The translations under genes were made by a program, and so were the position numbers. A DNA stretch of 64,000 nucleotides from Veillonella magna DSM 19857 (GTDB lineage Bacteria; Bacillota; Negativicutes; Veillonellales; Veillonellaceae), in assembly GCF_000428745.1 (NCBI RefSeq), contig NZ_AUAN01000003.1:62001-126000 (forward strand), written 5' to 3'. Below the pieces are notes generated by a model. That model saw nothing but the letters and a program-made list of their open reading frames with translations. It searched no databases and was not told the origin of the DNA. Positions within the stretch are counted from its first letter, which is position 1; each line of letters opens with the position of its first letter. Of the stretch, positions 1 to 64,000 are shown in pieces.

Positions 1-1
1 T

Positions 2-1015
<1,014 letters not shown>

Positions 1016-1050
1016 TTAATCCGTAATAATCGGTGTATAAATGATTGGTA

Positions 1051-1091
1051 TCTTGAGCGTCAGCGACATTTTGAGCTGTTGGCGTTCAAGA
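1051..1091 (+). terminator. Hairpin after ilvC
   Basis: The arms at 1051-1064 and 1078-1091 can form a stem of about 14 pairs, including several G-U pairs. No T-run follows, so it is a weak intrinsic terminator or a 3'-end stabilising hairpin rather than a classical terminator. Confidence 0.4.
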
Positions 1092-1189
1092 ACCGCAATT
1101 ATGTAATCACTGTACGATTATGTAATTATATTTAATGTTATTATATATAGTGGTAAAAATAGACATCTGTGATATAAAATAAATGACGT

Positions 1190-1260
1190 AGACCTACTAC
1201 GACAGCTACTTGAAGCCTGGTCTTGCGAAAGGCATTCTGCATAGCTATCGTAGTAGGTCT
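1190..1260 (+). repeat. 71-nt long stem-loop, copy A (terminator-like element)
   Basis: The arms 1190-1207 and 1243-1260 pair over 18 positions with one mismatch. The 35-nt interior forms a second small stem (GCCT/AGGC) capped by GGTCTTGCGAA. A second element at 27855-27925 has exactly the same length and carries GGTTTTGCGAA at the same offset, although its outer stem sequence is different. The T-run after copy A is poor. It could be a specialised terminator, a processed RNA or a dispersed repeat. Confidence 0.6.
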
Positions 1261-1540
1261 TTGTTATTCTAAAGAGGGAGGGTGTTGCATCGCTATCGTA
1301 TTAGGTCTTTTATTTCTCGCCTCTTTTGCATTATAATAAAAAGCGTATATGATATTTAAGTGGCTGGTGGCAGTAGTTTCTGTACTGTGGGTAGCATGCG
1401 TATCGATGGGAAAGGCTATCTGTACGGCAGTTCGTTGTGGTGTAATAGGTGTTGCTATCAGTTGTAATGTACGATACATGGGAAATAAGAGTCGGCAGTA
1501 TCCGGATGAGAGTGCCGAAAGAGATTACGAGGTGGATGAA

Positions 1541-2611
1541 ATGATTACGCAAATTATACCAAGTTATACGTTTGGTGGATTCGATGCCTATGAAGCGGTG
1601 CCGCAGATTGTTGCGCCGTATGGCACAAAGGTGTGCTTCGTTGGCGGCGAAACGGCATTGAGTATCGTAGAGCCCATGCTGCGTCCCATTATGGAGAAAG
1701 CAGGCTTTACGATAACGGGTAGCGTTATGTACGGCAAGGAGTGTACGGTGGCTAATGGTCGTGCGTTGGCTATGCGCCCTGAGGTTCAGACGGCGGATAT
1801 GATTTTTGCTATTGGTGGCGGCAAGGCTATTGATACGGTAAAAGTCATTTGCGAAGAGCCGACGCGCAAGCCTTTCTTTACATTCCCTACCGTAGCATCT
1901 ACCTGTGCGGCTTTATCGAAAGTGTCCATTGTATATACCGATGACCATGTATTTGAAGAGGTGCGTGAGAATACGTATCCGGCGGTACATGCTTTCATTA
2001 ATAGCGATATTTTGGTCGCCGCACCGACACGTTTTGTGTGGGCCGGAATGGGTGATACGGTGGCTAAACATTTTGAAAGTCATTTTTCTGCTCGCGGTCG
2101 TGAAACGGATTACGAAACACAAATGGGATTAGCTTTGTCCTCTATGTGTGTGGACCCGATTATTAAAGGCGGTGCAGCAGCGATGAAAGCCGCCGAAGCT
2201 CAGGTGCGCAATGCAGCTTTTGATGCGGTGGCTATGGCGATTATTGTTACCACCGGACTCGTGTCGGGCATGTTGGCGGAAGAATATAACAGTAGTGTGG
2301 CACATGCGCTTTGCTATGGTTTGACTACGCAACCGGCTGTGGAAGAGCATCATTTGCACGGTGAGATTGTGGCGTACGGTGTGCTGGTATTGCTCACGAT
2401 GGATGGTCAACGGAGCGAACGAAACGAATTGATGAAGCTGTATCGCGCTATCGGGTTACCGACGCGATTACAGGATCTGGATATGACAAGGGACATGTTA
2501 CCACCTGTCATTGCGCGCGCCCTGGAGGTACCGGATGCTAAAATCGCACCGTTTACCGTAACGGCCGAAGGATTATACGAAGCCATTGATGCATTGGAAG
2601 AAGCGAATTAG
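1541..2611 (+). CDS. Iron-containing alcohol dehydrogenase family protein (GldA/HcxA-like)
   Basis: NAD(P)-dependent oxidoreductase of the GldA branch of the iron-ADH superfamily, about 356 residues and cytoplasmic. The dinucleotide site is FAIGGGKAIDTVK near residue 90. Metal ligands are visible as Asp in GMGDTVAKHFE, His in SSVAHALCYG and His in HHLHGEIVAYG. ATG at 1541 is chosen because AGGTGG sits six bases upstream; the frame is open from 1349, but the extra 64 residues are hydrophobic and not family-like. Relatives include glycerol dehydrogenase and E. coli HcxA (YbdH, hydroxycarboxylate dehydrogenase); the substrate cannot be told from sequence. DUF1653 follows after 11 bases. Confidence 0.85.
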   Translation: MITQIIPSYTFGGFDAYEAVPQIVAPYGTKVCFVGGETALSIVEPMLRPIMEKAGFTITGSVMYGKECTVANGRALAMRPEVQTADMIFAIGGGKAIDTVKVICEEPTRKPFFTFPTVASTCAALSKVSIVYTDDHVFEEVRENTYPAVHAFINSDILVAAPTRFVWAGMGDTVAKHFESHFSARGRETDYETQMGLALSSMCVDPIIKGGAAAMKAAEAQVRNAAFDAVAMAIIVTTGLVSGMLAEEYNSSVAHALCYGLTTQPAVEEHHLHGEIVAYGVLVLLTMDGQRSERNELMKLYRAIGLPTRLQDLDMTRDMLPPVIARALEVPDAKIAPFTVTAEGLYEAIDALEEAN

Positions 2612-2622
2612 GTGGGAGGATT

Positions 2623-2865
2623 ATGGTGCAAGAAATCGTAGTAGGCGGTTTGTATCGTCATTTTAAAGGCATGTATTATTACGTATCGGATATTGCGATT
2701 CACTCGGAGACGGGGGAACCCTTTGTAGTGTATCAACAGCTTTACGGTGAACGAAAGACATACATTCGCCCGTTGGCTATGTTTGCCAGTGAAGTAGATC
2801 ATGATAAATATCCGCAGGTAACACAGAAGGAACGGTTTAAACTGATGAGTGGCCGTGACGAATAA
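2623..2865 (+). CDS. DUF1653 family protein
   Basis: An 80-residue protein that is essentially one DUF1653 domain: GGLYRHFKG near the start, the central VVYQQLYGE, and the family-typical RPLAMF with following acidic residues. The domain is a small beta-rich fold of unknown function. The start at 2623 has GGGAGG nearby (tgggaggattatg). It lies 11 bases after the dehydrogenase gene and 14 before the HAD phosphatase gene, so the three are probably co-transcribed. No biochemical role can be inferred. Confidence 0.85.
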   Translation: MVQEIVVGGLYRHFKGMYYYVSDIAIHSETGEPFVVYQQLYGERKTYIRPLAMFASEVDHDKYPQVTQKERFKLMSGRDE

Positions 2866-2879
2866 GTCGGGGAGGCGAA

Positions 2880-3653
2880 ATGAAACAAAAATTTTTCTTT
2901 TTTGATATAGATAATACACTGGCTGTATGGCCGGACGGCTGTATCCCGGACAGTACCATGGATACGTTGCGCCGATTGGAGAAGGCGGGACATCGGGTGG
3001 CACTGGCGACGGGGCGTCTGCAGGCAGATGCAAAGCGTTTTGCGATTATGGCCGAGCTCGGTGACTTCGTTGCCGATGGCGGTCGCAGCATGACGGCGGA
3101 GAATGAAATTGTCTATATGGAAGGCATGGATCGCGACATGTGTTTGGCCTATTTGGCACAACTTGATGCAAAGGGATTGCACTGGGCGGTAACGGATACC
3201 AATGAATTGCGTCGTGTTACTCCTTATGAAGACGTATTGAATTGGCATCCGTCATGGGATGTGTTTACTACGGTACATCAAGCGGACTATGATTACCGCA
3301 GGACGGAGCAGTTTTATAAAATCTATGCGTTCATGACGCCGGAGGAAGAAACGCAAAGCGGCGTGGTACATATGACAACGGATCTTATTCGTTACGGTGA
3401 AAACTGTATTCTGTTTGAGCCGATGGAGAAGGCGCGCGGTGTACGAGCCATGCTGGCGCATTATGGAATGGAAGACACGGCGGCAGTCGTATTCGGCGAT
3501 GGTTATAATGATTTGTCGATGTTCTCGCCTACGTGGCTGAACATTGCTATGGGGAACGGACGTCCGGAACTCAAGGCCGCAGCGGACTATGTTACCGATG
3601 ATTGTTATCATGATGGCATCTACAATGCATGTAAGGCGTTCGGTTGGATTTAA
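2880..3653 (+). CDS. HAD-superfamily hydrolase, Cof-type phosphatase
   Basis: A 257-residue haloacid-dehalogenase-type phosphatase of the Cof/YidA (HAD-IIB) group, acting on small phosphorylated metabolites. Motif I is DIDNT (residues 9-13, nucleophile Asp9), motif II is ATGR near residue 44, and motifs III/IV are the Lys-containing middle region and GDGYNDLSMF near residue 201. The cap domain between residues about 80 and 190 fits type C2. RBS GGGGAGG directly precedes ATG 2880. The substrate is not predictable; sugar phosphates and FMN are common for the family. Confidence 0.88.
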   Translation: MKQKFFFFDIDNTLAVWPDGCIPDSTMDTLRRLEKAGHRVALATGRLQADAKRFAIMAELGDFVADGGRSMTAENEIVYMEGMDRDMCLAYLAQLDAKGLHWAVTDTNELRRVTPYEDVLNWHPSWDVFTTVHQADYDYRRTEQFYKIYAFMTPEEETQSGVVHMTTDLIRYGENCILFEPMEKARGVRAMLAHYGMEDTAAVVFGDGYNDLSMFSPTWLNIAMGNGRPELKAAADYVTDDCYHDGIYNACKAFGWI

Positions 3654-3686
3654 GAAACGGCTTCAAGCAGATAGTATGTAGGTTGC

Positions 3687-3715
3687 TTGTTACAGATAAT
3701 TAAATATGCTATAAT
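3687..3715 (+). promoter_or_regulatory. Sigma-A-type promoter upstream of the cyclophilin gene
   Basis: TTGTTA (3687-3692), a 17-base spacer and a perfect TATAAT (3710-3715). Transcription would start near 3722, just before the hairpin at 3725-3752, so that hairpin lies at the very 5' end of the mRNA. Confidence 0.6.
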
Positions 3716-3724
3716 GAAATGTCA

Positions 3725-3752
3725 AAAGCCGCTCATGGTTGTGAGCGGTTTT
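3725..3752 (+). terminator. Stem-loop with T-tail between the HAD and cyclophilin genes
   Basis: The arms 3725-3735 and 3742-3752 form 11 pairs with one G-U pair and a 6-nt loop, and the 3' arm ends in a T-run. It looks like the intrinsic terminator of the upstream operon, yet it lies after the promoter at 3687-3715 and could attenuate the downstream gene. Confidence 0.6.
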
Positions 3753-3775
3753 ATTCTATATCACTAGGAGGAGTT

Positions 3776-4399
3776 ATGAAGCTACAAAGATGGATGGCTT
3801 GCCTCGCCCTCAGTGCGGTGCTGTTTGTTACCGGTGCTTGCGGTAATGCACCGGCCGAACCGGCAACGCCTTCGGCAGAGCCAAAAGCGACGGCACCGAC
3901 CTTTGACAGTACGCCCGTGAAGGATCATTACGCCGTGGTCACGACGAACATGGGAACCTTTAAGATACGGCTGTTTGGGACGAAGACACCGATTACGGTG
4001 AAGAACTTTGACAGCTTGGTAACCAAAGGGTATTACAAGGATTTGACATTTCATCGTGTTATTGACGGATTTATGATACAAGGCGGGGATAATAAAAAGG
4101 GTGGTCCCGGCTATGAGATTCCCGATGAATTTGCTAAGGATTTGCATTTCAATGCTATGGGCGTGGTGGCTATGGCCAATCGCGGTCCCAATACGGGCAA
4201 TGCGCAATTTTTTATAACCTTGGCACCTACACCGTGGTTAGATAATAAGCATACTATTTTCGGTACGGTTGTACAGGGAATGGATGTGGTAGAAAAAATA
4301 GGCAAGGTACCTACGGATAGTCACGATGCACCGAAAACACCGGTGGTGATTCAATCGATTACCTTGGAACCTATGCCGGATGCCAATCCTTCAAAATAG
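3776..4399 (+). CDS. Peptidyl-prolyl cis-trans isomerase, cyclophilin type, lipoprotein
   Basis: Extracytoplasmic proline isomerase, about 207 residues. The N-terminus is a lipoprotein signal: Lys/Arg start, hydrophobic core, then VTGAC as lipobox, followed by a Pro/Ala/Thr/Glu-rich linker to about residue 45. The cyclophilin domain follows with FHRVIDGFMIQGGD, the glycine-rich NAQFFIT region and a WLDNKHTIFG motif. ATG 3776 is chosen because it has TAGGAGGAG just upstream and gives a proper signal peptide; the open frame reaches back to 3719, but that extension contains the hairpin. It probably assists folding of exported proteins. The GIY-YIG gene follows after 8 bases. Confidence 0.92.
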   Translation: MKLQRWMACLALSAVLFVTGACGNAPAEPATPSAEPKATAPTFDSTPVKDHYAVVTTNMGTFKIRLFGTKTPITVKNFDSLVTKGYYKDLTFHRVIDGFMIQGGDNKKGGPGYEIPDEFAKDLHFNAMGVVAMANRGPNTGNAQFFITLAPTPWLDNKHTIFGTVVQGMDVVEKIGKVPTDSHDAPKTPVVIQSITLEPMPDANPSK

Positions 4400-4407
4400 G
4401 AGGGCGT

Positions 4408-4710
4408 ATGGAAACAGGTACGAATGCATATTACACATATATGGTAGAATGTGCCGATGGGTCCCTCTATACGGGATGGACCACGGATTTGGTGCAACGG
4501 GTGAAGGCACATAACGGTGAGATTCCCGGCGGTGCTAAGTACACGCGGTCGCGACGACCGGTTAAGCTGGTTTGGTATACAGCCTTTGAACGTAAAAACG
4601 ATGCACAGTCTATGGAGGCACAGGTAAAGCGGATGGTGCGCGATCAGAAAAGAGCGCTTATTGCGGCGTTTCAAGCCGAGCAGGCAACCGCAAAATCCGC
4701 GGACGGCTAG
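4408..4710 (+). CDS. GIY-YIG domain protein (UPF0213-like)
   Basis: A 100-residue single-domain GIY-YIG protein. The motif appears as YYTYMVECADGSLYTGWT at residues about 8-25, followed by the conserved Arg and His of VQRVKAHN and the Tyr/Thr of AKYTRSRRP, with a catalytic-type Glu in SMEAQVKRM. These stand-alone bacterial members are predicted nucleases of unknown role. RBS is AGGAGGG, 8 bases after the cyclophilin gene, so it is likely in the same transcript. No partner points to a DNA substrate. Confidence 0.87.
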   Translation: METGTNAYYTYMVECADGSLYTGWTTDLVQRVKAHNGEIPGGAKYTRSRRPVKLVWYTAFERKNDAQSMEAQVKRMVRDQKRALIAAFQAEQATAKSADG

Positions 4711-4783
4711 TGTAAAATGCATATTATCTATGGTATAATAAAACGATAATAGACTTTTGCTATATATTTTCTGGGAGGCAATG

Positions 4784-5242
4784 ATGAAGCGTGTAATGGT
4801 GGCTGTAAAGAGCGTGCAACGCGATATAGCCGGTGAAGATACGGTAATTGAATTGGTCTCGCCGGGAAAGTATTACGAACGCGGCGGCGTTAAGTATATT
4901 CGTTATGAAGAAAGCGAAGTTACCGGTCTCGAAGGAGTGCAGACGACGATAAAGGTATATCCCACGTCGATTGTGCTTTTACGCAACGGTAAGGTGACCA
5001 TGCGACATTACTATGAATTGGGTAAAGAGCGGGAGTCCGAGTACAAGACGCCGTTTGGCAATTTAAAAATGGTTGTTAACACCCACGAGCTGACTACGGA
5101 TATTACCGATGGTATTGGACGAGTCCATTTGGGCTACGATATATCGGTAGGCGGCGATTGGCAATTTTATAATCAGTTGGATATAGAGTTACGGGAGGAT
5201 GCAGAGTATGGAAATGAAGGACGTGCTGAAACAGGGCATTGA
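4784..5242 (+). CDS. DUF1934 domain protein (YwiB-like)
   Basis: A protein of about 152 residues of the DUF1934 family, predicted small beta-barrel. Seen: an alternating beta pattern, the central RYEESEVTGLEGVQTTIKVY, then a repeated-strand region ending LGYDISVGG. GGGAGG at 4773-4778 precedes two possible ATGs, 4781 and 4784; 4784 has better spacing. Its 3' end overlaps the start of argS by about 35 bases, implying translational coupling. DUF1934 genes are commonly found next to argS in Firmicutes (general knowledge); the function is unknown. A -10 box TATAAT lies at 4734-4739 with a weak -35. Confidence 0.82.
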   Translation: MKRVMVAVKSVQRDIAGEDTVIELVSPGKYYERGGVKYIRYEESEVTGLEGVQTTIKVYPTSIVLLRNGKVTMRHYYELGKERESEYKTPFGNLKMVVNTHELTTDITDGIGRVHLGYDISVGGDWQFYNQLDIELREDAEYGNEGRAETGH

Positions 5243-6872
5243 AGCGGCCGTTGAAAAAGCGTTGGCTGACGGCAAGCTGCCGGCAGGCACCTATCCGGAA
5301 GTAGTGTTGGAGGTTCCGCCACAAAAAGAATTCGGCGATTTTTCGACAAATATCGCTATGCAGTCGGCGCGTGTAGCAAAGATGAATCCGCGTGCCATTG
5401 CGGATACGCTGATTGCCAATATGGATTATCCGTGGCTTGATAAGGCAGAAGTAGCCGGGGCCGGCTTTATCAATTTCTTTGTGAAAAGCGACATGGTATA
5501 TGATAGCTTAAAAGCAGCGTTGTTAGCCGGTGAAAATTATGGTAACGCACCGTTGCGTGAAGAAGATACAGTACAGGTAGAATATGTCAGCGCAAATCCG
5601 ACAGGGCCGCTTCATGTAGGTCATGGCCGCGGCGCTGCGTACGGCAGTGCATTGGTGAATTTGCTTCGCGCCGCCGGATATAATGTAAGCTCCGAGTACT
5701 ATATCAATGATGCGGGTAAGCAAATCGACAATTTGGCTAAGTCCGTAAATGCTCGTTATTTAGAATTGTTAGATATGAAATTCGAATTTCCGGAAAACGG
5801 CTATCACGGCCAGGATATTGTAGAAACGGCGCAGTCCATCATCAACTGGCGCGGCGATTTCTTTGCAGTTATTCCGGAAACGGATCGGTTGCCGTTCTTC
5901 CGTGAGTTCGCACTGACGGAAAAATTGAATGCTTTACGCGTTACGCTGCGTAAATTCAATGTAGAATTCGATAAATGGTTTAGCGAACGCCAGATTCATC
6001 GTGATGGCGAGCTTAAAGAAGCCGTTCAGTTCTTAAAGGACACCGGAGACGTATATGAAAAAGATGGCGCATTGTGGCTAGCATCTACACGTTACGGCGA
6101 TGATAAGGACCGCGTAGTTATTCGTGAAAACGGCGAACCGACGTATTTGGCGGCCGATATTGCATACCACCGCAACAAATACGAACGGGGCTATAAGAAA
6201 ATGATTAATGTGTGGGGTGCCGATCATCACGGCTATGTAGCCCGCGTTAAGGCAGCTATGCAGGCATTCGGCTACAACCCGGATAATCTGGAGGTGCTTT
6301 TACTTCAGATGGTAGCACTCTATCGTGACGGCGAAATGGTGAAGATGTCAAAACGTACCGGTCAGGCGATTACGCTGGACGAATTAATGGAAGAAGTTGG
6401 CGTTGATGCGGCACGGTATTTCTTCCTTATGCGCTCTTTGGACAGCCAGCTTGATTTTGATATTAACCTGGCGGCATCTAAGAGTAATGATAATCCGGTA
6501 TACTACATTCAATATGCGCATGCACGTATTCACAGTATTTTCAATCAAGCGAAGGAAGCAGGTATCAGCTACGGTGATTGGGAACATACTTCCTATGATA
6601 GCTTGAATGCCGACATCGAATTGGAATTGATTAAGAAATTGGCCGCCTATCCGGAAGAAATCGCACAGTCGGCATTGCATCGGGCACCGCATCGCATTGC
6701 GCGTTACCTCTATGATTTGGCAAGTATGTTCCACTCCTTCTACAAACAAGGACGTATCATGGGTGTAGAACCGGAACTGCAGCAGGCTCGATTGGGTCTT
6801 ATCACGGTTATTGCAAATGTATTGAAACACGGTTTAGGCGTATTGGGCATTTCAGCGCCGGAAAAGATGTAA
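5208..6872 (+). CDS. argS: Arginyl-tRNA synthetase
   Basis: Class I aminoacyl-tRNA synthetase charging tRNA-Arg, about 554 residues. Order: the N-terminal additional domain (residues 1-110), the HIGH-type motif in [17 protein letters not shown] near residue 125, KMSK as MVKMSKRTG near 375, and the C-terminal DALR anticodon-binding domain from about 435. GGGAGG at 5193-5198 fits ATG 5208; ATG 5199 would abut the RBS, and ATG 5214 is a further possibility. It overlaps the DUF1934 gene and is followed by pyrG after 13 bases. No T-box is visible. Confidence 0.96.
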
Positions 6873-6885
6873 ATTGGGAGGAACC

Positions 6886-8499
6886 ATGGCAACTAAGTAT
6901 ATTTTCGTAACAGGCGGGGTTGTATCTTCATTAGGTAAAGGTATTACGGCAGCATCCTTGGGACGATTGTTAAAAAATCGCGGATTTAATGTAACTATTC
7001 AAAAATTCGATCCGTACATTAACATTGATCCGGGAACGATGAGTCCTTACCAGCATGGTGAAGTGTTTGTTACCGATGATGGGGCCGAAACCGACCTTGA
7101 CCTCGGTCATTACGAACGCTTTATTGATATTAATCTCGGTAAAAGTTCTAATGTGACGGCAGGTAAGGTGTACTGGTCCGTTATCAATAAGGAACGTAAA
7201 GGTGATTACTTGGGAAGTACTGTACAGGTAATTCCTCATATTACCAATGAAATTAAACAGAACGTATATCGCGTAGGTAAGGAAGATAACGCCGACGTAG
7301 TTATCACCGAAATTGGTGGTACCGTAGGCGATATCGAAAGCTTGCCGTTCCTCGAAGCTATTCGCCAGGTTAAAAAAGAAGTGGGCCGTAATGACGTACT
7401 CTATATTCATGTAACCTTGGTACCGTACATTAATGCGGCCGGCGAATTGAAAACGAAACCGACGCAGCACAGTGTTAAAGAATTGCGCAGCATTGGTATT
7501 CAGCCGGACATCATAGTATGCCGTACGGAAAAGACGATTTCCAATGAAATGAAAGAAAAGCTAGCTCTTTTCTGCGACATCGATCCCGATGCAGTTATCG
7601 AAAATCAGACATGCAGCACTATTTACGAAGTGCCGTTGATGATGCAAGAAGAAGGCCTGGACAGCATCGTTGTGAAGAAGCTTGATTTACCGGATCGTCC
7701 GGCGGATATGGAAGCTTGGAAGAAGATGGTTGACAAGATTCTTAATCCGAAGAAGGAAATCAACGTAGCTCTCGTAGGTAAATACGTGGCGCTTCACGAT
7801 GCTTACCTCAGCGTGGCGGAAGCGTTGACCCATGCAGGTATTGCGGAAGATACAAAGGTTAATATTAAATGGGTGGATTCCGAAGAACTGGAAGAAGACG
7901 GCGTAGATGTAGCTGAATTCTATAAGGATGTAGACGGTATTGTCGTACCGGGCGGCTTTGGCTATCGCGGCGTGGAAGGTAAGATTCGCACGATTCAATA
8001 TGCTCGCGAAAATAAGGTGCCGTATCTTGGCTTGTGCTTGGGAATGCAGACGGCCGTTATGGAATTTGCTCGTCACGTAGCAGGTCTTGAAGGCGCCAGC
8101 TCTACAGAGTTTGAAGACGGTACAAAGTACGGCGTTATCGATCTTATGCCGGACCAAGTAGATGTGGATAAGAAGGGCGGTACGATGCGTCTCGGTCTTT
8201 ATCCGTGTAAGACTACAGCGGGGACGAAGGTACGCGAAGCCTATGGGGAAGATCTTATTTACGAACGTCATCGTCATCGCTATGAATTCAATAATGAATA
8301 TCGTCAGCTTTTAACGGATAAAGGTCTTATCATCAGCGGTACTTCGCCGGATAATCGTTTGGTAGAATGCGTAGAAATTGCCGATCATCCGTGGTTTGTA
8401 GGGGTACAGTTCCATCCGGAATTGAAATCTCGCCCGACTAATCCGCATCCGCTTTTCAAAGGCTTTGTAGAAGCGGTGTTGAAGGTGTCCGGTAAGTAA
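6886..8499 (+). CDS. pyrG: CTP synthase
   Basis: Makes CTP from UTP with glutamine as nitrogen donor, 537 residues. The N-terminal synthase domain opens with [12 protein letters not shown], carries [13 protein letters not shown] and the UTP/ATP-binding [11 protein letters not shown]. The C-terminal class I glutamine amidotransferase domain has the nucleophile in LGLCLGMQ and the His/Glu pair in [12 protein letters not shown] 6886 has GGGAGGA seven bases upstream. The stop codon shares one base with the ATG of the next gene (TAATG), coupling pyrG to a BusR-like regulator, which is an unusual neighbour for a nucleotide gene. Confidence 0.97.
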
Positions 8500-9179
8500 T
8501 GAAGCGCACGGTTGGAGGATCAAGGTACCAGCAAATCGCAGCGGATGTGGCCGGTAAAATTGCGTCCGGTGATTATGCTCCGGGAGATCGCATTTTTGCT
8601 CGATCGGCGTTATCGGTGCAGTACGGTGTTTCGCCGGAGACGGCGCGCCGGGCGATTGCGTTGCTAGCTGATTTAGGAATTGTAGAGGTTATTAAAGGAA
8701 GTGGCTGTACGGTTGCTTCCCGAGAAAAAGCGGAGGCGTTCCGCCGTCGCTTCAACGATTTTACTTCTGTCAGTACCTTGTGGCAAAGCTTTGATGATGA
8801 AATCGATACACAAATTGCCGGCTTGCAGCGATTAAAGGAAACAGCCGGTAAGCTTAGCGAACATTTGGCACATTATCAGCATACAAATCCGTTACAGCCA
8901 TTACATATGCGGGTTACCGAAGGATGTCGCTACTTGGGCGAATCTATTGGTACTATCAAGTTGTGGCAAAATACGGGCGTGACTATTGTGGCTATTCAAT
9001 CGGAAGGAAAGATGATCATATCGCCGGGCCCTTATGCAATATTGACGGCCGGTGAAGAAATATTCTTTGTCGGTCCCGAAGACTCGTGGCAACGATTGCA
9101 TCATTTCTTATATAATGATATGCCTACCCGTAAGAGCGGACAATCTGAAGATAGTGATACGATACAACAAAATATATAA
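8499..9179 (+). CDS. GntR-type regulator with C-terminal RCK_C/TrkA_C domain (BusR-like)
   Basis: Predicted DNA-binding regulator, 226 residues. Residues about 8-75 form a GntR winged helix (YGVSPETARRAIALLADLG); residues 95-130 look like a coiled-coil linker; residues about 136-205 match an RCK_C fold (GTIKLWQNTGVTIVAI, TAGEEIFFVGPED). This is the domain order of BusR, the c-di-AMP-responsive repressor of the betaine transporter busAB in Lactococcus and Streptococcus (known). Here it sits immediately upstream of opuCA and the opuC permease gene, and cdaA lies 35 kb away, so a c-di-AMP-responsive osmolyte repressor is a good inference. Its ATG overlaps the pyrG stop. Ligand binding is not proven by sequence. 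Confidence 0.82.
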   Translation: MKRTVGGSRYQQIAADVAGKIASGDYAPGDRIFARSALSVQYGVSPETARRAIALLADLGIVEVIKGSGCTVASREKAEAFRRRFNDFTSVSTLWQSFDDEIDTQIAGLQRLKETAGKLSEHLAHYQHTNPLQPLHMRVTEGCRYLGESIGTIKLWQNTGVTIVAIQSEGKMIISPGPYAILTAGEEIFFVGPEDSWQRLHHFLYNDMPTRKSGQSEDSDTIQQNI

Positions 9180-9211
9180 AGGGGTGTAAGTAGATGTAAC
9201 CCCAAAATGTG

Positions 9212-9252
9212 AAAGCGGTTTGAAGATATAAAAGTATCTTCGAACCGCTTTT
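9212..9252 (+). terminator. Intrinsic terminator of pyrG-regulator unit
   Basis: The arms 9212-9228 and 9235-9251 form 17 pairs with one G-U pair and a 6-nt loop, ending in TTTTCT. It lies 33 bases after the regulator gene stop. Confidence 0.88.
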
Positions 9253-9278
9253 CTAATGCCTACTTAAAGAGAGTGCTT

Positions 9279-9307
9279 TTGACAAAGAAACATCTTGATG
9301 ATATAAT
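9279..9307 (+). promoter_or_regulatory. Consensus sigma-A promoter in the opuC upstream region
   Basis: TTGACA (9279-9284), exactly 17 bases, TATAAT (9302-9307): a perfect match to both boxes. Start of transcription is expected near 9314, about 380 bases before the opuCA ATG and about 50 before a terminator. Confidence 0.85.
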
Positions 9308-9313
9308 AAAGTT

Positions 9314-9404
9314 GTTACTTTTTATGACAGCTGTAAGGATATGTGTAGATTGTGATAAGGTACGACAGTGGCCATAGAGAAGGTGGCTACATACGTACTT
9401 TTTT
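9314..9404 (+). ncRNA. Candidate small RNA or attenuated leader upstream of opuCA
   Basis: From the expected start of the perfect promoter to the end of a terminator is about 90 nt. The terminator has the outer arms GTACG (9360-9364) and CGTAC (9394-9398), the inner arms 9368-9375 and 9383-9390, and a run of six T at 9399-9404. I do not recognise the RNA; it lacks hallmarks of SRP RNA or of the ydaO c-di-AMP riboswitch. It could be a free small RNA or an attenuator controlling read-through into opuCA. Confidence 0.45.
9360..9404 (+). terminator. Terminator in the opuCA leader
   Basis: Two-part stem (5 bp outer, 8 bp inner with G-U pairs) followed by six T. Its position shortly after a consensus promoter makes it an attenuator or small-RNA terminator candidate. 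Confidence 0.65.
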
Positions 9405-9691
9405 ATTTATTGAAAGAAACAACTTATATTTCATATTGAGTTGTTTAAGAGGGGCGCGATGTTTTGCGGGTGTTGATGGTTTGAAAACAGCAATGCTTTG
9501 AGAATATAGACGTTTTACATATGCTAACATTGATATTTAAATATACTAATACAATTAATGTAGATAATAGGTTGAAGACATAACGTATAGTCGGCAATGG
9601 TTTATCAAATGAGTATGAACAATATCATGCGTATTTAGTAACCATTGTAATACATCCAGTCGTACACGGCATAAATAAGAGGAGGTCTTAT

Positions 9692-10819
9692 ATGATTGAA
9701 TTTAAAAGTGTAGCAAAACGCTATGGCAAAAAAGAGGTATTACACGATATTAGTTTAACGATTCCCGAAGGGGAAATCGTATCGATTATAGGCGGCAGTG
9801 GTTGTGGTAAGACAACTTTGTTGAAGATGATTAACCGATTGATCCCCATTACATCCGGAGATATTGTGGTGAACGGCACAAGTGTTCATGATTTACAGCC
9901 TGTAGAATTGCGTCGGAAGATTGGCTATGTTATTCAGCAGACCGGGTTGTTCCCGCATATGACAATTCGTCGTAATCTTGAATTGGTAATGGATTTACAT
10001 GCTATACCTAAAAACGGTCGGGAGGAAACCATTCGCAATATGATGGATACCGTAGGGTTAGCTCAGGACTTATTGGATCGGTATCCTATCGAATTATCCG
10101 GTGGGCAGCAGCAACGTGTGGGCGTGGCGCGAGCGCTCATTGTAGATCCGGAAGTTATTCTTATGGACGAACCGTTTTCGGCTATTGATCCGATTACGCG
10201 AGTATCTTTACAGGATGAATTACGCAGTCTGCAAGATACGGTTAAGAAAACAATCGTCTTCGTTACGCATGATATGGATGAAGCGATTAAGATTTCCGAT
10301 CGTATCTGTTTGTTGCGCGAAGGGTATGTAGAACAATATGATACGCCGGAAGCTATTTTACGCAATCCCGCTACGGCGTATGTAGAAAGCTTTATCGGGA
10401 AGAATCGCATTTGGAATTCGCCGGAATTCATTAAAGCTGAAGACATTATGATAGAGGCCGATAATTTATGTACGCCTACAGATAGCTTGGTGCGATGCAT
10501 ACAAAAAATTAAAGCCATGCCACAGGAATTTCTGATTGTAGTAGATAAGTACAGCCGTAAGTTCCATGGATTGTTGAATGCTCGTATGATTCGTGAACAG
10601 GATGACTTACATAAGACGGCTGCGGATATTATGAAACAGCCGAAGGCCGTTGCTCATGTAGGCGATTCGTTACCGGATGTACTTAATACCATACGCCAAC
10701 TTCATCGTCCCTATATGATTGTGCTTGACGATAAGGAATGCCTGGCAGGGATTATTACCCAAAGTAGTTTGGTGGCAACTATGGGTAGTCAATATATTGA
10801 TGAAGAGGAGGTTGTGTAA
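9692..10819 (+). CDS. opuCA: Osmolyte (glycine betaine/carnitine/choline) ABC transporter ATPase with CBS domains
   Basis: ATP-binding subunit of a ProU/OpuC-type importer at the inner face of the membrane, 375 residues. Walker A is GGSGCGKTT (residues 35-43), the signature LSGGQQQRVGVARAL and Walker B VILMDEPFSAIDP. Residues about 250-375 form a tandem CBS pair. In Listeria and Staphylococcus the OpuCA CBS domains bind c-di-AMP, which blocks uptake (known); whether this one does is inference, supported by the BusR-like gene upstream. RBS is AGAGGAGG. The permease gene follows after 2 bases. Confidence 0.93.
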   Translation: MIEFKSVAKRYGKKEVLHDISLTIPEGEIVSIIGGSGCGKTTLLKMINRLIPITSGDIVVNGTSVHDLQPVELRRKIGYVIQQTGLFPHMTIRRNLELVMDLHAIPKNGREETIRNMMDTVGLAQDLLDRYPIELSGGQQQRVGVARALIVDPEVILMDEPFSAIDPITRVSLQDELRSLQDTVKKTIVFVTHDMDEAIKISDRICLLREGYVEQYDTPEAILRNPATAYVESFIGKNRIWNSPEFIKAEDIMIEADNLCTPTDSLVRCIQKIKAMPQEFLIVVDKYSRKFHGLLNARMIREQDDLHKTAADIMKQPKAVAHVGDSLPDVLNTIRQLHRPYMIVLDDKECLAGIITQSSLVATMGSQYIDEEEVV

Positions 10820-10821
10820 TC

Positions 10822-12396
10822 ATGGACATATTTAATTATATGCTACAGAACTCCTCACAGGTGTGGTCACTTCTGTTGGAACATATTCATTTAACAGCCG
10901 TATCCGTAGGACTGGCAATTTTGGTAGGTGTGCCGTTGGGAATTTTAATTAGCTATGTTAAGCCATTAAATAAACCGGTGTTAGGCTTTACGAATCTCAT
11001 TCAGGCTGTACCGAGTATGGCACTTTTAGGCTTTGCCATTCCTCTTCTCGGTATCGGTACCATTCCGGCGGTAGGTGTAGTGTTCTTATATTCATTGTTG
11101 CCGATTGTAAAAAATACATATATCGGTATCAGCCAGATTAATCCGCAAACCATTGAGGCCGCTAAAGGGATAGGAATGACGCGGGCCCAGATTTTGTTTA
11201 AAGTACAACTACCGTTAACCTTGCCCGTGTTGATGGCCGGGGTGCGCATCTCGGCAGTAACCGCGGTAGGCCTTATGACGATTGCCGCCTTCATCGGGGC
11301 CGGTGGCTTAGGTTTCTTGGTGTTCAGTGGGATTTCTTCCGTTAATAATGGAATGATTATGGCCGGAGCGGTGCCGGCTTGTATCTTGGCGCTCCTCATC
11401 GATTGGGTGTTGTCTGCCGTAGAATCATTGGTAACACCAATCAGTCTGCAGCCGGGAGTATTAAAAAATAAATCTGCCTTAATTACGTCCCGCCGGTATA
11501 AGAAAGTTATCGTCGGTGCGGCGGTGGCCTGTCTTGTAGTAATGTTTGGCAGCGCAGCCTACAGTAGTTTTTTTAAGGACAGCAATGTATTGCGCATAGG
11601 CAGTAAGCAGTTTTCCGAACAGTTGGTATTAGGAAACATGCTGGCTGAAATGATTGAGAAAAATTCGGATATAAAGGTAGAGAAACATTTAGGGGCCGGT
11701 GGTACGCAGGTATTGTTTAATGCTATGCAGAAGGGTGATCTGGATGCGTACATTGAGTATACCGGTACCGTGTATGTAGATGTGTTAAAGCATGCGCCGG
11801 AAACAGATGCAAAACTTGTATACGATACGGGACGTGAAGAGATGGCAGCCAAATATAATATGGCGTTACTCGACGCAGCTCCGTTCTCCAATACATACAC
11901 CTTAGCAGTACCGAAAAGTGTAGCTGCCGAATATAATTTATCAAAGCTGAGTGATTTGCGTCGAGCCGGACGTTTCCTTAATGCCGGGACTACGTTGGAG
12001 TTCTTAAATCGTGCGGATGGCTTAAAAGGATTAGAGCAAGCCTATGACTTTACCTTTAATAGTGCCAAAGGGATTGACGGGGCAACTCGTTATGTAGCTT
12101 TGGAAAACGGTCGCGTACAGATTGTTGATGCATTTAGTACGGACGGGCTTCTTAAGAAATATGATTTAACTGTCCTGGAAGATGACGCGTCCTTCTTCCC
12201 GCCTTACTACGGTGTGCCGGTAGTTCGTCAGGACATATTGGATACGCATCCTGAATTGAAAGATATTATTAATAAAATGACTGCAAAATTGGATACAAAG
12301 ACAATGCAGGATCTTAATTATCAGGTTGATGTGGAGCATCGCGATCCAAAGGATGTGGCACATGATTTCCTTGTTAAGGAAGGCTTAGTACAATAA
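10822..12396 (+). CDS. OpuC-type permease fused to substrate-binding domain
   Basis: A 524-residue membrane protein joining the two remaining parts of the osmolyte importer. Residues 1-210 are a binding-protein-dependent permease with about five to six membrane helices and an EAA-like loop (EAAKGIGMTRAQILFKVQLP). A further helix near residues 230-250 leads to an OpuAC/ProX-like binding domain (residues about 255-524: LRIGSKQFSEQLVLGNMLAE, GDLDAYIEYTGT). Such fusions replace separate OpuCB and OpuCC. With opuCA this makes a complete two-gene transporter; the binding domain faces outward, tethered to the permease. Confidence 0.92.
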   Translation: MDIFNYMLQNSSQVWSLLLEHIHLTAVSVGLAILVGVPLGILISYVKPLNKPVLGFTNLIQAVPSMALLGFAIPLLGIGTIPAVGVVFLYSLLPIVKNTYIGISQINPQTIEAAKGIGMTRAQILFKVQLPLTLPVLMAGVRISAVTAVGLMTIAAFIGAGGLGFLVFSGISSVNNGMIMAGAVPACILALLIDWVLSAVESLVTPISLQPGVLKNKSALITSRRYKKVIVGAAVACLVVMFGSAAYSSFFKDSNVLRIGSKQFSEQLVLGNMLAEMIEKNSDIKVEKHLGAGGTQVLFNAMQKGDLDAYIEYTGTVYVDVLKHAPETDAKLVYDTGREEMAAKYNMALLDAAPFSNTYTLAVPKSVAAEYNLSKLSDLRRAGRFLNAGTTLEFLNRADGLKGLEQAYDFTFNSAKGIDGATRYVALENGRVQIVDAFSTDGLLKKYDLTVLEDDASFFPPYYGVPVVRQDILDTHPELKDIINKMTAKLDTKTMQDLNYQVDVEHRDPKDVAHDFLVKEGLVQ

Positions 12397-12697
12397 AATA
12401 TATAAACAAAGAACGACAAGGTATAGTCTTGTCGTTCTTTGTTTATAAGGGATGGATTATGATGAAAATATAACTTATCATATAGATTTCATAAGTAACG
12501 AAATGATAGGAAAATCTTTTGTTTAGCTCGATTATGAAAAAATATATTGATTTTTTTCTGTAGTTAGGGTACTATATACATGTAATCAATAGTAATTATT
12601 GATTGTTATTTATTATCAATTATAGCGTATATAGATTATAAGTAAGCAGCAAAAGTTACAGTCGCTGTTTACGGTGTAATGAAAAGGAGATGAAAAC
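12397..12697 (+). promoter_or_regulatory. AT-rich control region upstream of ahpC with inverted repeats
   Basis: After the opuC terminator, this 301-base gap is very AT-rich. It holds an 8-bp perfect inverted repeat AATCAATA/TATTGATT (12584-12591 and 12597-12604) and an overlapping Fur/PerR-box-like 19-mer at 12600-12618 that starts TGAT and ends ATCA. Regulation of ahpC by a Fur-family repressor such as PerR is plausible but unproven. Confidence 0.4.
12401..12447 (+). terminator. Terminator after the opuC operon
   Basis: Perfect 20-bp stem (12401-12420 with 12428-12447) and 7-nt loop. The 3' arm is T-rich, with TTCTTTGTTTAT near its end. Confidence 0.88.
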
Positions 12698-13261
12698 ATG
12701 GCAATTATCGGCAAAGAATTACCGGAATTTAGTGTACAGGGTTTCCGCAATCCTGATGTGGTTACCGTAACTAAGGCTGATGTTATCGGCAAATGGAGTG
12801 TGTTCGTATTCTACCCAGCTGACTTCACCTTTGTGTGTCCTACAGAACTGGAAGACTTGCAGTCCCATTATGAAGAATTGAAGGATATGGGCGTAGAAGT
12901 TTTCTCCGTATCCGTTGACTCCGAATTCGTTCACAAAGCATGGGCCGATGCATCCCCGAACATCGCCAAGATTCAGTATACTATGTTGGCCGATCAGAAA
13001 CATGAATTGGCTGACTTCTTTGAAACCTTCTCCGAAGAAGAAGGTCGTGCGTACCGCGGTAGCTTTGTAGTCGATCCGGAAGGTCGTGTACAGACAGCGG
13101 AAATCCATAACATGGGTATCGGTCGCAGCGCCGACGAATTAGTGCGTAAAGTACAGGCAGCTCAGTTCGTAGCTAAGCATGGTGACCAGGTATGTCCGGC
13201 TAAGTGGAAACCGGGTAAGGATACCTTGAAACCGGGTCTTGATCTCGTAGGCAAACTATAA
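12698..13261 (+). CDS. ahpC: Alkyl hydroperoxide reductase C, typical 2-Cys peroxiredoxin
   Basis: A 187-residue cytoplasmic peroxidase reducing hydrogen and organic peroxides. The peroxidatic Cys47 is in DFTFVCPTE and the resolving Cys166 in GDQVCPAKW; length and both motifs are those of AhpC of the Prx1 group. RBS AAGGAG is well placed. No ahpF follows, so its reductant must come from elsewhere, such as thioredoxin or an unlinked AhpF. It stands alone between the opuC terminator and a hairpin at 13327-13356, with an AT-rich, palindrome-bearing promoter region. Confidence 0.95.
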   Translation: MAIIGKELPEFSVQGFRNPDVVTVTKADVIGKWSVFVFYPADFTFVCPTELEDLQSHYEELKDMGVEVFSVSVDSEFVHKAWADASPNIAKIQYTMLADQKHELADFFETFSEEEGRAYRGSFVVDPEGRVQTAEIHNMGIGRSADELVRKVQAAQFVAKHGDQVCPAKWKPGKDTLKPGLDLVGKL

Positions 13262-13326
13262 TACAAACATAAAATAACGAATAGCGAACTTCTTAACAGT
13301 TAGATTGTATCCCTTTTCCTCAAAAT

Positions 13327-13356
13327 AGCGGCGGTGTTCCTCGGAGCATCGCCGCT
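13327..13356 (+). terminator. Hairpin after ahpC
   Basis: A 10-bp stem (13327-13336 with 13347-13356, one G-U pair) and 10-nt loop. No T-tail follows, so termination efficiency is doubtful. Confidence 0.4.
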
Positions 13357-13535
13357 TGCCGTATGTGGATAGTTTTGTAGGTGGGGAATAGAATTTAAAA
13401 ATGGTCCTGTCTATATTCCGTTATCGAGAGAATTCCTATATTGATTTATTTAAATTATTAGATTTATGGAAAATTTTATTATATAATAGCGTTACAGGTA
13501 AGTATCAGGTTAGTAGGAAGAAGGAGTTTGGATTT

Positions 13536-13871
13536 ATGGAAGTGTCATATGAGCGGTTGGCTACAATTTTTAAAGCGCTAAGTGATGAAACAAGATTGCA
13601 TATTATCGACATGCTCTCTTGTAATGAATTGTGTGCGTGTGATATCTTGGCAAGCTTTAATTTATCGCAGTCTACGTTGAGTTATCACATGAAGATTTTA
13701 ATTGATGCCGGTGTGGTAAACTCACAGCGCAACGGATTATGGACGCGCTATTCCATCAATGAAGAAACCTTTGGTGAATTGGTGCGTATCATTCCCGAAT
13801 TATATCAAACAAAGGATGAATGCATTTGCGCCCAGATTAAGTATTGTCGGTTAGAGGATAAACCGGAGTAA
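13536..13871 (+). CDS. ArsR-family metalloregulator
   Basis: A 111-residue winged-helix repressor. Residues 10-75 form the ArsR fold (IFKALSDETRLHIIDML, SQSTLSYHMKILIDAGVV). The helix-3 motif ELCACDIL (Cys33, Cys35) matches the arsenic/antimony-binding ELCVCDL box of ArsR, and a C-terminal Cys cluster (Cys96, Cys98, Cys104) adds possible ligands. ATG 13536 has AAGGAG at 13521-13526; the open frame reaches 13401, but that part is AT-rich leader with a TATAAT at 13482-13487. No arsenic efflux or reductase gene is adjacent: dinB follows after 6 bases. The target is unknown. Confidence 0.83.
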   Translation: MEVSYERLATIFKALSDETRLHIIDMLSCNELCACDILASFNLSQSTLSYHMKILIDAGVVNSQRNGLWTRYSINEETFGELVRIIPELYQTKDECICAQIKYCRLEDKPE

Positions 13872-13877
13872 TTACCG

Positions 13878-15080
13878 ATGCGTCGTTGGATAATGCATGT
13901 TGATATGGATGCTTTCTATGCATCGGTAGAACAACGCGATCATCCCGAGTACAAAGGCCGCCCTGTTATTGTAGGCGGCCTTTCTTTACGTGGCGTAGTA
14001 GCAACGGCGTCTTATGAAGCACGGCGGTATGGCGTGCACTCGGCTATGAGTATGTCTAAGGCGCGTGAACTATGTCCGGAGGGAATTTTTTTGCGCCCTC
14101 GCTTTTATCATTATCGAGAGATTTCTGAGCAAATCCATCGAATCATGGAACGCTACTCGCCTTATATCGAACCCTTATCGTTGGATGAAGCTTTTCTGGA
14201 TGTGACGGGGGCAGGCGCACAATTTGCCAGTCCTTATGCTATGGCCCGCCAATTTAAGGATGACGTATTGGCGGCAACGGGATTAGTAGTTTCCGTCGGG
14301 GTGGCACCTAATAAATTTTTGGCTAAGCTGGCTTCAGATATTAGAAAACCGGATGGCCTGGTTATCGTACCGCATGGCAAGGAGGCGGCTATGATAGCGC
14401 CTTTACCGGTGCGGCGGTTGTGGGGCGTAGGTAAACAGACGGCACAAGCACTGGAGAAAGCAGGTTTTCATACCATCGGTGATATAGCAGCGCTAAAGGA
14501 CGAGCGTCCTTTACTTTCTATATGCGGTTCTATGGGACGACGTATGTATGAAATGGCACAAGGGATTGATCATCGGCCGGTGGAATATAACCGCGAGATA
14601 CAATCCGTAGGTAATGAAGAAACGTATGAAACGGATTTAGTTGATGAAGCACGTATTGATTTAGAATGGCGTTATTTTGCGCATTATGTAGCAGAGCGCC
14701 TGCGCAGGAAACGATTGCGCGGGCATACAGTGGCTATCAAAGTGCGCTATGCAAATTTTTCTACCGTAACGCGACAAACGAGATTGGATCATGCCACGGA
14801 TAGTGAGAATGTATTGTATCGTGTGAGTAGAATGTTGTATAATAGGCTCAACAACACTATGCCGGTACGGCTATTGGGGGTAACTGTAAGTGGCTTGGAA
14901 AAGGCGGTTGTTCAGCCATCTTTGTTCGAAGAAGATCGAGCGGAGGAGAAGCTGGCTACCACCCTCGATGAGCTGACAAAGAAGTACGGCACCGAGGTTG
15001 TCATGAAGGGCGCGTTGTGGCAACGCAGCGTTGCGTGTAGAAAGGATGGGAAGTTGGATGAGAGAGATGACACATTTTAA
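13878..15080 (+). CDS. dinB: DNA polymerase IV (Y-family)
   Basis: Translesion polymerase of about 400 residues. The catalytic palm shows HVDMDAFYASVE near the N-terminus and LSLDEAFLDVTG near residue 105; the thumb helix-hairpin-helix is around RRLWGVGKQTAQALEKAGF, and the little-finger domain covers residues about 240-350. A C-terminal tail ends without a clear clamp-binding motif apart from QPSLFEE near residue 353, which resembles a QxxLF beta-clamp peptide. It follows an ArsR gene by 6 bases and overlaps the next gene by about 23 bases. No LexA box is recognised. Confidence 0.95.
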   Translation: MRRWIMHVDMDAFYASVEQRDHPEYKGRPVIVGGLSLRGVVATASYEARRYGVHSAMSMSKARELCPEGIFLRPRFYHYREISEQIHRIMERYSPYIEPLSLDEAFLDVTGAGAQFASPYAMARQFKDDVLAATGLVVSVGVAPNKFLAKLASDIRKPDGLVIVPHGKEAAMIAPLPVRRLWGVGKQTAQALEKAGFHTIGDIAALKDERPLLSICGSMGRRMYEMAQGIDHRPVEYNREIQSVGNEETYETDLVDEARIDLEWRYFAHYVAERLRRKRLRGHTVAIKVRYANFSTVTRQTRLDHATDSENVLYRVSRMLYNRLNNTMPVRLLGVTVSGLEKAVVQPSLFEEDRAEEKLATTLDELTKKYGTEVVMKGALWQRSVACRKDGKLDERDDTF

Positions 15081-16362
15081 ATTGAAGTATGGTAAAGGAT
15101 ATGTAGAATTTGATTTACCTAAGAAACGTGTACTTAACGTGGTGGAAGGTGCGCCGTACCCGGCCTTGGATGATTTGAATGCGGCCTTGATTGAGGCATT
15201 GGATCATCCGGTGGGAACTCCGGCATTAAAAGAAATCGTAAAACCCGGCGAATCGGTGTGTGTAGTTGTATCGGATATTACACGTGGGTGGATTCACTAT
15301 GAACGCTTTTTGCCATATTTGTTAAATTACCTGAATGCGGCCGGTATTCCAGACAAGGATATTTTCTTGCTCATTGCCTACGGTGCGCACCGTTTGCAGA
15401 CCGAAGCTGAGTCTCGTCTTGAATTCGGTGACGAAGTGGTGGATCGTGTACGCATCGAGCATAGCAGTGGTATCAATCCAGAGAGCAAGTTCCGTCATTT
15501 GGGAACGACGTCTCACGGTGTCCCCATCGAGATTAATGAACTTGCGCTAGATGCAGATCGCCTCATTCTTACGGGAGGAATTATTTATCATTTGATGGCC
15601 GGCTATGGTGCGGGACGCAAAGCTATTTTGCCGGGGATTTCTTCATACCAAGCGATTCAAAAAAATCATTGCTTATGCTTGCAGGACGAAGTCGGTGGCG
15701 GTACCAATCCGGAAATTGTAAGCGGCAACATTGCACATAACATTATGCACGACGATCAGATGGAGCATGGTGAAGCGGCTGATGCTGACTTTTTGGTAAA
15801 CGTTATTTGCAATGCCGACGGCGAGCACTGCAAATTTGTTACCGGTCATTGGGCCAAGGCCTGGGAACAGGGGACGCAATTGGTAGATGAGATTTATGGT
15901 GTGGAGATCTCCGAGAAGGCAGATTGTGTTGTAGCTACCGCTGGTGGGTATCCGAAAGATATCAACCTCTATCAAGGGGTTAAGACGCAGGATAATGCAG
16001 TGAAGGCTTGCAAACCGGGCGGCGTAGTCATTTTAATGATGGAGCTAGATGATATCAGTGAACCGGCGGAGTTTATCGATTGGTTTGCTACACAGAACTT
16101 ATATGACCGTGAAGTGAAATTGCGTGGTGGGTTTACTGTACCGGGCTTTATTTCTTTGCACCTTGGCGAAGATTTTCAAAAATGTAAGCATATTTTAGTG
16201 ACTAAACCGGAAAATAAAGAAGTGTGCGATCGCGTAGGTATTGAAGTAGTGACCAGCATTGAAGAGGCATTGGCTAAGGCGGAAAAAATTATCGGCAATG
16301 ATACCTTCACATATAATGTAATGCCTTTGGCCAGCAACACCATGCCTATCGTTAAGAAATAA
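15058..16362 (+). CDS. larA: LarA family nickel-dependent lactate racemase homologue
   Basis: About 434 residues of the LarA family, which racemises lactate or related 2-hydroxy acids using a nickel pincer (NPN) cofactor bound to Lys. Seen: SDITRG, IAYGAHR, the Gly-rich GYGAGRKAILPGISS with the cofactor-Lys, and conserved His residues including MHDDQMEHG. The start is uncertain: ATG 15058 has AAAGGA 11 bases upstream, while ATG 15067 or the open frame from 15031 are alternatives; all overlap dinB. The cofactor genes larB, larC and larE are not in the window. The real substrate may differ, since the family is broad. Confidence 0.85.
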   Translation: MREMTHFKLKYGKGYVEFDLPKKRVLNVVEGAPYPALDDLNAALIEALDHPVGTPALKEIVKPGESVCVVVSDITRGWIHYERFLPYLLNYLNAAGIPDKDIFLLIAYGAHRLQTEAESRLEFGDEVVDRVRIEHSSGINPESKFRHLGTTSHGVPIEINELALDADRLILTGGIIYHLMAGYGAGRKAILPGISSYQAIQKNHCLCLQDEVGGGTNPEIVSGNIAHNIMHDDQMEHGEAADADFLVNVICNADGEHCKFVTGHWAKAWEQGTQLVDEIYGVEISEKADCVVATAGGYPKDINLYQGVKTQDNAVKACKPGGVVILMMELDDISEPAEFIDWFATQNLYDREVKLRGGFTVPGFISLHLGEDFQKCKHILVTKPENKEVCDRVGIEVVTSIEEALAKAEKIIGNDTFTYNVMPLASNTMPIVKK

Positions 16363-16398
16363 CATGGAACTTAGGTAACATAGATAGGAGAGGTATAT

Positions 16399-17280
16399 AT
16401 GCATAGTCGACAAGGAATTGTGGGGCCGTCGTTTATCACTTCGGTACGGCGTTCACTACAGAATAAATATAAAGAAGATATTCGTATTCGCAATTTAATA
16501 GAAGAATTGGGTGCGGAGAGAGGTCTGAAGCCGGATGAGGCGGAAGTGACCAAACAGGCGCATGATGAAGTGTCGGCACGATTGTACTATACGTCTCTCT
16601 TGGATGGCTTATGGCAGGAAATTTATGAAGTGCAGCAAACATTGCAAGGGTTACATGTGTATGACTCATTGGAACGCGAGTTCAGCGACGTAGACGCAGA
16701 GAATGAATTTGGCGACAGTATAGATAATGTCATGTTGGAAGATGTGGACATCAATGGACTGGGCGGCGCTGTTCAGGTGCGGGAAGATAGAGCAATGGCA
16801 GAGCGTCATGACGGGACGATGACATCGCGCGCTGCCGGAGATGTCATGCCACGTCATAATAAAAATGAAGTGGTGACACGTCAAGACGGCGATGTAGCAG
16901 TGCGTCCGGAAAGCGGTGATGTGGCTATGCGCAAGGAAGCGGCGGTGCCGATGACCAAACCGGTAGGGATGCCCGTGGAAAAGGAGAATAATTTACCGAC
17001 TCCGCGGCAGAGTAGTGTACCGGTAAAAACGGGACTTCCCGTTATCGTCGGAGAAGATGCAACAACTATAGATGTAACGGCACTTATGGAATGCATGGAT
17101 AGCAAGTCCTTAAAAAAATTAGGTAAGATTCTAAAAAAGGCCGGCAATAAGGCGAAGAAGGCTGAAAAGGCGGCGCATAAAGAAAAGAAGCATGGTAAAA
17201 AACATGGAGACCATGCAAAAGATAAGCCGTGCAAAGGATGTAAAACAAAATGCAATCCTTGTAAGAAAGATAAAAAATAA
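16399..17280 (+). CDS. Unrecognised protein with Lys/Cys-rich tail
   Basis: I do not recognise this 293-residue protein. Residues 1-100 look helical and charged; residues about 125-200 are low-complexity with degenerate repeats around GDV-M/A-x-R (DGTMTSRAAGDVMPRH, QDGDVAVRPESGDVAMR). A short ordered segment (VIVGEDATTIDVTALMECMD) precedes a strongly basic Lys/His-rich tail ending in KPCKGCKTKCNPCKKDKK, that is C-x2-C-x3-C-x2-C. The tail could bind metal or nucleic acid. There is no signal peptide or membrane helix. RBS AGGAGAGG supports expression. It sits alone between larA and a bidirectional terminator. Confidence 0.7.
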   Translation: MHSRQGIVGPSFITSVRRSLQNKYKEDIRIRNLIEELGAERGLKPDEAEVTKQAHDEVSARLYYTSLLDGLWQEIYEVQQTLQGLHVYDSLEREFSDVDAENEFGDSIDNVMLEDVDINGLGGAVQVREDRAMAERHDGTMTSRAAGDVMPRHNKNEVVTRQDGDVAVRPESGDVAMRKEAAVPMTKPVGMPVEKENNLPTPRQSSVPVKTGLPVIVGEDATTIDVTALMECMDSKSLKKLGKILKKAGNKAKKAEKAAHKEKKHGKKHGDHAKDKPCKGCKTKCNPCKKDKK

Positions 17281-17349
17281 AGGCACGCTCTGCCCTACGG
17301 GACTATCAAGCGATGGCAATGATAGTCGGTGTAGAGTGGAGCGGCCTTT
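17279..17349. terminator. Bidirectional terminator between the unknown gene and lysR
   Basis: Nested stem: AAAGGC (from 17279) pairs with GCCTTT (ending 17349), and inside it 17301-17308 pairs perfectly with 17320-17327. T-rich ends face both ways, fitting the convergent genes. Confidence 0.75.
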
Positions 17350-17354
17350 TCTTT

Positions 17355-18260
17355 TTATAGCGGTGATTGCTCGTTGGATACGTGCGTTTTAAAATAATTA
17401 ACCCATAAGCGTGTGGCGGGGATGATCATAGAGCGTTCATCCCAAACCATACCCAGCACCCAATTGATACAAGGGGTAATAGGAATGATGCGGAAAGCAT
17501 CTCCCGATAGACGACGGCAAATGGCTTGCGGTAAAATGGCCCCGCCGAGACCGCTCTTGACTAATTCGGTTACAAAATCCCAATTATTACTTTGCGCCAC
17601 GATGTTGGGGCGTGCACCGATTTCTTGGAAGCGACCGAGGATGATGTCATATAATGAAAAGGACTGTTGGAAGAAGACCAACGGTTCTTTTTTTATTTCC
17701 TCCAAGGTGACGCTGGTGTAGTCGGCGAAGGGCGAGTCAGGTGTGACAACATAGCGTAAAGGCTGTTTGGTGAAAATATAGCTCTGTAAATCTGCATCGG
17801 CCATAGCCGGTACCGGTAGTGATACGAACCCGACTTGCAAGCGTCCTTCATGAATCAGTTCGGCAATATGATGGGAGCCATGCTCTGTAACCTGTAGTGA
17901 AATACGAGGATACGCTTTCATAAAATCACGAATCAGCGGTGATAAAAAGGAGGATCCCACCATGGGCGGAATACCTAAGCTTAGGTTACCTTCCTCCGTA
18001 TCATAATCGCGACTCATTTGATGTTGCAAGGCTTCAAAGCGTTGTACCAGATTTTCTATTTGCGGTAATACGGCTTGCGCATCGGCGGTGAGTTCAATGC
18101 GATGGCCGCAGCGTTTGAAAAGCTTTGTATTCCATTCGTTTTCGAGAAGCCGTACCGCTTTTGAGAGAGAAGGTTGACTTACATGCAGTGCTTGAGCAGC
18201 TTTTGTAAAGCTTTTATGCTTGGCTACAGTGACAAAATAAGTAAGATGCGTAATATCCAT
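17355..18260 (-). CDS. LysR-family transcriptional regulator (CidR-like position)
   Basis: A 301-residue LysR regulator. The N-terminal winged helix is typical (YFVTVAKHKSFTKAAQALHV, QPSLSKAVRLLE), followed by a two-lobed effector-binding domain from about residue 90. It is transcribed away from lrgA, whose ATG is 202 bases away. Divergent LysR/lrgAB or cidAB arrangements are known in Bacilli, where CidR/YwbI activates the operon in response to overflow acetate or pyruvate metabolism. The same role here is inference. The reverse-strand RBS GAAGGAG precedes the ATG at 18260. Confidence 0.88.
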   Translation of the reverse strand: MDITHLTYFVTVAKHKSFTKAAQALHVSQPSLSKAVRLLENEWNTKLFKRCGHRIELTADAQAVLPQIENLVQRFEALQHQMSRDYDTEEGNLSLGIPPMVGSSFLSPLIRDFMKAYPRISLQVTEHGSHHIAELIHEGRLQVGFVSLPVPAMADADLQSYIFTKQPLRYVVTPDSPFADYTSVTLEEIKKEPLVFFQQSFSLYDIILGRFQEIGARPNIVAQSNNWDFVTELVKSGLGGAILPQAICRRLSGDAFRIIPITPCINWVLGMVWDERSMIIPATRLWVNYFKTHVSNEQSPL

Positions 18261-18462
18261 AGTAAAACTCCTTCGATGATATTCTTTCTTTTATTATAGC
18301 CAAAAGGAATATGAGAGTATAGTAAATTTATATTTTTATTATTAAGACAAATGGAGTATCATAAGACAACGGAAAGAGTTGTTAACAAAGAGTAAAACAA
18401 TATGCTTTGCCGAAGAAGGTTGCAAAGCAGTGGGATTAGGTAGTTAAGGAGCGTGAGGAGCG

Positions 18463-18840
18463 ATGAAGCGCATCGCATTGATTGTGACACAGATTATTGG
18501 GCTGGCTATTATCGCCGGCATCGGCAATATGATTACCGAATTATTACATCTTCCCTTACCGGGGACGCTGGTAGGAATGATTTTATTATTTGTTTTATTA
18601 CTGACCGGTGTGGTTAAGTTGGAATGGTTCGAACAAGGAGCGGCAGTGCTCATTGGTGAGTTGCTTTTATTTTTTATTCCCTCGGCCATCGGTATCATTC
18701 AGTATTCGCAGCTTTTCGGATCCACCGGAGCTATGCTGCTCGGTGTTATCGTCACTAGCATCATTACCTTGTTAGCATCGGTAACGGTTATTACATTAAG
18801 TATTATGAAATTGCGCAGAAAGGGGTATCGGTTATGGTAA
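18463..18840 (+). CDS. lrgA: LrgA/CidA family holin-like protein
   Basis: A 125-residue membrane protein with four hydrophobic segments, starting directly with a helix (LIVTQIIGLAIIAGIGNMIT) and containing the family signature LPLPGTLVGMILLFVLLL. LrgA/CidA proteins pair with LrgB/CidB and were described as holin/antiholin-like; recent work on relatives links them to pyruvate or glycolate transport. GAGGAG precedes the ATG. It overlaps lrgB by 7 bases and is divergent from a LysR gene. Confidence 0.92.
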   Translation: MKRIALIVTQIIGLAIIAGIGNMITELLHLPLPGTLVGMILLFVLLLTGVVKLEWFEQGAAVLIGELLLFFIPSAIGIIQYSQLFGSTGAMLLGVIVTSIITLLASVTVITLSIMKLRRKGYRLW

Positions 18841-19553
18841 ACTACAATATATTCCAGCTTATCAGTATCCATATTATCGAATCCTTGGTGGGCACGTTGG
18901 TGCTGTACTATGCGTTTAAAAAGTTATATGAACGGTCCGGCAAGAAATTATATTTAACTCCTTTACTGGCAGTGCCGGTCGTTATTGGTTTGTTCTTGGT
19001 AACTATGCATATTCCCTATAGTACGTATCAAGAAGGCAGCCAATATATTTCTTTGATGTTACAGCCGGCGACGGTAGCCTTCGCTGTGCCTTTGTATAAA
19101 TTCCGTGGCGTTGTTAAGGAATATGCCGTACCGCTTATCGTAGTTATCGGTATGGGATGTTGGGTAGCCTTTTTGGGGTCGATGGGATTGGCAGAAGCTA
19201 TCGGACTCAGTCCGGAATTGGTGCATAGTATTGCACCGCGTTCCGTGACGACACCGTTAGCATTGGCTGCATCCGATACGTTGGGTGGGGACCCGACGAT
19301 TACGGCTATCCTTGTTATTGCCACCGGCTTGTTGGGAATGATTATGACAACGATGCTGATCAAGCGTCGGCATATCCATAATCGTTTATTGAAAGGCATG
19401 TTATACGGCATTTCCGCACATGGTACGGGAACAGCTAAGGCGTATGAAGACGGTCCGAAGACAGGGGCCATTGCTTCGCTGTCGATGATCTTCATGGGTA
19501 TTATGACCACCATCATAGCACCAATTGTATCGGCGTTGGCCGGAGTGCTCTAA
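18834..19553 (+). CDS. lrgB: LrgB/CidB family membrane protein
   Basis: A 239-residue LrgB-family protein with about six to seven membrane helices. The family-conserved SVTTPLALAASDTLGG and HGTGTAKAYE motifs are clear. It forms the second half of the LrgAB/CidAB (or plastid PLGG1-like) system, likely exporting or importing small organic acids. It overlaps lrgA, so both are made together. A terminator follows at 19623-19664. Confidence 0.93.
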   Translation: MVNYNIFQLISIHIIESLVGTLVLYYAFKKLYERSGKKLYLTPLLAVPVVIGLFLVTMHIPYSTYQEGSQYISLMLQPATVAFAVPLYKFRGVVKEYAVPLIVVIGMGCWVAFLGSMGLAEAIGLSPELVHSIAPRSVTTPLALAASDTLGGDPTITAILVIATGLLGMIMTTMLIKRRHIHNRLLKGMLYGISAHGTGTAKAYEDGPKTGAIASLSMIFMGIMTTIIAPIVSALAGVL

Positions 19554-19622
19554 GAAAAGCTTGTTGTAACAGTGGATGTAAGGGTAATTTGATACAGGTC
19601 ACCGCAGGGTGATACCTCGCAT

Positions 19623-19664
19623 CGACATTGTCTGTAGAAAACTGCAGACGGTGTCGGTGTTTCT
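19623..19664 (+). terminator. Terminator after lrgAB
   Basis: A 13-pair stem with three G-U pairs (19623-19635 with 19644-19656), 8-nt loop, followed by GTGTTTCTTT. A smaller imperfect hairpin lies just upstream. Confidence 0.75.
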
Positions 19665-19785
19665 TTCTATACTCTTATATGTTTATTATAAATGGAAAAA
19701 TGATTTTTGTAGATAGACATACAGGCGGAGCTGTGGTAGAATGTGCCTAATAGGTAGGGTATTTAGAGAAAAAGAGGTGTTGCAT

Positions 19786-21195
19786 ATGCTAGAGAGCATA
19801 GTAAACGGAGTTAATGATGTGTTGTGGGGATATGTATTAATTTACGCCTTGGTAGGAGTAGGCGTATTTTTTACTATCTACTTGGGCTGTCCGCAGCTGA
19901 TTCGATTCGGTCCGGCCGTGCGTCAGGTATTCGGTCGTTTATACAAGGAGCATCTGACGGATCGTGACGGTCACTCCATTTCGTCGTTTCAAGCGTTGGC
20001 AGTAGCTATTTCGGCGCAGGTAGGGACAGGTAATATTGCCGGTGTAGCTACGGCAATCATGGCCGGTGGTCCCGGTGCTATTTTCTGGATGTGGGTCAGT
20101 GCCTTGTTCGGGATGAGTACTATTTTTGCCGAAGCAATGCTGGCGCAGCAATATCGCAAAGAGGTGGCCGGTAAATTTATCGGTGGCCCGGCGTTTTATA
20201 TTTCAAAGGGTCTTGCCGGTATTGTTGGACAAGGCACGGCACGGTTCATGGCAGGCTTCTTTGCAGTAGCAATTATTATTGCATTGGGATTTATCGGCAA
20301 CATGGTGCAATCCAATTCAATGGCATCGGCCGTGCAGAATGCATTTGATATCAATCCGTTATACGTGGGCGTGATTATTGCTATATTGGCCGGATTGATT
20401 TTTATCGGTGGTATCAGTCGCATTGCTCGCGTTGCTCAGTTGGTTGTTCCTTTTATGGCATTCATCTATATTGTGTTGGCCATTATTATTTTAGTGACGT
20501 ATCGATCGGAAATCGGACCGATGTTTGAACATATTATCGTAGGCGCTTTTAATCCGGAAGCCATCGGCGGTGGTGTACTGGGGGTTACCATGAAGGAAGC
20601 AATTCGCTTTGGTGTCGCCCGCGGTCTTTTCTCGAATGAAGCCGGTATGGGCTCCACACCGCATGCGCATGCTACCGCTTTAGTAGCACATCCGGTATTG
20701 CAAGGCTTTACGGCGTTCATCGGTGTGTTTGTAGATACGATGGTAATTTGTACGGCAACGGCATTAATTATTTTGTTGACCGGTGCCAATCAGTTAGGTC
20801 TTGATGGTCCGTTGGTAACGCAACAAGCTTTCCAAATTGCCTTTGGTGATGTGGGACCGAAGCTTATTGCTGTTTGTTTATTGTTCTTTGCGTTTACTAC
20901 GGTCATCGGCTGGTATTATTTCGGTGAGTCCAATATCCGTTACCTCATTACATCGCCGAAAGGGGTGGCGGTATATCGCGTATTGGTATTGCTCTTTATC
21001 ATCGTAGGTACGTTGGGAAAGGTAGATCTCGTGTGGAGTCTCAGTGACCTCTTCAACGGTATTATGGTAATCCCGAACTTGATTGCTCTTATTTTACTTC
21101 GCAAGGAAATAAAACATATTCTTCGTGACTATGATCGACGTCGCCAAGGCAAGGTGCCTGTGTACCATCATCCGAAGGTGGAAACGGAGAAATAA
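19786..21195 (+). CDS. AGCS family sodium:alanine/glycine symporter
   Basis: About 469 residues and ten or more membrane helices, of the alanine-or-glycine:cation symporter family. Signature stretches: SSFQALAVAISAQVGTGNIA, AGGPGAIFWMWVSALFG, and GLFSNEAGMGSTPHAHA. It imports small neutral amino acids with sodium or protons. ATG 19786 is preferred because AAGAGGTG precedes it; the open frame starts at 19741. It is monocistronic, closed by a perfect bidirectional hairpin. A frameshifted paralogue lies 1.2 kb downstream. Confidence 0.93.
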   Translation: MLESIVNGVNDVLWGYVLIYALVGVGVFFTIYLGCPQLIRFGPAVRQVFGRLYKEHLTDRDGHSISSFQALAVAISAQVGTGNIAGVATAIMAGGPGAIFWMWVSALFGMSTIFAEAMLAQQYRKEVAGKFIGGPAFYISKGLAGIVGQGTARFMAGFFAVAIIIALGFIGNMVQSNSMASAVQNAFDINPLYVGVIIAILAGLIFIGGISRIARVAQLVVPFMAFIYIVLAIIILVTYRSEIGPMFEHIIVGAFNPEAIGGGVLGVTMKEAIRFGVARGLFSNEAGMGSTPHAHATALVAHPVLQGFTAFIGVFVDTMVICTATALIILLTGANQLGLDGPLVTQQAFQIAFGDVGPKLIAVCLLFFAFTTVIGWYYFGESNIRYLITSPKGVAVYRVLVLLFIIVGTLGKVDLVWSLSDLFNGIMVIPNLIALILLRKEIKHILRDYDRRRQGKVPVYHHPKVETEK

Positions 21196-21244
21196 GAATA
21201 TGTAAGTAGGATAGTTGGCAATAACATTTAAGATAGAATAAAAG

Positions 21245-21290
21245 AAGACGGTATGAGATGAATGCAATTACATTCATCTCATACCGTCTT
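21245..21290. terminator. Bidirectional terminator between two convergent genes
   Basis: Perfect 20-bp stem (21245-21264 with 21271-21290), 6-nt loop, A-rich on the left and TTTTATTT on the right. It serves the symporter on + and the LysR gene on -. Confidence 0.92.
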
Positions 21291-21308
21291 TTATTTGTGT
21301 ATAGCTTT

Positions 21309-22186
21309 TTATAAAGCGTCAATGAGGTAATTGATTAATAGGGTGGTAGCAGGTGATAACCAGTGGCCTTTTAAGGTGAGCACTTGAAGATCCATGACCA
21401 TAGTATAATCAATGGGAACAATAGGGATAATTTTATGGGTAAGAAATGCATCGTTTAAGTCGAATTCCGGCAAAAGTGAGATACCCAAATTCTTTTCAAC
21501 AGCTTGTATGACAGCTTGTGTGGAACCAACCTCTAAGCGAGGAACTATATATTGTTTTTTGCTCTGCAAGACTTCTTCAAGTTTTCGTCTGTAATTAAAT
21601 CCTTTTCTGTGAGTATCCAAGGATATTTAGATAAATCTAATAATTTAATAGGTTGTGCTGGTAGGTATAATTGATCCGAAGCAAAAAATATAATTGGAGT
21701 CTTTTTAGTGTAAAGAGGGATAATTGAGGAATGAATTATAGCATCGTCTAGAATAATAGCGAAGTCTAAATCTCCTTGAAGGAGGAGTTTCTTGATTTCA
21801 CCTACAGTATTAATAATTAGAGTAATATTAATCTTGGGATTATCATGTAAAAATGAATAGATAGTGTTCATGAAGGGAGAGGCAGCAATAGATTCAAGGA
21901 GGCCCAATCGTACAGGTCCAATAGGACGGCTTTCAGAATTGAATCGATGGTATACATCGGTTGTTAAAGAACGATAGTTGTAAGCATACTGTAGAAAAAG
22001 ACGTCCTGCATTAGATAGTGACACCTTTTTACCAGTGCGCGTGAAGAGCTCTACACCTAATTCTTTTTCGAGTGCTTTTATCTGAGAAGTTACGGTTGAT
22101 TGTGCGTAGTTTAGTCGAGGCGCGGCTTTACTAAAGCTCCCGGATTCAGCAGTATGTATGAAAGTTTCTATGGTACGAGAATCCAT
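21309..22186 (-). pseudogene. LysR-family regulator, frameshifted
   Basis: A LysR gene read in two frames. The first 213 codons (from 22186) give the winged helix (FIHTAESGSFSKAAPRLNYA) and the first part of the effector domain down to KYPWILTEK. The frame then shifts, and the remaining effector domain (GFNYRRKLEEVL, then GSTQAVIQAVEKNLGISLLP) continues in another frame to 21309. The break is at a run of four T on the + strand (21603-21606); one added base restores TEKGFNYRR, the expected LysR pattern. It may be inactive, or the base may be a sequencing error. It is divergent from the AGCS/nitrilase genes, which it probably regulated. Confidence 0.8.
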
Positions 22187-22352
22187 AATATCACCTTCTT
22201 ATAGAAATAATCGATATGGAATATGTTGTATCTTCGTTTTATGAATAACTAATAATATGATATCATGTTTTTAACAAATGTACATATGTTTATTAGATGT
22301 AGTGGCGCTATTACGGGATAATCTATAGAAAACTTCGATAGGAGGTTATATT

Positions 22353-23755
22353 ATGGATTTTGTTGTCGCATTGAATTCAATATTTTGGGGATGGTTGATA
22401 GCCGGTATTCTTTTACTATGTGGGTTGTTTTATACAATTATTTTAAAAGCACCACAAGTACGATATTTTTTTCTTTGATTCCTAATTTATGGAAAGCCAG
22501 CAGAGATAATAGCGGTGTGTCGGCCTTTGGCGCATTATGTGCTGCTGTAGGTTCTGAAGTTGGTGCAGGTAGTTTGGTAGGAGTATCGACAGCGCTCGTA
22601 TCCGGAGGCCCAGGGGCAATTTTTTGGATGTGGGTGACGGCTATCTTGGGTATGCCTATTATGTTTGGGGAGGCAGTACTCGGACAACTATTCCGTGTTT
22701 CTAATGGTGATGGAACCTATCGCGGTGGTCCGGTATATTATATGTCTAAGGGTATGAACAATAAAGTACTGCCTACTCTGTTTGCCATATCGCTTATTTT
22801 AGGCAATGGTGGCATTTGGTGTATGATTCAAAGTAACTCGATTGCTAGTGCTTTTAGTAACACCGCATTTTTGCCGTCATGGTGTATAGGTATAGTGCTT
22901 GTTATTCTGGTTGGGCTTGTAATTTTTGGCGGTATAAAGCGGTTATCGTCGGTAGCATCCTATATTGTTCCATTTATGGCTGTTACCTATATTGCTTTAT
23001 CGTTAGTTGTTATGATGTTAAATTATGAGAAAATACCATATATGTTTTCGGTAATAGTAGAATCGGCCTTCGGTACTCAACAGGTAGCCGGTGGACTCTT
23101 TGGTTATTCTATGCAAGAAGCATTTCGTTATGGTGTAGCACGCGGTTTATTTAGTAATGATGCTGGCGCAGGAACAACTCCGTCTATGCATGCGGCAGCT
23201 AATGTAAAACATCCAGTTAATCAAGGATTGTCTGGTATGCTAGGGGTATTTATGACTACAATAGTAGTTTGCAGTAGTACGGCTTTTTGTATTTTGTTAT
23301 CCGTTGACTTGAATAGCGGTGCAGTAGGGATTACTTTGACACAACAAGCGTTTTCTGGAACCTTCGGTAGTTGGGGCGACTGGATTGTAGCTGGTGCTAT
23401 GTTGCTATTTGGTTATACGACACTGCTTTCAAATATTTATTATGGTGAGATAAATATTGGCTGGTTATGTTCTAATCGACAAAATATTATTCACGGTTAT
23501 CGGGTATTCGCATGTATATTAGTATTTTTAGGAGCTATAGTGCCTGTTGTATCGTTATGGGAAGTGGCAGATTTATGCGGTGCTTTCATGGTACTTTTTA
23601 ATGTGATAGCGTTGTTCGTGTTAGCAAAATATGTAAAATTTGCTCTTGTTGATTACAAAAAACAGATGGTTAAAGGAATGGTTCCATTATGGGATTATGA
23701 TGAGGATATAGTAGATCTTTACAAGAAAAAGAAAGGTGTTGAGAAACATGCGTGA
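22353..23755 (+). pseudogene. AGCS family amino-acid symporter, frameshifted near the N-terminus
   Basis: A second sodium:alanine symporter-type gene. A strong AGGAGG (22340-22345) points to ATG 22353, which encodes a proper first helix (MDFVVALNSIFWGWLIAGIL, then QVRYFF) but hits a stop at 22476-22478. The rest (SLIPNLWKASRDNSGVSAFG onwards, with GGPGAIFWMWVTAILG and GLFSNDAGAGTTPSMHA) is in the -1 frame. The switch is at seven T (22466-22472), reading T TTT TTT, a potential slippery sequence. One missing T, phase variation, programmed slippage or a sequencing error are all possible. Downstream of the break the gene is intact and AT-rich. It overlaps the nitrilase gene by 8 bases. Confidence 0.8.
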
Positions 23756-24671
23756 TTTAAAAGAAACGTGCAAAATAGCTGTCGTACAAGCGGAGCCTGT
23801 TATGTTTGATAAGAAAAAAGGTCTTGAAAAAGTACTGGGGATAATAGAAGAAGCAGCTTCTCATGGAGTGGAGTTCATTGTATTTCCAGAGTTGTTTATA
23901 CCTGGATATCCTTTTGGTATGACATTTGGTTTTACGGTTGGGAGTAGAGCAGAAAGTGGACGTCAGGATTGGAAGCTATATTATGACCAGTCACTGATTG
24001 TTCCGGGAGAAGAAACGAAGAAAATAGGAGAGTATGCTCGTAAGTACAATATATATATTAGTATAGGGGTATCAGAAAGAGACGGCCTTACAGGGACACT
24101 TTATAATACGAATCTATTATTCAAGGCAGATGGGACCTTAGACTCTGTGCATAGAAAATTAAAGCCAACCGGCACTGAGCGCGTTGTCTGGGGGGATGCG
24201 GATCGTGGTTATTTTCCTACTATGGATACTCCATGGGGTCCGGTAGGGAGTCTGATTTGTTGGGAAAGCTATATGCCGTTAGCTCGAATGGCATTGTATG
24301 AAAAGGGAATTACATTATATATTTCACCAAATACCAATGATAATCCAGAATGGCAATCCACGATACAACATATAGCATTGGAAGGAAAGGTATACTTTAT
24401 AAATAGTGATATGATTATTCGGCGCTCTTCATATCCTGGGGAATTGTTAGAGCAGGACCGTATAGGCGCTTTGAATGAAATAGTTTGCCGGGGGGGATCG
24501 TGTATTGTGGATCCTTATGGACACTATGTGATAGAGCCAGTATGGGACAAAGAAGAAATTTTGTATGCGGAGTTAGACTTGCAAGAAATTCCGCGTAGCA
24601 AAATGGAGTTTGATGTATGTGGGCATTATGCTCGACCGGATGTGTTCAGTTTTAAGGTGGTAGATAAATAG
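23748..24671 (+). CDS. Nitrilase-type carbon-nitrogen hydrolase
   Basis: About 307 residues of the nitrilase superfamily, resembling true nitrilases (nitrile to acid plus ammonia) more than amidases. The catalytic triad is visible: Glu48 in FPELFIPGYPFG, Lys137 in HRKLKPTGTERVVWG and Cys171 in LICWESYMPLAR. The RKLKPT-ERVVWG and CWE-YMPL patterns are those of branch 1 nitrilases. ATG 23748 is preferred over an in-frame GTG at 23736; AAAGG lies 11 bases upstream. It overlaps the symporter gene and shares its AT-rich composition, suggesting that the cassette takes up a substrate and hydrolyses it. The substrate is unknown. Confidence 0.87.
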   Translation: MRDLKETCKIAVVQAEPVMFDKKKGLEKVLGIIEEAASHGVEFIVFPELFIPGYPFGMTFGFTVGSRAESGRQDWKLYYDQSLIVPGEETKKIGEYARKYNIYISIGVSERDGLTGTLYNTNLLFKADGTLDSVHRKLKPTGTERVVWGDADRGYFPTMDTPWGPVGSLICWESYMPLARMALYEKGITLYISPNTNDNPEWQSTIQHIALEGKVYFINSDMIIRRSSYPGELLEQDRIGALNEIVCRGGSCIVDPYGHYVIEPVWDKEEILYAELDLQEIPRSKMEFDVCGHYARPDVFSFKVVDK

Positions 24672-24774
24672 TTCAGCGCTTTATTTTGAGATTACTGAAG
24701 AGATTATGGGGGAAATTATAGCTGGTGCCATATTCGTAAATAGGCTACAATAGAAGCCAAAGGAGTGGTATCGG

Positions 24775-26331
24775 ATGCAGTTTAAAATCAGAAATTTTTT
24801 TCGTAGTCATCATACGAATGACTTATACAATAATATGGACATTTATACCATCATTCAGTTGGTAATTAAGGGTGCCTTGGTGGGAATGGCCGCCGGTTTT
24901 TTCGGAGCTACCTTTCGCTATTTTATTCATTACGGTGAGGAAGTACGCCGTGTGTACATGATGAATACGGATTGGCTCAGTATAAGCTGTTGGGTAGTGC
25001 TCATGATTATCTTAGGTTGGATTTGTGCGAAGCTACTACGCTGGGCACCGCTGTCCGGCGGGTCCGGGATTCCTCAAATCGAAGGTGAAATGATGGGTAT
25101 CTTTGATATGAATCCATATCGTACGCTAGTGTCCAAGTATTTAGGCGGAATCTTTAATGGCCTGTGCGGATTTTCTGTCGGTCGTGAAGGTCCGTCGGTG
25201 CAACTGGGTGGTTCGGTAGGAAAAATTTTAGCCTATTGGTTTAAAAGTCCTCTTCGCGAGGAACGAATCCTCACTTCGGCAGGGGCAGCCGCCGGTTTAA
25301 CGGCGGCTTTCAGTGCTCCGGTATCGGGAGCTATCTTTGTTTTTGAGGAGGTGCATAAAAGTTTTTATCCCATGTTGGTAATTCCTACCTTTACAGCGGC
25401 GCTGATGTCTAATTTCGTTACCAGTACTATTTTTGGTCTGCAACCATCGTTAGGCTTTACGGTTATGACGGGACTTCCCTTGTCGTCCTTTTCCTATTTA
25501 TTACTTCTCGGTGTGGTGATGGGACTTATCGGGGTGGCGTTTAACCGCACAATTTTGTGGGGGAAAAAATTATTCGGCCGTTGGTCAGCCAGCGGTACGG
25601 TGAAAATTATAACTACCTTCTTGGTGGTGACCATGATTGGTTATGATTCACAACTGCTTCTCGGAGGCGGCAATGATTTGGTAGGACAGCTATCGGCAGA
25701 GCATTTGGGATTGTGGCTGCTGGTAGGCATTGTGGTAGGTAAGATTTTGCTGACTGCGTTGTGCTATGGCAGTGGTGCACAAGGCGGGATTTTTTTACCG
25801 ATGCTTGTTATCGGTGCAGCGGCTGGAGCCTTGGTACAAGCTGTTTTGGTTACGGCAGGATTGATGGATCAAGCCTATTTGGGAAATTTTGTCATCTGCG
25901 CCATGGGAGGCATGTTGGCTGCGGCTATGCGTACACCATTACTATCGATTCTGTTAGTGTTGGAGATGACGAACAGCTTTCATAGTATATATTCCGTCGG
26001 TACGGTAGCTATCGTAGCATACTTGACCGCCGAATTATGCAAGGAAGCACCGATTTATGATTCCTTATTGGAAATGATGGCCGGTCCGGCAGAAAAAACA
26101 GATGCAGTGCAAACTTTTTTTGAAACGAAAATTCCTGTTGTCAGCGGCATTACAGGTAAAGAGCTACGTACTTTGAATATGCCGGAAGGAACAATCATCG
26201 TCAGCATTGCCCGGCGCGGCATGCACTTGGTACCGTTAGGTGATACTAAGCTGGAGGCCGGTGATGAGTTGTATATTTCATGTCGTCGCGGTAGGCTGGA
26301 GGAGGCGAAAAAATATTTCACGCAATCGTAG
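24775..26331 (+). CDS. CLC chloride channel/antiporter with C-terminal RCK_C (TrkA_C) domain
   Basis: A 518-residue ClC protein. Anion-path motifs are present in order: GSGIPQ (in SGGSGIPQIEGE), GREGP with gating Glu (SVGREGPSVQLGG), FEEVHKSF with the internal Glu expected in proton-coupled antiporters, and GIFLP (AQGGIFLPMLVIG). Residues about 440-518 form a TrkA_C/RCK_C domain (GTIIVSIARRGMHLVPLGDT, LEAGDELYISC). RCK_C domains in several K+ transporters bind c-di-AMP (known), so ligand gating is a fair guess here. RBS AAAGGAG. It is probably monocistronic; a weak hairpin follows at about 26340-26365. Confidence 0.92.
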   Translation: MQFKIRNFFRSHHTNDLYNNMDIYTIIQLVIKGALVGMAAGFFGATFRYFIHYGEEVRRVYMMNTDWLSISCWVVLMIILGWICAKLLRWAPLSGGSGIPQIEGEMMGIFDMNPYRTLVSKYLGGIFNGLCGFSVGREGPSVQLGGSVGKILAYWFKSPLREERILTSAGAAAGLTAAFSAPVSGAIFVFEEVHKSFYPMLVIPTFTAALMSNFVTSTIFGLQPSLGFTVMTGLPLSSFSYLLLLGVVMGLIGVAFNRTILWGKKLFGRWSASGTVKIITTFLVVTMIGYDSQLLLGGGNDLVGQLSAEHLGLWLLVGIVVGKILLTALCYGSGAQGGIFLPMLVIGAAAGALVQAVLVTAGLMDQAYLGNFVICAMGGMLAAAMRTPLLSILLVLEMTNSFHSIYSVGTVAIVAYLTAELCKEAPIYDSLLEMMAGPAEKTDAVQTFFETKIPVVSGITGKELRTLNMPEGTIIVSIARRGMHLVPLGDTKLEAGDELYISCRRGRLEEAKKYFTQS

Positions 26332-26610
26332 TCGATATACTCGAGCAGCTTTCCTCGATTTTTATGTATACGGCATGTTTTATTAGACTGTAGCGTATAG
26401 TAGTGAAGGTATCATCATAGAGTTGTGTATCTCAAATCGTTACAGCCTCTTGTTTTGCAGACATGCCTTGTTGCATTCCGTAAAAGTATTCAATAAAGAA
26501 AAGATAAGATATTATAGCAAGTGATTTATGGTATAATCAAAATACAATTTAATAACCATATACAGCTGATAACAAGTGTGCGAGTGATTGAGTGAAAAGG
26601 AGGATTGTAT

Positions 26611-27423
26611 ATGGATGCTGCAGTAATGGGGCTTGGTGTATCGCCGATAGAAATTATCGAGTTAATTGCATTAGGCGTAGTAGTGGCTGCGTTAGGCACG
26701 TTAATCGGTGCCGGCGGCGGAATTATTTTTGTACCGGTGTTCTTATATATGTTTCCGGATTGGTCACCGGCGATGGTAGTCGGTACATCCCTATTGGCGG
26801 TTATGTGTAATGCCATATCCGGTTCGTGGGCATATGTACGACAAAAGAAGGTATTATATAGCGCTGCTATTATTTTCAGTATTGCTACCTTCCCTGGATC
26901 GTACATCGGTGCACAGGCATCGGGAAGTTTTAATGAAATGACGTTCCGATTCTGGTTCGGGCTATTCCTTTTGTGTATGTCGGTACTTATCGGGTATAAG
27001 AATTGGAAGAAGGGCGAACGCAAGGAGGAAAAGCTGACTCGTGAAGAGTTGACCTATAACAAACCCTTGGGGATAGGTATCAGTGCTATTGTAGGTTTTA
27101 TCTCCAGTATCTTCGGTATCGGCGGTGGATTGATTCACGTGCCGGCGCTTATTTATTTAATGGGATTCCCTACGCATATGGCAACGGCGACGAGTCATTT
27201 TATTTTGGCAGTATCGACTATGGTGGGGGTAGCATCTCATTTTATATTTGGTCATATCCAGTTTGCCGTAGGGATTCCTTGCAGTATCGGTGCCATTTTC
27301 GGAGCCCAGTTGGGTGCGCAGATTTCTAAGCGCATGAAGGCAACCTCCATTTTAATGGTACTGTCCATTGGGGTCGGTGCATTGGCATTGCGCCTGATTT
27401 ATACATCCCACATGTTTTTTTAA
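26611..27423 (+). CDS. TSUP (TauE/SafE) family permease
   Basis: About 270 residues with seven or eight membrane helices, in two homologous halves each opening with a Gly-rich motif (LGTLIGAGGGIIFVPVFLY and FISSIFGIGGGLIHVPALIY). This is diagnostic of the TauE/SafE/YfcA (COG0730) family, which moves sulfonates, sulfite, thiosulfate or organic acids. ATG 26611 has AGGAGG seven bases upstream. A small membrane-protein gene follows after 15 bases, probably in the same transcript. The substrate is not predictable. Confidence 0.87.
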   Translation: MDAAVMGLGVSPIEIIELIALGVVVAALGTLIGAGGGIIFVPVFLYMFPDWSPAMVVGTSLLAVMCNAISGSWAYVRQKKVLYSAAIIFSIATFPGSYIGAQASGSFNEMTFRFWFGLFLLCMSVLIGYKNWKKGERKEEKLTREELTYNKPLGIGISAIVGFISSIFGIGGGLIHVPALIYLMGFPTHMATATSHFILAVSTMVGVASHFIFGHIQFAVGIPCSIGAIFGAQLGAQISKRMKATSILMVLSIGVGALALRLIYTSHMFF

Positions 27424-27438
27424 GGAGCGAATTTGGTA

Positions 27439-27843
27439 ATGAAGCAAAAGAAACAACGCAAGCAAGCTATACCGGTAGTAAAGGATACAGTAGGTGTAGC
27501 GGTGCGCGTCGTATTACAAATTTTGTATGTCGTTTTGGCGTACCTGTTTTATATGGACTATGGGGTGACTCTATTGGCCGGATTGGCACTGTTGGCGGTG
27601 ATCATCGGCGGGGGCTATTGGGTACTGCGGAAACAGGCATTGGCGACTAATCGCCATATGGCTGATACATGTCGTTTTATTGTAGCGTATGTAACAACCC
27701 TGCTGGCGGTGTTCTTTTATTCATTGGCCATGTATCGCTCTGATCAGTTGAATGATATTTCAAAAGCGATTATTATAGTCGCATCGTTGTTCGTATTTTA
27801 TTGTATTCGGACAGCGACTAAAGGAATGTTTATAAAAAAATAA
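27439..27843 (+). CDS. Small membrane protein of unknown function
   Basis: I do not recognise this protein of about 134 residues. After a basic N-terminus (KQKKQRKQ) come two closely spaced helices (about residues 22-40 and 44-62), a loop with NRHMADTCRF, and two more helices in the second half, ending in a basic tail. It could be a membrane-embedded partner of the TSUP permease upstream, since the gap is only 15 bases and AAGGAG precedes ATG 27439. Nothing else suggests a role. A long stem-loop (27855-27925) ends the unit. Confidence 0.65.
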   Translation: MKQKKQRKQAIPVVKDTVGVAVRVVLQILYVVLAYLFYMDYGVTLLAGLALLAVIIGGGYWVLRKQALATNRHMADTCRFIVAYVTTLLAVFFYSLAMYRSDQLNDISKAIIIVASLFVFYCIRTATKGMFIKK

Positions 27844-27854
27844 TTTAACATAGT

Positions 27855-27925
27855 AAATAGGCTATCATCACTTTTGGGGAGCCGGTTTTGCGAAGGCACC
27901 CTTAAATAGTGATGATAGCCTATTT
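27855..27925 (+). repeat. 71-nt long stem-loop, copy B (terminator-like element)
   Basis: The outer arms 27855-27871 and 27909-27925 pair perfectly over 17 bp. The 37-nt interior holds a short GCC/GGC stem capped by GGTTTTGCGAA. Length and the position of the cap match copy A at 1190-1260 exactly, while the outer stem sequence is unrelated. It ends in TATTTTTC, so it can terminate transcription from the + strand, and its A-rich left end could serve the - strand gene from 29123. Confidence 0.75.
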
Positions 27926-28019
27926 TTCTATGCGATATTTTCTTGGGTATGGAGCGGAGATACAAAAGGCCTGCAGCATAGTACTGAAGGACTTCTATTA
28001 TTCTATGGGATGTGTGTAT

Positions 28020-29123
28020 TTACAAAATGCGTTCCGGTGCACGACTGGAGAGAATTTTATAGGCTAAAGGGGAGACCTTTAAAATTTCACAATCCTCCGG
28101 CGCAAGCTTAGTGCGAATGGCTGCATCGTGGTTGTTTAATAATTTAGCAGCCCAGTTTGGATCGATTAAGGCAGAGCCGCCTACGGCCGCCATATCAGAG
28201 TTCGTTAAGGCTTCTTCCACATCGCTGCGAGTTTGAATGTTACCAACGGAAATAATCGGTAAGCGACCGTTCACGGTTTCGTTGATGTAGGCAAGGATGG
28301 ATTTATCCGTATACCCCTGTTCGGTAGCTACACTGCCAATATGACTTTGGGAAATGTGCAGATAATCCAACTGCAAGGAAGCAAGTTTATCTACCAGATA
28401 TAAGGTGTCCTTCAGTGTAATCCCCGGTGTCCATTGTTCGCGCGGCGATAAACGATAGCCAACAATAAAATCCTTACGACCGGCTTCGCGGGCAGCACAG
28501 AGTACAGCTTCTACTACGGCCAAGGGGAACGCAGCACGTTTTTCTAAGGAGCCGCCCCAACGATCGGTACGCGTATTGGAATGGGGAGAGAAGAATTGAT
28601 GAATTAAATAGTTGTTTGCACCATGAATTTCTACACCGTCAAAGCCGGCTTTGATGGCACGGATTGTGGCGGCCTTAAAGTTTTTAATTACATCCGTAAT
28701 TTCTTCTTCGGTTAGCGGACGAGGCGTGCGATACCCTTTGAGAGGGGCAGCTACATCACCGGCCGATACGAGATCATGACCGAAGATAGCATCAGCCTCT
28801 GCCATACGACCGGCATGGAAAATTTGCATAATAGCTTTAGTGCCGTTCCGTTTCATAGCGGCAGCCATTTTTGATAAGCCGGGAATGAATGAGTCGTCGT
28901 AAATTGCTTCTTCACCGAGCCAACCGCGACCGTTAGGTTGAATGTAGGAGCATCCGGCAATGTACATACCGACAGCACCGGTGCGGGATGCATAGTAGTC
29001 AACTTCTTGCGGTGTTACATAACCGTTAGCATCGCTTAGACATACGGTGAGCGGTGCTATAACCAAACGGTTTTTAAGCGTAGCCCCATTGGGTAACGTT
29101 ACAGTATCTGTTAATGTATGCAT
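28020..29123 (-). CDS. NADH:flavin oxidoreductase, old-yellow-enzyme family
   Basis: A 367-residue FMN-binding TIM-barrel enzyme of the OYE family, expected to reduce activated C=C bonds. Seen: NRLVIAPLTVCLSDANG near the start, GVEIHGANNYLIHQFFSP with the substrate-binding His/Asn, then RTDRWGGSLE, and the FMN phosphate site IISVGNI...GSALIDP. It lacks the C-terminal FeS/NADH domains of 2,4-dienoyl-CoA reductases. ATG 29123 is chosen because GAGGTG precedes it on the reverse strand; the open frame reaches 29195 without an RBS. Physiological substrate unknown. Confidence 0.9.
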   Translation of the reverse strand: MHTLTDTVTLPNGATLKNRLVIAPLTVCLSDANGYVTPQEVDYYASRTGAVGMYIAGCSYIQPNGRGWLGEEAIYDDSFIPGLSKMAAAMKRNGTKAIMQIFHAGRMAEADAIFGHDLVSAGDVAAPLKGYRTPRPLTEEEITDVIKNFKAATIRAIKAGFDGVEIHGANNYLIHQFFSPHSNTRTDRWGGSLEKRAAFPLAVVEAVLCAAREAGRKDFIVGYRLSPREQWTPGITLKDTLYLVDKLASLQLDYLHISQSHIGSVATEQGYTDKSILAYINETVNGRLPIISVGNIQTRSDVEEALTNSDMAAVGGSALIDPNWAAKLLNNHDAAIRTKLAPEDCEILKVSPLAYKILSSRAPERIL

Positions 29124-29275
29124 AGTATCACCTCGTAATTTAGGTAGGAAAAAATTATTTGAAATGTATACTGTCAAAATGAAAGCAATATGCATTGCTA
29201 TGGGGAATTACTGGAATCTGATAGCATACATATAAATTGTTTACAATGATATTCTAACATGGATGAAAGCATAAG

Positions 29276-29312
29276 AAAAGAAGGGGGTATGGGTATATAC
29301 TCCCTTCTTTTT
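29276..29312 (-). terminator. Terminator after pepD (reverse strand)
   Basis: A 12-pair stem (29276-29287 with 29300-29311, one G-U pair), A-rich left flank and T-rich right flank. It lies just past the pepD stop in the reverse direction. Confidence 0.75.
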
Positions 29313-29359
29313 GTGGTTATGTTTTTGGCTATACGGTTATATCGTGTAGCAGTGATTAC

Positions 29360-30796
29360 TTATTGTAGTTCTTTTAAAAGAGCAACGAGGTACGTGAACA
29401 TGCGTTCCACGGAAGGAACACTGACACGTTCCTGCGGTGTATGGGCATGCGTGATAGTAGGCCCAAAGCTAATCATCTGCGTATTTGGTAACGCAGCGCT
29501 TAAAAGTCCGCATTCCAAGCCGGCATGGATAGCGGTTACGGTCGGTTCATGCCCGGTCACTTGTTTGTATACGGCGATGGCTTGTTCTTCCAGCTTGCTG
29601 CCACGAGAATATTCCCAAGCCGGATAGCCGCCTGCTACCGTTGCCTTGGCACCGAGACTCTGGGCTAAGAGCGTAATTTTGCCGGTTAAGTATGTAAGAG
29701 CGTGTTCGGATAAGCTGCGGATGGAAATGAGAACAGATAGTGTAGCGCCGTTATCTTTGACAATGGCCAGATTATTACTGGTTTCTACAAGATTATCCAA
29801 CGAGTGGCTCATGCCGAATACACCATTCGGAGCAAGATAGAGGAAGAAAATAAGTTTTTGTGCTGTTTCGATGGTATATACCTCAGCCGGTACGTCCGTA
29901 GGTTCGATGCGTATGGAAATATCCGGATCCTGCGGTGTAAATTCCTGACGGAACTGAGCGGCAGCTTCGGTGAGTGCTTCGGTTACGGCCGGGACGTCAG
30001 CGGATTTAAGAACGATTTGCGCATGGGAATTGCGCGGAATAGCATTGTGTTTTGTACCGCCTTCAAAGAAGGCAAGCTGGAAGTCAAACTGTTGGCGAAG
30101 ATCTAAGAGTAAACGTGCCAACACCTGATTGCCATTGGCGCGTTCTTTGTGGATTTCAATACCGGAATGACCGCCGAGTAATCCTTCCATATAAAGGTTT
30201 AAAGCCGCATCATAAGAAGACGGGCAGGCTTCGCGTTCAGCCGGTACGTCTACTTCTACGCGGCAACCGCCGGCACAGCTGACGATGAATTCACCTTCCA
30301 CTTCGGTGTCGATATTTAAAAGATATTGACCGTGAAGGTTTTCTCCTTTTACGGCCAATGCACCATCCATGCCGGTTTCTTCGGCAGTGGTGAACAAGCA
30401 TTCCAGGGGACCATGCTGAATTGTATCGGAATCGAGGACCGCAAGTGACATGGCTACGGCAATGCCGTTATCTGCACCTAAGGTAGTGCCGTTAGCATGG
30501 AGCCATTCACCGTCCATGATATGTTCGATAGGATCCTTAGTAAAATCATGGGTGGAGTCAGCCGCTTTTTCGCAGACCATATCCATGTGGCCTTGCAGAA
30601 TGACAGCCGGTCGATCTTCATAGCCGGCTGTAGCCGGTTTGCGAATAATAACATTGTTGGCTTCGTCTTGTAGTACATCCAGATTGCGATCCTTGGCAAA
30701 TTGTACAAGCCAATCGCTGACAGCTTTTTCGTTGCCGGACCCACGCGGAATTTGGTTCATTGCTTTAAAATATTCTATTACCTTGTTTGCGTCCAT
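29360..30796 (-). CDS. pepD: Aminoacyl-histidine dipeptidase (M20C, PepD-like)
   Basis: A 478-residue cytosolic metallopeptidase cleaving Xaa-His and other dipeptides. Metal and catalytic motifs: LQGHMDMVCEK (His ligand and catalytic Asp), TTLGADNGIAVAM (bridging Asp), TTAEETGMDGA (catalytic Glu pair), and the dimerisation/lid region with HSGIEIHKERANGN. Length matches PepD. ATG 30796 has AAAAAGGAG upstream on the reverse strand; an open frame continues to 30928 without support. It is divergent from the asparaginase gene across a 291-base gap containing a perfect palindrome. Confidence 0.93.
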   Translation of the reverse strand: MDANKVIEYFKAMNQIPRGSGNEKAVSDWLVQFAKDRNLDVLQDEANNVIIRKPATAGYEDRPAVILQGHMDMVCEKAADSTHDFTKDPIEHIMDGEWLHANGTTLGADNGIAVAMSLAVLDSDTIQHGPLECLFTTAEETGMDGALAVKGENLHGQYLLNIDTEVEGEFIVSCAGGCRVEVDVPAEREACPSSYDAALNLYMEGLLGGHSGIEIHKERANGNQVLARLLLDLRQQFDFQLAFFEGGTKHNAIPRNSHAQIVLKSADVPAVTEALTEAAAQFRQEFTPQDPDISIRIEPTDVPAEVYTIETAQKLIFFLYLAPNGVFGMSHSLDNLVETSNNLAIVKDNGATLSVLISIRSLSEHALTYLTGKITLLAQSLGAKATVAGGYPAWEYSRGSKLEEQAIAVYKQVTGHEPTVTAIHAGLECGLLSAALPNTQMISFGPTITHAHTPQERVSVPSVERMFTYLVALLKELQ

Positions 30797-30840
30797 AGTA
30801 ATTACTCCTTTTTGTGATGTGTAGTGTGAACGTAGTCTAT

Positions 30841-30856
30841 ATATGCCATGGCATAT
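30841..30856. promoter_or_regulatory. Perfect 16-bp palindrome between divergent genes
   Basis: ATATGCCATGGCATAT is self-complementary throughout. It lies 45 bases upstream of the pepD start and about 230 upstream of the asparaginase gene, as expected for an operator. The cognate regulator is unknown. Confidence 0.4.
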
Positions 30857-31087
30857 CACGTAGATAGCACCTGCATCTCGGCCATATATGACTAACGCCT
30901 TAATAGATACATCTTCACTATACCACATTACGAGCTTTTTGTGACATTAATTTTCAGTATACAACGAGAGGTTGATACCTGTTATAATAGAAAATAATAC
31001 TGAGGCTACATATACTCGTATGATTGTACACCGTATAAGTAGGTGCTTCGTTATATGGTGACATAGCCAGAAAGGTAGGGAGAGGGC

Positions 31088-32071
31088 ATGACTTATGATA
31101 AAAAAGTAATTATTATCGGTACCGGCGGAACGATTGCCGGCCGTAGCGGAGCGGCTGAGGATTTGACGGGGTATCATGCCGGCGAATTGTCGGTGGAGTC
31201 CTTGTTGTCATCAGTGCCGGGCTTGATGCAGTACGGACCGTTCGAGTGTGAACAGTTTTCCAATATAGATAGCTCGGACGTTACGGTAGAACATTGGGTG
31301 CGACTGGCGGCAACGGTGCAGCGTTATGTCGATGATGATACGGTGGCAGGTATTGTGATTACACATGGTACGGACAGTATGGAGGAAACAGCATATTTTC
31401 TTCATTTGACGGTGGACACGGATAAACCTGTGGTACTGACGGGATCCATGCGACCGGCTACGGCCATCAGTGCCGATGGGCCGCTGAATTTATTGATGGC
31501 AGTACAAACGGTACGGTCCGAGGCTTCCCGGGGAAAGGGAATTATCGTAGCATTAAACGGATACCTGGATTGTGCTCGCGAAGTGGCAAAGCTGCACACT
31601 ACGGATGTGGCTACCTTCGGCAACGATTATTTTGGGCATATGGGACTGGTACAGGATGGCATTCCTTTTTACTACTATGAGCCGCTGCGTCGACACACGA
31701 AATATAGCGAGTTTGCACGCCTGGGCGAACAGACATTGCCGCAGGTTGAAATTCTGTATTTGTATGGCGGCATTAAAGAGAATTTTGTAGCAGCGGCTCT
31801 TAGCCAGCGTTTAGACGGCTTAGTAGTGGCCGGTCTTGGCCACGGGATTATACCGCAGCGCATACAATCGCAGTTATCATCGCTTACTATTCCGATTGTG
31901 CGTGCATCCAAAACAGGGCATGGCATGGTATCGCCTATGAAAAACGATAGCCTACACGGTATGGTGGCAGCAGATACATTGACGCCGGTGAAGGCGCGTA
32001 TTCTCCTCATGTTGGGACTTACGAAAACGCGACATGTCGATGAATTGCAATCTATGTTTGGTACGTATTAA
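31088..32071 (+). CDS. L-asparaginase
   Basis: A 327-residue asparaginase releasing ammonia from asparagine. First active-site Thr is in IIGTGGTIAGRSG; the second Thr and Asp are in VITHGTDSMEETAYFL; the catalytic Lys region follows after VVLTGSMRPATAISADG. No signal peptide is present, so it is cytoplasmic, although the sequence style is that of the common bacterial asparaginase family. GGGAGAGGG precedes the ATG. A TATAAT lies at 30983-30988. With pepD next door it fits amino-acid and peptide catabolism. Confidence 0.93.
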   Translation: MTYDKKVIIIGTGGTIAGRSGAAEDLTGYHAGELSVESLLSSVPGLMQYGPFECEQFSNIDSSDVTVEHWVRLAATVQRYVDDDTVAGIVITHGTDSMEETAYFLHLTVDTDKPVVLTGSMRPATAISADGPLNLLMAVQTVRSEASRGKGIIVALNGYLDCAREVAKLHTTDVATFGNDYFGHMGLVQDGIPFYYYEPLRRHTKYSEFARLGEQTLPQVEILYLYGGIKENFVAAALSQRLDGLVVAGLGHGIIPQRIQSQLSSLTIPIVRASKTGHGMVSPMKNDSLHGMVAADTLTPVKARILLMLGLTKTRHVDELQSMFGTY

Positions 32072-32079
32072 CAATAGTG

Positions 32080-32151
32080 AAAGGGAGGCAACCCGTGTCG
32101 AAATCATGTCATTCATAAGACTTGATTTTCATATACGGGATACCTCCCTTT
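32080..32151. terminator. Long bidirectional hairpin between asparaginase and cbiZ genes
   Basis: AAAGGGAGG (from 32080) pairs with CCTCCCTTT (ending 32151). The stem extends inward with CCCGT/ACGGG, and an inner imperfect stem (AATCATGTC/GACTTGATT) forms the apex. T-rich on the right, it sits exactly between convergent genes. Confidence 0.82.
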
Positions 32152-32154
32152 TTG

Positions 32155-32874
32155 CTATTTTAAATTTTCCACGCAACGAGCCAAGGCAAGGCGGACGGCT
32201 TTGGCTAATGTATCTCCGAAAAGGGAGAAGGTGCCGGCATCGGTAAGAATTTCACCGCCGGTATCAATGGTGAGTATTACGCCGTCCGTAGCGGTACCCG
32301 TAGCTATGTTGTGAGTGACTACGCTCGTTTTACCGGCATCGGCTACGGCGGCTGCTTTAGCTTCCGTTACCGTGATGAGCGCGCGTACCATGGCACCATC
32401 GGTTAAAGCTTTGTTGGTAAAAATCAGCAAATTGATAGTACCCGGACTATGAAAGGAACCATCGGCTTCTTCGTAAAGATAGCCGTCGCCGGCGCGATGA
32501 GCGGTAGCTTCAAAGCCGGCAGTAGCAATTACTTCTACAATAACCGAGCCTTGCTCCACTTTGGCATACGCATGTTTTTCCATAGAAGCACTTGTTAAGA
32601 GACCGGAACAGAAATTGACGGGCAAGTCGACTTGCTCAAATTCTGCGGCTAAGTAGTTAGCCGCAGAGCCACCGGGTAATTCCTTTTCTGTTTCTACAAA
32701 GAAGGCCAATTGCTGATTGCGTACGGCCATGACGTGGTGCAGGCCACCGTGTAAAGGACCGGTACAGATAGCGTAGTGAATCGTATCAAAGTCTACCGTA
32801 ATAGAATTTATTGTGGTTGTTACACGACCTCCGGTGATAAGCTCGGCAGGAGCCGTGTAGGGATTTGTTTGCAT
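32155..32874 (-). CDS. cbiZ: Adenosylcobinamide amidohydrolase (CbiZ)
   Basis: A 239-residue protein matching CbiZ, which cuts the aminopropanol side chain from adenosylcobinamide or pseudo-B12 to give adenosylcobyric acid for rebuilding. Key family stretches: GLLTSASMEKHAYAK, the GTINLLIFTNKAL segment, TVTEAKAAAVADA and NIATGTATDGVIL. GAGGT precedes the ATG on the reverse strand. No cobalamin synthesis or BtuFCD uptake gene is in the window, so it stands alone as a cobamide remodelling gene. Convergent with the asparaginase gene and divergent from mscS. Confidence 0.88.
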   Translation of the reverse strand: MQTNPYTAPAELITGGRVTTTINSITVDFDTIHYAICTGPLHGGLHHVMAVRNQQLAFFVETEKELPGGSAANYLAAEFEQVDLPVNFCSGLLTSASMEKHAYAKVEQGSVIVEVIATAGFEATAHRAGDGYLYEEADGSFHSPGTINLLIFTNKALTDGAMVRALITVTEAKAAAVADAGKTSVVTHNIATGTATDGVILTIDTGGEILTDAGTFSLFGDTLAKAVRLALARCVENLK

Positions 32875-32988
32875 TGTTAATACCTCGCGTCATTGTATAA
32901 ATGATGTATAATAGTAGATATTGTATTACTTTTATCTTACTCGTTTTTATATAGTTTGTCATTAGGGTATCGCGGAAAGGAGACGTTT

Positions 32989-33915
32989 ATGTTATTAGCC
33001 AGCGCGTCAGCGACGACGGTTGCCGACAATGTAAAGGAACAGGTTCATCAAGGGGTAAATTACATCGACAAATTACAGGATTTTGCGTTGGCGCATGGTC
33101 CTTCGCTGGTGATGGGGATTGTGGTGTTCATCATCGGACGATATATTGCCGGGGTCATTAAGAATATTGCTGATCGTATGATGGTCAAGGCTAACTATGA
33201 CCATACGGTTATTTCCTTTGTGGGACAAATTATTTACTATAGTATTCTGATTATTGTACTGATGACGGCATTAGGTGTGGCAGGCTTCCCGACAAATTCC
33301 TTCTTGGCTGCCTTTGGTGCGTTAGGTTTAGCTGTAGGCTTGGCTTTACAAAATAATCTATCAAATTTTGCATCCGGTTTACTCATTCTGATTTTTAAAC
33401 CATTCAAAGCCGGTGATTGGATTACGATTAATGATGTATCCGGTACGGTAACGAGCATTCAATTTATGAGTACCACTATTGTTACTAAAGAGTCGCGGAC
33501 TATTTTTATTCCGAACTCCATGTTGACTACATCGCAAGTGACGAACAGTACTTACGGAGACACCCGCTATATTCCTTTTGTTTTTGATATTGCGTATGAA
33601 AACGACCATCATCAGGCAATTGCGGTATTGCGTGAACTTTTCCAAGCAGATAAACGCATTTTAAATGCAGAGCATATGGAAATCGGCATTAAAGAATTTG
33701 GGGATAATTCCGTACGCATTGCGGCATTTCCGCTTATTAAAAATGAAAATTATTTGGCCGTCTTTTACGATACCATGTCTGCCGTAAAGGATGCTTTCGA
33801 TGCACATGACATTAGCATTCCGTACCCACAGCGGACAGTGCATATTGCAGATTATCCGAAGGCCGGTATCGATGAATCGGTGTCTCCGTTGCAAACGCCG
33901 TCAAGCAAAAACTAG
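32989..33915 (+). CDS. mscS: MscS-type small mechanosensitive channel
   Basis: A 308-residue MscS-family channel that opens under membrane tension to release solutes during hypo-osmotic shock. Three N-terminal helices end in the Gly/Ala-rich pore helix (FGALGLAVGLALQNNLSNFA), then the beta domain (FKAGDWITINDVSGTVTSI) and the C-terminal alpha/beta vestibule. A short low-complexity tail follows. ATG 32989 has AAAGGAG upstream; the frame is open from 32956. It is a natural counterpart to the osmolyte importer at 9.7-12.4 kb. Confidence 0.92.
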   Translation: MLLASASATTVADNVKEQVHQGVNYIDKLQDFALAHGPSLVMGIVVFIIGRYIAGVIKNIADRMMVKANYDHTVISFVGQIIYYSILIIVLMTALGVAGFPTNSFLAAFGALGLAVGLALQNNLSNFASGLLILIFKPFKAGDWITINDVSGTVTSIQFMSTTIVTKESRTIFIPNSMLTTSQVTNSTYGDTRYIPFVFDIAYENDHHQAIAVLRELFQADKRILNAEHMEIGIKEFGDNSVRIAAFPLIKNENYLAVFYDTMSAVKDAFDAHDISIPYPQRTVHIADYPKAGIDESVSPLQTPSSKN

Positions 33916-34011
33916 TGGTAAGTAATAACCAAGTGATATGGTATTGTGGTCGAAAATAAACAGTACGGAGAAACGAAGGCTTCCATAAAAGAAAAGAGAG
34001 GATGAAGGAGT

Positions 34012-34911
34012 ATGTGGAAACAAACAATAGTCACAGGCTTAGTGGTAGCAAGTCTGTGCGGCACGGCGCTGTCGGGAACAGTATATGCCGCTGACGGTCC
34101 TATCGATTTGCGTGCTCGTATTCAAACCGAGACGGGAACAGCAACGCCATCGCCGACATTGCCGGTGCCGACAGTGCATGCGGAAGCATCGGTGTTGATC
34201 GAGGCTGAATCCGGGCGCATCTTATATGAACACAATGCAGATAAATGGATGCATCCGGCCAGTACGACAAAGATGGTTACGCTCCTAACGGCGTTAAAGC
34301 TACGAGGTACACGGATGGATGAAATGGCGACCATTACACCGTACGCCACCTCCATGGAGCCTTCGGTGTTAGGCGTGCGCGTAGGTGATGAATTGCCCTT
34401 ACAGGCTGTAGCGGAAGGTATGATGGTAGCCAGTGGTAATGATGCGGCTGTAGTAGTGGCGGAAAATGTAAGCGGTTCCGTAGAGGCCTTTGCGGAAGAA
34501 ATGAATAAAGTAGCTGCCGAAGCCGGAGCAATACACAGTCATTTCTTAAATCCTCATGGATTAACACAGGTAGGGCATCATACGACGGCGCGGGACTTAG
34601 CTCGTATTGCTGCCTATGGAATGCGAATTCCTATGTTCCGCGATTATGTGGCCAATGACTATTACAAGATACCTTATCAAAACCGTGCGCCGGAAACGGT
34701 GCGTACTACAAATCTGTTTATCCGCAATAAATATCCCGGTGCCAATGGATTAAAGACAGGGTATACGGAAGCCGCCGGAGATTGTTTGGTGGCTTCGGCT
34801 ACCCGTAACGGTCATACAATGATTGCCGTTCTTCTCAATGATGACTACCGGTGGAGTGATGCACCGGCCCTTTTGGATTACGGTTTTGCTACCGTGGGAG
34901 GAGAGAAATGA
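34012..34911 (+). CDS. D-alanyl-D-alanine carboxypeptidase (penicillin-binding protein 5 family)
   Basis: A 299-residue exported serine peptidase trimming peptidoglycan pentapeptides. A signal peptide ends at about residue 27 (TVYAADG). Active-site motifs: Ser84-Thr-Thr-Lys87, Ser141-Gly-Asn143 and Lys248-Thr-Gly250, all correctly spaced. The protein ends about 50 residues after KTG, so the PBP5 C-terminal domain and amphipathic membrane anchor are missing; it may be a soluble or loosely bound form. AAGGAG precedes the ATG. Its stop overlaps the next ATG (ATGA). Confidence 0.92.
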   Translation: MWKQTIVTGLVVASLCGTALSGTVYAADGPIDLRARIQTETGTATPSPTLPVPTVHAEASVLIEAESGRILYEHNADKWMHPASTTKMVTLLTALKLRGTRMDEMATITPYATSMEPSVLGVRVGDELPLQAVAEGMMVASGNDAAVVVAENVSGSVEAFAEEMNKVAAEAGAIHSHFLNPHGLTQVGHHTTARDLARIAAYGMRIPMFRDYVANDYYKIPYQNRAPETVRTTNLFIRNKYPGANGLKTGYTEAAGDCLVASATRNGHTMIAVLLNDDYRWSDAPALLDYGFATVGGEK

Positions 34912-35573
34912 AAGAGCACTCCTTTTTTGCCTTATTACATCGCATGCGGTATATCCGTCGGTGGGGGCTGATGCGTAACACGGAAGAAGAAAATATTTTG
35001 GAACATAGCTTGGAAACAGCGTTCATCGCACATAATCTGGCGTTGCTTCACAATGAATGGTTGCGTAATTTACCTGCAGATTGTAAGACCGAAACCTCGA
35101 CAGAGGACAACGAGATCGGCGAAAAAATAGCTGCGACGAATCTTGTACCGGTGGATGCTAACCGCTTGGCGGTGCTGGCCATGTACCATGAAGTAAGTGA
35201 AATTTTTACCGGTGACATGCCGACACCTATAAAATATTTTGATCCTCAGCTGCGTAGCTTATACGGTGATATTGAGCGACGAGCAAGAAATTTACTCGTC
35301 GGTACGTTGCCGGTATCGCTGCGCGACGAATATCGACAGGTTATCGACGAACCGGTAGAAGAGAGTTACCGGCGATTGTTAAAGGCTGCGGATACTCTGG
35401 CCGCTTTTATGAAGTGCATCATCGAACGTCGTGCGGGAAACGATGAATTTGATGATGCATATAATTCGATTTACAATAAACTGATGGCAATGGAACTACC
35501 GGCAGTACATCGCTTTATGGAACTCTACTTACCGGCTATGGGATGCTCTTTGGATGAGTTGAAGAATGACTGA
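34908..35573 (+). CDS. HD-domain hydrolase, YfbR (5'-deoxynucleotidase)-like
   Basis: A 221-residue HD-superfamily protein resembling YfbR, which dephosphorylates deoxynucleoside monophosphates. Metal-binding residues: His in NILEHSLETAFIAHNLA, the His-Glu pair in LAMYHEVSEIFTGDMPTP and a later Asp in LLKAADTLAAFMKCIIE. The substrate-type stretch TGDMPTPIKYF is typical of YfbR. It overlaps the carboxypeptidase gene by four bases and is convergent with queG. A role in nucleotide-pool cleaning is inferred from the family. Confidence 0.87.
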   Translation: MKEHSFFALLHRMRYIRRWGLMRNTEEENILEHSLETAFIAHNLALLHNEWLRNLPADCKTETSTEDNEIGEKIAATNLVPVDANRLAVLAMYHEVSEIFTGDMPTPIKYFDPQLRSLYGDIERRARNLLVGTLPVSLRDEYRQVIDEPVEESYRRLLKAADTLAAFMKCIIERRAGNDEFDDAYNSIYNKLMAMELPAVHRFMELYLPAMGCSLDELKND

Positions 35574-35616
35574 CTAAAATAAAAAGGAAAGAATGGATTC
35601 GTAGTAGGGCATACGA

Positions 35617-36555
35617 TTAGGTGTCCAGTATTTCCTGATTTCGCAGTAGCACTTTTTTCCCGCGCCAAGCAAAAGCGCGATGACCGAAGGCATTTTTAAA
35701 CTCTCGATTGCTGAGAGGGGCCACTTCGGATACATCAAGACGAGCCTGTATTCGGCGGAATTCGGGAATCGGTGTTTCCGGAATTCCGCGATTGTGCGGG
35801 CATACCTCTTGACATACATCACAACCCCAAATTAACGGCGTCTTGCGGATGATACTTTTTTCATCGTCCGTAAGGTCGCCTTTTTTTTGTGTTACATAAC
35901 TTTTGCAGGTATGAAAGTGGAAGTCTTTATCGCCTAAGGACTGTCCCGGGCAGTGACGTATACAAGCATTGCAGCCGAGGCAGCTTCGGGTCATGGGAGT
36001 AGCCGGCTCTAAGGGGAGCGTGGTAAGGATGGAGCCGATGTTGGTATAGGTACCCCAAGTAGGATTGATTAAGGCGCGGTTCTTGCCATAAAAACCAAGT
36101 CCGGCCAAGTAGGCCATATAGCGATCGGCTAATGGCGAAGTATCACAGTGAATTTCAAATTCTGCTTCCGGTGCTATTAGGCGCAGTTGGTCAATAAGGC
36201 GAGACAGATAGTCGGTTACGACCAGGTGATAATCATCAGCCCAAGCATAACGGGCAATGTTGGATGTTGTTTTTGCGGGCGTGTTCATGTAATAAGGAAA
36301 GAGGCAGACGATAGCACTGCGCGGTGTTACCAGGTGCGTTCCGCCTTGCAAGCGTTCTTCGAGGGTACCGGCCGTGAAGGGACAAGGTTCATTCGTGAAG
36401 AGATGTTCTTTGGCGTCGGCCGGTAAGGGCCATGGTGCAATACCAACGGTAGGAATGCCGAGACGGTGACAAAGAGTTTCAATCGTAGAAACTGTTACGG
36501 AAGTGGAGTCTGGGGATGCAAGGGGGTTAGCGAGTGAAGTTATTTTGTTTGTCAT
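35617..36555 (-). CDS. queG: Epoxyqueuosine reductase
   Basis: Cobalamin-dependent iron-sulfur enzyme making queuosine from epoxyqueuosine in tRNA, 312 residues. The two 4Fe-4S motifs are CLGCNACIRHCP and WGCDVCQEVCPHN; between and before them are GFYGKNRALINPTWGTY and the typical DTSPLADRYMA. The C-terminal HEAT-like region of longer homologues is absent. Reverse-strand AGGTGAT precedes ATG 36555. Its need for cobalamin makes the nearby cbiZ of interest. Convergent with the YfbR-like gene. Confidence 0.93.
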   Translation of the reverse strand: MTNKITSLANPLASPDSTSVTVSTIETLCHRLGIPTVGIAPWPLPADAKEHLFTNEPCPFTAGTLEERLQGGTHLVTPRSAIVCLFPYYMNTPAKTTSNIARYAWADDYHLVVTDYLSRLIDQLRLIAPEAEFEIHCDTSPLADRYMAYLAGLGFYGKNRALINPTWGTYTNIGSILTTLPLEPATPMTRSCLGCNACIRHCPGQSLGDKDFHFHTCKSYVTQKKGDLTDDEKSIIRKTPLIWGCDVCQEVCPHNRGIPETPIPEFRRIQARLDVSEVAPLSNREFKNAFGHRAFAWRGKKVLLRNQEILDT

Positions 36556-36815
36556 AGGATCACCTACTTTCTGCTAATTATCGTGAATTAAATATTGAAA
36601 TAGCTATGGAGTATGGGGCTTATTATAGCGTAAGTGAGAAGAAATAGCAAAATATATAGATATATACATAATGAGCATATTAAACTTTTAAAAATAACTA
36701 TAGCTTATCAGTGAAACGTAAGTTATAATTATATTGAAGTAGTGAATAAAAGACTAATGTATATTAACTGTGGAAAGTTTGCTTGTGAATTAAGTAATGG
36801 TACAGGAGAAAAACG

Positions 36816-37637
36816 ATGCTAACATGTGTGCGAATGCTACAACCGACGACGCTGGATGAGGCGTATGAATTGATTACGACACGGCATAAAACAGCGCCGC
36901 TATTGGCCGGAGGATGTTGGCTGCGCTTGGGAAAGCGCCAATGGCCGGCTGTTATTGACTTAACGGAATTAGAATTGGAATATATCGTAAAGGACGGCGA
37001 TGAATACGCTATCGGAGCGATGACGACGCAGCGCGATGTGGAAACCTATGAAGCGTTTCAACATTTGGGCGGCGGCATATTGCCGCAGGCGCTGTCTTCC
37101 ATTTTAGGTGTGCAGTTTAGAAATATGGCGACCATCGGTGGATCGGTGGCGGGACGCTTTGGATTTTCCGATATTATTCCGGCGCTGTTGGCACTCAAAG
37201 CAGATGTAGTACTTTATAAAGCGGGACGCATGTCCTTGGAAGACTATCTTACATATGACAAGCGGGATATTTTAATAGAGATCCGTATAAAATGCGAACA
37301 ACCGGCGGTGGCTCTTGTGGCACTGCGCAAATCTGCTTCGGATTTTCCGTATTTGGTAGGTGCCATGCGTCATGATGCAGTAGGCTACAGTATTTATATC
37401 GGGGGTCGTCCCGGGGTAGCGGTAAAAGCAAAACGGGCAAGCAGTATTTTAACAGCCGGCAGAGAGAATGCGGTAGCCGAAGCCGGTGAAGCAGCAGCGG
37501 CAGAATTGTTCTTTGAAAGCAATTCCCATGCATCATCCTCGTATCGACAGGCGATGACAAAGGTGTTGATTGAACGATTATGGTATACGGTGACGACAGC
37601 AGGCGATAATGCAGGGGAGGTACCGGCATGGAAGTAA
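36816..37637 (+). CDS. Molybdenum hydroxylase FAD-binding subunit (XdhB/CoxM-like)
   Basis: A 273-residue FAD subunit of a xanthine-dehydrogenase-family enzyme. The FAD-binding PCMH fold is seen in TTRHKTAPLLAGGCWLRLG, IGAMTTQRDVE and FRNMATIGGSVAGRFGFSD. A C-terminal domain covers about residues 165-273. GGAGAAAAACG precedes the ATG. It overlaps the iron-sulfur subunit gene by 10 bases. The FAD subunit passes electrons from the FeS centres to the acceptor, usually NAD. Substrate of the complex is discussed under the large subunit. Confidence 0.9.
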   Translation: MLTCVRMLQPTTLDEAYELITTRHKTAPLLAGGCWLRLGKRQWPAVIDLTELELEYIVKDGDEYAIGAMTTQRDVETYEAFQHLGGGILPQALSSILGVQFRNMATIGGSVAGRFGFSDIIPALLALKADVVLYKAGRMSLEDYLTYDKRDILIEIRIKCEQPAVALVALRKSASDFPYLVGAMRHDAVGYSIYIGGRPGVAVKAKRASSILTAGRENAVAEAGEAAAAELFFESNSHASSSYRQAMTKVLIERLWYTVTTAGDNAGEVPAWK

Positions 37638-38083
37638 CATTAACTATTAACGATAAAAAAATTAATATTGATATTGCGCAGGATGAAGCGTTGCTTACGA
37701 CATTGCGCAATCTCGGATATTACAGTGTACGATGTGGTTGTGAAACGACAAATTGTGGATTGTGTACGGTATGGCTTGACGGCAAGACGATTTTATCTTG
37801 TGCGTACCCGACTTTCCGTGCCGTAGGACATAGCATTACTACTTTGGAAGGATTGGCGGATGAAGCGGCCTATCTCGGCGAGTGCCTGGCTTCGGAAGGA
37901 GCGGATCAATGCGGTTATTGCACGACGGGTATGATGATGAGTGCTATGGCGTTGAAACGTGAAAAGGAAAATCCTACAGACGAAGATATTAAAGCGTTCT
38001 TAAAAGGAAATCTTTGCCGTTGTACCGGCTATGAATCGCAGCTAAGGGGCATTCGCAAATACTTGAGAGGAGACGAGGTATGA
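37628..38083 (+). CDS. Molybdenum hydroxylase 2Fe-2S subunit (XdhC/CoxS-like)
   Basis: A 151-residue two-cluster iron-sulfur subunit. The plant-ferredoxin-like cluster uses Cys38, Cys43, Cys46 and Cys58 (CGCETTNCGLCTVWL); the second, helical cluster uses QCGYCTTGM and NLCRCTGYE. Domain order and length match CoxS/NdhF/XdhC small subunits. RBS GGGGAGG. It overlaps both neighbours (10 bases upstream; ATGA with the large subunit), so the three subunits are made together. Confidence 0.94.
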   Translation: MEVTLTINDKKINIDIAQDEALLTTLRNLGYYSVRCGCETTNCGLCTVWLDGKTILSCAYPTFRAVGHSITTLEGLADEAAYLGECLASEGADQCGYCTTGMMMSAMALKREKENPTDEDIKAFLKGNLCRCTGYESQLRGIRKYLRGDEV

Positions 38084-40359
38084 AACACGTTGGCAAGGGA
38101 TATAAAAAAATAGATTCCGCTATGATTCTCAGCGGTCGTGCCGTATATACAGAAGATTTAGTACCGGCTCATGCATTGGTTATTAAAGTATTGCGCAGCC
38201 CTCATGCATTCGCGCGTATCGTGACAATTGATACGGCAGCGGCGATGCGCGTTCCCGGAGTAGTAGCCATTTATACATATAAGGATGTGCCGCAGCGGCG
38301 ATTTACCTTGGCCGGGCAAAGTTATCCGGAACCGTCTGCGTATGATAAGTTATTGTTGGAGCCTTTGGTGCGTTATGTTGGTGATGAAGTGGCCTTTGTG
38401 GTAGCAGAATCGGAAAAGGCAGCCAAGCAGGCGATGTGGCTTATCAAGGTAACCTACGAAGTATTGGATCCGGTTCTTGATATTCATACGGCTTTAGATC
38501 ATCCGAGCGTAGTACATCCGGAAGAGGATTTACATTACAATTTCCCTGTAGGCGGAGATCCGAAACGAAATTTAGCCTGCTCGTATAACCATGTGGTAGG
38601 CGATGTTGAAGGAGAACTGGCAAAATGCGATTATGTGGTGGAAGAAACCTATTTTGACCAAGCTGCTTCGCAAACGGCGATGGAAACATTCCGTACGTTT
38701 TGTACCATTGACCAATTCGGACGATTGGTATGTACCAGCTCGACGCAGATTCCTTTCCACGTGCGTCGTCATATTGCGCATGCTCTTGATATTCCGGCCA
38801 GCAAGGTGCGCGTGATTAAGCCGCGTATCGGCGGTGGTTTCGGTTCAAAGCAAACTGCTTGTACCGAACTTATTTGTGCCTTTGTCACTTGGACGTTAAA
38901 AAAGCCGGCAGTTCTTATTTTGGATCGCAAGGAAGCCATGAACTGTTCGACCAGCCGTCATGCCAGAGAGTGGAAGGTGCGCCTAGGTGCAACGAAAGAC
39001 GGCATCATTCAGGTGATTGACATGGTGGCCATATCCGATGCCGGCGCATACGGTACGCATGCATTTACTACCTTTACTGCCGGCGAGCATAAGTCGGTGC
39101 CGCTGTACAATAAAGGGAAGGCAGTACGCTACAGCTCTAACATCGTGTATACCAATCATATGCCGGGTGGTGCTTTCCGTGGTTATGGTGCAACGGAAGC
39201 CTTGTGGCCTTTGGAATGTGCGGTAACAAAGCTGGCGAAGAAGATGGGCATAGATGAAATTGAGCTGCGGGAGAAAAATTTAATCAATGTAGGCGAAACA
39301 TCTTTGGTGTACGCTCCGGATGAGGTATTGGAATCCGGTAATCTCAAGGAAGCTATTGCGAAGGTAAAGACTATGGCGCGTTGGGATGAACGTCCGAAAA
39401 GTTGGCAAATTGATGAGCATCATCGTGGCGGCTTGGGAATTGCTTTGGCTTTTCAAGGATCGGGGATTGCCAACATTGATAATGCTACCGTGGAAATTCG
39501 TTTGAACGATGAAGGCAATTATATTTTATACACCGGATCTACGGATATGGGTACTGGTTCCAACACGGTACTGTTGCAGATGGCTTGTGAAGTATTGGGA
39601 TGCCCTATGGAAGCGATGAGTTGTTACGAAGCGGATACGGATGTAGTGCCTTTCGATCCGGGTTCATATGCATCGAGTACAACCTACGTAACCGGGACAG
39701 CGGCCAAGCTGGCAGCGGAGGAGTTACGTCAAAAAATTATGCAGCAGTTTGCTACGCTGCTGGAAACAGATACAGCCAATATAGATTTTGATGGATTGAC
39801 AGCGCGCACCTTGGATGACGGTCGCACTATGACGACAAAAGAAATGACGGCGAAGTTGTCCGTAGGACCGACGTACGGTCAGCTCAGTGCAACAGCTACC
39901 TTTGGCAGTCATACATCACCGCCGCCGTTTATGGCCAGTATTGCGGAAGTAAGTGTGGATACCCAAACGGGACAGGTAGTGCCTATTGAATTTTATTCCG
40001 TAGTAGATTGCGGTACGATCGTAAATCCGACGTTGGCTAAGGTACAGGCGGAAGGCGGTATTGTGCAAGGTATCGGTATGGCTCTTTATGAAGAAGTTCG
40101 GTATTCTCAGGCGGGGCAATTGGAAACCAATAACTTTATGTTATATAAGATACCGGATCGTACCGATACAGGTAAAGTGACGGTGGATTTTGTAGAGTCC
40201 TATGAGCCGACGGGGGCTTTCGGAGTAAAGTCTATCGGTGAAGTAGTTATCAATACGTCATGCCCGGCTATTCAAGGCGCCATTCTTAATGCATGCGGTG
40301 CAGAACCGACCGAATTACCTATGATTCCTGAGGTTGTTTTTGAAGCTATGCATAAATAA
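38080..40359 (+). CDS. Molybdenum hydroxylase large (molybdopterin-binding) subunit
   Basis: A 759-residue catalytic subunit of the xanthine dehydrogenase/aldehyde oxidase family. Moco-binding stretches: IGGGFGSKQTACTEL, GGAFRGYGATEALWPLE, GSTDMGTGSNTV and the C-terminal active-site Glu721 in FGVKSIGEVVINT. The adjacent yqeC-mocA-yqeB-xdhC genes mark the selenium-dependent molybdenum hydroxylase group, where a labile selenium ligand sits on molybdenum in place of sulfur (known for purine and nicotinate hydroxylases). Whether the substrate is xanthine, another purine or an N-heterocycle cannot be decided. ATGA overlap with the small subunit. Confidence 0.93.
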   Translation: MKHVGKGYKKIDSAMILSGRAVYTEDLVPAHALVIKVLRSPHAFARIVTIDTAAAMRVPGVVAIYTYKDVPQRRFTLAGQSYPEPSAYDKLLLEPLVRYVGDEVAFVVAESEKAAKQAMWLIKVTYEVLDPVLDIHTALDHPSVVHPEEDLHYNFPVGGDPKRNLACSYNHVVGDVEGELAKCDYVVEETYFDQAASQTAMETFRTFCTIDQFGRLVCTSSTQIPFHVRRHIAHALDIPASKVRVIKPRIGGGFGSKQTACTELICAFVTWTLKKPAVLILDRKEAMNCSTSRHAREWKVRLGATKDGIIQVIDMVAISDAGAYGTHAFTTFTAGEHKSVPLYNKGKAVRYSSNIVYTNHMPGGAFRGYGATEALWPLECAVTKLAKKMGIDEIELREKNLINVGETSLVYAPDEVLESGNLKEAIAKVKTMARWDERPKSWQIDEHHRGGLGIALAFQGSGIANIDNATVEIRLNDEGNYILYTGSTDMGTGSNTVLLQMACEVLGCPMEAMSCYEADTDVVPFDPGSYASSTTYVTGTAAKLAAEELRQKIMQQFATLLETDTANIDFDGLTARTLDDGRTMTTKEMTAKLSVGPTYGQLSATATFGSHTSPPPFMASIAEVSVDTQTGQVVPIEFYSVVDCGTIVNPTLAKVQAEGGIVQGIGMALYEEVRYSQAGQLETNNFMLYKIPDRTDTGKVTVDFVESYEPTGAFGVKSIGEVVINTSCPAIQGAILNACGAEPTELPMIPEVVFEAMHK

Positions 40360-40484
40360 CAACACATTAATCATCCTTATGGGAGTATAATAAAGGGGAG
40401 CTTACTGCGTAAACGGCTTAACGCGCCGCGCACGCTTGCACAGGTATAGGCAGGTTTGTTGGTTTGCAGTGAGGAGGCACAGCT

Positions 40485-41246
40485 ATGACCATGACACAGG
40501 CAAAGCATTGGAACGCACTTATCGCACCGGGAATTACATCTATTGTCGGTGCCGGCGGTAAGACGACGGTATTATCTAAATTGGTGGAGTACGGTCGTTT
40601 GCAAGGCCAACCTACATTGGTAACAACGACGACTAAACTGTACGAATCACAGGTAGCGCAGTGGAATCCGTACTACGGTGAGGATTTTAATCGCGCCGAT
40701 GAGCTTTGTACGGCAGCGGTTCATCAAGGTCGTTGTGCCGCTTGGTTCGGTGGTATAGACGGAACAAAGGTTACGGCATTGTCATCAAGACAAATCGATG
40801 ATATGCACAAGGTACATCCGAATTGGCAAATTTTGGTGGAAGCGGACGGAGCCCGTGAAAAATGGTTGAAGGCACCGAAGGAAACGGAACCGGTTATTCC
40901 CAAAGAAACAACAATGACCATAGGTGTTATTAACTTGCAAATGTTGGGACAAGCTATCGATGAAGAGCATGTACATAACATGGCTGAAGTATCGGAGGTT
41001 ATGGAGCGTTGTGTCGGAGCTGTAGTTACACCGCATATGCTGGCACGCTTGGTATTGCATCCGCACGGTCTTTTTCAGTACAGTCGCGGACGCAAAATCT
41101 TGTTCGGCACCGGCTATGATACGGTGCAGCATCGCATGATTGATGCCTTCTTGGACTGCTTGGCCGGTGCGACTATTGATGGGATTGTCCTCGCTGACGG
41201 CTATAAGGCGAGCTGTGAAATTAGGCGGCATATCCAATGTCGTTAG
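40485..41246 (+). CDS. yqeC: YqeC family selenium-dependent hydroxylase accessory protein
   Basis: A 253-residue P-loop protein, the Walker A being VGAGGKTT (residues 21-28), with LVTTTTKLYES and LVEADGAREKWLKAP, which are hallmarks of the YqeC family. The family was linked by comparative genomics to selenium-dependent molybdenum hydroxylases, probably in cofactor maturation; the exact reaction is unproven. RBS GAGGAGG. It starts the accessory operon 125 bases after the hydroxylase genes and overlaps mocA by 10 bases. A TATAAT lies at about 40387. Confidence 0.88.
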   Translation: MTMTQAKHWNALIAPGITSIVGAGGKTTVLSKLVEYGRLQGQPTLVTTTTKLYESQVAQWNPYYGEDFNRADELCTAAVHQGRCAAWFGGIDGTKVTALSSRQIDDMHKVHPNWQILVEADGAREKWLKAPKETEPVIPKETTMTIGVINLQMLGQAIDEEHVHNMAEVSEVMERCVGAVVTPHMLARLVLHPHGLFQYSRGRKILFGTGYDTVQHRMIDAFLDCLAGATIDGIVLADGYKASCEIRRHIQCR

Positions 41247-41845
41247 GTGTGGTGGTATTGGCGGCCGGTTTGTCATCGCGCATGGGACGTTGCAAAGCAC
41301 TGTTGCCATGGCGAAACGGTACCGTACTGGATGCGGTGTTGGCAGCATTTACGGATTTGCCGATGCAAAGTGAACGAATACTGGTAGTAGGTCGTGACCG
41401 AGCAACGATGGAGCCCATCGCTACTCGGCACGGCTTTTGTACGGTAGAAAATCTTTGTCCCGAAGACGGTCAGGCCTCCTCATTGCGACAAGGGGTGGCG
41501 ACTCTGGGCGAGGTAGACGGTATTCTTTGTGCCGTTGCGGATCAACCACTACTGGAGGCACGGTATATACGGCGCATGGTCGATGTGTTCGGTAAGCACG
41601 GCGGCAACAGACAACGGATTGTTTGTCCGCAATACGGTGATACGAGAGGTGGCAATCCGGTTATCTTCGGCGCTTCATGGCGCGAGGACTTAATGAAGGT
41701 GACCGGTGATGTAGGCGGTCGCGCAATTGTGCGCGGCAAGGGTAAGTCGTATGTGAGTTATTGTCCCTTACCGGCCGAGGTAGGTTGCGATCTCGATACA
41801 CCGGAGGAATATGCAAAGATGTATCGATTATGGGGTAAACTATGA
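41237..41845 (+). CDS. mocA: MocA-like molybdenum cofactor cytidylyltransferase
   Basis: A 202-residue nucleotidyltransferase (NTP_transf_3). The signature VVLAAGLSSRMGRCKALLPW starts at residue 6; AVADQPLLEARYIRRM and GDTRGGNPVIFG are typical of MocA, which attaches CMP to molybdopterin to give the MCD form used by xanthine-dehydrogenase-type enzymes. It overlaps yqeC at the start and yqeB at the end (ATGA). Context strongly supports maturation of the adjacent hydroxylase. Confidence 0.9.
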   Translation: MSLGVVVLAAGLSSRMGRCKALLPWRNGTVLDAVLAAFTDLPMQSERILVVGRDRATMEPIATRHGFCTVENLCPEDGQASSLRQGVATLGEVDGILCAVADQPLLEARYIRRMVDVFGKHGGNRQRIVCPQYGDTRGGNPVIFGASWREDLMKVTGDVGGRAIVRGKGKSYVSYCPLPAEVGCDLDTPEEYAKMYRLWGKL

Positions 41846-42648
41846 AACCATTAGTATTAGTCAGAGGCGGAGGCGATATTGCTTCCGGCTCTATTTATCG
41901 CCTGAAACGAGCAGGCTTTCCGGTGGTAGTCAGTGAGATTGCCATTCCGACTATGATTCGCCGCGATGTGTGTTACGGCAATGCCGTTCATTTAGGCGAG
42001 ATGATTTTAGAACGATTAACAGCGCGTCATATGACCTTGGCTGAAGCAAGGCAACTGATTGATAGCGGGGATGCTGTTATTCCCGTAGTGACGGAGCCGT
42101 ATGAGCGAATCTTGGATACGCTGCAACCGACGATTGTGGTGGATGCCATTTTGGCAAAACGCAATATAGGCACGCGTAATGATGATGCGGAACTCGTCAT
42201 CGGTTGCGGACCGGGATTTACTGCCGGTGATGACGTAGATGTGGTGATCGAAACTATGCGCGGTCATACATTGGGACGGTGTATTTACGAAGGCACCGCC
42301 TTACCTAATACGGGGGTGCCCGGTAATGTGGGCGGTTATACGACGGAACGGGTTATGCACTCACCGTGTGACGGGCTTTTTACGGCACGTCGTCATATCG
42401 GAGAAGAAGTTGAAGCCGGTGAAGTCGTAGGCTATGTGGATAAAGAACCTGTGAAGGCAAAGATTCGCGGCATCCTGCGCGGTATTTTAACCAGCGGACT
42501 TATGGTGACCAAAGGTTTTAAGTTGGCCGATGTGGATGCGCGATGTGAAGAGTTCCATTGCTATACGATTTCAGATAAGGCGTTGGCCGTGGCCGGCGGT
42601 GTAATGGAAGCGATTACTGCGTGGCAGGCGGAGCGGGAACGGTGTTGA
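41842..42648 (+). CDS. yqeB: YqeB family selenium-dependent molybdenum hydroxylase accessory protein
   Basis: A 268-residue protein with an N-terminal Rossmann-like motif (LVRGGGDIASGSIYRLKRAG) and the characteristic YqeB stretches VVTEPYERILDTLQP, ELVIGCGPGF and GGYTTERVMHSPCDG. A biotinyl/lipoyl-like segment (GEEVEAGEVVGYVDKEPV) follows. YqeB is the most specific genomic marker of selenium-dependent molybdenum hydroxylases; its reaction is unknown. SelD, expected to make the selenium donor, is not in this window. Confidence 0.9.
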   Translation: MKPLVLVRGGGDIASGSIYRLKRAGFPVVVSEIAIPTMIRRDVCYGNAVHLGEMILERLTARHMTLAEARQLIDSGDAVIPVVTEPYERILDTLQPTIVVDAILAKRNIGTRNDDAELVIGCGPGFTAGDDVDVVIETMRGHTLGRCIYEGTALPNTGVPGNVGGYTTERVMHSPCDGLFTARRHIGEEVEAGEVVGYVDKEPVKAKIRGILRGILTSGLMVTKGFKLADVDARCEEFHCYTISDKALAVAGGVMEAITAWQAERERC

Positions 42649-42683
42649 CGAAAACAGACATTTACGAGGAAAGAGGTTATAGG

Positions 42684-43409
42684 ATGACAATGTATGATGT
42701 AATGAAGCAGCAACTGGATAGAGATGAGGCTTCGTGGATCGTGACGGTAGTGTCCGGCCCTCGCCGGGGTGATAAGGTAGTATACGGTGCAGACGGTACC
42801 GTTTTATACGGCCAGTCCATTGAAGGCTTTACGTTGGACAGCAATTTACAGAATCAAATTGTGCGCGTCGGCGCAACGGAATGCTTTGTGGAACCGGTGG
42901 AAAAAGATCCGGAAGTATTGGTACTCGGTGCCGGCCATGTAAGTCGTTGCATTGCGGATATGTTGCTGTTCATCGGTTGCCATGTGACGGTGGTAGATGA
43001 TCGCAGCGAGTATTTGCGCGAAGACTTTTTCGACAGTCGGGTTAAACGCATTTGCATGGATTTTCGCGAATTGAAAGGAAACTTGCCGCTTACTTCCTAC
43101 AACGGTATCATCATTGTTACCCGTGCTCACGAATATGACAGTATATGCTTGAATCAATTGCGCGAGTTACTGCCTACGTACATGGGTGTCATGGGTAGCC
43201 ATAAGCGTATCTTCCACGCCTTTGAAGCATTAAAGGCGGAAGGCTGGACACAGCAGGAATTAGATATGATTTACGGTCCTATCGGTCTTGAAATCGGAGC
43301 GGAAACGCCGGAAGAAATTGCTCTTTCCATTGTCAGCGAATACCTGGCGGTTACGCGAGGCAAGCAAGGAAGGTTTTTGTCGAGAAAGGGGCTAAAGTAT
43401 GAAGCGTGA
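42684..43409 (+). CDS. XdhC family maturation protein, C-terminal (NAD-binding) part
   Basis: About 241 residues, chiefly the XdhC C-terminal Rossmann domain: VLVLGAGHVSRCIADMLLF, then VVDDRSEYL, and the motifs VTRAHEYD and GVMGSHKR with GPIGLEIGAETPEEIA. XdhC proteins bind and sulfurate (here perhaps selenate) Moco and insert it into the apo-hydroxylase. ATG 42684 is preferred, with AAGAGG upstream; the frame is open from 42621. The XdhC/CoxI N-terminal domain is encoded separately by the next gene, which overlaps by 11 bases. Confidence 0.87.
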   Translation: MTMYDVMKQQLDRDEASWIVTVVSGPRRGDKVVYGADGTVLYGQSIEGFTLDSNLQNQIVRVGATECFVEPVEKDPEVLVLGAGHVSRCIADMLLFIGCHVTVVDDRSEYLREDFFDSRVKRICMDFRELKGNLPLTSYNGIIIVTRAHEYDSICLNQLRELLPTYMGVMGSHKRIFHAFEALKAEGWTQQELDMIYGPIGLEIGAETPEEIALSIVSEYLAVTRGKQGRFLSRKGLKYEA

Positions 43410-43722
43410 ATTTATTGAATATTTACAAGCACGGCCCGAGAGTACCTTAGCTGTTGCGACAATCTTAAAGACAGAAGGCTCCACACCACGCAAAGCGGGG
43501 ACGACTATGATTGTTCATCCGGATGGATCCATTTTCGGCACCATCGGTGGTGGGCGTGCAGAAAATGAAATACGCCTCAGCGCATTGGATGCATTGATGA
43601 AAAAGGAAGCGTTTCGTCGTATCGATGTGGACCTCAATGATGATGTGGCCATGAAGGAAGGGATGGTCTGCGGTGGTCATCTTGATGTGTGGATTGAAAC
43701 GCAGAACGCCGGTGTGCAGTGA
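43399..43722 (+). CDS. XdhC/CoxI N-terminal-domain protein
   Basis: A 107-residue protein equal to the XdhC/CoxI domain alone: LAVATILKTEGSTPRKAGTT, GSIFGTIGGGRAENEI and the conserved Cys in EGMVCGGHLDVWIE. In full-length XdhC this domain precedes the Rossmann part; here the order is reversed and split in two genes. It is the last gene of the maturation operon; a terminator follows. Confidence 0.88.
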   Translation: MKREFIEYLQARPESTLAVATILKTEGSTPRKAGTTMIVHPDGSIFGTIGGGRAENEIRLSALDALMKKEAFRRIDVDLNDDVAMKEGMVCGGHLDVWIETQNAGVQ

Positions 43723-43732
43723 TAAATTTGGT

Positions 43733-43761
43733 TTTACACCATACATAAAATAGTATAGAAT
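43733..43761 (+). promoter_or_regulatory. Promoter upstream of cdaA
   Basis: TTTACA (43733-43738), 17 bases, TAGAAT (43756-43761). It directly abuts the left arm of the terminator that closes the xdh maturation operon, so transcription from it would start inside that hairpin and escape it. Confidence 0.55.
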
Positions 43762-43800
43762 GAAGGGTATAAGCGTATAGACGCTATACCCTTCTTTTTT
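43762..43800 (+). terminator. Terminator of the molybdenum hydroxylase maturation operon
   Basis: A 13-pair stem with one bulge (43762-43775 with 43782-43794), followed by six T. Confidence 0.9.
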
Positions 43801-43830
43801 TACGAGTATCCTCATAGGAGGTTTCATATA

Positions 43831-44649
43831 ATGTCGCTTCAATTTCAAGGATTGATTCAAACATTTCGGGTCGGCGATTTTTTCGATATCCTTTGCGTGG
43901 CCGTAATATTTTATTTCTTGTACAAACAAATAAAGGATACCCGCGCCATGGCTCTCTTAAAGGGCTTGGCAGTGCTGCTGGTTATTAATGTCATCAGCCG
44001 TTTCTTTGATTTGCACGTAGTGAGCTGGCTCCTCAGCCAAGGTATGACAGTTCTTCTTGTTGCCTTGCCGGTCGTATTCCAACCGGAACTCAGACGCGCG
44101 CTGGAACAGCTAGGGCGCGGACGATTATTGGCTAAGAAGGTGGATGCCAGCGAAGCGGAAATCGAAAGCATGGTGGGCGAAGTCGTAGCGGCGGCGAAGG
44201 TTATGTCGCGCGAACGCATTGGTGCGCTCATCGTATTCGAACGCGAAGTAGGTCTCGGCGAAATTATCGATACTGGCATTGATATTGACGGTAAAGTATC
44301 ACGAGAATTGTTAAATAATATTTTTATTCCCAATACACCGCTGCATGACGGTGCCGTAGTTATTCGCAATAATCGGATTATGGCGGCGGCTTGCTTATTG
44401 CCGTTGACGCAGCAGCGTACGCTTAGTACGGAATTGGGTACGCGCCATCGTGCCGCTATCGGTCTCAGTGAACAGGCCGATGCTATCGTATTGGTAGTCA
44501 GTGAAGAAACCGGTAAGATTTCCTATACATACGGCGGACATATTTACCGTAATTTAACGGAAGAAAAGCTGCGTGAAGCGTTGCGTACGTTCCTGGATAA
44601 GCCAAAATCGGCCTTTTCCTTCGTTAAAACATGGAGGTGGGGCAAATGA
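43831..44649 (+). CDS. cdaA: Diadenylate cyclase CdaA
   Basis: Membrane-bound enzyme making c-di-AMP from two ATP, 272 residues. Three N-terminal helices (residues about 15-32, 40-58, 62-82) precede the DAC domain. Catalytic motifs are Asp173-Gly-Ala175 in PLHDGAVVIRNNR and Arg205-His-Arg207 in GTRHRAAIGLSE. AGGAGG precedes the ATG. It overlaps cdaR by four bases, the usual cdaA-cdaR order, with glmM two genes later. c-di-AMP controls potassium and osmolyte uptake in Firmicutes, which ties this gene to the osmolyte genes at 8.5-12.4 kb. Confidence 0.96.
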   Translation: MSLQFQGLIQTFRVGDFFDILCVAVIFYFLYKQIKDTRAMALLKGLAVLLVINVISRFFDLHVVSWLLSQGMTVLLVALPVVFQPELRRALEQLGRGRLLAKKVDASEAEIESMVGEVVAAAKVMSRERIGALIVFEREVGLGEIIDTGIDIDGKVSRELLNNIFIPNTPLHDGAVVIRNNRIMAAACLLPLTQQRTLSTELGTRHRAAIGLSEQADAIVLVVSEETGKISYTYGGHIYRNLTEEKLREALRTFLDKPKSAFSFVKTWRWGK

Positions 44650-45602
44650 TGCGATTGCTGCGTAAAATGCAAAACAACTGGGTAGCCAAAGTATTGTCCT
44701 TCCTCGGAGCGGTACTGATGTGGTTTTATGTTATGAAGGAACAAAATCCGATTACCGATGCTACCTATACAGTACCTGTCCATGTACAGAATCTTAGCGA
44801 TAAATACGTAGTAGAAGATATTCCGAAGCAGGTTATCGTTCATTTGCGAGGGCCTCGTAATGCCATTTTGGCTTTGGCGCAAAACTCTTTACGGGCGTAT
44901 GTTGATTTAGGAGATATTTCACCGGGACAGCAAAATGTACCGATTCAGTTTGTATCGCCCAGTGGCTTGGCACTGGTAAGCATGACCCCGGACAATGCGA
45001 CGATTTCCGTGGATGAATATATGGTTAAGGAATTTCCCGTAGAAGTGCAACAGCTGGGGAAGGTGGCTGATGATATTGCGGTGAAGAAAATCAGCACCGT
45101 GCCGAAGGTGGTATCCGTCAGCGGCCCTAAGCGGTTGGTGGCAACGGTGTCGCATGTGCTGTTAAAAGTAAATATGGTGGACCGCAAAAGCAACTTCACT
45201 TCATCCGGCGTTATCACGGCAGTGAATGCAGCCGGCGGTGTTGTAGACGGAGTGACCATTACGCCGCGCCAAGGGCAGGCACAATTGGAATTGGAACAAA
45301 TCCGCTTTGAAAAGAATTTGCCCGTTACGGTAAGCACGGTCGGTGAAGTACCGGCCGGTTATGTAGTGCGCAGTATTACCGTCGATCCGCAGCAGGCCAT
45401 CGTAAGCGGTAAGGAAAGTGCTATTGGAGGACTTTCGGAAATCAGAACCGTGGATATTCCTTTGCAAAATGCAACGGAAACCTTTGCCGGCGATTATGAG
45501 CTTCGGCAGGAGGACGGTATGACGGCAGTGCCTACTCGCGTACATGTAACAGTCGATATACGAAAAAAATTATTAGGAGATACAAATGCTAAGAGTCATT
45601 AA
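44646..45602 (+). CDS. cdaR: CdaA regulator CdaR (YbbR-domain protein)
   Basis: A 318-residue single-pass membrane protein. One N-terminal helix (VLSFLGAVLMWFYVM) is followed by an extracytoplasmic region of about four YbbR repeats, marked by recurring patterns such as VVVSGP-type strands (VPKVVSVSGPKRLVATV; PQQAIVSGKESAI). YbbR/CdaR binds CdaA and tunes its activity. ATG 44646 has GGAGGTGG upstream and forms ATGA with the cdaA stop. It overlaps the FAD gene by 17 bases. Confidence 0.92.
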   Translation: MMRLLRKMQNNWVAKVLSFLGAVLMWFYVMKEQNPITDATYTVPVHVQNLSDKYVVEDIPKQVIVHLRGPRNAILALAQNSLRAYVDLGDISPGQQNVPIQFVSPSGLALVSMTPDNATISVDEYMVKEFPVEVQQLGKVADDIAVKKISTVPKVVSVSGPKRLVATVSHVLLKVNMVDRKSNFTSSGVITAVNAAGGVVDGVTITPRQGQAQLELEQIRFEKNLPVTVSTVGEVPAGYVVRSITVDPQQAIVSGKESAIGGLSEIRTVDIPLQNATETFAGDYELRQEDGMTAVPTRVHVTVDIRKKLLGDTNAKSH

Positions 45603-47187
45603 TTTTAGGGTTAATGTAAAAGCGCAGAAAGATTTGACGGCGCTGTTGGAGAAAAAATATCCCCCCTTGTGCGGCCGCATTCGGACGGTGCATGTTGTAC
45701 GCCGAGCTGTGGATGCGCGCAAGAAACCGCTGATTACCTTCGTGTATACATTGTTCCTGGAGGTCAATGACGAAGAGACAGTGTTAAGAAAATTAAGTCG
45801 TGACAAAAATATAAGTGCCATGCAACCGGAAGAGCCGGAAGCGATTGTACACGGTACGAAGAAGCTACAGCATCGACCGGTGGTCATCGGCTTTGGACCG
45901 GCCGGTATGCTGGCAGCGTTTTACTTGGCGCGCGAAGGCTATCAACCGATCGTGCTGGAACGTGGACAGGACGTGGATACGCGGACGAAGGATGTAGAAG
46001 AGTTTTGGACGCACGGTCATTTTAAGGCGGAGTCCAACGTACAATTTGGCGAAGGCGGTGCCGGCACCTTTTCGGACGGCAAGCTGACGACGCGAGTAAC
46101 GCATCCAAGACTTCATGAAATTGCGCAATACTTTGTAGAGTTTGGTGCACCGCAGGAAATTTTATTTAAGCATAAGCCTCATGTAGGCACCGATATTTTA
46201 CGCGGTATGGTAAAGGGCATGCGTGAGCAAATTATTGCGTGGGGCGGTGATGTGCGGTTCGGCGCGAAGGTGACGGACTTGCGCTTGGAAAATGGAAAAG
46301 TGGCGGCAGTCGTAGTTAACGATGATGAAGTGATTCCCGCTTCGGTTGTTCTCATGGGCATCGGTCATAGTGCGCGCGACACTTACGAAATGTTATATCG
46401 ACGCGGCGTGGGAATGGAAAGCAAGCCCTTTGCGGTAGGTGTTCGCATTGAGCATCCGCAACATGTTATCGATGTATCACAGTACGGTGTGGAGCCGGCG
46501 GAGTTGGGATTGGGTGCGGCCGAATATTCTGTGGTGTACCACGATAAGGAAACCGGTCGTACGGCATATAGCTTTTGTATGTGTCCGGGCGGTCAAGTCG
46601 TAGCCAGTGCGTCGGAAGACAATCATGTGGTTACGAATGGCATGAGCCTGTATGCGCGGGACAGCGGTGTGGCGAACAGTGCCGTGGTAGTAACGGTAGG
46701 CCCTGATGATTTCGGTGAGCATCCCTTGGCAGGGGTAGCGTTCCAACGAGAATGGGAAGCAAAGGCCTTTGAATTGGGTGGACGAAATTATTGTGCGCCG
46801 ATTCAGACCGTAGGCGACTTTTTGAATCATACAAAAGGCAATATACCTGAGACGGCGGTACATAGTTACACACCCGGTGTGGTGCCGGCCGATTTGCATG
46901 ACTGCTTGCCCATCTATGTAACGAGTGTTATGGAGCGAGCGTTACCGTATTTTGGACGTCGCATCAAAGGATTTGATGCACCGGAGGTATGTATGACCGG
47001 TGTAGAAACAAGAACATCTTCGCCGCTGCGAATACAGCGTGATGATGATAGAGTATCGCCCACGACCAGTGGGATGTATCCGATGGGCGAAGGAGCCGGA
47101 TATGCCGGCGGAATTATGAGTGCAGCTTTGGACGGCGCGGAAACAGCGATTCGCATTATGGCGGAATATGCGCCGTTGGCACTATAG
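45586..47187 (+). CDS. FAD-dependent oxidoreductase (COG2509 family)
   Basis: A 533-residue flavoprotein of the uncharacterised FAD-dependent dehydrogenase family. An N-terminal domain of about 95 residues precedes the FAD-binding GFGPAGMLAAFYLAREG, then GEGGAGTFSDGKLTTR, an ATG-like VVLMGIGHSARDT, and the C-terminal GMYPMGEGAGYAGGI. The reaction is unknown. It lies between cdaR (17-base overlap) and glmM (13-base gap), so it is produced with the c-di-AMP and amino-sugar genes. RBS TAGGAGA. Confidence 0.88.
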   Translation: MLRVINFRVNVKAQKDLTALLEKKYPPLCGRIRTVHVVRRAVDARKKPLITFVYTLFLEVNDEETVLRKLSRDKNISAMQPEEPEAIVHGTKKLQHRPVVIGFGPAGMLAAFYLAREGYQPIVLERGQDVDTRTKDVEEFWTHGHFKAESNVQFGEGGAGTFSDGKLTTRVTHPRLHEIAQYFVEFGAPQEILFKHKPHVGTDILRGMVKGMREQIIAWGGDVRFGAKVTDLRLENGKVAAVVVNDDEVIPASVVLMGIGHSARDTYEMLYRRGVGMESKPFAVGVRIEHPQHVIDVSQYGVEPAELGLGAAEYSVVYHDKETGRTAYSFCMCPGGQVVASASEDNHVVTNGMSLYARDSGVANSAVVVTVGPDDFGEHPLAGVAFQREWEAKAFELGGRNYCAPIQTVGDFLNHTKGNIPETAVHSYTPGVVPADLHDCLPIYVTSVMERALPYFGRRIKGFDAPEVCMTGVETRTSSPLRIQRDDDRVSPTTSGMYPMGEGAGYAGGIMSAALDGAETAIRIMAEYAPLAL

Positions 47188-47200
47188 GAGGAATGAAAAG

Positions 47201-48556
47201 ATGGCAAGATTATTTGGTACTGACGGTGTTAGAGGTGTAGTTAACGAATTTTTGACACCGGAGTTAGCCTATCATTTGGGACGTGCGGCAGCCGCTCATT
47301 TCGGAGAATCCAAAGAACGACCGGTCTTTTTAATCGGCCGCGATACCCGTATATCCGGTGCTATGCTTGAAAGTGCACTGGCCGCCGGCATCTGCTCGGT
47401 AGGTGGTGATGTGGTTATTGCCGGAGTCATCCCTACACCGGGGGTAGCGTATTTGGTACGCAAACACGGTTGGGATGCAGGGGTTGTTATTTCCGCATCG
47501 CACAATAAATTCCCGGATAACGGTATCAAGTTTTTTGACAGCAAAGGATTTAAATTGCCCGATGCGGTAGAAGATGAACTGGAAGTGTTGTGCCGCAAAA
47601 GCGGTGAAAACGAATTACCGCGACCGGTGGCAGAGCATGTGGGACGCATTCATTGGGACAGCTCGCTGGCTCATGAATACGCTCGCTTTGTACAGTCTAC
47701 CGTTGATGTATCCTTAGAAGGATTACGCGTTGTGTATGACGGGGCCAACGGAGCGGCTTCCATGGTAGGTCCGGAAGTATTGCGCGGCTTAGGTGCCGAA
47801 GTGATTGCTATCAATGTGGATCCGGATGGGGTGAACATTAACGAAAATGCCGGCTCCACACATTTGGAAGGACTTCAGGCAAGAGTGGTTGCCGAAGGTG
47901 CGCAGGTGGGGATTGCCAATGATGGTGATGCGGACCGTTGCTTGTTGGTGGATGAAACGGGGACGGCTCTTGATGGCGATCAGATTATGCTACTCTGCGC
48001 GCGTCATCTCAAAGAACAGGGCAAGCTGAAAGACGATATGATTGTGGGCACCGTTATGAGCAACATCGGATTCCACAAAGCGGCGCACGAACTGGGAATG
48101 CGTACCTTTGCTACTGCTGTAGGCGATCGCTATGTATTGGAAAAAATGCGCGAAGAAGGGTATTCTATCGGTGGCGAACAATCCGGTCATGTTATTTTCT
48201 TGGATTATAATTCTACCGGTGACGGTTTGCTTACTGCTGTACAGATGCTGTCCATTATGAAGGAAACGGGCAAGCCTTTATCGGAATTGGCCGGCATTAT
48301 GACAAAATATCCGCAGCTGCTTATCAATGTGCGTGTTCTCACAAAGACGGGGTGGGAAGAAAATCCTCTTATTCAGGCAGAAATTTCCGAAGCCTCTCGT
48401 GAGCTTGGCGAAAACGGTCGCGTGTTGGTACGTCCGTCCGGCACAGAACCGTTGATTCGCGTTATGGCCGAAGGTCCGGACCAAGCACAATTGGAACGTT
48501 TATGTCAAACCATCGCCGACTGCATCGGTCGCGAACAAGGCTTGGCAGAAGATTAA
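47201..48556 (+). CDS. glmM: Phosphoglucosamine mutase
   Basis: Interconverts glucosamine-6-phosphate and -1-phosphate for peptidoglycan and lipopolysaccharide precursors, 451 residues. The phospho-serine Ser100 is in VISASHNKFPDNGIKFF; the Mg loop is NDGDADRCLLVDE; the sugar-binding GGEQSGHVIF; and the phosphate-binding RPSGTEPLIRVM near the C-terminus. ATG 47201 has TAGGAGGA upstream; the earlier open frame from 47120 overlaps the FAD gene and is not family-like. GlmM is known to bind and inhibit CdaA. Confidence 0.96.
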   Translation: MARLFGTDGVRGVVNEFLTPELAYHLGRAAAAHFGESKERPVFLIGRDTRISGAMLESALAAGICSVGGDVVIAGVIPTPGVAYLVRKHGWDAGVVISASHNKFPDNGIKFFDSKGFKLPDAVEDELEVLCRKSGENELPRPVAEHVGRIHWDSSLAHEYARFVQSTVDVSLEGLRVVYDGANGAASMVGPEVLRGLGAEVIAINVDPDGVNINENAGSTHLEGLQARVVAEGAQVGIANDGDADRCLLVDETGTALDGDQIMLLCARHLKEQGKLKDDMIVGTVMSNIGFHKAAHELGMRTFATAVGDRYVLEKMREEGYSIGGEQSGHVIFLDYNSTGDGLLTAVQMLSIMKETGKPLSELAGIMTKYPQLLINVRVLTKTGWEENPLIQAEISEASRELGENGRVLVRPSGTEPLIRVMAEGPDQAQLERLCQTIADCIGREQGLAED

Positions 48557-48563
48557 TATAGCG

Positions 48564-48598
48564 GAAGAGCTGCTTTCCTCGGAAGGTGGCTCTTCTTT
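48564..48598 (+). terminator. Terminator after glmM
   Basis: GAAGAGC (48564-48570) pairs with GCTCTTC (48589-48595), with an inner TTTCC/GGAAG stem. TTT follows and overlaps the -35 of the glmS promoter. Confidence 0.75.
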
Positions 48599-48625
48599 AC
48601 AATGTAGGGGACTATCATTTATAAT
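48596..48625 (+). promoter_or_regulatory. Promoter of glmS
   Basis: TTTACA (48596-48601), 18 bases, TATAAT (48620-48625). Transcription would start near 48632, about 83 bases before the ribozyme cleavage site and 264 bases before the glmS ATG. Confidence 0.7.
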
Positions 48626-48714
48626 ATACCGTATAGCAGTGCGCCCCTGGGGGCAGGCTATTAGATCTGTCGAAGCAAATGATGAGGAGGTAACGGAATT
48701 CGTAACAGCGAATA

Positions 48715-48857
48715 GCGCAAGTACTGAACGGAGACAGACGATTTCAGTAGACGAGGTAGAGGAGTATCGAAGTGTCAGCGGATGCCTCTCGGCCCGACAG
48801 GGTCGTCAGCGAAACAGCAAAGACCGATGGTGACATCGGAGACAAAGGGTTTCGCAG
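48715..48857 (+). ncRNA. glmS glucosamine-6-phosphate-activated ribozyme
   Basis: The self-cleaving riboswitch that lowers glmS mRNA when GlcN6P is plentiful. The cleavage site is expected between A48714 and G48715 in TAGCGCAAG. P1 is TACTGAA (48722-48728) with TTCAGTA (48743-48749). The core matches the known consensus: GACGAGG (from 48750), TATCGAA (48765-48771), GCGGATGCCTC (48778-48788) with the CGG that follows. P4 is CCGAT-GGTGAC-ATCGG, followed by GACAAAGG. The order and loops match the B. subtilis ribozyme well. The distal P3 part is less conserved. Confidence 0.93.
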
Positions 48858-48895
48858 AAAAAAGTACATACGCAATAACAAGGAGGAATAACACC

Positions 48896-50728
48896 ATGTG
48901 TGGTATTGTTGGATATATCGGCTTTGAAAATGCCGCCGATTTTATGTTAGAAGGATTGTCGAAGCTGGAGTATCGCGGCTACGATTCGGCAGGGATTGCC
49001 GTTATCGGTCCTGATAATGTAATAAAAGTGCAGAAAAAGGTAGGCCGTTTGGCCAACTTGGAAGCCGTTGTTAAGGCAGATCCGAACCCGGGACATGTGG
49101 GTATCGGTCATACTCGTTGGGCTACTCACGGTCGTCCGTCGGATATGAATGCGCATCCGCATACGGATGCTAAGGGCTTGTTTGCTGTTGTTCACAACGG
49201 TATTGTAGAAAATTACTTGCCCATCAAAGAAGAATTGATTGCCAAAGGCTATGAATTCAAATCGGAAACCGATACGGAAGTAGTCGCTCATTTATTGGCA
49301 GACTTGTATGACGGGGATTTCGAAGGAACTGTACGCCGGATGCTAGACCGCATTGAAGGTTCTTATTCCTTGGTAATTACCTGTGCCGACGATCCGTCCC
49401 GTATTATTTGTACGAAGCAGGATAATCCGCTCGTTATCGGTCTTGGCAAAGGAGAAAACTTTATTGCCTCCGATATTCCGGCCATTATCAATCGCACGCG
49501 GGATACATATATTTTGAATGATGGCGAAGTAGCCATCGTAACGGCAGACTCCGTAGCAATCAGTGACCGTGCGGGACATCCGATAGAAAAAGAAATTTAT
49601 CATGTAACATGGAATGCGGAAGCAGCCGAAAAAGGCGGCTACGAACATTTTATGCTCAAGGAAATCTACGAACAGCCGAAGGCCATTCGCGATACCTTGA
49701 CAGGTCGTATTTCCAAAGACAATACGGAAGTAGTTTACGAAGAATTGAACTGGACGCCGGACGATGTAGCTTCCATTAACCGCGTACTTATTACGGCATG
49801 CGGTACAGCATATCATGCCGGCTTGGTAGCAAAATACTATATCGAACAGTTGGCGCGCATCCCGGTGGAAGTGGATATTGCCTCCGAATACCGGTATCGT
49901 AATCCGTTAACCGATAAGAATACCTTGGCTATCGTTATCAGTCAGTCCGGTGAAACCAGCGACACCTTGGCAGCATTGAAGGAAGCGAAACGCTTAGGTG
50001 CCCGGACATTGGCCATTACCAATGTGGTAGGTTCGTCCATATCCCGTGAAGCGGATCAAGTTATTTATACATGGGCCGGTCCGGAAATTGCCGTAGCGTC
50101 GACGAAAGCTTATACGACACAGCTGGTAGCACTTTTACTGCTGGCCGTATACTTGGGTCAGCTTAACGGCAAACTGGACAGCGGTTTGGCACAGCGTATT
50201 CTGACAGACCTACATAAATTGCCGACGTTGTGTCATGAAATCTTTGAAGGTGTAGATGATATTAAATCCTTTGCCCGTAACTATGGTTTCCGTGAAGATG
50301 CCTTCTTCTTGGGACGCTCTATTGACTACGCCGTAGCGATGGAAGGCTCCTTGAAGTTGAAGGAAATTTCTTATATTCATGCGGAAGCATATGCAGGCGG
50401 TGAATTGAAGCATGGCACCTTAGCGCTTATCGAAGAAGGCGTGCCGGTTATCGGGTTGGCAACGCAGGAAGATGTGCGCGAAAAAATGATGAGCAACATC
50501 AAGGAAGTAAAAGCGCGCGATGCCGTTGTTATCGGTGTCGGTGTAGACGGTGATACGGAACTGGCTAAATACGTGGATCATACGATTTTCGTACCGAAGG
50601 CCGACAAATATACGGTGCCGATTTTAGCGGTTATTCCGTTGCAGCTATTGGCTTATTATGCAGCGATTACGCGCGGTGCTGATGTAGATAAGCCGCGTAA
50701 TTTGGCAAAATCCGTAACCGTAGAATAA
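48896..50728 (+). CDS. glmS: Glutamine-fructose-6-phosphate aminotransferase (isomerizing)
   Basis: Makes glucosamine-6-phosphate, the first step of amino-sugar synthesis, 610 residues. Cys2 of MCGIVGYIG is the amidotransferase nucleophile once Met1 is removed; HTRWATHGRPSD is the glutamine site. Two SIS domains follow (ACGTAYHAGLVAKYYIEQLA; FFLGRSIDYAVAMEGSLKLKE), and the C-terminus is KPRNLAKSVTVE as usual. AGGAGG precedes ATG 48896. Expression is controlled by the ribozyme just upstream. Terminator at 50775-50807. Confidence 0.97.
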   Translation: MCGIVGYIGFENAADFMLEGLSKLEYRGYDSAGIAVIGPDNVIKVQKKVGRLANLEAVVKADPNPGHVGIGHTRWATHGRPSDMNAHPHTDAKGLFAVVHNGIVENYLPIKEELIAKGYEFKSETDTEVVAHLLADLYDGDFEGTVRRMLDRIEGSYSLVITCADDPSRIICTKQDNPLVIGLGKGENFIASDIPAIINRTRDTYILNDGEVAIVTADSVAISDRAGHPIEKEIYHVTWNAEAAEKGGYEHFMLKEIYEQPKAIRDTLTGRISKDNTEVVYEELNWTPDDVASINRVLITACGTAYHAGLVAKYYIEQLARIPVEVDIASEYRYRNPLTDKNTLAIVISQSGETSDTLAALKEAKRLGARTLAITNVVGSSISREADQVIYTWAGPEIAVASTKAYTTQLVALLLLAVYLGQLNGKLDSGLAQRILTDLHKLPTLCHEIFEGVDDIKSFARNYGFREDAFFLGRSIDYAVAMEGSLKLKEISYIHAEAYAGGELKHGTLALIEEGVPVIGLATQEDVREKMMSNIKEVKARDAVVIGVGVDGDTELAKYVDHTIFVPKADKYTVPILAVIPLQLLAYYAAITRGADVDKPRNLAKSVTVE

Positions 50729-50774
50729 GCATAGCAGTATAGTACGTGCGTCCGACTGCGGACCATATGAATAT

Positions 50775-50807
50775 GGGAGTGGCCGAAGTGTGGTCGCTCC
50801 CTTTTTT
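50775..50807 (+). terminator. Terminator after glmS
   Basis: A 10-pair stem with two G-U pairs (50775-50784 with 50792-50801) and a run of six T. Confidence 0.88.
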
Positions 50808-50842
50808 GCATGGCCCTCGTGGGTTGGGCGACACATCAGTAG

Positions 50843-51883
<1,041 letters not shown>

Positions 51884-51924
51884 GCGACAATCGGGATCGT
51901 AAGACCAAGGGAGGCGACAAAGCT

Positions 51925-52416
51925 ATGGATAAAGCAGCGGTGGAGCGGCGGTTTCCTTGTGGTGAAGTGGAGGAATATATAACAAACTATAAGGTAGTCA
52001 TCATAATCATGCGTCTGTTTTATCTGGCTTTGGCGATGTGGGCCTTTTGGCACTCCCGACATGGCGACATCTGGAACCATCTTATGATTGACTATATTGT
52101 CATCGTCTTTTGCCTGTGGCGGATACATCATCAAGGCGATCCGGTGGTGTATATCTGTAATAAAGGGATTGTCATACGGCGAAAGGCGGCAGATTTTTTT
52201 GAACGCATTGATATGGTTTGGGATGTAGAAAAATATTATAATTATATACCTTACGGCAACATTGTAGGCTTTACGGCCAACTGGGAAGAAATTCATGTGG
52301 CTAACCTCAATGACGGTGGTCTCATGATCATATCGGTGGACCTTCAGTTTTTGCGTTACGCCGATAAAATGCGTTTGCTATCCATCATCGATGATAGAGG
52401 GCATAAGGATGATTAA
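51925..52416 (+). CDS. Membrane protein of unknown function
   Basis: I do not recognise this 163-residue protein. Two membrane helices are visible (VVIIIMRLFYLALAMWAFW and LMIDYIVIVFCLW), followed by a cytoplasmic-looking region of beta-type sequence (VVYICNKGIVIRRKAADFFE; PYGNIVGFTANWEEIHVANL), a pattern seen in PH-like (YcxB-type) membrane proteins, though I cannot confirm this. GGGAGG precedes the ATG. It follows trpS by 41 bases and may be co-transcribed. A weak terminator follows at 52421-52486. Confidence 0.65.
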   Translation: MDKAAVERRFPCGEVEEYITNYKVVIIIMRLFYLALAMWAFWHSRHGDIWNHLMIDYIVIVFCLWRIHHQGDPVVYICNKGIVIRRKAADFFERIDMVWDVEKYYNYIPYGNIVGFTANWEEIHVANLNDGGLMIISVDLQFLRYADKMRLLSIIDDRGHKDD

Positions 52417-52420
52417 AAAA

Positions 52421-52486
52421 AGAGTTACCCTGTTCTGACAGTCATAGGTAATCGATACTATGTCTGTGGCGGGGGGGCTCTTTTTA
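52421..52486 (+). terminator. Terminator-like hairpin with G-run
   Basis: AGAG (52421-52424) pairs with CTCT, and an inner CAGTCATAG/CTATGTCTG stem has one mismatch. Seven consecutive G and then TTTTTATTTT follow. Confidence 0.55.
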
Positions 52487-52526
52487 TTTTTATGAAGAAC
52501 AAAAATGTAAGACTTTACTACAAATG

Positions 52527-52594
52527 ATTAGACAGGAGGAACCATTAGACAGTACAAACCATTAGATGGTACAAATCATTAGTCGGTATAATTC
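52527..52594 (+). repeat. Four tandem 17-bp repeats
   Basis: Units start at 52527, 52544, 52561 and 52578, each beginning ATTAG. The second and third share ATTAGAYRGTACAAAYC, the fourth is ATTAGTCGGTATAATTC and the first is the most diverged. The exact 17-base period resembles iterons or an operator array. Confidence 0.7.
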
Positions 52595-52620
52595 GCAATG
52601 CATGTGATGATGTACCTAGC

Positions 52621-52753
52621 GATACAGAAGTGATACGAGAGGGAGACGCAAACCGATACGCACGGCGATACGCAAGAGAGACGCACGGTGATACGCAAGA
52701 GAGACGCACACCGATACGCACAACGGTACGCACACCGATACGCACGCCGATAC
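52621..52753 (+). repeat. 12-bp and 23-bp periodic tandem repeat array (GATACGCA family)
   Basis: GATAC occurs at 52655, 52667, 52690, 52713, 52737 and 52749 (GGTAC at about 52725), with periods of 12 or 23. The 23-bp units at 52667-52689 and 52690-52712 are nearly identical (both contain ATACGCAAGAGAGACGCAC). The remaining units are 12-mers around CCGATACGCAC. There are no unique spacers, so this is not a CRISPR array. Confidence 0.75.
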
Positions 52754-52849
52754 CATTCTTAAACTAAACAAAACAAAACTAAACAGTAGGAAAGAAAACC
52801 ATCAAAGAAAGGAGAGCGCGGTCTGAAAAAAGAATCTTTTATTTTTCTC

Positions 52850-52878
52850 TTTACAACTTTATTGAAGTAAAGTATAAT
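52850..52878 (+). promoter_or_regulatory. Promoter of the amino-acid ABC transporter operon
   Basis: TTTACA (52850-52855), 17 bases, TATAAT (52873-52878). The start would be near 52885, leaving a leader of about 160 nt. Confidence 0.75.
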
Positions 52879-52884
52879 AGGCCC

Positions 52885-53030
52885 ATGAGTTAAACAAGAG
52901 ACGCTCTGGCAGCAAAGAATTCGTTCGGTAGTAATGAAAGATGTTTGCTCATCCAACACTACCGAGCGGCTAAGCGGTGAGAGGAAGGATTGCCTTGTCT
53001 ACAAAGGTAATCGTATGAGATGAAGAAAAG
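52885..53030 (+). promoter_or_regulatory. Structured mRNA leader upstream of the amino-acid ABC transporter
   Basis: The main stem pairs 52922-52932 with 52958-52968 (11 bp, one G-U) and encloses a small GATG/CATC hairpin (52940-52943 with 52950-52953). No T-run follows the stem, and I see no match to known lysine, SAM, glycine or glutamine riboswitches. It may be an unrecognised regulatory leader. Confidence 0.4.
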
Positions 53031-53044
53031 GGAGTGTGACCATC

Positions 53045-53857
53045 ATGAATTGGAAAAAAGTAGTGACATTAGGTATGGCAGCGTTGACATTGGTAGCGTT
53101 TACCGCCGGTTGCGGCAGTGATACGAATAAGGCGGATACGCAGACGTTGCCGAAAAAGATTGTTATCGGTCTTGACGACAACTATCCGCCTATGGGATTC
53201 CGCGATGAAAAAGGTAATCTCGTAGGCTTTGATATTGATATGGCGAAGGAAGCGGCCAAGCGAGCAGGCATGGAAGTAGAATTCAAACCTATCGACTGGG
53301 ACAGCAAGGAAGCGGAATTGAAGAGTAAGCACATTGATGTTCTCTGGAACGGTCTTACGGTAACGGAAGAACGCAAACAGAACATGGCATTTACCAAACC
53401 GTATTTGAAAGATAAACAAATCATCGTAGTCAGAAAGGATTCTCCGATTAACTCCAAGGAACAGTTGGAAGGTAAAATCGTAGGCACGCAGCAGGGCAGT
53501 ACCGGTGAAACGGTAATGGAAAAGGATCCGTTCACTAAAAAAATTAAAGAAGTGAAAAAATACGGTGACTATGTAAATGCGTTTATGGATCTTAAATTAG
53601 GTCGTATCGATGCCATGGTTGTAGACGGCATCGTAGGTAACTATACAATGAGTAAAGAACCCGGCGAATTCCGTGCGGTAACGGGCAGTGATTACGGCTC
53701 CGAAGATAATGCTATCGGCCTTCGCAAGGAAGATACGGCATTGCGTGAAAAACTGAACAGCATCTTAGGCGACATGATGAAAGACGGCACAGCAGATAAG
53801 CTGGCAGAAAAATGGTTCGGCACATCTGCGTTGCTCGACAAAGATGCCTATAAATAA
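53045..53857 (+). CDS. Polar amino-acid ABC transporter substrate-binding lipoprotein
   Basis: A 270-residue extracytoplasmic solute-binding protein of family 3. Lipoprotein signal with AFTAGC as lipobox at about residues 18-23. The binding domain has VIGLDDNYPPMGFRDEKGNL, then GFDIDMAKEAAKRAG and the ligand-Arg region GLTVTEERKQNMAFTKPY, with KIVGTQQGSTGE in the second lobe. ATG 53045 is preferred over an in-frame GTG at 53036; GGGAG lies 10 bases upstream. It heads an SBP-permease-ATPase operon. Ligand could be glutamine, cystine or arginine; not decidable. Confidence 0.93.
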   Translation: MNWKKVVTLGMAALTLVAFTAGCGSDTNKADTQTLPKKIVIGLDDNYPPMGFRDEKGNLVGFDIDMAKEAAKRAGMEVEFKPIDWDSKEAELKSKHIDVLWNGLTVTEERKQNMAFTKPYLKDKQIIVVRKDSPINSKEQLEGKIVGTQQGSTGETVMEKDPFTKKIKEVKKYGDYVNAFMDLKLGRIDAMVVDGIVGNYTMSKEPGEFRAVTGSDYGSEDNAIGLRKEDTALREKLNSILGDMMKDGTADKLAEKWFGTSALLDKDAYK

Positions 53858-53920
53858 AATGGCAGTACCCAAGCGTAGGGAGGCATAGTCCTCCCTATGT
53901 TTCATGTAGAGGAGGTTATC

Positions 53921-54574
53921 ATGGATTATTTACTTCATATCGTTCCGATTATTTCCGAAGGATTGGAAGTAACGGTTTCGTTATTCTTTGTGGTGTTGGT
54001 GCTATCGTTGCCATCCGGTATTTTACTGGCTATGCTTCGGTTGTCACCGCTGACGATTGTACGTCGTATCGTTGAGTTTTATGTGTACATCATGCGTGGC
54101 ACGCCGCTTATGCTTCAGATCTTATTTATTTATTACGGCTTGCCTTTTATTCCTTACATCGGTGTACAGTTAGATGCACCGACGGCGGCAGTGATTTCCT
54201 TCGTATTAAACTATGCGGCCTATTTGTGTGAAATTTTCCGCGGCGGTATTCAATCAATTCCGAAAGGGCAATACGAAGGAGCCAAGGTGTTGGGCTTTAC
54301 CTATGCGCAGACCATGCGTAAAATTATTTTGCCGCAGGTGATTAAGCGCGTGTTGCCACCGCTGGCTAACGAAACGATTAACTTGCTCAAGGATACATCT
54401 TTGGTGTATATTTTGGCGATGAACGATGTACTCCGCATCACTCGCGGTATTGTGCAGCGTGATTTTGATACGTCGGCCTTCATCGTGGCCGGGGTCTTTT
54501 ACTTGATCATGACCTTTGTTTTGACGAATATCTTTAATTACTTAGAAAAACGGTATGCCGTATATGATGAATAG
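53921..54574 (+). CDS. Polar amino-acid ABC transporter permease (HisM/GlnP family)
   Basis: A 217-residue inner-membrane permease with about five helices. The family motif is YVYIMRGTPLMLQILFIYYG and the EAA loop is QYEGAKVLGFTYAQTMRKII, leading into VLPPLANETINLLKDTSLVY, which is diagnostic of His/Glu/Gln/Arg permeases. AGAGGAGG precedes ATG 53921. Nine bases separate it from the ATPase gene. A single permease gene implies a homodimer. Confidence 0.94.
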   Translation: MDYLLHIVPIISEGLEVTVSLFFVVLVLSLPSGILLAMLRLSPLTIVRRIVEFYVYIMRGTPLMLQILFIYYGLPFIPYIGVQLDAPTAAVISFVLNYAAYLCEIFRGGIQSIPKGQYEGAKVLGFTYAQTMRKIILPQVIKRVLPPLANETINLLKDTSLVYILAMNDVLRITRGIVQRDFDTSAFIVAGVFYLIMTFVLTNIFNYLEKRYAVYDE

Positions 54575-54583
54575 GAGGGCACT

Positions 54584-55342
54584 ATGAGCTTTATTGAAAT
54601 GAAACATATTGAGAAGAGCTTTGACGGCACACCTGTTCTGAAGGATGTGTCACTGGAAATGGAAAAGGGGGAAGTCGTGGCGATGATCGGACCGTCCGGT
54701 TCCGGTAAATCCACGTTTCTTCGCTGCTTGGGGCAGTTGGAAATTATCGACGGCGGTTCTATTTGTGTAGACGGTACCTATCTGGCCAAGAGCGAAGGCA
54801 CGGCTAAGGCGGTGTACGCGGATAAGGCAACGCAGCAACAATTGCTTTTGCGCATGGGAATGGTATTTCAGCAATTTAATCTGTTTCCGCACATGACGGT
54901 GTTGGATAATATTTTGATTGCACCGAAGATGGTAAAGGGCATGAAGGAGGCAGATATTCTGCCGACGGCGGAACGGCTTCTTAAAAAAGTAGGCTTGTGG
55001 GACAAACGGGATGTGTATCCGTCGCGTTTATCCGGTGGTCAAAAGCAACGTGTGGCAATTGCGCGGGCATTGGCGATGAATCCGGACATTATGCTCTTTG
55101 ACGAACCGACATCGGCTCTCGACCCGGAGCTGACCGGCGAGGTATTGCGCACGATCAAACAACTGGCGGAAGAACACATGACGATGATTATTGTCACCCA
55201 TGAGATGGCGTTTGCTCGGGAAGTAGCAGACCGCGTTATCTTTATGGCTGATGGCATCATCCAAGAAGAGGGGCCCGCAGAAGAGGTATTCGGTGCTCCG
55301 AAATCGCCGCGTACGAAAGCTTTCTTGGATTCTATGCTGTAG
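54584..55342 (+). CDS. Polar amino-acid ABC transporter ATPase (GlnQ family)
   Basis: A 252-residue ATP-binding subunit. Walker A is [12 protein letters not shown] near residue 35, Q-loop [16 protein letters not shown], signature [15 protein letters not shown], Walker [15 protein letters not shown] and switch His in [13 protein letters not shown]. An insertion of about 15 residues ([17 protein letters not shown]) precedes the Q-loop. TAGGAGGG precedes the ATG. It completes a three-gene importer. Confidence 0.95.
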
Positions 55343-55468
55343 GTTTAAAAAGAAAATGAAAAATTTTTTATAAAAAAGAAGGAGTTCATAGGCACGGCAA
55401 AGAAATAAATAATATAAAGATTACATGTACAGATACTGGATGGAGTATCCGTTATGGGAGGGATTTAT

Positions 55469-55918
55469 ATGACGGTAGAATACAAAACGATTGTTGTTCC
55501 GGCAGATGGTTCGGAAAACTCAAAGCGTGCGTTGCAGCATGCCGTATCCATTGCGGAACGCAATAAGGCGCAGCTTGTTGTTGTTCATGTAGCTAACATC
55601 GTGTCGGCTATTTCCAATTTTGACCAGACTCCGATCAGCGGTGGCTATGTATCCGAACAAATCGCGGAAGACATGGAAGAAACGGGCAAGGAAATCCTTA
55701 ACGATGTAGTGAAGGAAGTGCCGGCGGATGTAACGGTGAAGAGCGTATTCGAAGTAGGTTCACCGGGACCGGCTGTGCTTGCTGTGGCAAAGAAATTCAA
55801 TGCCGATCTTATCGTCATGGGTAGCCGTGGCCTCGGCCCATTGAAAGGCTTATTCATGGGTAGTGTAAGTAGCTATGTAACGAGCCACTCCACATGTCCG
55901 GTATTGGTTGTTAAATAA
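55469..55918 (+). CDS. Universal stress protein (UspA family)
   Basis: A 149-residue UspA-fold protein. The nucleotide-binding pattern is complete: DGSENSKRALQHAV near the N-terminus and GSRGLGPLKGLFMGSVSS followed by CPVLVVK at the C-terminus, that is G-x2-G-x9-G-S, typical of ATP-binding Usps. ATG 55469 has GGGAGGG upstream. Monocistronic with a perfect terminator. Some Usp proteins in other bacteria bind cyclic nucleotides, but nothing here shows it. Confidence 0.92.
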   Translation: MTVEYKTIVVPADGSENSKRALQHAVSIAERNKAQLVVVHVANIVSAISNFDQTPISGGYVSEQIAEDMEETGKEILNDVVKEVPADVTVKSVFEVGSPGPAVLAVAKKFNADLIVMGSRGLGPLKGLFMGSVSSYVTSHSTCPVLVVK

Positions 55919-55933
55919 GTATGACGGCAGCTG

Positions 55934-55965
55934 AAGGCTTTGCTCGTAAGAGCAAAGCCTTTTTT
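55934..55965 (+). terminator. Terminator after the universal stress protein gene
   Basis: Perfect 12-bp stem (55934-55945 with 55950-55961), GTAA loop and TTTTTT. Confidence 0.95.
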
Positions 55966-55999
55966 GGAATTATGGGGACAGGTGAGAAAGGAGCGAGCG

Positions 56000-57517
56000 A
56001 TGGATACAAAAATACTGCAATGGTTGCGTAGCCGAGTGCCGGAATGGGAAGCAAACGGTTGGCTCAGTGAAGAGGGGGCCCGCGAGATTAGGTATCGGTA
56101 TTTGGCGGCGCCTATCACCAAGGGGCCGTCTATGACGCGTTTGTTGGTGCTCGCCATGGGATCTATATTGGTAGGCATGGGAATATTTTTGCTCTTTGCC
56201 GGGTATTGGTACGGATTTTCACCGAATGGGCGCTTCGATTGGAGCCTGGTTATAGTGGTGCTGTCTTTATTGGCACTGGGGATTGCCGTAGGACATGCCA
56301 AGCGCGGCGGCGCGCTTGCGGAAGGAGCAACATTACTTTTTATGGGCGCGCTTAGTGTGTCGACGTTTCTCATGGCCGATACATACTATACCGGCGAAGC
56401 GGTGGGCATCTATGTGCTGATGGTGTTAATGCTTAGTTTGCCGGTTATCTATATCATGGAATCCGGTATCGGCATGATCGTGTATTTATTGGGTGCCCTG
56501 GTATGGAGTGTGTCGTCGCATGCGGTGGCAGTTCATGCGGAACCTATCGTGCTGTGGGGGCTGTTGGCATTGGGCGTGCCCTTCTATTGGCATACGATTC
56601 AGCGATACAAGGAAAGACACTTTCTCTTGCTGTGGTTGTCGTGGGCATATATGGCAGCTGCGTTGGGAGCCTTGTTTTTCGTCATTGAGTCATATAATCT
56701 GTCGCTGGCTTTGGTACTTGTCGGTGCCTTTGCCAACGGCACGTTTGCCATGGGAAGTCTTTCGCGGAGCAAGGGCATTTGGACATTGCCGTTTCGCGGA
56801 ATCGGAGCATTGGGACTTTTATATGTAGTCGTGTGCGGCACCTTGCTCAGCACTTGGCAAACGGAAGCGGTGATTACCCCCGGATGGTTTACAGGATTGC
56901 TTGCCGTAGTGGGACTGGGCGCTACGCTATATTTGGAACGGCGCTTGTTACAGGCACGGTTGGTGACGGAATCGATCATCGGGCTGTGCCCGCTAGTCTT
57001 GGCCGGCATCAGTGGAGCCGTTCACGGCGGAGTGTCTCCTTTTATGGCGTCCGCAATCTTTAATGTGTATATCATCTTTTTAGCCATCATCATGTGTATA
57101 CGCGGCACGGTAGAAAAACGGGTAGGTCTTTTTAACGGTTGTGTCGTGATGTGCATTGCCATGATGGGGGCGCGATTCTTCGATCCGGCCTTTACCTTTG
57201 TAGAGCGGGGCATTGTATTTTTACTGGTAGGCTTGGCTGTGTTCGGCATTAATGCATTTTATATGTGGCGTAAGCATTTACAGGTACAGCAAGGGAGTCG
57301 GCAAACGAACCGACAAACAAATCGGCAAGCAAACCTACAAACAAATCGAATCGGTACAGATGGAAAAGAAAAGACATTGCCGCAACGTGAAGCTGATGAC
57401 AATACATCTTCGGTTGTGCCGCTGCGCATGACTAAAGGAGAAGGACATCGTATGCTGCGAGAGCCTAAGCGTGAGGAAAGCGAAGCAACGAAGGGAGGCG
57501 AAGACCATGAAGTATAG
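56000..57517 (+). CDS. DUF2157 multi-pass membrane protein
   Basis: A 505-residue protein with an N-terminal DUF2157 segment (VPEWEANGWLSEEGAREIRYRY, residues about 12-33) and then about twelve hydrophobic helices to residue 430. The C-terminal tail is polar and repetitive (QTNRQTNRQANLQTNR), then charged. Function unknown; the DUF2157 protein is often encoded with a GDYXXLXY protein, as here (next gene, 11-base overlap). AAAGGAG precedes ATG 56000; the open frame reaches 55940. Confidence 0.85.
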   Translation: MDTKILQWLRSRVPEWEANGWLSEEGAREIRYRYLAAPITKGPSMTRLLVLAMGSILVGMGIFLLFAGYWYGFSPNGRFDWSLVIVVLSLLALGIAVGHAKRGGALAEGATLLFMGALSVSTFLMADTYYTGEAVGIYVLMVLMLSLPVIYIMESGIGMIVYLLGALVWSVSSHAVAVHAEPIVLWGLLALGVPFYWHTIQRYKERHFLLLWLSWAYMAAALGALFFVIESYNLSLALVLVGAFANGTFAMGSLSRSKGIWTLPFRGIGALGLLYVVVCGTLLSTWQTEAVITPGWFTGLLAVVGLGATLYLERRLLQARLVTESIIGLCPLVLAGISGAVHGGVSPFMASAIFNVYIIFLAIIMCIRGTVEKRVGLFNGCVVMCIAMMGARFFDPAFTFVERGIVFLLVGLAVFGINAFYMWRKHLQVQQGSRQTNRQTNRQANLQTNRIGTDGKEKTLPQREADDNTSSVVPLRMTKGEGHRMLREPKREESEATKGGEDHEV

Positions 57518-58121
57518 AAAATGGATTGTCTTTGCCTTGGTGGCCATCGGTGCCATTGTGTCGCAATTCTTCGTGCAACAACGGTATACAAGCCTACTTC
57601 AGGTAGGCAGTGAATATCAGTGGCCGGTGTCTATCAGTCGAAGAGCAAGTTGGATTCCATCCGACTATTTGCATGTTACTTTTTTGGGTGCCCAAGGCCC
57701 GTGGATGGGAGAGCGGGCACCGGTGGAGCAGCAAGAAGCTTATGTTGTGGTAGTGCCCAAGCCCAGCGGATTACTTACGGTTAAGGAAGTTACACCCAAT
57801 CGACCGGATAGCGGCGAATACATATTGGCTCGTATTACGCGTTATGAAAACGGTATCGCAGAATTTCAGATTCCCTTTGATCGCGTTAAGGTGGATCTCA
57901 GTAAAGTGAATCCGCAATTTTATAAAGGCTATAAGGGCACGCTGTTGGCAACGCTAAAAGTGAAAGATGGTCACGGTGTGGTGACGGGTGTTTACTCGAA
58001 AGGTGTATCCATCGAGATAGCAAAGCCCGGCAGCATTGAAGAGCAGGAACGAGATAGTCGCATACCCTTGGAAGAGTTGGGAAACGGTGACGGCAAGATA
58101 ACGCCGCCCGTAGAAGAGTAG
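57507..58121 (+). CDS. GDYXXLXY-type protein paired with DUF2157
   Basis: A 204-residue protein with one N-terminal helix (WIVFALVAIGAIVSQFFV) and an extracytoplasmic domain. The family motif is recognisable as PSDYLHVTF (in place of GDYVVLRY), followed by AYVVVVPKPSGLLTVKEV and a YILARIT strand, which fits this family. It overlaps the DUF2157 gene by 11 bases, so the two are coupled and probably form a membrane complex of unknown function. GGGAGG precedes the ATG. Confidence 0.72.
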   Translation: MKYRKWIVFALVAIGAIVSQFFVQQRYTSLLQVGSEYQWPVSISRRASWIPSDYLHVTFLGAQGPWMGERAPVEQQEAYVVVVPKPSGLLTVKEVTPNRPDSGEYILARITRYENGIAEFQIPFDRVKVDLSKVNPQFYKGYKGTLLATLKVKDGHGVVTGVYSKGVSIEIAKPGSIEEQERDSRIPLEELGNGDGKITPPVEE

Positions 58122-58175
58122 CGGAAGACGGAGTATTGGGTATATAATAGTACCGATACTAATTAGAGGAGTGAC

Positions 58176-58475
58176 ATGATGGACCTGCGTACAGAAGAAA
58201 TAGATTATTTGCAATTAGCCGAGTTGTTTAAGGTGCTCGGCGATCCTACACGATTGCGCATCGTGCAGCTGTTGCTTGCGAAGGAGATGTGCGTATCCGA
58301 TATTGCCGATGCCATGGATATGGGACAGTCTGCCATTTCCCATCAACTGCGCGTGCTCAGACAAGCGCGGCTTGTCACCTTTCGCAAGGAAGGCAAGACG
58401 GCATGGTACAGCTTGAACGATGATCATGTGACGGTATTGCTCGAACAAGGCATCGAGCATGTATCACATCAATAG
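58176..58475 (+). CDS. ArsR/SmtB-family metal sensor (CzrA/SmtB alpha-5 type)
   Basis: A 99-residue winged-helix repressor: LFKVLGDPTRLRIVQLLL, then CVSDIADAMDMGQSAISHQL. The C-terminal helix carries Asp82-x-His84 and His95-x2-His98 with the 11-residue spacing of the CzrA/SmtB alpha-5 zinc site (Asp84, His86, His97, His100 in CzrA). Zinc or cobalt sensing is therefore likely. No metal exporter lies beside it; the menaquinone operon follows beyond a terminator. GAGGAG precedes ATG 58176; ATG 58179 is an alternative. Confidence 0.88.
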   Translation: MMDLRTEEIDYLQLAELFKVLGDPTRLRIVQLLLAKEMCVSDIADAMDMGQSAISHQLRVLRQARLVTFRKEGKTAWYSLNDDHVTVLLEQGIEHVSHQ

Positions 58476-58498
58476 ACGAGTAACGTGTTATTATATGA

Positions 58499-58546
58499 GG
58501 GGCTGCTTTGTTCATTGCATGGACTATGAACAGAGCAGTCCTTTTT
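58499..58546 (+). terminator. Terminator after the ArsR gene
   Basis: A stem of about 15 pairs with two G-U pairs (58501-58515 with 58526-58540), then CTTTTTG. It separates the metal-sensor gene from the men operon. Confidence 0.85.
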
Positions 58547-58684
58547 GCCGTCCTTTTTTAGAAGACAGGTTGCGGTTTTTGGTTGGTGATTACGGGGTGG
58601 GAGTGCTATAATAAGATGTTGTATAATAACACAGTTAGGTAACCGAATGAGTGGGGCCGCTGCGGCGGTCATGTGAGGATCTAC

Positions 58685-59830
58685 ATGAATTACAATACAA
58701 TGACATTACAACTGACAGACCCTTTATCCTTTTGGCGTCACTTTGATGGCCGGGAACGGGTCTTTTGGTATGATACACAGAAGCAGCGTTTGATTATCGG
58801 TGCCGATCGTCGTGCGGTGCTGCAAACGGAAGCTGATAGTAAGGCGTATCCGTACATATTTTACGGGCGTACCTTTTTTGAGACGGCCCGCGGTGATCTG
58901 TGGCGAGATATGGGCAATGAAATGATTGCGTTCTCCCATTATTACATAGCCGATGCCGACGGTGAGCGCTATATGTATGCGGATATACCGGAAACGATTG
59001 ACGATGACCGAACGATACTTCGCACACATCACTATGAGGAACGTACCGATGACTACGAAGCTTGGCAACGATTGTTTACGGCTATTACATCGGCGATTCA
59101 AGACGGGCGCATTACTAAAGCTGTAGCCTCCCGCGAGGTGCACTTGGTGGGCGATGAGGATTTTGATGAATGCAGTATTCTCCATCGTCTCGTCAGCAAT
59201 AATCCGGGATGCTTTATTTTTGGCTACCACAAAGAGGGACGTACCTTCTTGGGGGCATCGCCGGAAATTTTGGTGCAAAAGGAAGGCTCCTGTATTACCA
59301 GCTATGCTTTGGCCGGTACAATCGGTAAAACGGCAGAGAATCGCGAGGCGCAGGGACAGCGGTTGCTGCATGATGATAAGAATGTGCGAGAACATGGTAT
59401 CGTGGTGCGCATGATTACGGAATCTATGCAGCGCTTGGCTTCTTCGGTAACAGCGGGGCCGATGGAATTGATGGAGTTGAAAAATCTGTTTCACCTGCGT
59501 ACCTTGGTGACTGCTGAGGACAGCGAGCACAGCTTGTTGGACTGGGGCGGCGTGCTGCATCCGACGCCGGCTATGGGCGGTCAACCGCGGGATGTTTCTC
59601 TGAAATTACTCAAGGAGTATGAAGGTCATGAACGCGGACTGTATGCATCCCCGCTGGGCATGTGGGACAGCAAAGGCGACGGCGTATTGGCCGTAGGCAT
59701 TCGATCGGCCCTTGTTAAAGGCAAGCATATGTATGCGTATGCGGGCTGCGGCATTGTGGACGGATCCGAGTGCGATGAAGAATATACGGAAACGAAGACA
59801 AAGCTGAGAACGATAGTGGAGGCCCTGTAA
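58685..59830 (+). CDS. menF: Isochorismate synthase
   Basis: First committed step to menaquinone: chorismate to isochorismate, about 381 residues. The C-terminal chorismate-binding domain is complete: AVASREVHLVG, FGYHKEGRTFLGASPEILV, ALAGTIGKTA, then EHGIVVRMITESM, LFHLRTLVTAE and HPTPAMGGQPRDV with ASPLGMWDSKGDGVLAVGIR. ATG 58685 is preferred over a GTG at 58673; AGG lies about 8 bases upstream. Its stop overlaps menD (TAATG). A TATAAT at 58607-58612 may drive the operon. Confidence 0.93.
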   Translation: MNYNTMTLQLTDPLSFWRHFDGRERVFWYDTQKQRLIIGADRRAVLQTEADSKAYPYIFYGRTFFETARGDLWRDMGNEMIAFSHYYIADADGERYMYADIPETIDDDRTILRTHHYEERTDDYEAWQRLFTAITSAIQDGRITKAVASREVHLVGDEDFDECSILHRLVSNNPGCFIFGYHKEGRTFLGASPEILVQKEGSCITSYALAGTIGKTAENREAQGQRLLHDDKNVREHGIVVRMITESMQRLASSVTAGPMELMELKNLFHLRTLVTAEDSEHSLLDWGGVLHPTPAMGGQPRDVSLKLLKEYEGHERGLYASPLGMWDSKGDGVLAVGIRSALVKGKHMYAYAGCGIVDGSECDEEYTETKTKLRTIVEAL

Positions 59831-61500
59831 TGAATGAGTATTTAGCGTCTGCCGTAGATGAGCTGTATCTGTTAGGCGTTAGGGATGTTGTATTCAGTCC
59901 CGGCTCTCGGTCTACGGCCTTGGCAATTTTGTTTACGGCGTATAAGAAATTTTCTACATATATGAATTTGGACGAACGGTCCGCCGGCTTTTTTGCCCTC
60001 GGGTTAGCCAAGGCATCACGGCGTCCGGTGGTGTTGGTTTGTACCTCCGGTTCCGCCGGTGCCCATTATTTACCGGCGCTGGCAGAGGCGAAGCACAGTC
60101 GCGTACCGCTTATCGTCATTACGGCGGATCGTTCGGCGGAATTACGAGCCGTGGGAGCGCCGCAGACGATGAAGCAGGCAAATTTGTTCGGTGAGTTCGT
60201 TGCTTACTACGAAGAACTGGCGGCCCCCACAGAAAGTACGCCGAACGTGTATCCGCGAACGGTGATTCAAAAAGCCATGCTGGCTGCTACAAATGTGGCC
60301 CCGGCACCGGTGCATATTAATGTTCCCGTCAGCGAACCGTTGATGCCGGATACAGATGAATCACATTTTACTATGGGACGCAGCCAGCGCGGATTTCGTA
60401 TTATACCGGGCCAGATGACAGCGGCGTTGCCGGAAATTCCCGTAGGTCGGCGCGGTTTATTTTTATGCGGGCCCGATTATCGGGGGGATAGCTATGCGGC
60501 TGACATAGTGAAGCTGGCCGAAGCATGGCAGGTGCCCATATTGGCGGATCCGCTGTCACCGGTGCGGCGCTTTACACATTCGCACATTATAGACAGCTAT
60601 GATGCGTTCTTATCGTCTGATGAGGTAAAGGCCGATATAAAACCGGATTTTGTGGTGCTGTTCGGACAGATTCCCGTATCAAAACGGGTCCAGCAGTTTA
60701 TGCGTCTTCACAATGATATACTATGCATGCAGGTGGATCCGGCAGTGGAGTATCGCAATGCGGCCTTGACTACGAATGTAGTGGTGCGCAGCGATGTAGC
60801 TTTGTTTTGTCGTGAGGCATTAGCGCAAATGCTGCCTACGGATGTAACGGAAGCAACGGCGTACACGGCTCGTTGGCAAGAGTATCAACGACGAATGCGT
60901 ACGCAACTATCTACCGTAGCGTCGGAGCCGTTCCTTTTTGAAGGGCGCATCATTAGCTTGCTCCAGAAACAGATGCCCAAGGATAGTCGCTTGTTGGCAG
61001 CGAATAGTATGACCATTCGCGACATGGATTACTTCTGGATAGCCGGTTCGGAGGATGTAGAACTATTGGGCAATCGCGGCGTTAACGGAATTGATGGTAC
61101 GGTGTCGACGGCGTTGGGAATAGCGGCGGCCGGTAAACGCACCGTTATGGTTACCGGTGACTTATCGTTTCTACATGATATGAACGGTCTTATCATGGGG
61201 AAAACGCATCGGATTCCGTTGGTAATCGTTCTGTTCAATAATGATGGGGGCGGTATTTTTGAATATCTGCCGCAGCGGGAATCACCGCACTTTGATTATT
61301 TGTTTGCTACGCCGCACGGGCTTGATTTCAGCGGCTTGGCACAGCTTACAGGTTTGCGGTATTGTAAGGCGGAGTCGTATGAAGCATTTAATCGCACGTT
61401 GGCGGAAGCGTTAAGCGGCGATGATATATATTTGATTGAAGTGCCCACCGATCGGGCACGCAGTAGAGAGTTACATAGAAAGTATACGGTGATGCGATGA
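59830..61500 (+). CDS. menD: 2-succinyl-5-enolpyruvyl-6-hydroxy-3-cyclohexene-1-carboxylate (SEPHCHC) synthase
   Basis: Thiamine-diphosphate enzyme joining isochorismate and 2-oxoglutarate, 556 residues. N-terminal Pyr domain: VVFSPGSRSTALAILFTAYK, then LDERSAGFFALGLAKAS and VCTSGSAGAHYLPALAEA; the C-terminal PP domain has NRGVNGIDGTVSTALGIA and VTGDLSFLHDMNGL followed by NDGGGIFEYLPQ. It overlaps menF by one base and menH by four, so expression is coupled. Confidence 0.96.
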   Translation: MNEYLASAVDELYLLGVRDVVFSPGSRSTALAILFTAYKKFSTYMNLDERSAGFFALGLAKASRRPVVLVCTSGSAGAHYLPALAEAKHSRVPLIVITADRSAELRAVGAPQTMKQANLFGEFVAYYEELAAPTESTPNVYPRTVIQKAMLAATNVAPAPVHINVPVSEPLMPDTDESHFTMGRSQRGFRIIPGQMTAALPEIPVGRRGLFLCGPDYRGDSYAADIVKLAEAWQVPILADPLSPVRRFTHSHIIDSYDAFLSSDEVKADIKPDFVVLFGQIPVSKRVQQFMRLHNDILCMQVDPAVEYRNAALTTNVVVRSDVALFCREALAQMLPTDVTEATAYTARWQEYQRRMRTQLSTVASEPFLFEGRIISLLQKQMPKDSRLLAANSMTIRDMDYFWIAGSEDVELLGNRGVNGIDGTVSTALGIAAAGKRTVMVTGDLSFLHDMNGLIMGKTHRIPLVIVLFNNDGGGIFEYLPQRESPHFDYLFATPHGLDFSGLAQLTGLRYCKAESYEAFNRTLAEALSGDDIYLIEVPTDRARSRELHRKYTVMR

Positions 61501-62396
61501 GTCATGAACTTTATACGAGTGAAGCTTTAATAGGAGATGATTACGAGGCAATGGCACTGGAGGAATCGTTGCGCGAAGGACAGGGAACCTGTATCGGCAT
61601 AGACAGTAAGGAATATTATGTGCATATGCATGGTGATAAGCACGGCGTGCCGCTGATTTGTTTTCACGGTTTTGGCGAGGATGGACGCACTTGGGATCAA
61701 CTGACATTGCCCGGTTTCCGTATCTATGCCATTGATATGATGGGGCATGGTAAGACTTCGGTACCGTGGAGTCCGGCATCGTACGATTCGGATATTATAT
61801 TGGATGATTTACAATTTCTTTGTACAGTCATCAGCCGGAGAAAGCCTTTCGTACTATTAGGTTACTCTATGGGCGGCCGCCTGGCTTTACAAATGGCATT
61901 GGAGTATCCCGACTTGCCCTATCGTGCGTTGATTCTCGAGTCGGCGTCGCCCGGTATTAAGGATAGACATGATCGACTGCAACGGTGCATAAAAGATGCG
62001 GGATTGGCGGCTAGGATAGAGTCGCATGGGGCAATATGGTTTGCGAACTACTGGGAAAAGTTACCTATCTTTGAAACGCAACGCCATTTGCCACCGTCCG
62101 TACAGGCGGCTATTAGGCAACGCCGTTGTGAGGTATCGCCGCACGGCCTTGCCGGCATGCTTCGCGGCGCAGGGCAGGGAATGTTCCTTTATGCAGGCAA
62201 TAAGTTGGATAGACTGAAGATGCCTACTCTTTATATCAGCGGAGAGCTGGATGAAAAATATGATACGATTCGGCGCGAGGTGTATGCGCAGTGGCTAAAT
62301 ATTACGACAACGTCTGTTGCCGGTGCGGGGCATAATGTGCATGTAGAAAAGCCGGAGGAGTTTGCCGAGATTGTCGGCTTATTCTTAGGCTGTTAA
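61497..62396 (+). CDS. menH: SHCHC synthase MenH (alpha/beta hydrolase)
   Basis: A 299-residue alpha/beta hydrolase expected to eliminate pyruvate from SEPHCHC. The fold is clear: ICFHGFGEDGRTWDQL (oxyanion region), nucleophile elbow LLGYSMGGRLALQMALEYPD, Asp in YISGELDEKYD and the final His in AGAGHNVHVEKPEEFA. About 40 residues precede the usual MenH start. Position between menD and menB fixes the assignment. ATGA overlap with menD. Confidence 0.9.
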   Translation: MSHELYTSEALIGDDYEAMALEESLREGQGTCIGIDSKEYYVHMHGDKHGVPLICFHGFGEDGRTWDQLTLPGFRIYAIDMMGHGKTSVPWSPASYDSDIILDDLQFLCTVISRRKPFVLLGYSMGGRLALQMALEYPDLPYRALILESASPGIKDRHDRLQRCIKDAGLAARIESHGAIWFANYWEKLPIFETQRHLPPSVQAAIRQRRCEVSPHGLAGMLRGAGQGMFLYAGNKLDRLKMPTLYISGELDEKYDTIRREVYAQWLNITTTSVAGAGHNVHVEKPEEFAEIVGLFLGC

Positions 62397-62449
62397 CACA
62401 ATTACTATCTTTCATATAAATATGACAGAATGTATAAGGAGGTCATGGT

Positions 62450-63292
62450 ATGAGCAAATTTAACTGGCAAGTATTGGACAGAGGGTATGAGGATGTTATT
62501 TATGAAACCTATAATGGCATTGCTAAAATTACCATTAATCGTCCGGAAGTACGCAATGCGTTCCGCCCTAAAACAGTAGTGGAACTGATTGATGCGTTTA
62601 CGGTAGCCCGCGATGATGCGGAAGTAGGTGTTATTATTCTGACCGGTGCCAACCATGGACAGGGTGAGGATAAGGAAGCGTTCTGCTCCGGCGGTGACCA
62701 ACGCGTTCGCGGTAATGGCGGTTATGTCGGTGAAGACCGTATTCCTCGTTTGAACGTGCTCGATTTACAGCATTTAATTCGCATTACGCCGAAACCGGTT
62801 ATTGCTATGGTTAACGGCTATGCAATCGGTGGCGGTCATGTGCTTCACATCGTATGTGACTTGACCATTGCTTCGGAAAATGCGAAGTTCGGGCAAACCG
62901 GTCCGCGTGTAGGATCCTTTGATGCCGGTTACGGTGCCGGTTACTTGGCTCGTTTGGTAGGTCATAAAAAGGCTCGCGAAATTTGGTTCCTTTGCCGCCA
63001 ATACACGGCACAGCAGGCATTGGACATGGGGCTTGTCAATACGGTGGTACCTTTCGATAAGTTAGAAGAAGAAACGGTGAAATGGTGTGAAGAAATTTTA
63101 CAGCTTTCCCCGATGGCGTTACGTTTCTTGAAGGCATCCTTTAATGCCGATACGGACGGTTTGGCAGGTTTGCAGCAGCTCGGCGGTGACGCAACCCTTC
63201 TTTACTACACAACGGATGAAGCCAAGGAAGGCCGCGACGCATTTAAGGAAAAACGCAAACCGGACTTCAAGCAATTCCCGAAATTCCCTTGA
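62450..63292 (+). CDS. menB: 1,4-dihydroxy-2-naphthoyl-CoA synthase
   Basis: Crotonase-fold enzyme closing the second ring of menaquinone, 280 residues. Seen: [16 protein letters not shown], the oxyanion-hole [30 protein letters not shown], and [21 protein letters not shown], which includes the family-specific Asp/Gly/Tyr set. AGGAGG lies upstream of ATG 62450. menE begins 15 bases after its stop. menC is not between them as it is in some genomes. Confidence 0.96.
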
Positions 63293-63307
63293 TGGTGAGG
63301 TGCAGTC

Positions 63308-64000
63308 ATGGAATGGCTTCGACGATGGGCGGTTGAACGGCCGTCGGCACTCTTTTTAAATGAGTGGACCTATGGTGATGTGTACGAAGCGACGATAGCG
63401 GTGGCTACCTACTTGCAAGAGGCATTGGATGGGCAGCGGCGTGTGGCACTTCGGGCAGAAAACTCCGTTGCTATGGCGGTCACTTTATTTGCGGCGCTGT
63501 TGTGCGGTAAGGAAGTGCTGACGATAAATACACATTTGACGGCGGGCGAGGTGGCGGATCAGATGCAAACGTTAGAGATTACCAGCTTGCTAACCGTAGC
63601 CGGGGATGTCCCGTGGAATGGAATCGAGGACATTTCAGCAATGGGACTTCATAGTTTACATATAACCGTGCCGACACGCTCATCAAAAGCGGCAGAGAAA
63701 CGCGATGCGTTAACGGCAGCCGGCGGTAAAGCGGTGATGCCGAATTCACCGGCAAACACGTCCTTTTGTTGGCGACCGGATGATACGGCAATAGCGGTGA
63801 TTATGAATACCAGTGCGACTACGGGACGCTTCAAATCGGTACCTATTCGTTGGGGACAGATTCGCGCGCATGTAGCGGCATCGGTGGAGGTTATCGGTGT
63901 CGAAGCCGAGGATAACTGGCTTGTTGTGTTACCGATGTTTCATGTGTCGGGATTGTCCATTATACTTCGTACCCTTTACAATGGTACGGCGGCCACGATT
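63308..64000 (+). CDS. menE: o-Succinylbenzoate-CoA ligase (partial, runs off the window end)
   Basis: The first 231 codons of an AMP-forming acyl-CoA ligase; the frame is open from ATG 63308 to the window end. GGTGAGG precedes it. The N-terminus has WTYGDVYEATIAVATYL, an AALLCGKEVLTINTHLT stretch, and VLPMFHVSGLSII, which is typical of MenE. The phosphate-binding loop is NTSATTGRFKSV instead of the common TSGTTGxPKxV, so the second Gly is Ala and the Pro is Phe. Position after menB supports MenE; the C-terminal domain and menC/menA are outside. Confidence 0.88.
   Translation, partial: MEWLRRWAVERPSALFLNEWTYGDVYEATIAVATYLQEALDGQRRVALRAENSVAMAVTLFAALLCGKEVLTINTHLTAGEVADQMQTLEITSLLTVAGDVPWNGIEDISAMGLHSLHITVPTRSSKAAEKRDALTAAGGKAVMPNSPANTSFCWRPDDTAIAVIMNTSATTGRFKSVPIRWGQIRAHVAASVEVIGVEAEDNWLVVLPMFHVSGLSIILRTLYNGTAATI

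Follow-up and report, generated by a model that had tools for sequence, protein, structure and literature searches.

A dispersed family of palindromes with an almost fixed tip, often at gene ends, in Veillonella magna

Two 71-nt hairpins in the genome of Veillonella magna carry the same tip on arms of unrelated sequence, which raises the question of what they are and why the tip alone is kept. The initial annotation of the 64,000-nt window in which they lie (the whole stretch of DNA analysed) found them to look like an RNA motif with a covarying stem, not like chance terminators, and offered a terminator family with a protein-binding loop, a processed RNA or a mobile palindrome as possible readings.

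Capped hairpins in the window and across the genome

Both hairpins lie exactly where they had been placed (Table 1). Their outer stems are unrelated (18 pairs and one mismatch in palindrome 1, 20 pairs and one mismatch in palindrome 2), and at the same offset both carry GGTYTTGCGAA enclosed by GCC(T)/(A)GGC, as seen in GGTCTTGCGAA and GGTTTTGCGAA. The 81-nt stretches around them fold with z-scores of −5.8 to −10.1 on both strands, and none of 200 shuffles folded as well. Palindrome 1 begins 174 nt past the end of ilvC; palindrome 2 lies between convergent genes and starts 11 nt past the end of the ORF before it. The statement that the window holds no third copy has to be corrected, as a degenerate one follows on the minus strand, 7 nt past the end of the minus-strand ORF 32155-32874 and 12 nt past the plus-strand ORF 31088-32071.

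Table 1. Capped palindromes of the window and their neighbouring genes (window positions; R1 is the covariance model described in the text)
Feature	Position	Strand	Description
ilvC, ketol-acid reductoisomerase, upstream of palindrome 1	5..1015	+	Pfam KARI_N/KARI_C
Capped palindrome 1	1190..1260	+	71 nt; outer stem, inner stem GCCT/AGGC, cap; R1 E 9.3e-10 (window search)
Cap GGTCTTGCGAA of palindrome 1	1219..1229	+	5'GG/3'A internal loop, UC-UUGC-GA apical hairpin
136-aa ORF upstream of palindrome 2	27433..27843	+	Pfam: no match
Capped palindrome 2	27855..27925	+	71 nt; R1 E 6.2e-8 (window search)
Cap GGTTTTGCGAA of palindrome 2	27884..27894	+	Apical hairpin with U.G where palindrome 1 has C-G
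NADH:flavin oxidoreductase family gene, convergent with palindrome 2	28020..29195	−	Pfam Oxidored_FMN
Third, degenerate capped palindrome, cap AGTCTTATGAA	32084..32147	−	R1 E 3.8e-6 (window search)

A hairpin scan of the window returned six inverted repeats with stems of at least 12 pairs, among which palindromes 1 and 2 alone are long-looped (33 and 29 nt); the other four have loops of 3–4 nt. No Rfam family fits the elements: covariance models run on four element loci with E up to 1 gave only two hits, both below threshold; one was tsr25, which overlaps palindrome 2 on its opposite strand (22 of 63 bits, E 0.31). Across the whole window the glmS ribozyme alone reaches its gathering score (48703-48865, plus strand, 100.6 bits). 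GC skew is positive throughout positions 1-64000 (0.15–0.21 per 8 kb), which makes the plus strand the probable leading strand; even so, it is a minus-strand gene that the third palindrome follows.

Across the 2,203,313 bases of the genome, GGTYTTGCGAA occurs 32 times compared with 3 for its reversed control, and the relaxed word GGTCTDRCGAA 78 times compared with 2. From the genome stretches then examined, 43 full elements were listed. Eight copies of 65 nt, which include neither palindrome 1 nor palindrome 2, served to build a covariance model (R1). Their alignment (A3) has 97.6% of its cells paired and changes on both sides in 23 of 26 pairs; its covariation of 0.872, compared with 0.294 for shuffled alignments, was reached by none of 500 shuffles. 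Searching the genome with such a model was the check that the initial annotation had proposed, and it returned many further copies: at least 85 matches at E ≤ 0.01, a lower bound, as 150 of 288 first-look candidates were scored and palindrome 2 was missed there. The palindromes are thus a genome-wide dispersed family of ∼70 bp with about 85 copies, and the claim that they are not chance is borne out by both the word counts and the model matches.

A fixed tip, free arms and a counterpart in another genus

Read from the outside inwards, the element opens with an A tract. Its outer stem has 16–20 pairs, beyond which an imperfect palindrome continues at several loci, and is separated by a small asymmetric internal loop, commonly 5'-TH / 3'-TDC, from an inner stem of 7–8 pairs (with a single 3'-side bulge in one subtype). 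At the tip, the 5'GG / 3'A internal loop leads to the mini hairpin UC-[UNRC]-GA. The four pairs adjacent to the cap show compensatory variation: of 30 copies, 15 have GTCA/TGAC, 5 have GCCC/GGGC and ten other combinations occur once each. When all pairs of 50 copies were compared, similarity dropped outward from the cap, rising again only at the A and T tracts, and was at background ∼40 nt either side of it; beyond that distance no common flanks were found. A MITE with an autonomous partner would be expected to have a target-site duplication and a transposase sharing its ends. The tip is almost fixed and the stems are mostly locus-specific.

An RNA-selected stem tolerates G.U but not A.C pairs, so that an excess of G.T over A.C mismatches is expected on the gene strand. 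Such an excess is found in ordinary gene-end hairpins with short loops, with G.T:A.C counts of 29:4 in the V. magna stretches examined (28 hairpins), 35:8 in G008, the species of another genus of the same family considered below (35 hairpins), and 21:7 in congeners (21 hairpins). Over 14-bp stems, capped hairpins gave 15:17 in V. magna (71 hairpins) and 20:17 in G008 (63 hairpins), a contrast with ordinary hairpins that yields Fisher p values of 0.0005 and 0.015, respectively. Restricting the comparison to sites with one adjoining sense gene end only leaves few mismatches: 5:4 versus 29:4 in V. magna (p 0.05) and 13:7 versus 35:8 in G008 (p 0.21), or 18:11 when the restricted sets are pooled (p 0.019). 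Co-directional sites of both genomes gave 11:7 (p 0.046), or 15:11 when 18 bp were counted (p 0.012). The difference from ordinary hairpins is thus clear in V. magna but weaker in G008.

Watson-Crick purity in the restricted V. magna set was 407 of 420 for capped stems compared with 340 of 392 for ordinary ones. Because G.T and A.C mismatches are about equally frequent and capped stems are purer than those of ordinary terminators, the data point to an outer stem maintained as DNA, for example by arm-to-arm template switching, or used as a terminator on both strands. Homogenisation of inverted-repeat arms is described in yeast in excerpts of PMC8604942. Of the proposed RNA motif with a covarying stem, the conserved cap and the free, paired, covarying arms therefore hold, but the arms are unlike an RNA-selected stem, their mismatches being strand-symmetric.

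R1 found no match in six congeners, under filters stricter than those of the own-genome search by which low copy numbers could be missed, and one match in G008. With V. magna included, 2 of 60 genomes were positive, and a class-wide search again gave 2 of 380, namely V. magna and G008; this search used strict filters and 13 candidates per genome, V. magna included, so low copy numbers could be missed. In 200 kb of G008, a hairpin scan revealed elements built to the same plan and tipped with other caps: a TH/TAC-like internal loop lies between the outer and the inner stem, and the inner stem is topped by a GG (or GA, AG)/A loop and a U-A-closed apical hairpin. A covariance model of 11 G008 elements (R2; covariation 0.472 versus 0.242 shuffled, 80.5% of cells paired, weaker than in V. 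magna but above shuffles) matched 70 sites in G008 and none in the other 27 family genomes, V. magna included. The window search with R2 did give a weak match to palindrome 2 (E 0.011). In the other 26 family genomes the capped architecture was not found by the models.

The caps are species-specific, UC-UNRC-GA in V. magna and UAC-loop-GUA or UUACC-UUC-GGUAA in G008, with a common core of 5'GG/3'A plus U-A. Kinship of the two sets is suggested by the shared architecture, the single R1 hit in G008 and the weak R2 hit in the window; a combined model was dropped, its alignment (A5) having set the GG columns out of register. The initial annotation had made its reading depend on further copies and on a loop conserved at orthologous sites: copies abound in V. 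magna itself, whereas none of the congeners yielded the cap and that of G008 differs.

Congener gene pieces that match V. magna are mostly 68–77% identical in DNA, too diverged for a judgement of age. In the one congener case looked at (G004), ilvC is closely followed by an ordinary terminator hairpin with a short loop, and in both V. magna and G008 by a capped hairpin. The same flanking gene stands beside an element of both genomes in about 3 to 5 of 86 cases (ilvC, the gene facing C19:8090, C2:130333 and two looser ones), which we judged informally to be near chance; orthologous placement was accordingly set aside. The exact 19-base core was matched elsewhere once in a Gemmatimonadetes MAG, where an open frame flanked by divergent ORFs begins, and twice in viral contigs, inside phage open frames, in a search that may leave out records of the own or a very near genome. 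All three match the core of R1 only and were treated as chance.

Gene ends, cap direction and rearrangement at the tip

Neighbouring genes, defined as open frames of at least 100 aa by simple ORF rules, were assigned for 86 V. magna sites (85 R1 matches plus palindrome 2) and 70 G008 sites. Read in the sense of the cap, the flanking pattern was ++ at 33 and 38 sites, +− at 22 and 27, −− (both genes antisense to the cap) at 16 and 4, and −+ at one site each, with a neighbour missing at 14 V. magna sites. Within 70 nt, V. magna sites had a sense gene end only in 32 cases, an antisense one only in 5, both in 7 and none in 42 (n = 86); the G008 counts were 42, 5, 1 and 22 (n = 70). The excess of sense over antisense ends holds in both species (32:5, p 7e-6; 42:5, p 2e-8). 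A gene end of either sense lies within 150 nt at 57 of 86 V. magna and 58 of 70 G008 sites; the location is extragenic and mostly gene-downstream, as it is for REP/BIME repeats.

Among the sites usable in a test against the local majority gene direction (33 in V. magna, 38 in G008), the cap agrees with a gene running against that majority in 7 of 9 and 12 of 15 cases, so replication direction is unlikely to be the cause of cap orientation. At least four T in the 8 nt after the hairpin were found at 56 of 71 V. magna and 37 of 58 G008 hairpins, and an A tract before it about as often (57 of 71 and 34 of 58). With the two tracts so evenly matched, the need for termination would not by itself set which way the cap points, and this argues that the cap has a role in RNA. 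The layout of an intrinsic terminator (stable hairpin, T tract, position shortly after a gene) is seen in about half or more of the copies; full copies are predicted to act as intrinsic terminators of the preceding gene, and as bidirectional ones at converging genes.

The family also comes in pieces. Classified by a 26-nt similarity rule, whose design leaves out breaks lying deep in the other arm, 75 V. magna caps comprised 49 full elements, 8 left halves, 8 right halves, one matching both sides and 9 unclear cases. All 8 left halves track a known left arm to the cap and stop at most 5 nt after it; since four of them belong to a single recurring composite and three to a single array, they represent fewer than eight independent events. 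In the right halves, also 8, the left arm is lost 4–9 nt before the cap. Right halves were seen in tandem arrays behind a full element, with repeat lengths of ∼75–210 bp and a unit that spans about the cap through the right arm, T tract and spacer (nine loci viewed). At several loci a full element directly follows a left half. Whatever DNA was found at a tip was another capped palindrome or half, and no insertion sequence was seen there.

Among 79 V. magna copies, 8 of 10 neighbouring pairs stand tail to tail, seven with a gap of 25–28 nt and five of one doublet type; in G008 this arrangement is rare, at 2 of 12 pairs. Several of the doublets and halves trace back to a single event, and whole hairpins that differ at 5–10 of 71 positions sit behind different genes. 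A recurring composite, near C3 117.6 kb, C13 0.4 kb and C2 27.7 kb of the V. magna contigs, consists of a capped left half, a capped full element and a cap-less hairpin with stem AAAAGAGGGGCACTCA. Half elements are present in G008 too, by eye; at its loci L131 and L132, decayed right-half copies lie downstream of full capped hairpins.

We searched nine genomes for three enzyme families, none of which tracks the repeat. The Y1 transposase/RAYT family (PF01797) had no match in V. magna or G008, G002 alone being positive, while 5 of 14 control genomes were. Reverse transcriptases matched once each in V. magna and G002 but not in G008 and were rejected as the mobiliser; the V. magna protein (568 aa, PF00078; L236:1360-3063, equivalent to C1 near 186212) is one that, by eye, we take to be retron-like. 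PDDEXK_2 matched in V. magna and G007 and not in G008. A PD-(D/E)XK family gene has several broken relatives (C1:199869-200894, C1:329.6–330.7 kb, C1:544.9–545.9 kb and contig C28), and several doublets are found within or next to these; in them a tail-to-tail doublet takes up ∼175 bp in the place of ∼340 bp of the open copy. Because the family is unmatched in G008, these nucleases were rejected as drivers and look like targets instead.

Explanations and comparison with known systems

The capped family is real, is neither chance nor a generic terminator, and is a new variant among dispersed terminator palindromes. Of the readings offered initially, terminator family, protein-binding loop and mobile palindrome are each partly favoured; the copies often lie at gene ends with T tracts. 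On balance we lean towards a REP/BIME-like dispersed terminator palindrome, lacking the REP tag and a RAYT, whose species-specific tip would be read in the transcript by a factor acting in trans. Under this explanation, full copies would terminate transcription of the gene before them, in both directions at converging genes, and copies would spread and rearrange at the DNA level as REP/BIME repeats do. The extruded or single-stranded hairpin tip may be the point of breakage or insertion, and arm-to-arm template switching may keep the arms perfect. The cap would stay constant because the factor reads the 3' hairpin of the transcript; this would most likely be an RNA-binding protein, or else the mobilising enzyme itself.

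A bolder form of the same idea, which we put forward tentatively and hold to be possible but doubtful, makes the cap both the recognition site of the factor in the transcript's 3' hairpin and the break point of the DNA palindrome, with new copies and halves laid in at the tip. The elements would then form a self-propagating terminator system with species-specific cap "codes" on a common core and a mobilising or cap-binding enzyme not yet described.

Two simpler explanations each take up one side of the evidence. The palindromes could be RNA elements only, that is, terminators whose apical hairpin binds an RNA-binding protein and whose arms covary for pairing alone, with no need for mobility. 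Such elements would account for the orientation of the cap in the gene sense, the T tracts, the covariation and the similar internal loops in two genera, but over all copies the outer stem shows no G.U excess, unlike ordinary terminators (a contrast weaker in G008), similar whole hairpins stand behind different genes, arrays of half-hairpins are hard to read as RNA elements, and R1 found no match in the six congeners; we therefore consider this unlikely. Alternatively, a selfish miniature palindromic element might insert after genes, with termination as a by-product and the cap kept for its mobilising enzyme. Species-restricted amplification with species-specific caps, doublets and composites, breakpoints at the cap and DNA-type stems all fit such an element. 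That the cap tracks the adjoining gene, including most minority-strand genes, although both ends carry terminator-like tracts, speaks against it, as does the lack of a candidate enzyme among the three families searched, and we regard it, too, as improbable.

A DNA uptake signal co-opted into terminators, as in Neisseria and Pasteurellaceae, would also enrich a short conserved word in terminators, but it is very hard to reconcile with 78 copies where known signals generally have at least 1,000 (excerpts of PMC1852404), with a word in the loop instead of the stem, and with 66 of 75 copies being full or clear half elements. That two ordinary terminators, each resembling a strong terminator when taken alone, have loops alike by chance can be dismissed given the at least 85 model matches and control counts of 2–3.

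Together with the counterpart of different tip in one other family member, these findings suggest that the palindromes are repeats of a little-known kind, able to spread within a genome. What is conserved here is a structured tip on mostly free arms; the tip follows gene direction, the stem looks DNA-kept, and halves meet at the tip. If the preferred explanation is true, the family would offer a natural system for how terminators originate, spread and rearrange, and it predicts a cap-reading or cap-cutting factor in the two species. The symmetry of G.T and A.C mismatches, oriented by gene, is in addition a simple general test that distinguishes RNA-selected from DNA-maintained hairpins.

In open-licence PMC papers we found no recognisable description of the capped palindrome family. 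The best described bacterial palindromic repeats are REPs, in which the palindrome itself is conserved and carries an end tag; one class also has a RAYT transposase. According to excerpts of PMC3733652, the tag is GTAG or CGTC, unpaired at one end of the palindrome, and CGTC-tagged REPs are said to be without a dedicated transposase. In excerpts of that paper and of PMC3116915, REP, BIME and REPIN repeats come nearest to the capped family, as dispersed extragenic palindromes that are mostly gene-downstream, species-specific and possible terminators; inverted doublets are a partial likeness, seen in V. magna and rare in G008. They differ in length (20–40 bp, compared with ∼70 bp for capped elements) and from the capped plan of a conserved tip on mostly free arms. 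No GTAG or CGTC consensus appeared in the 8 positions either side of 71 V. magna and 58 G008 hairpins, which show only A- and T-rich tracts. With no such tag and Y1/RAYT unmatched in both genomes, the RAYT/REP reading was set aside; by analogy, the capped palindromes work like a REP family, which is less than being demonstrated to be one.

Uptake-signal terminators and LIMP palindromes are looser analogues. The uptake-signal terminators of Neisseria and Pasteurellaceae, as portrayed in the parts of PMC1852404 that concern them, likewise are gene-end terminators with a word conserved within the species, which they carry in the stem in far larger numbers, compared with ∼80 copies of a word in the tip here. 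LIMP palindromes of an algal mitochondrion share an invariant short loop and a link to rearrangements and transcript processing, but their stems are repeats of one pentanucleotide, in 19 copies and in an organelle (portions of PMC4524435). Finally, insertion sequences that target REPs offer a parallel in that palindromic repeats serve as insertion hot spots (as set out in part of PMC1525189), whereas the DNA seen at capped tips is another capped palindrome or half.
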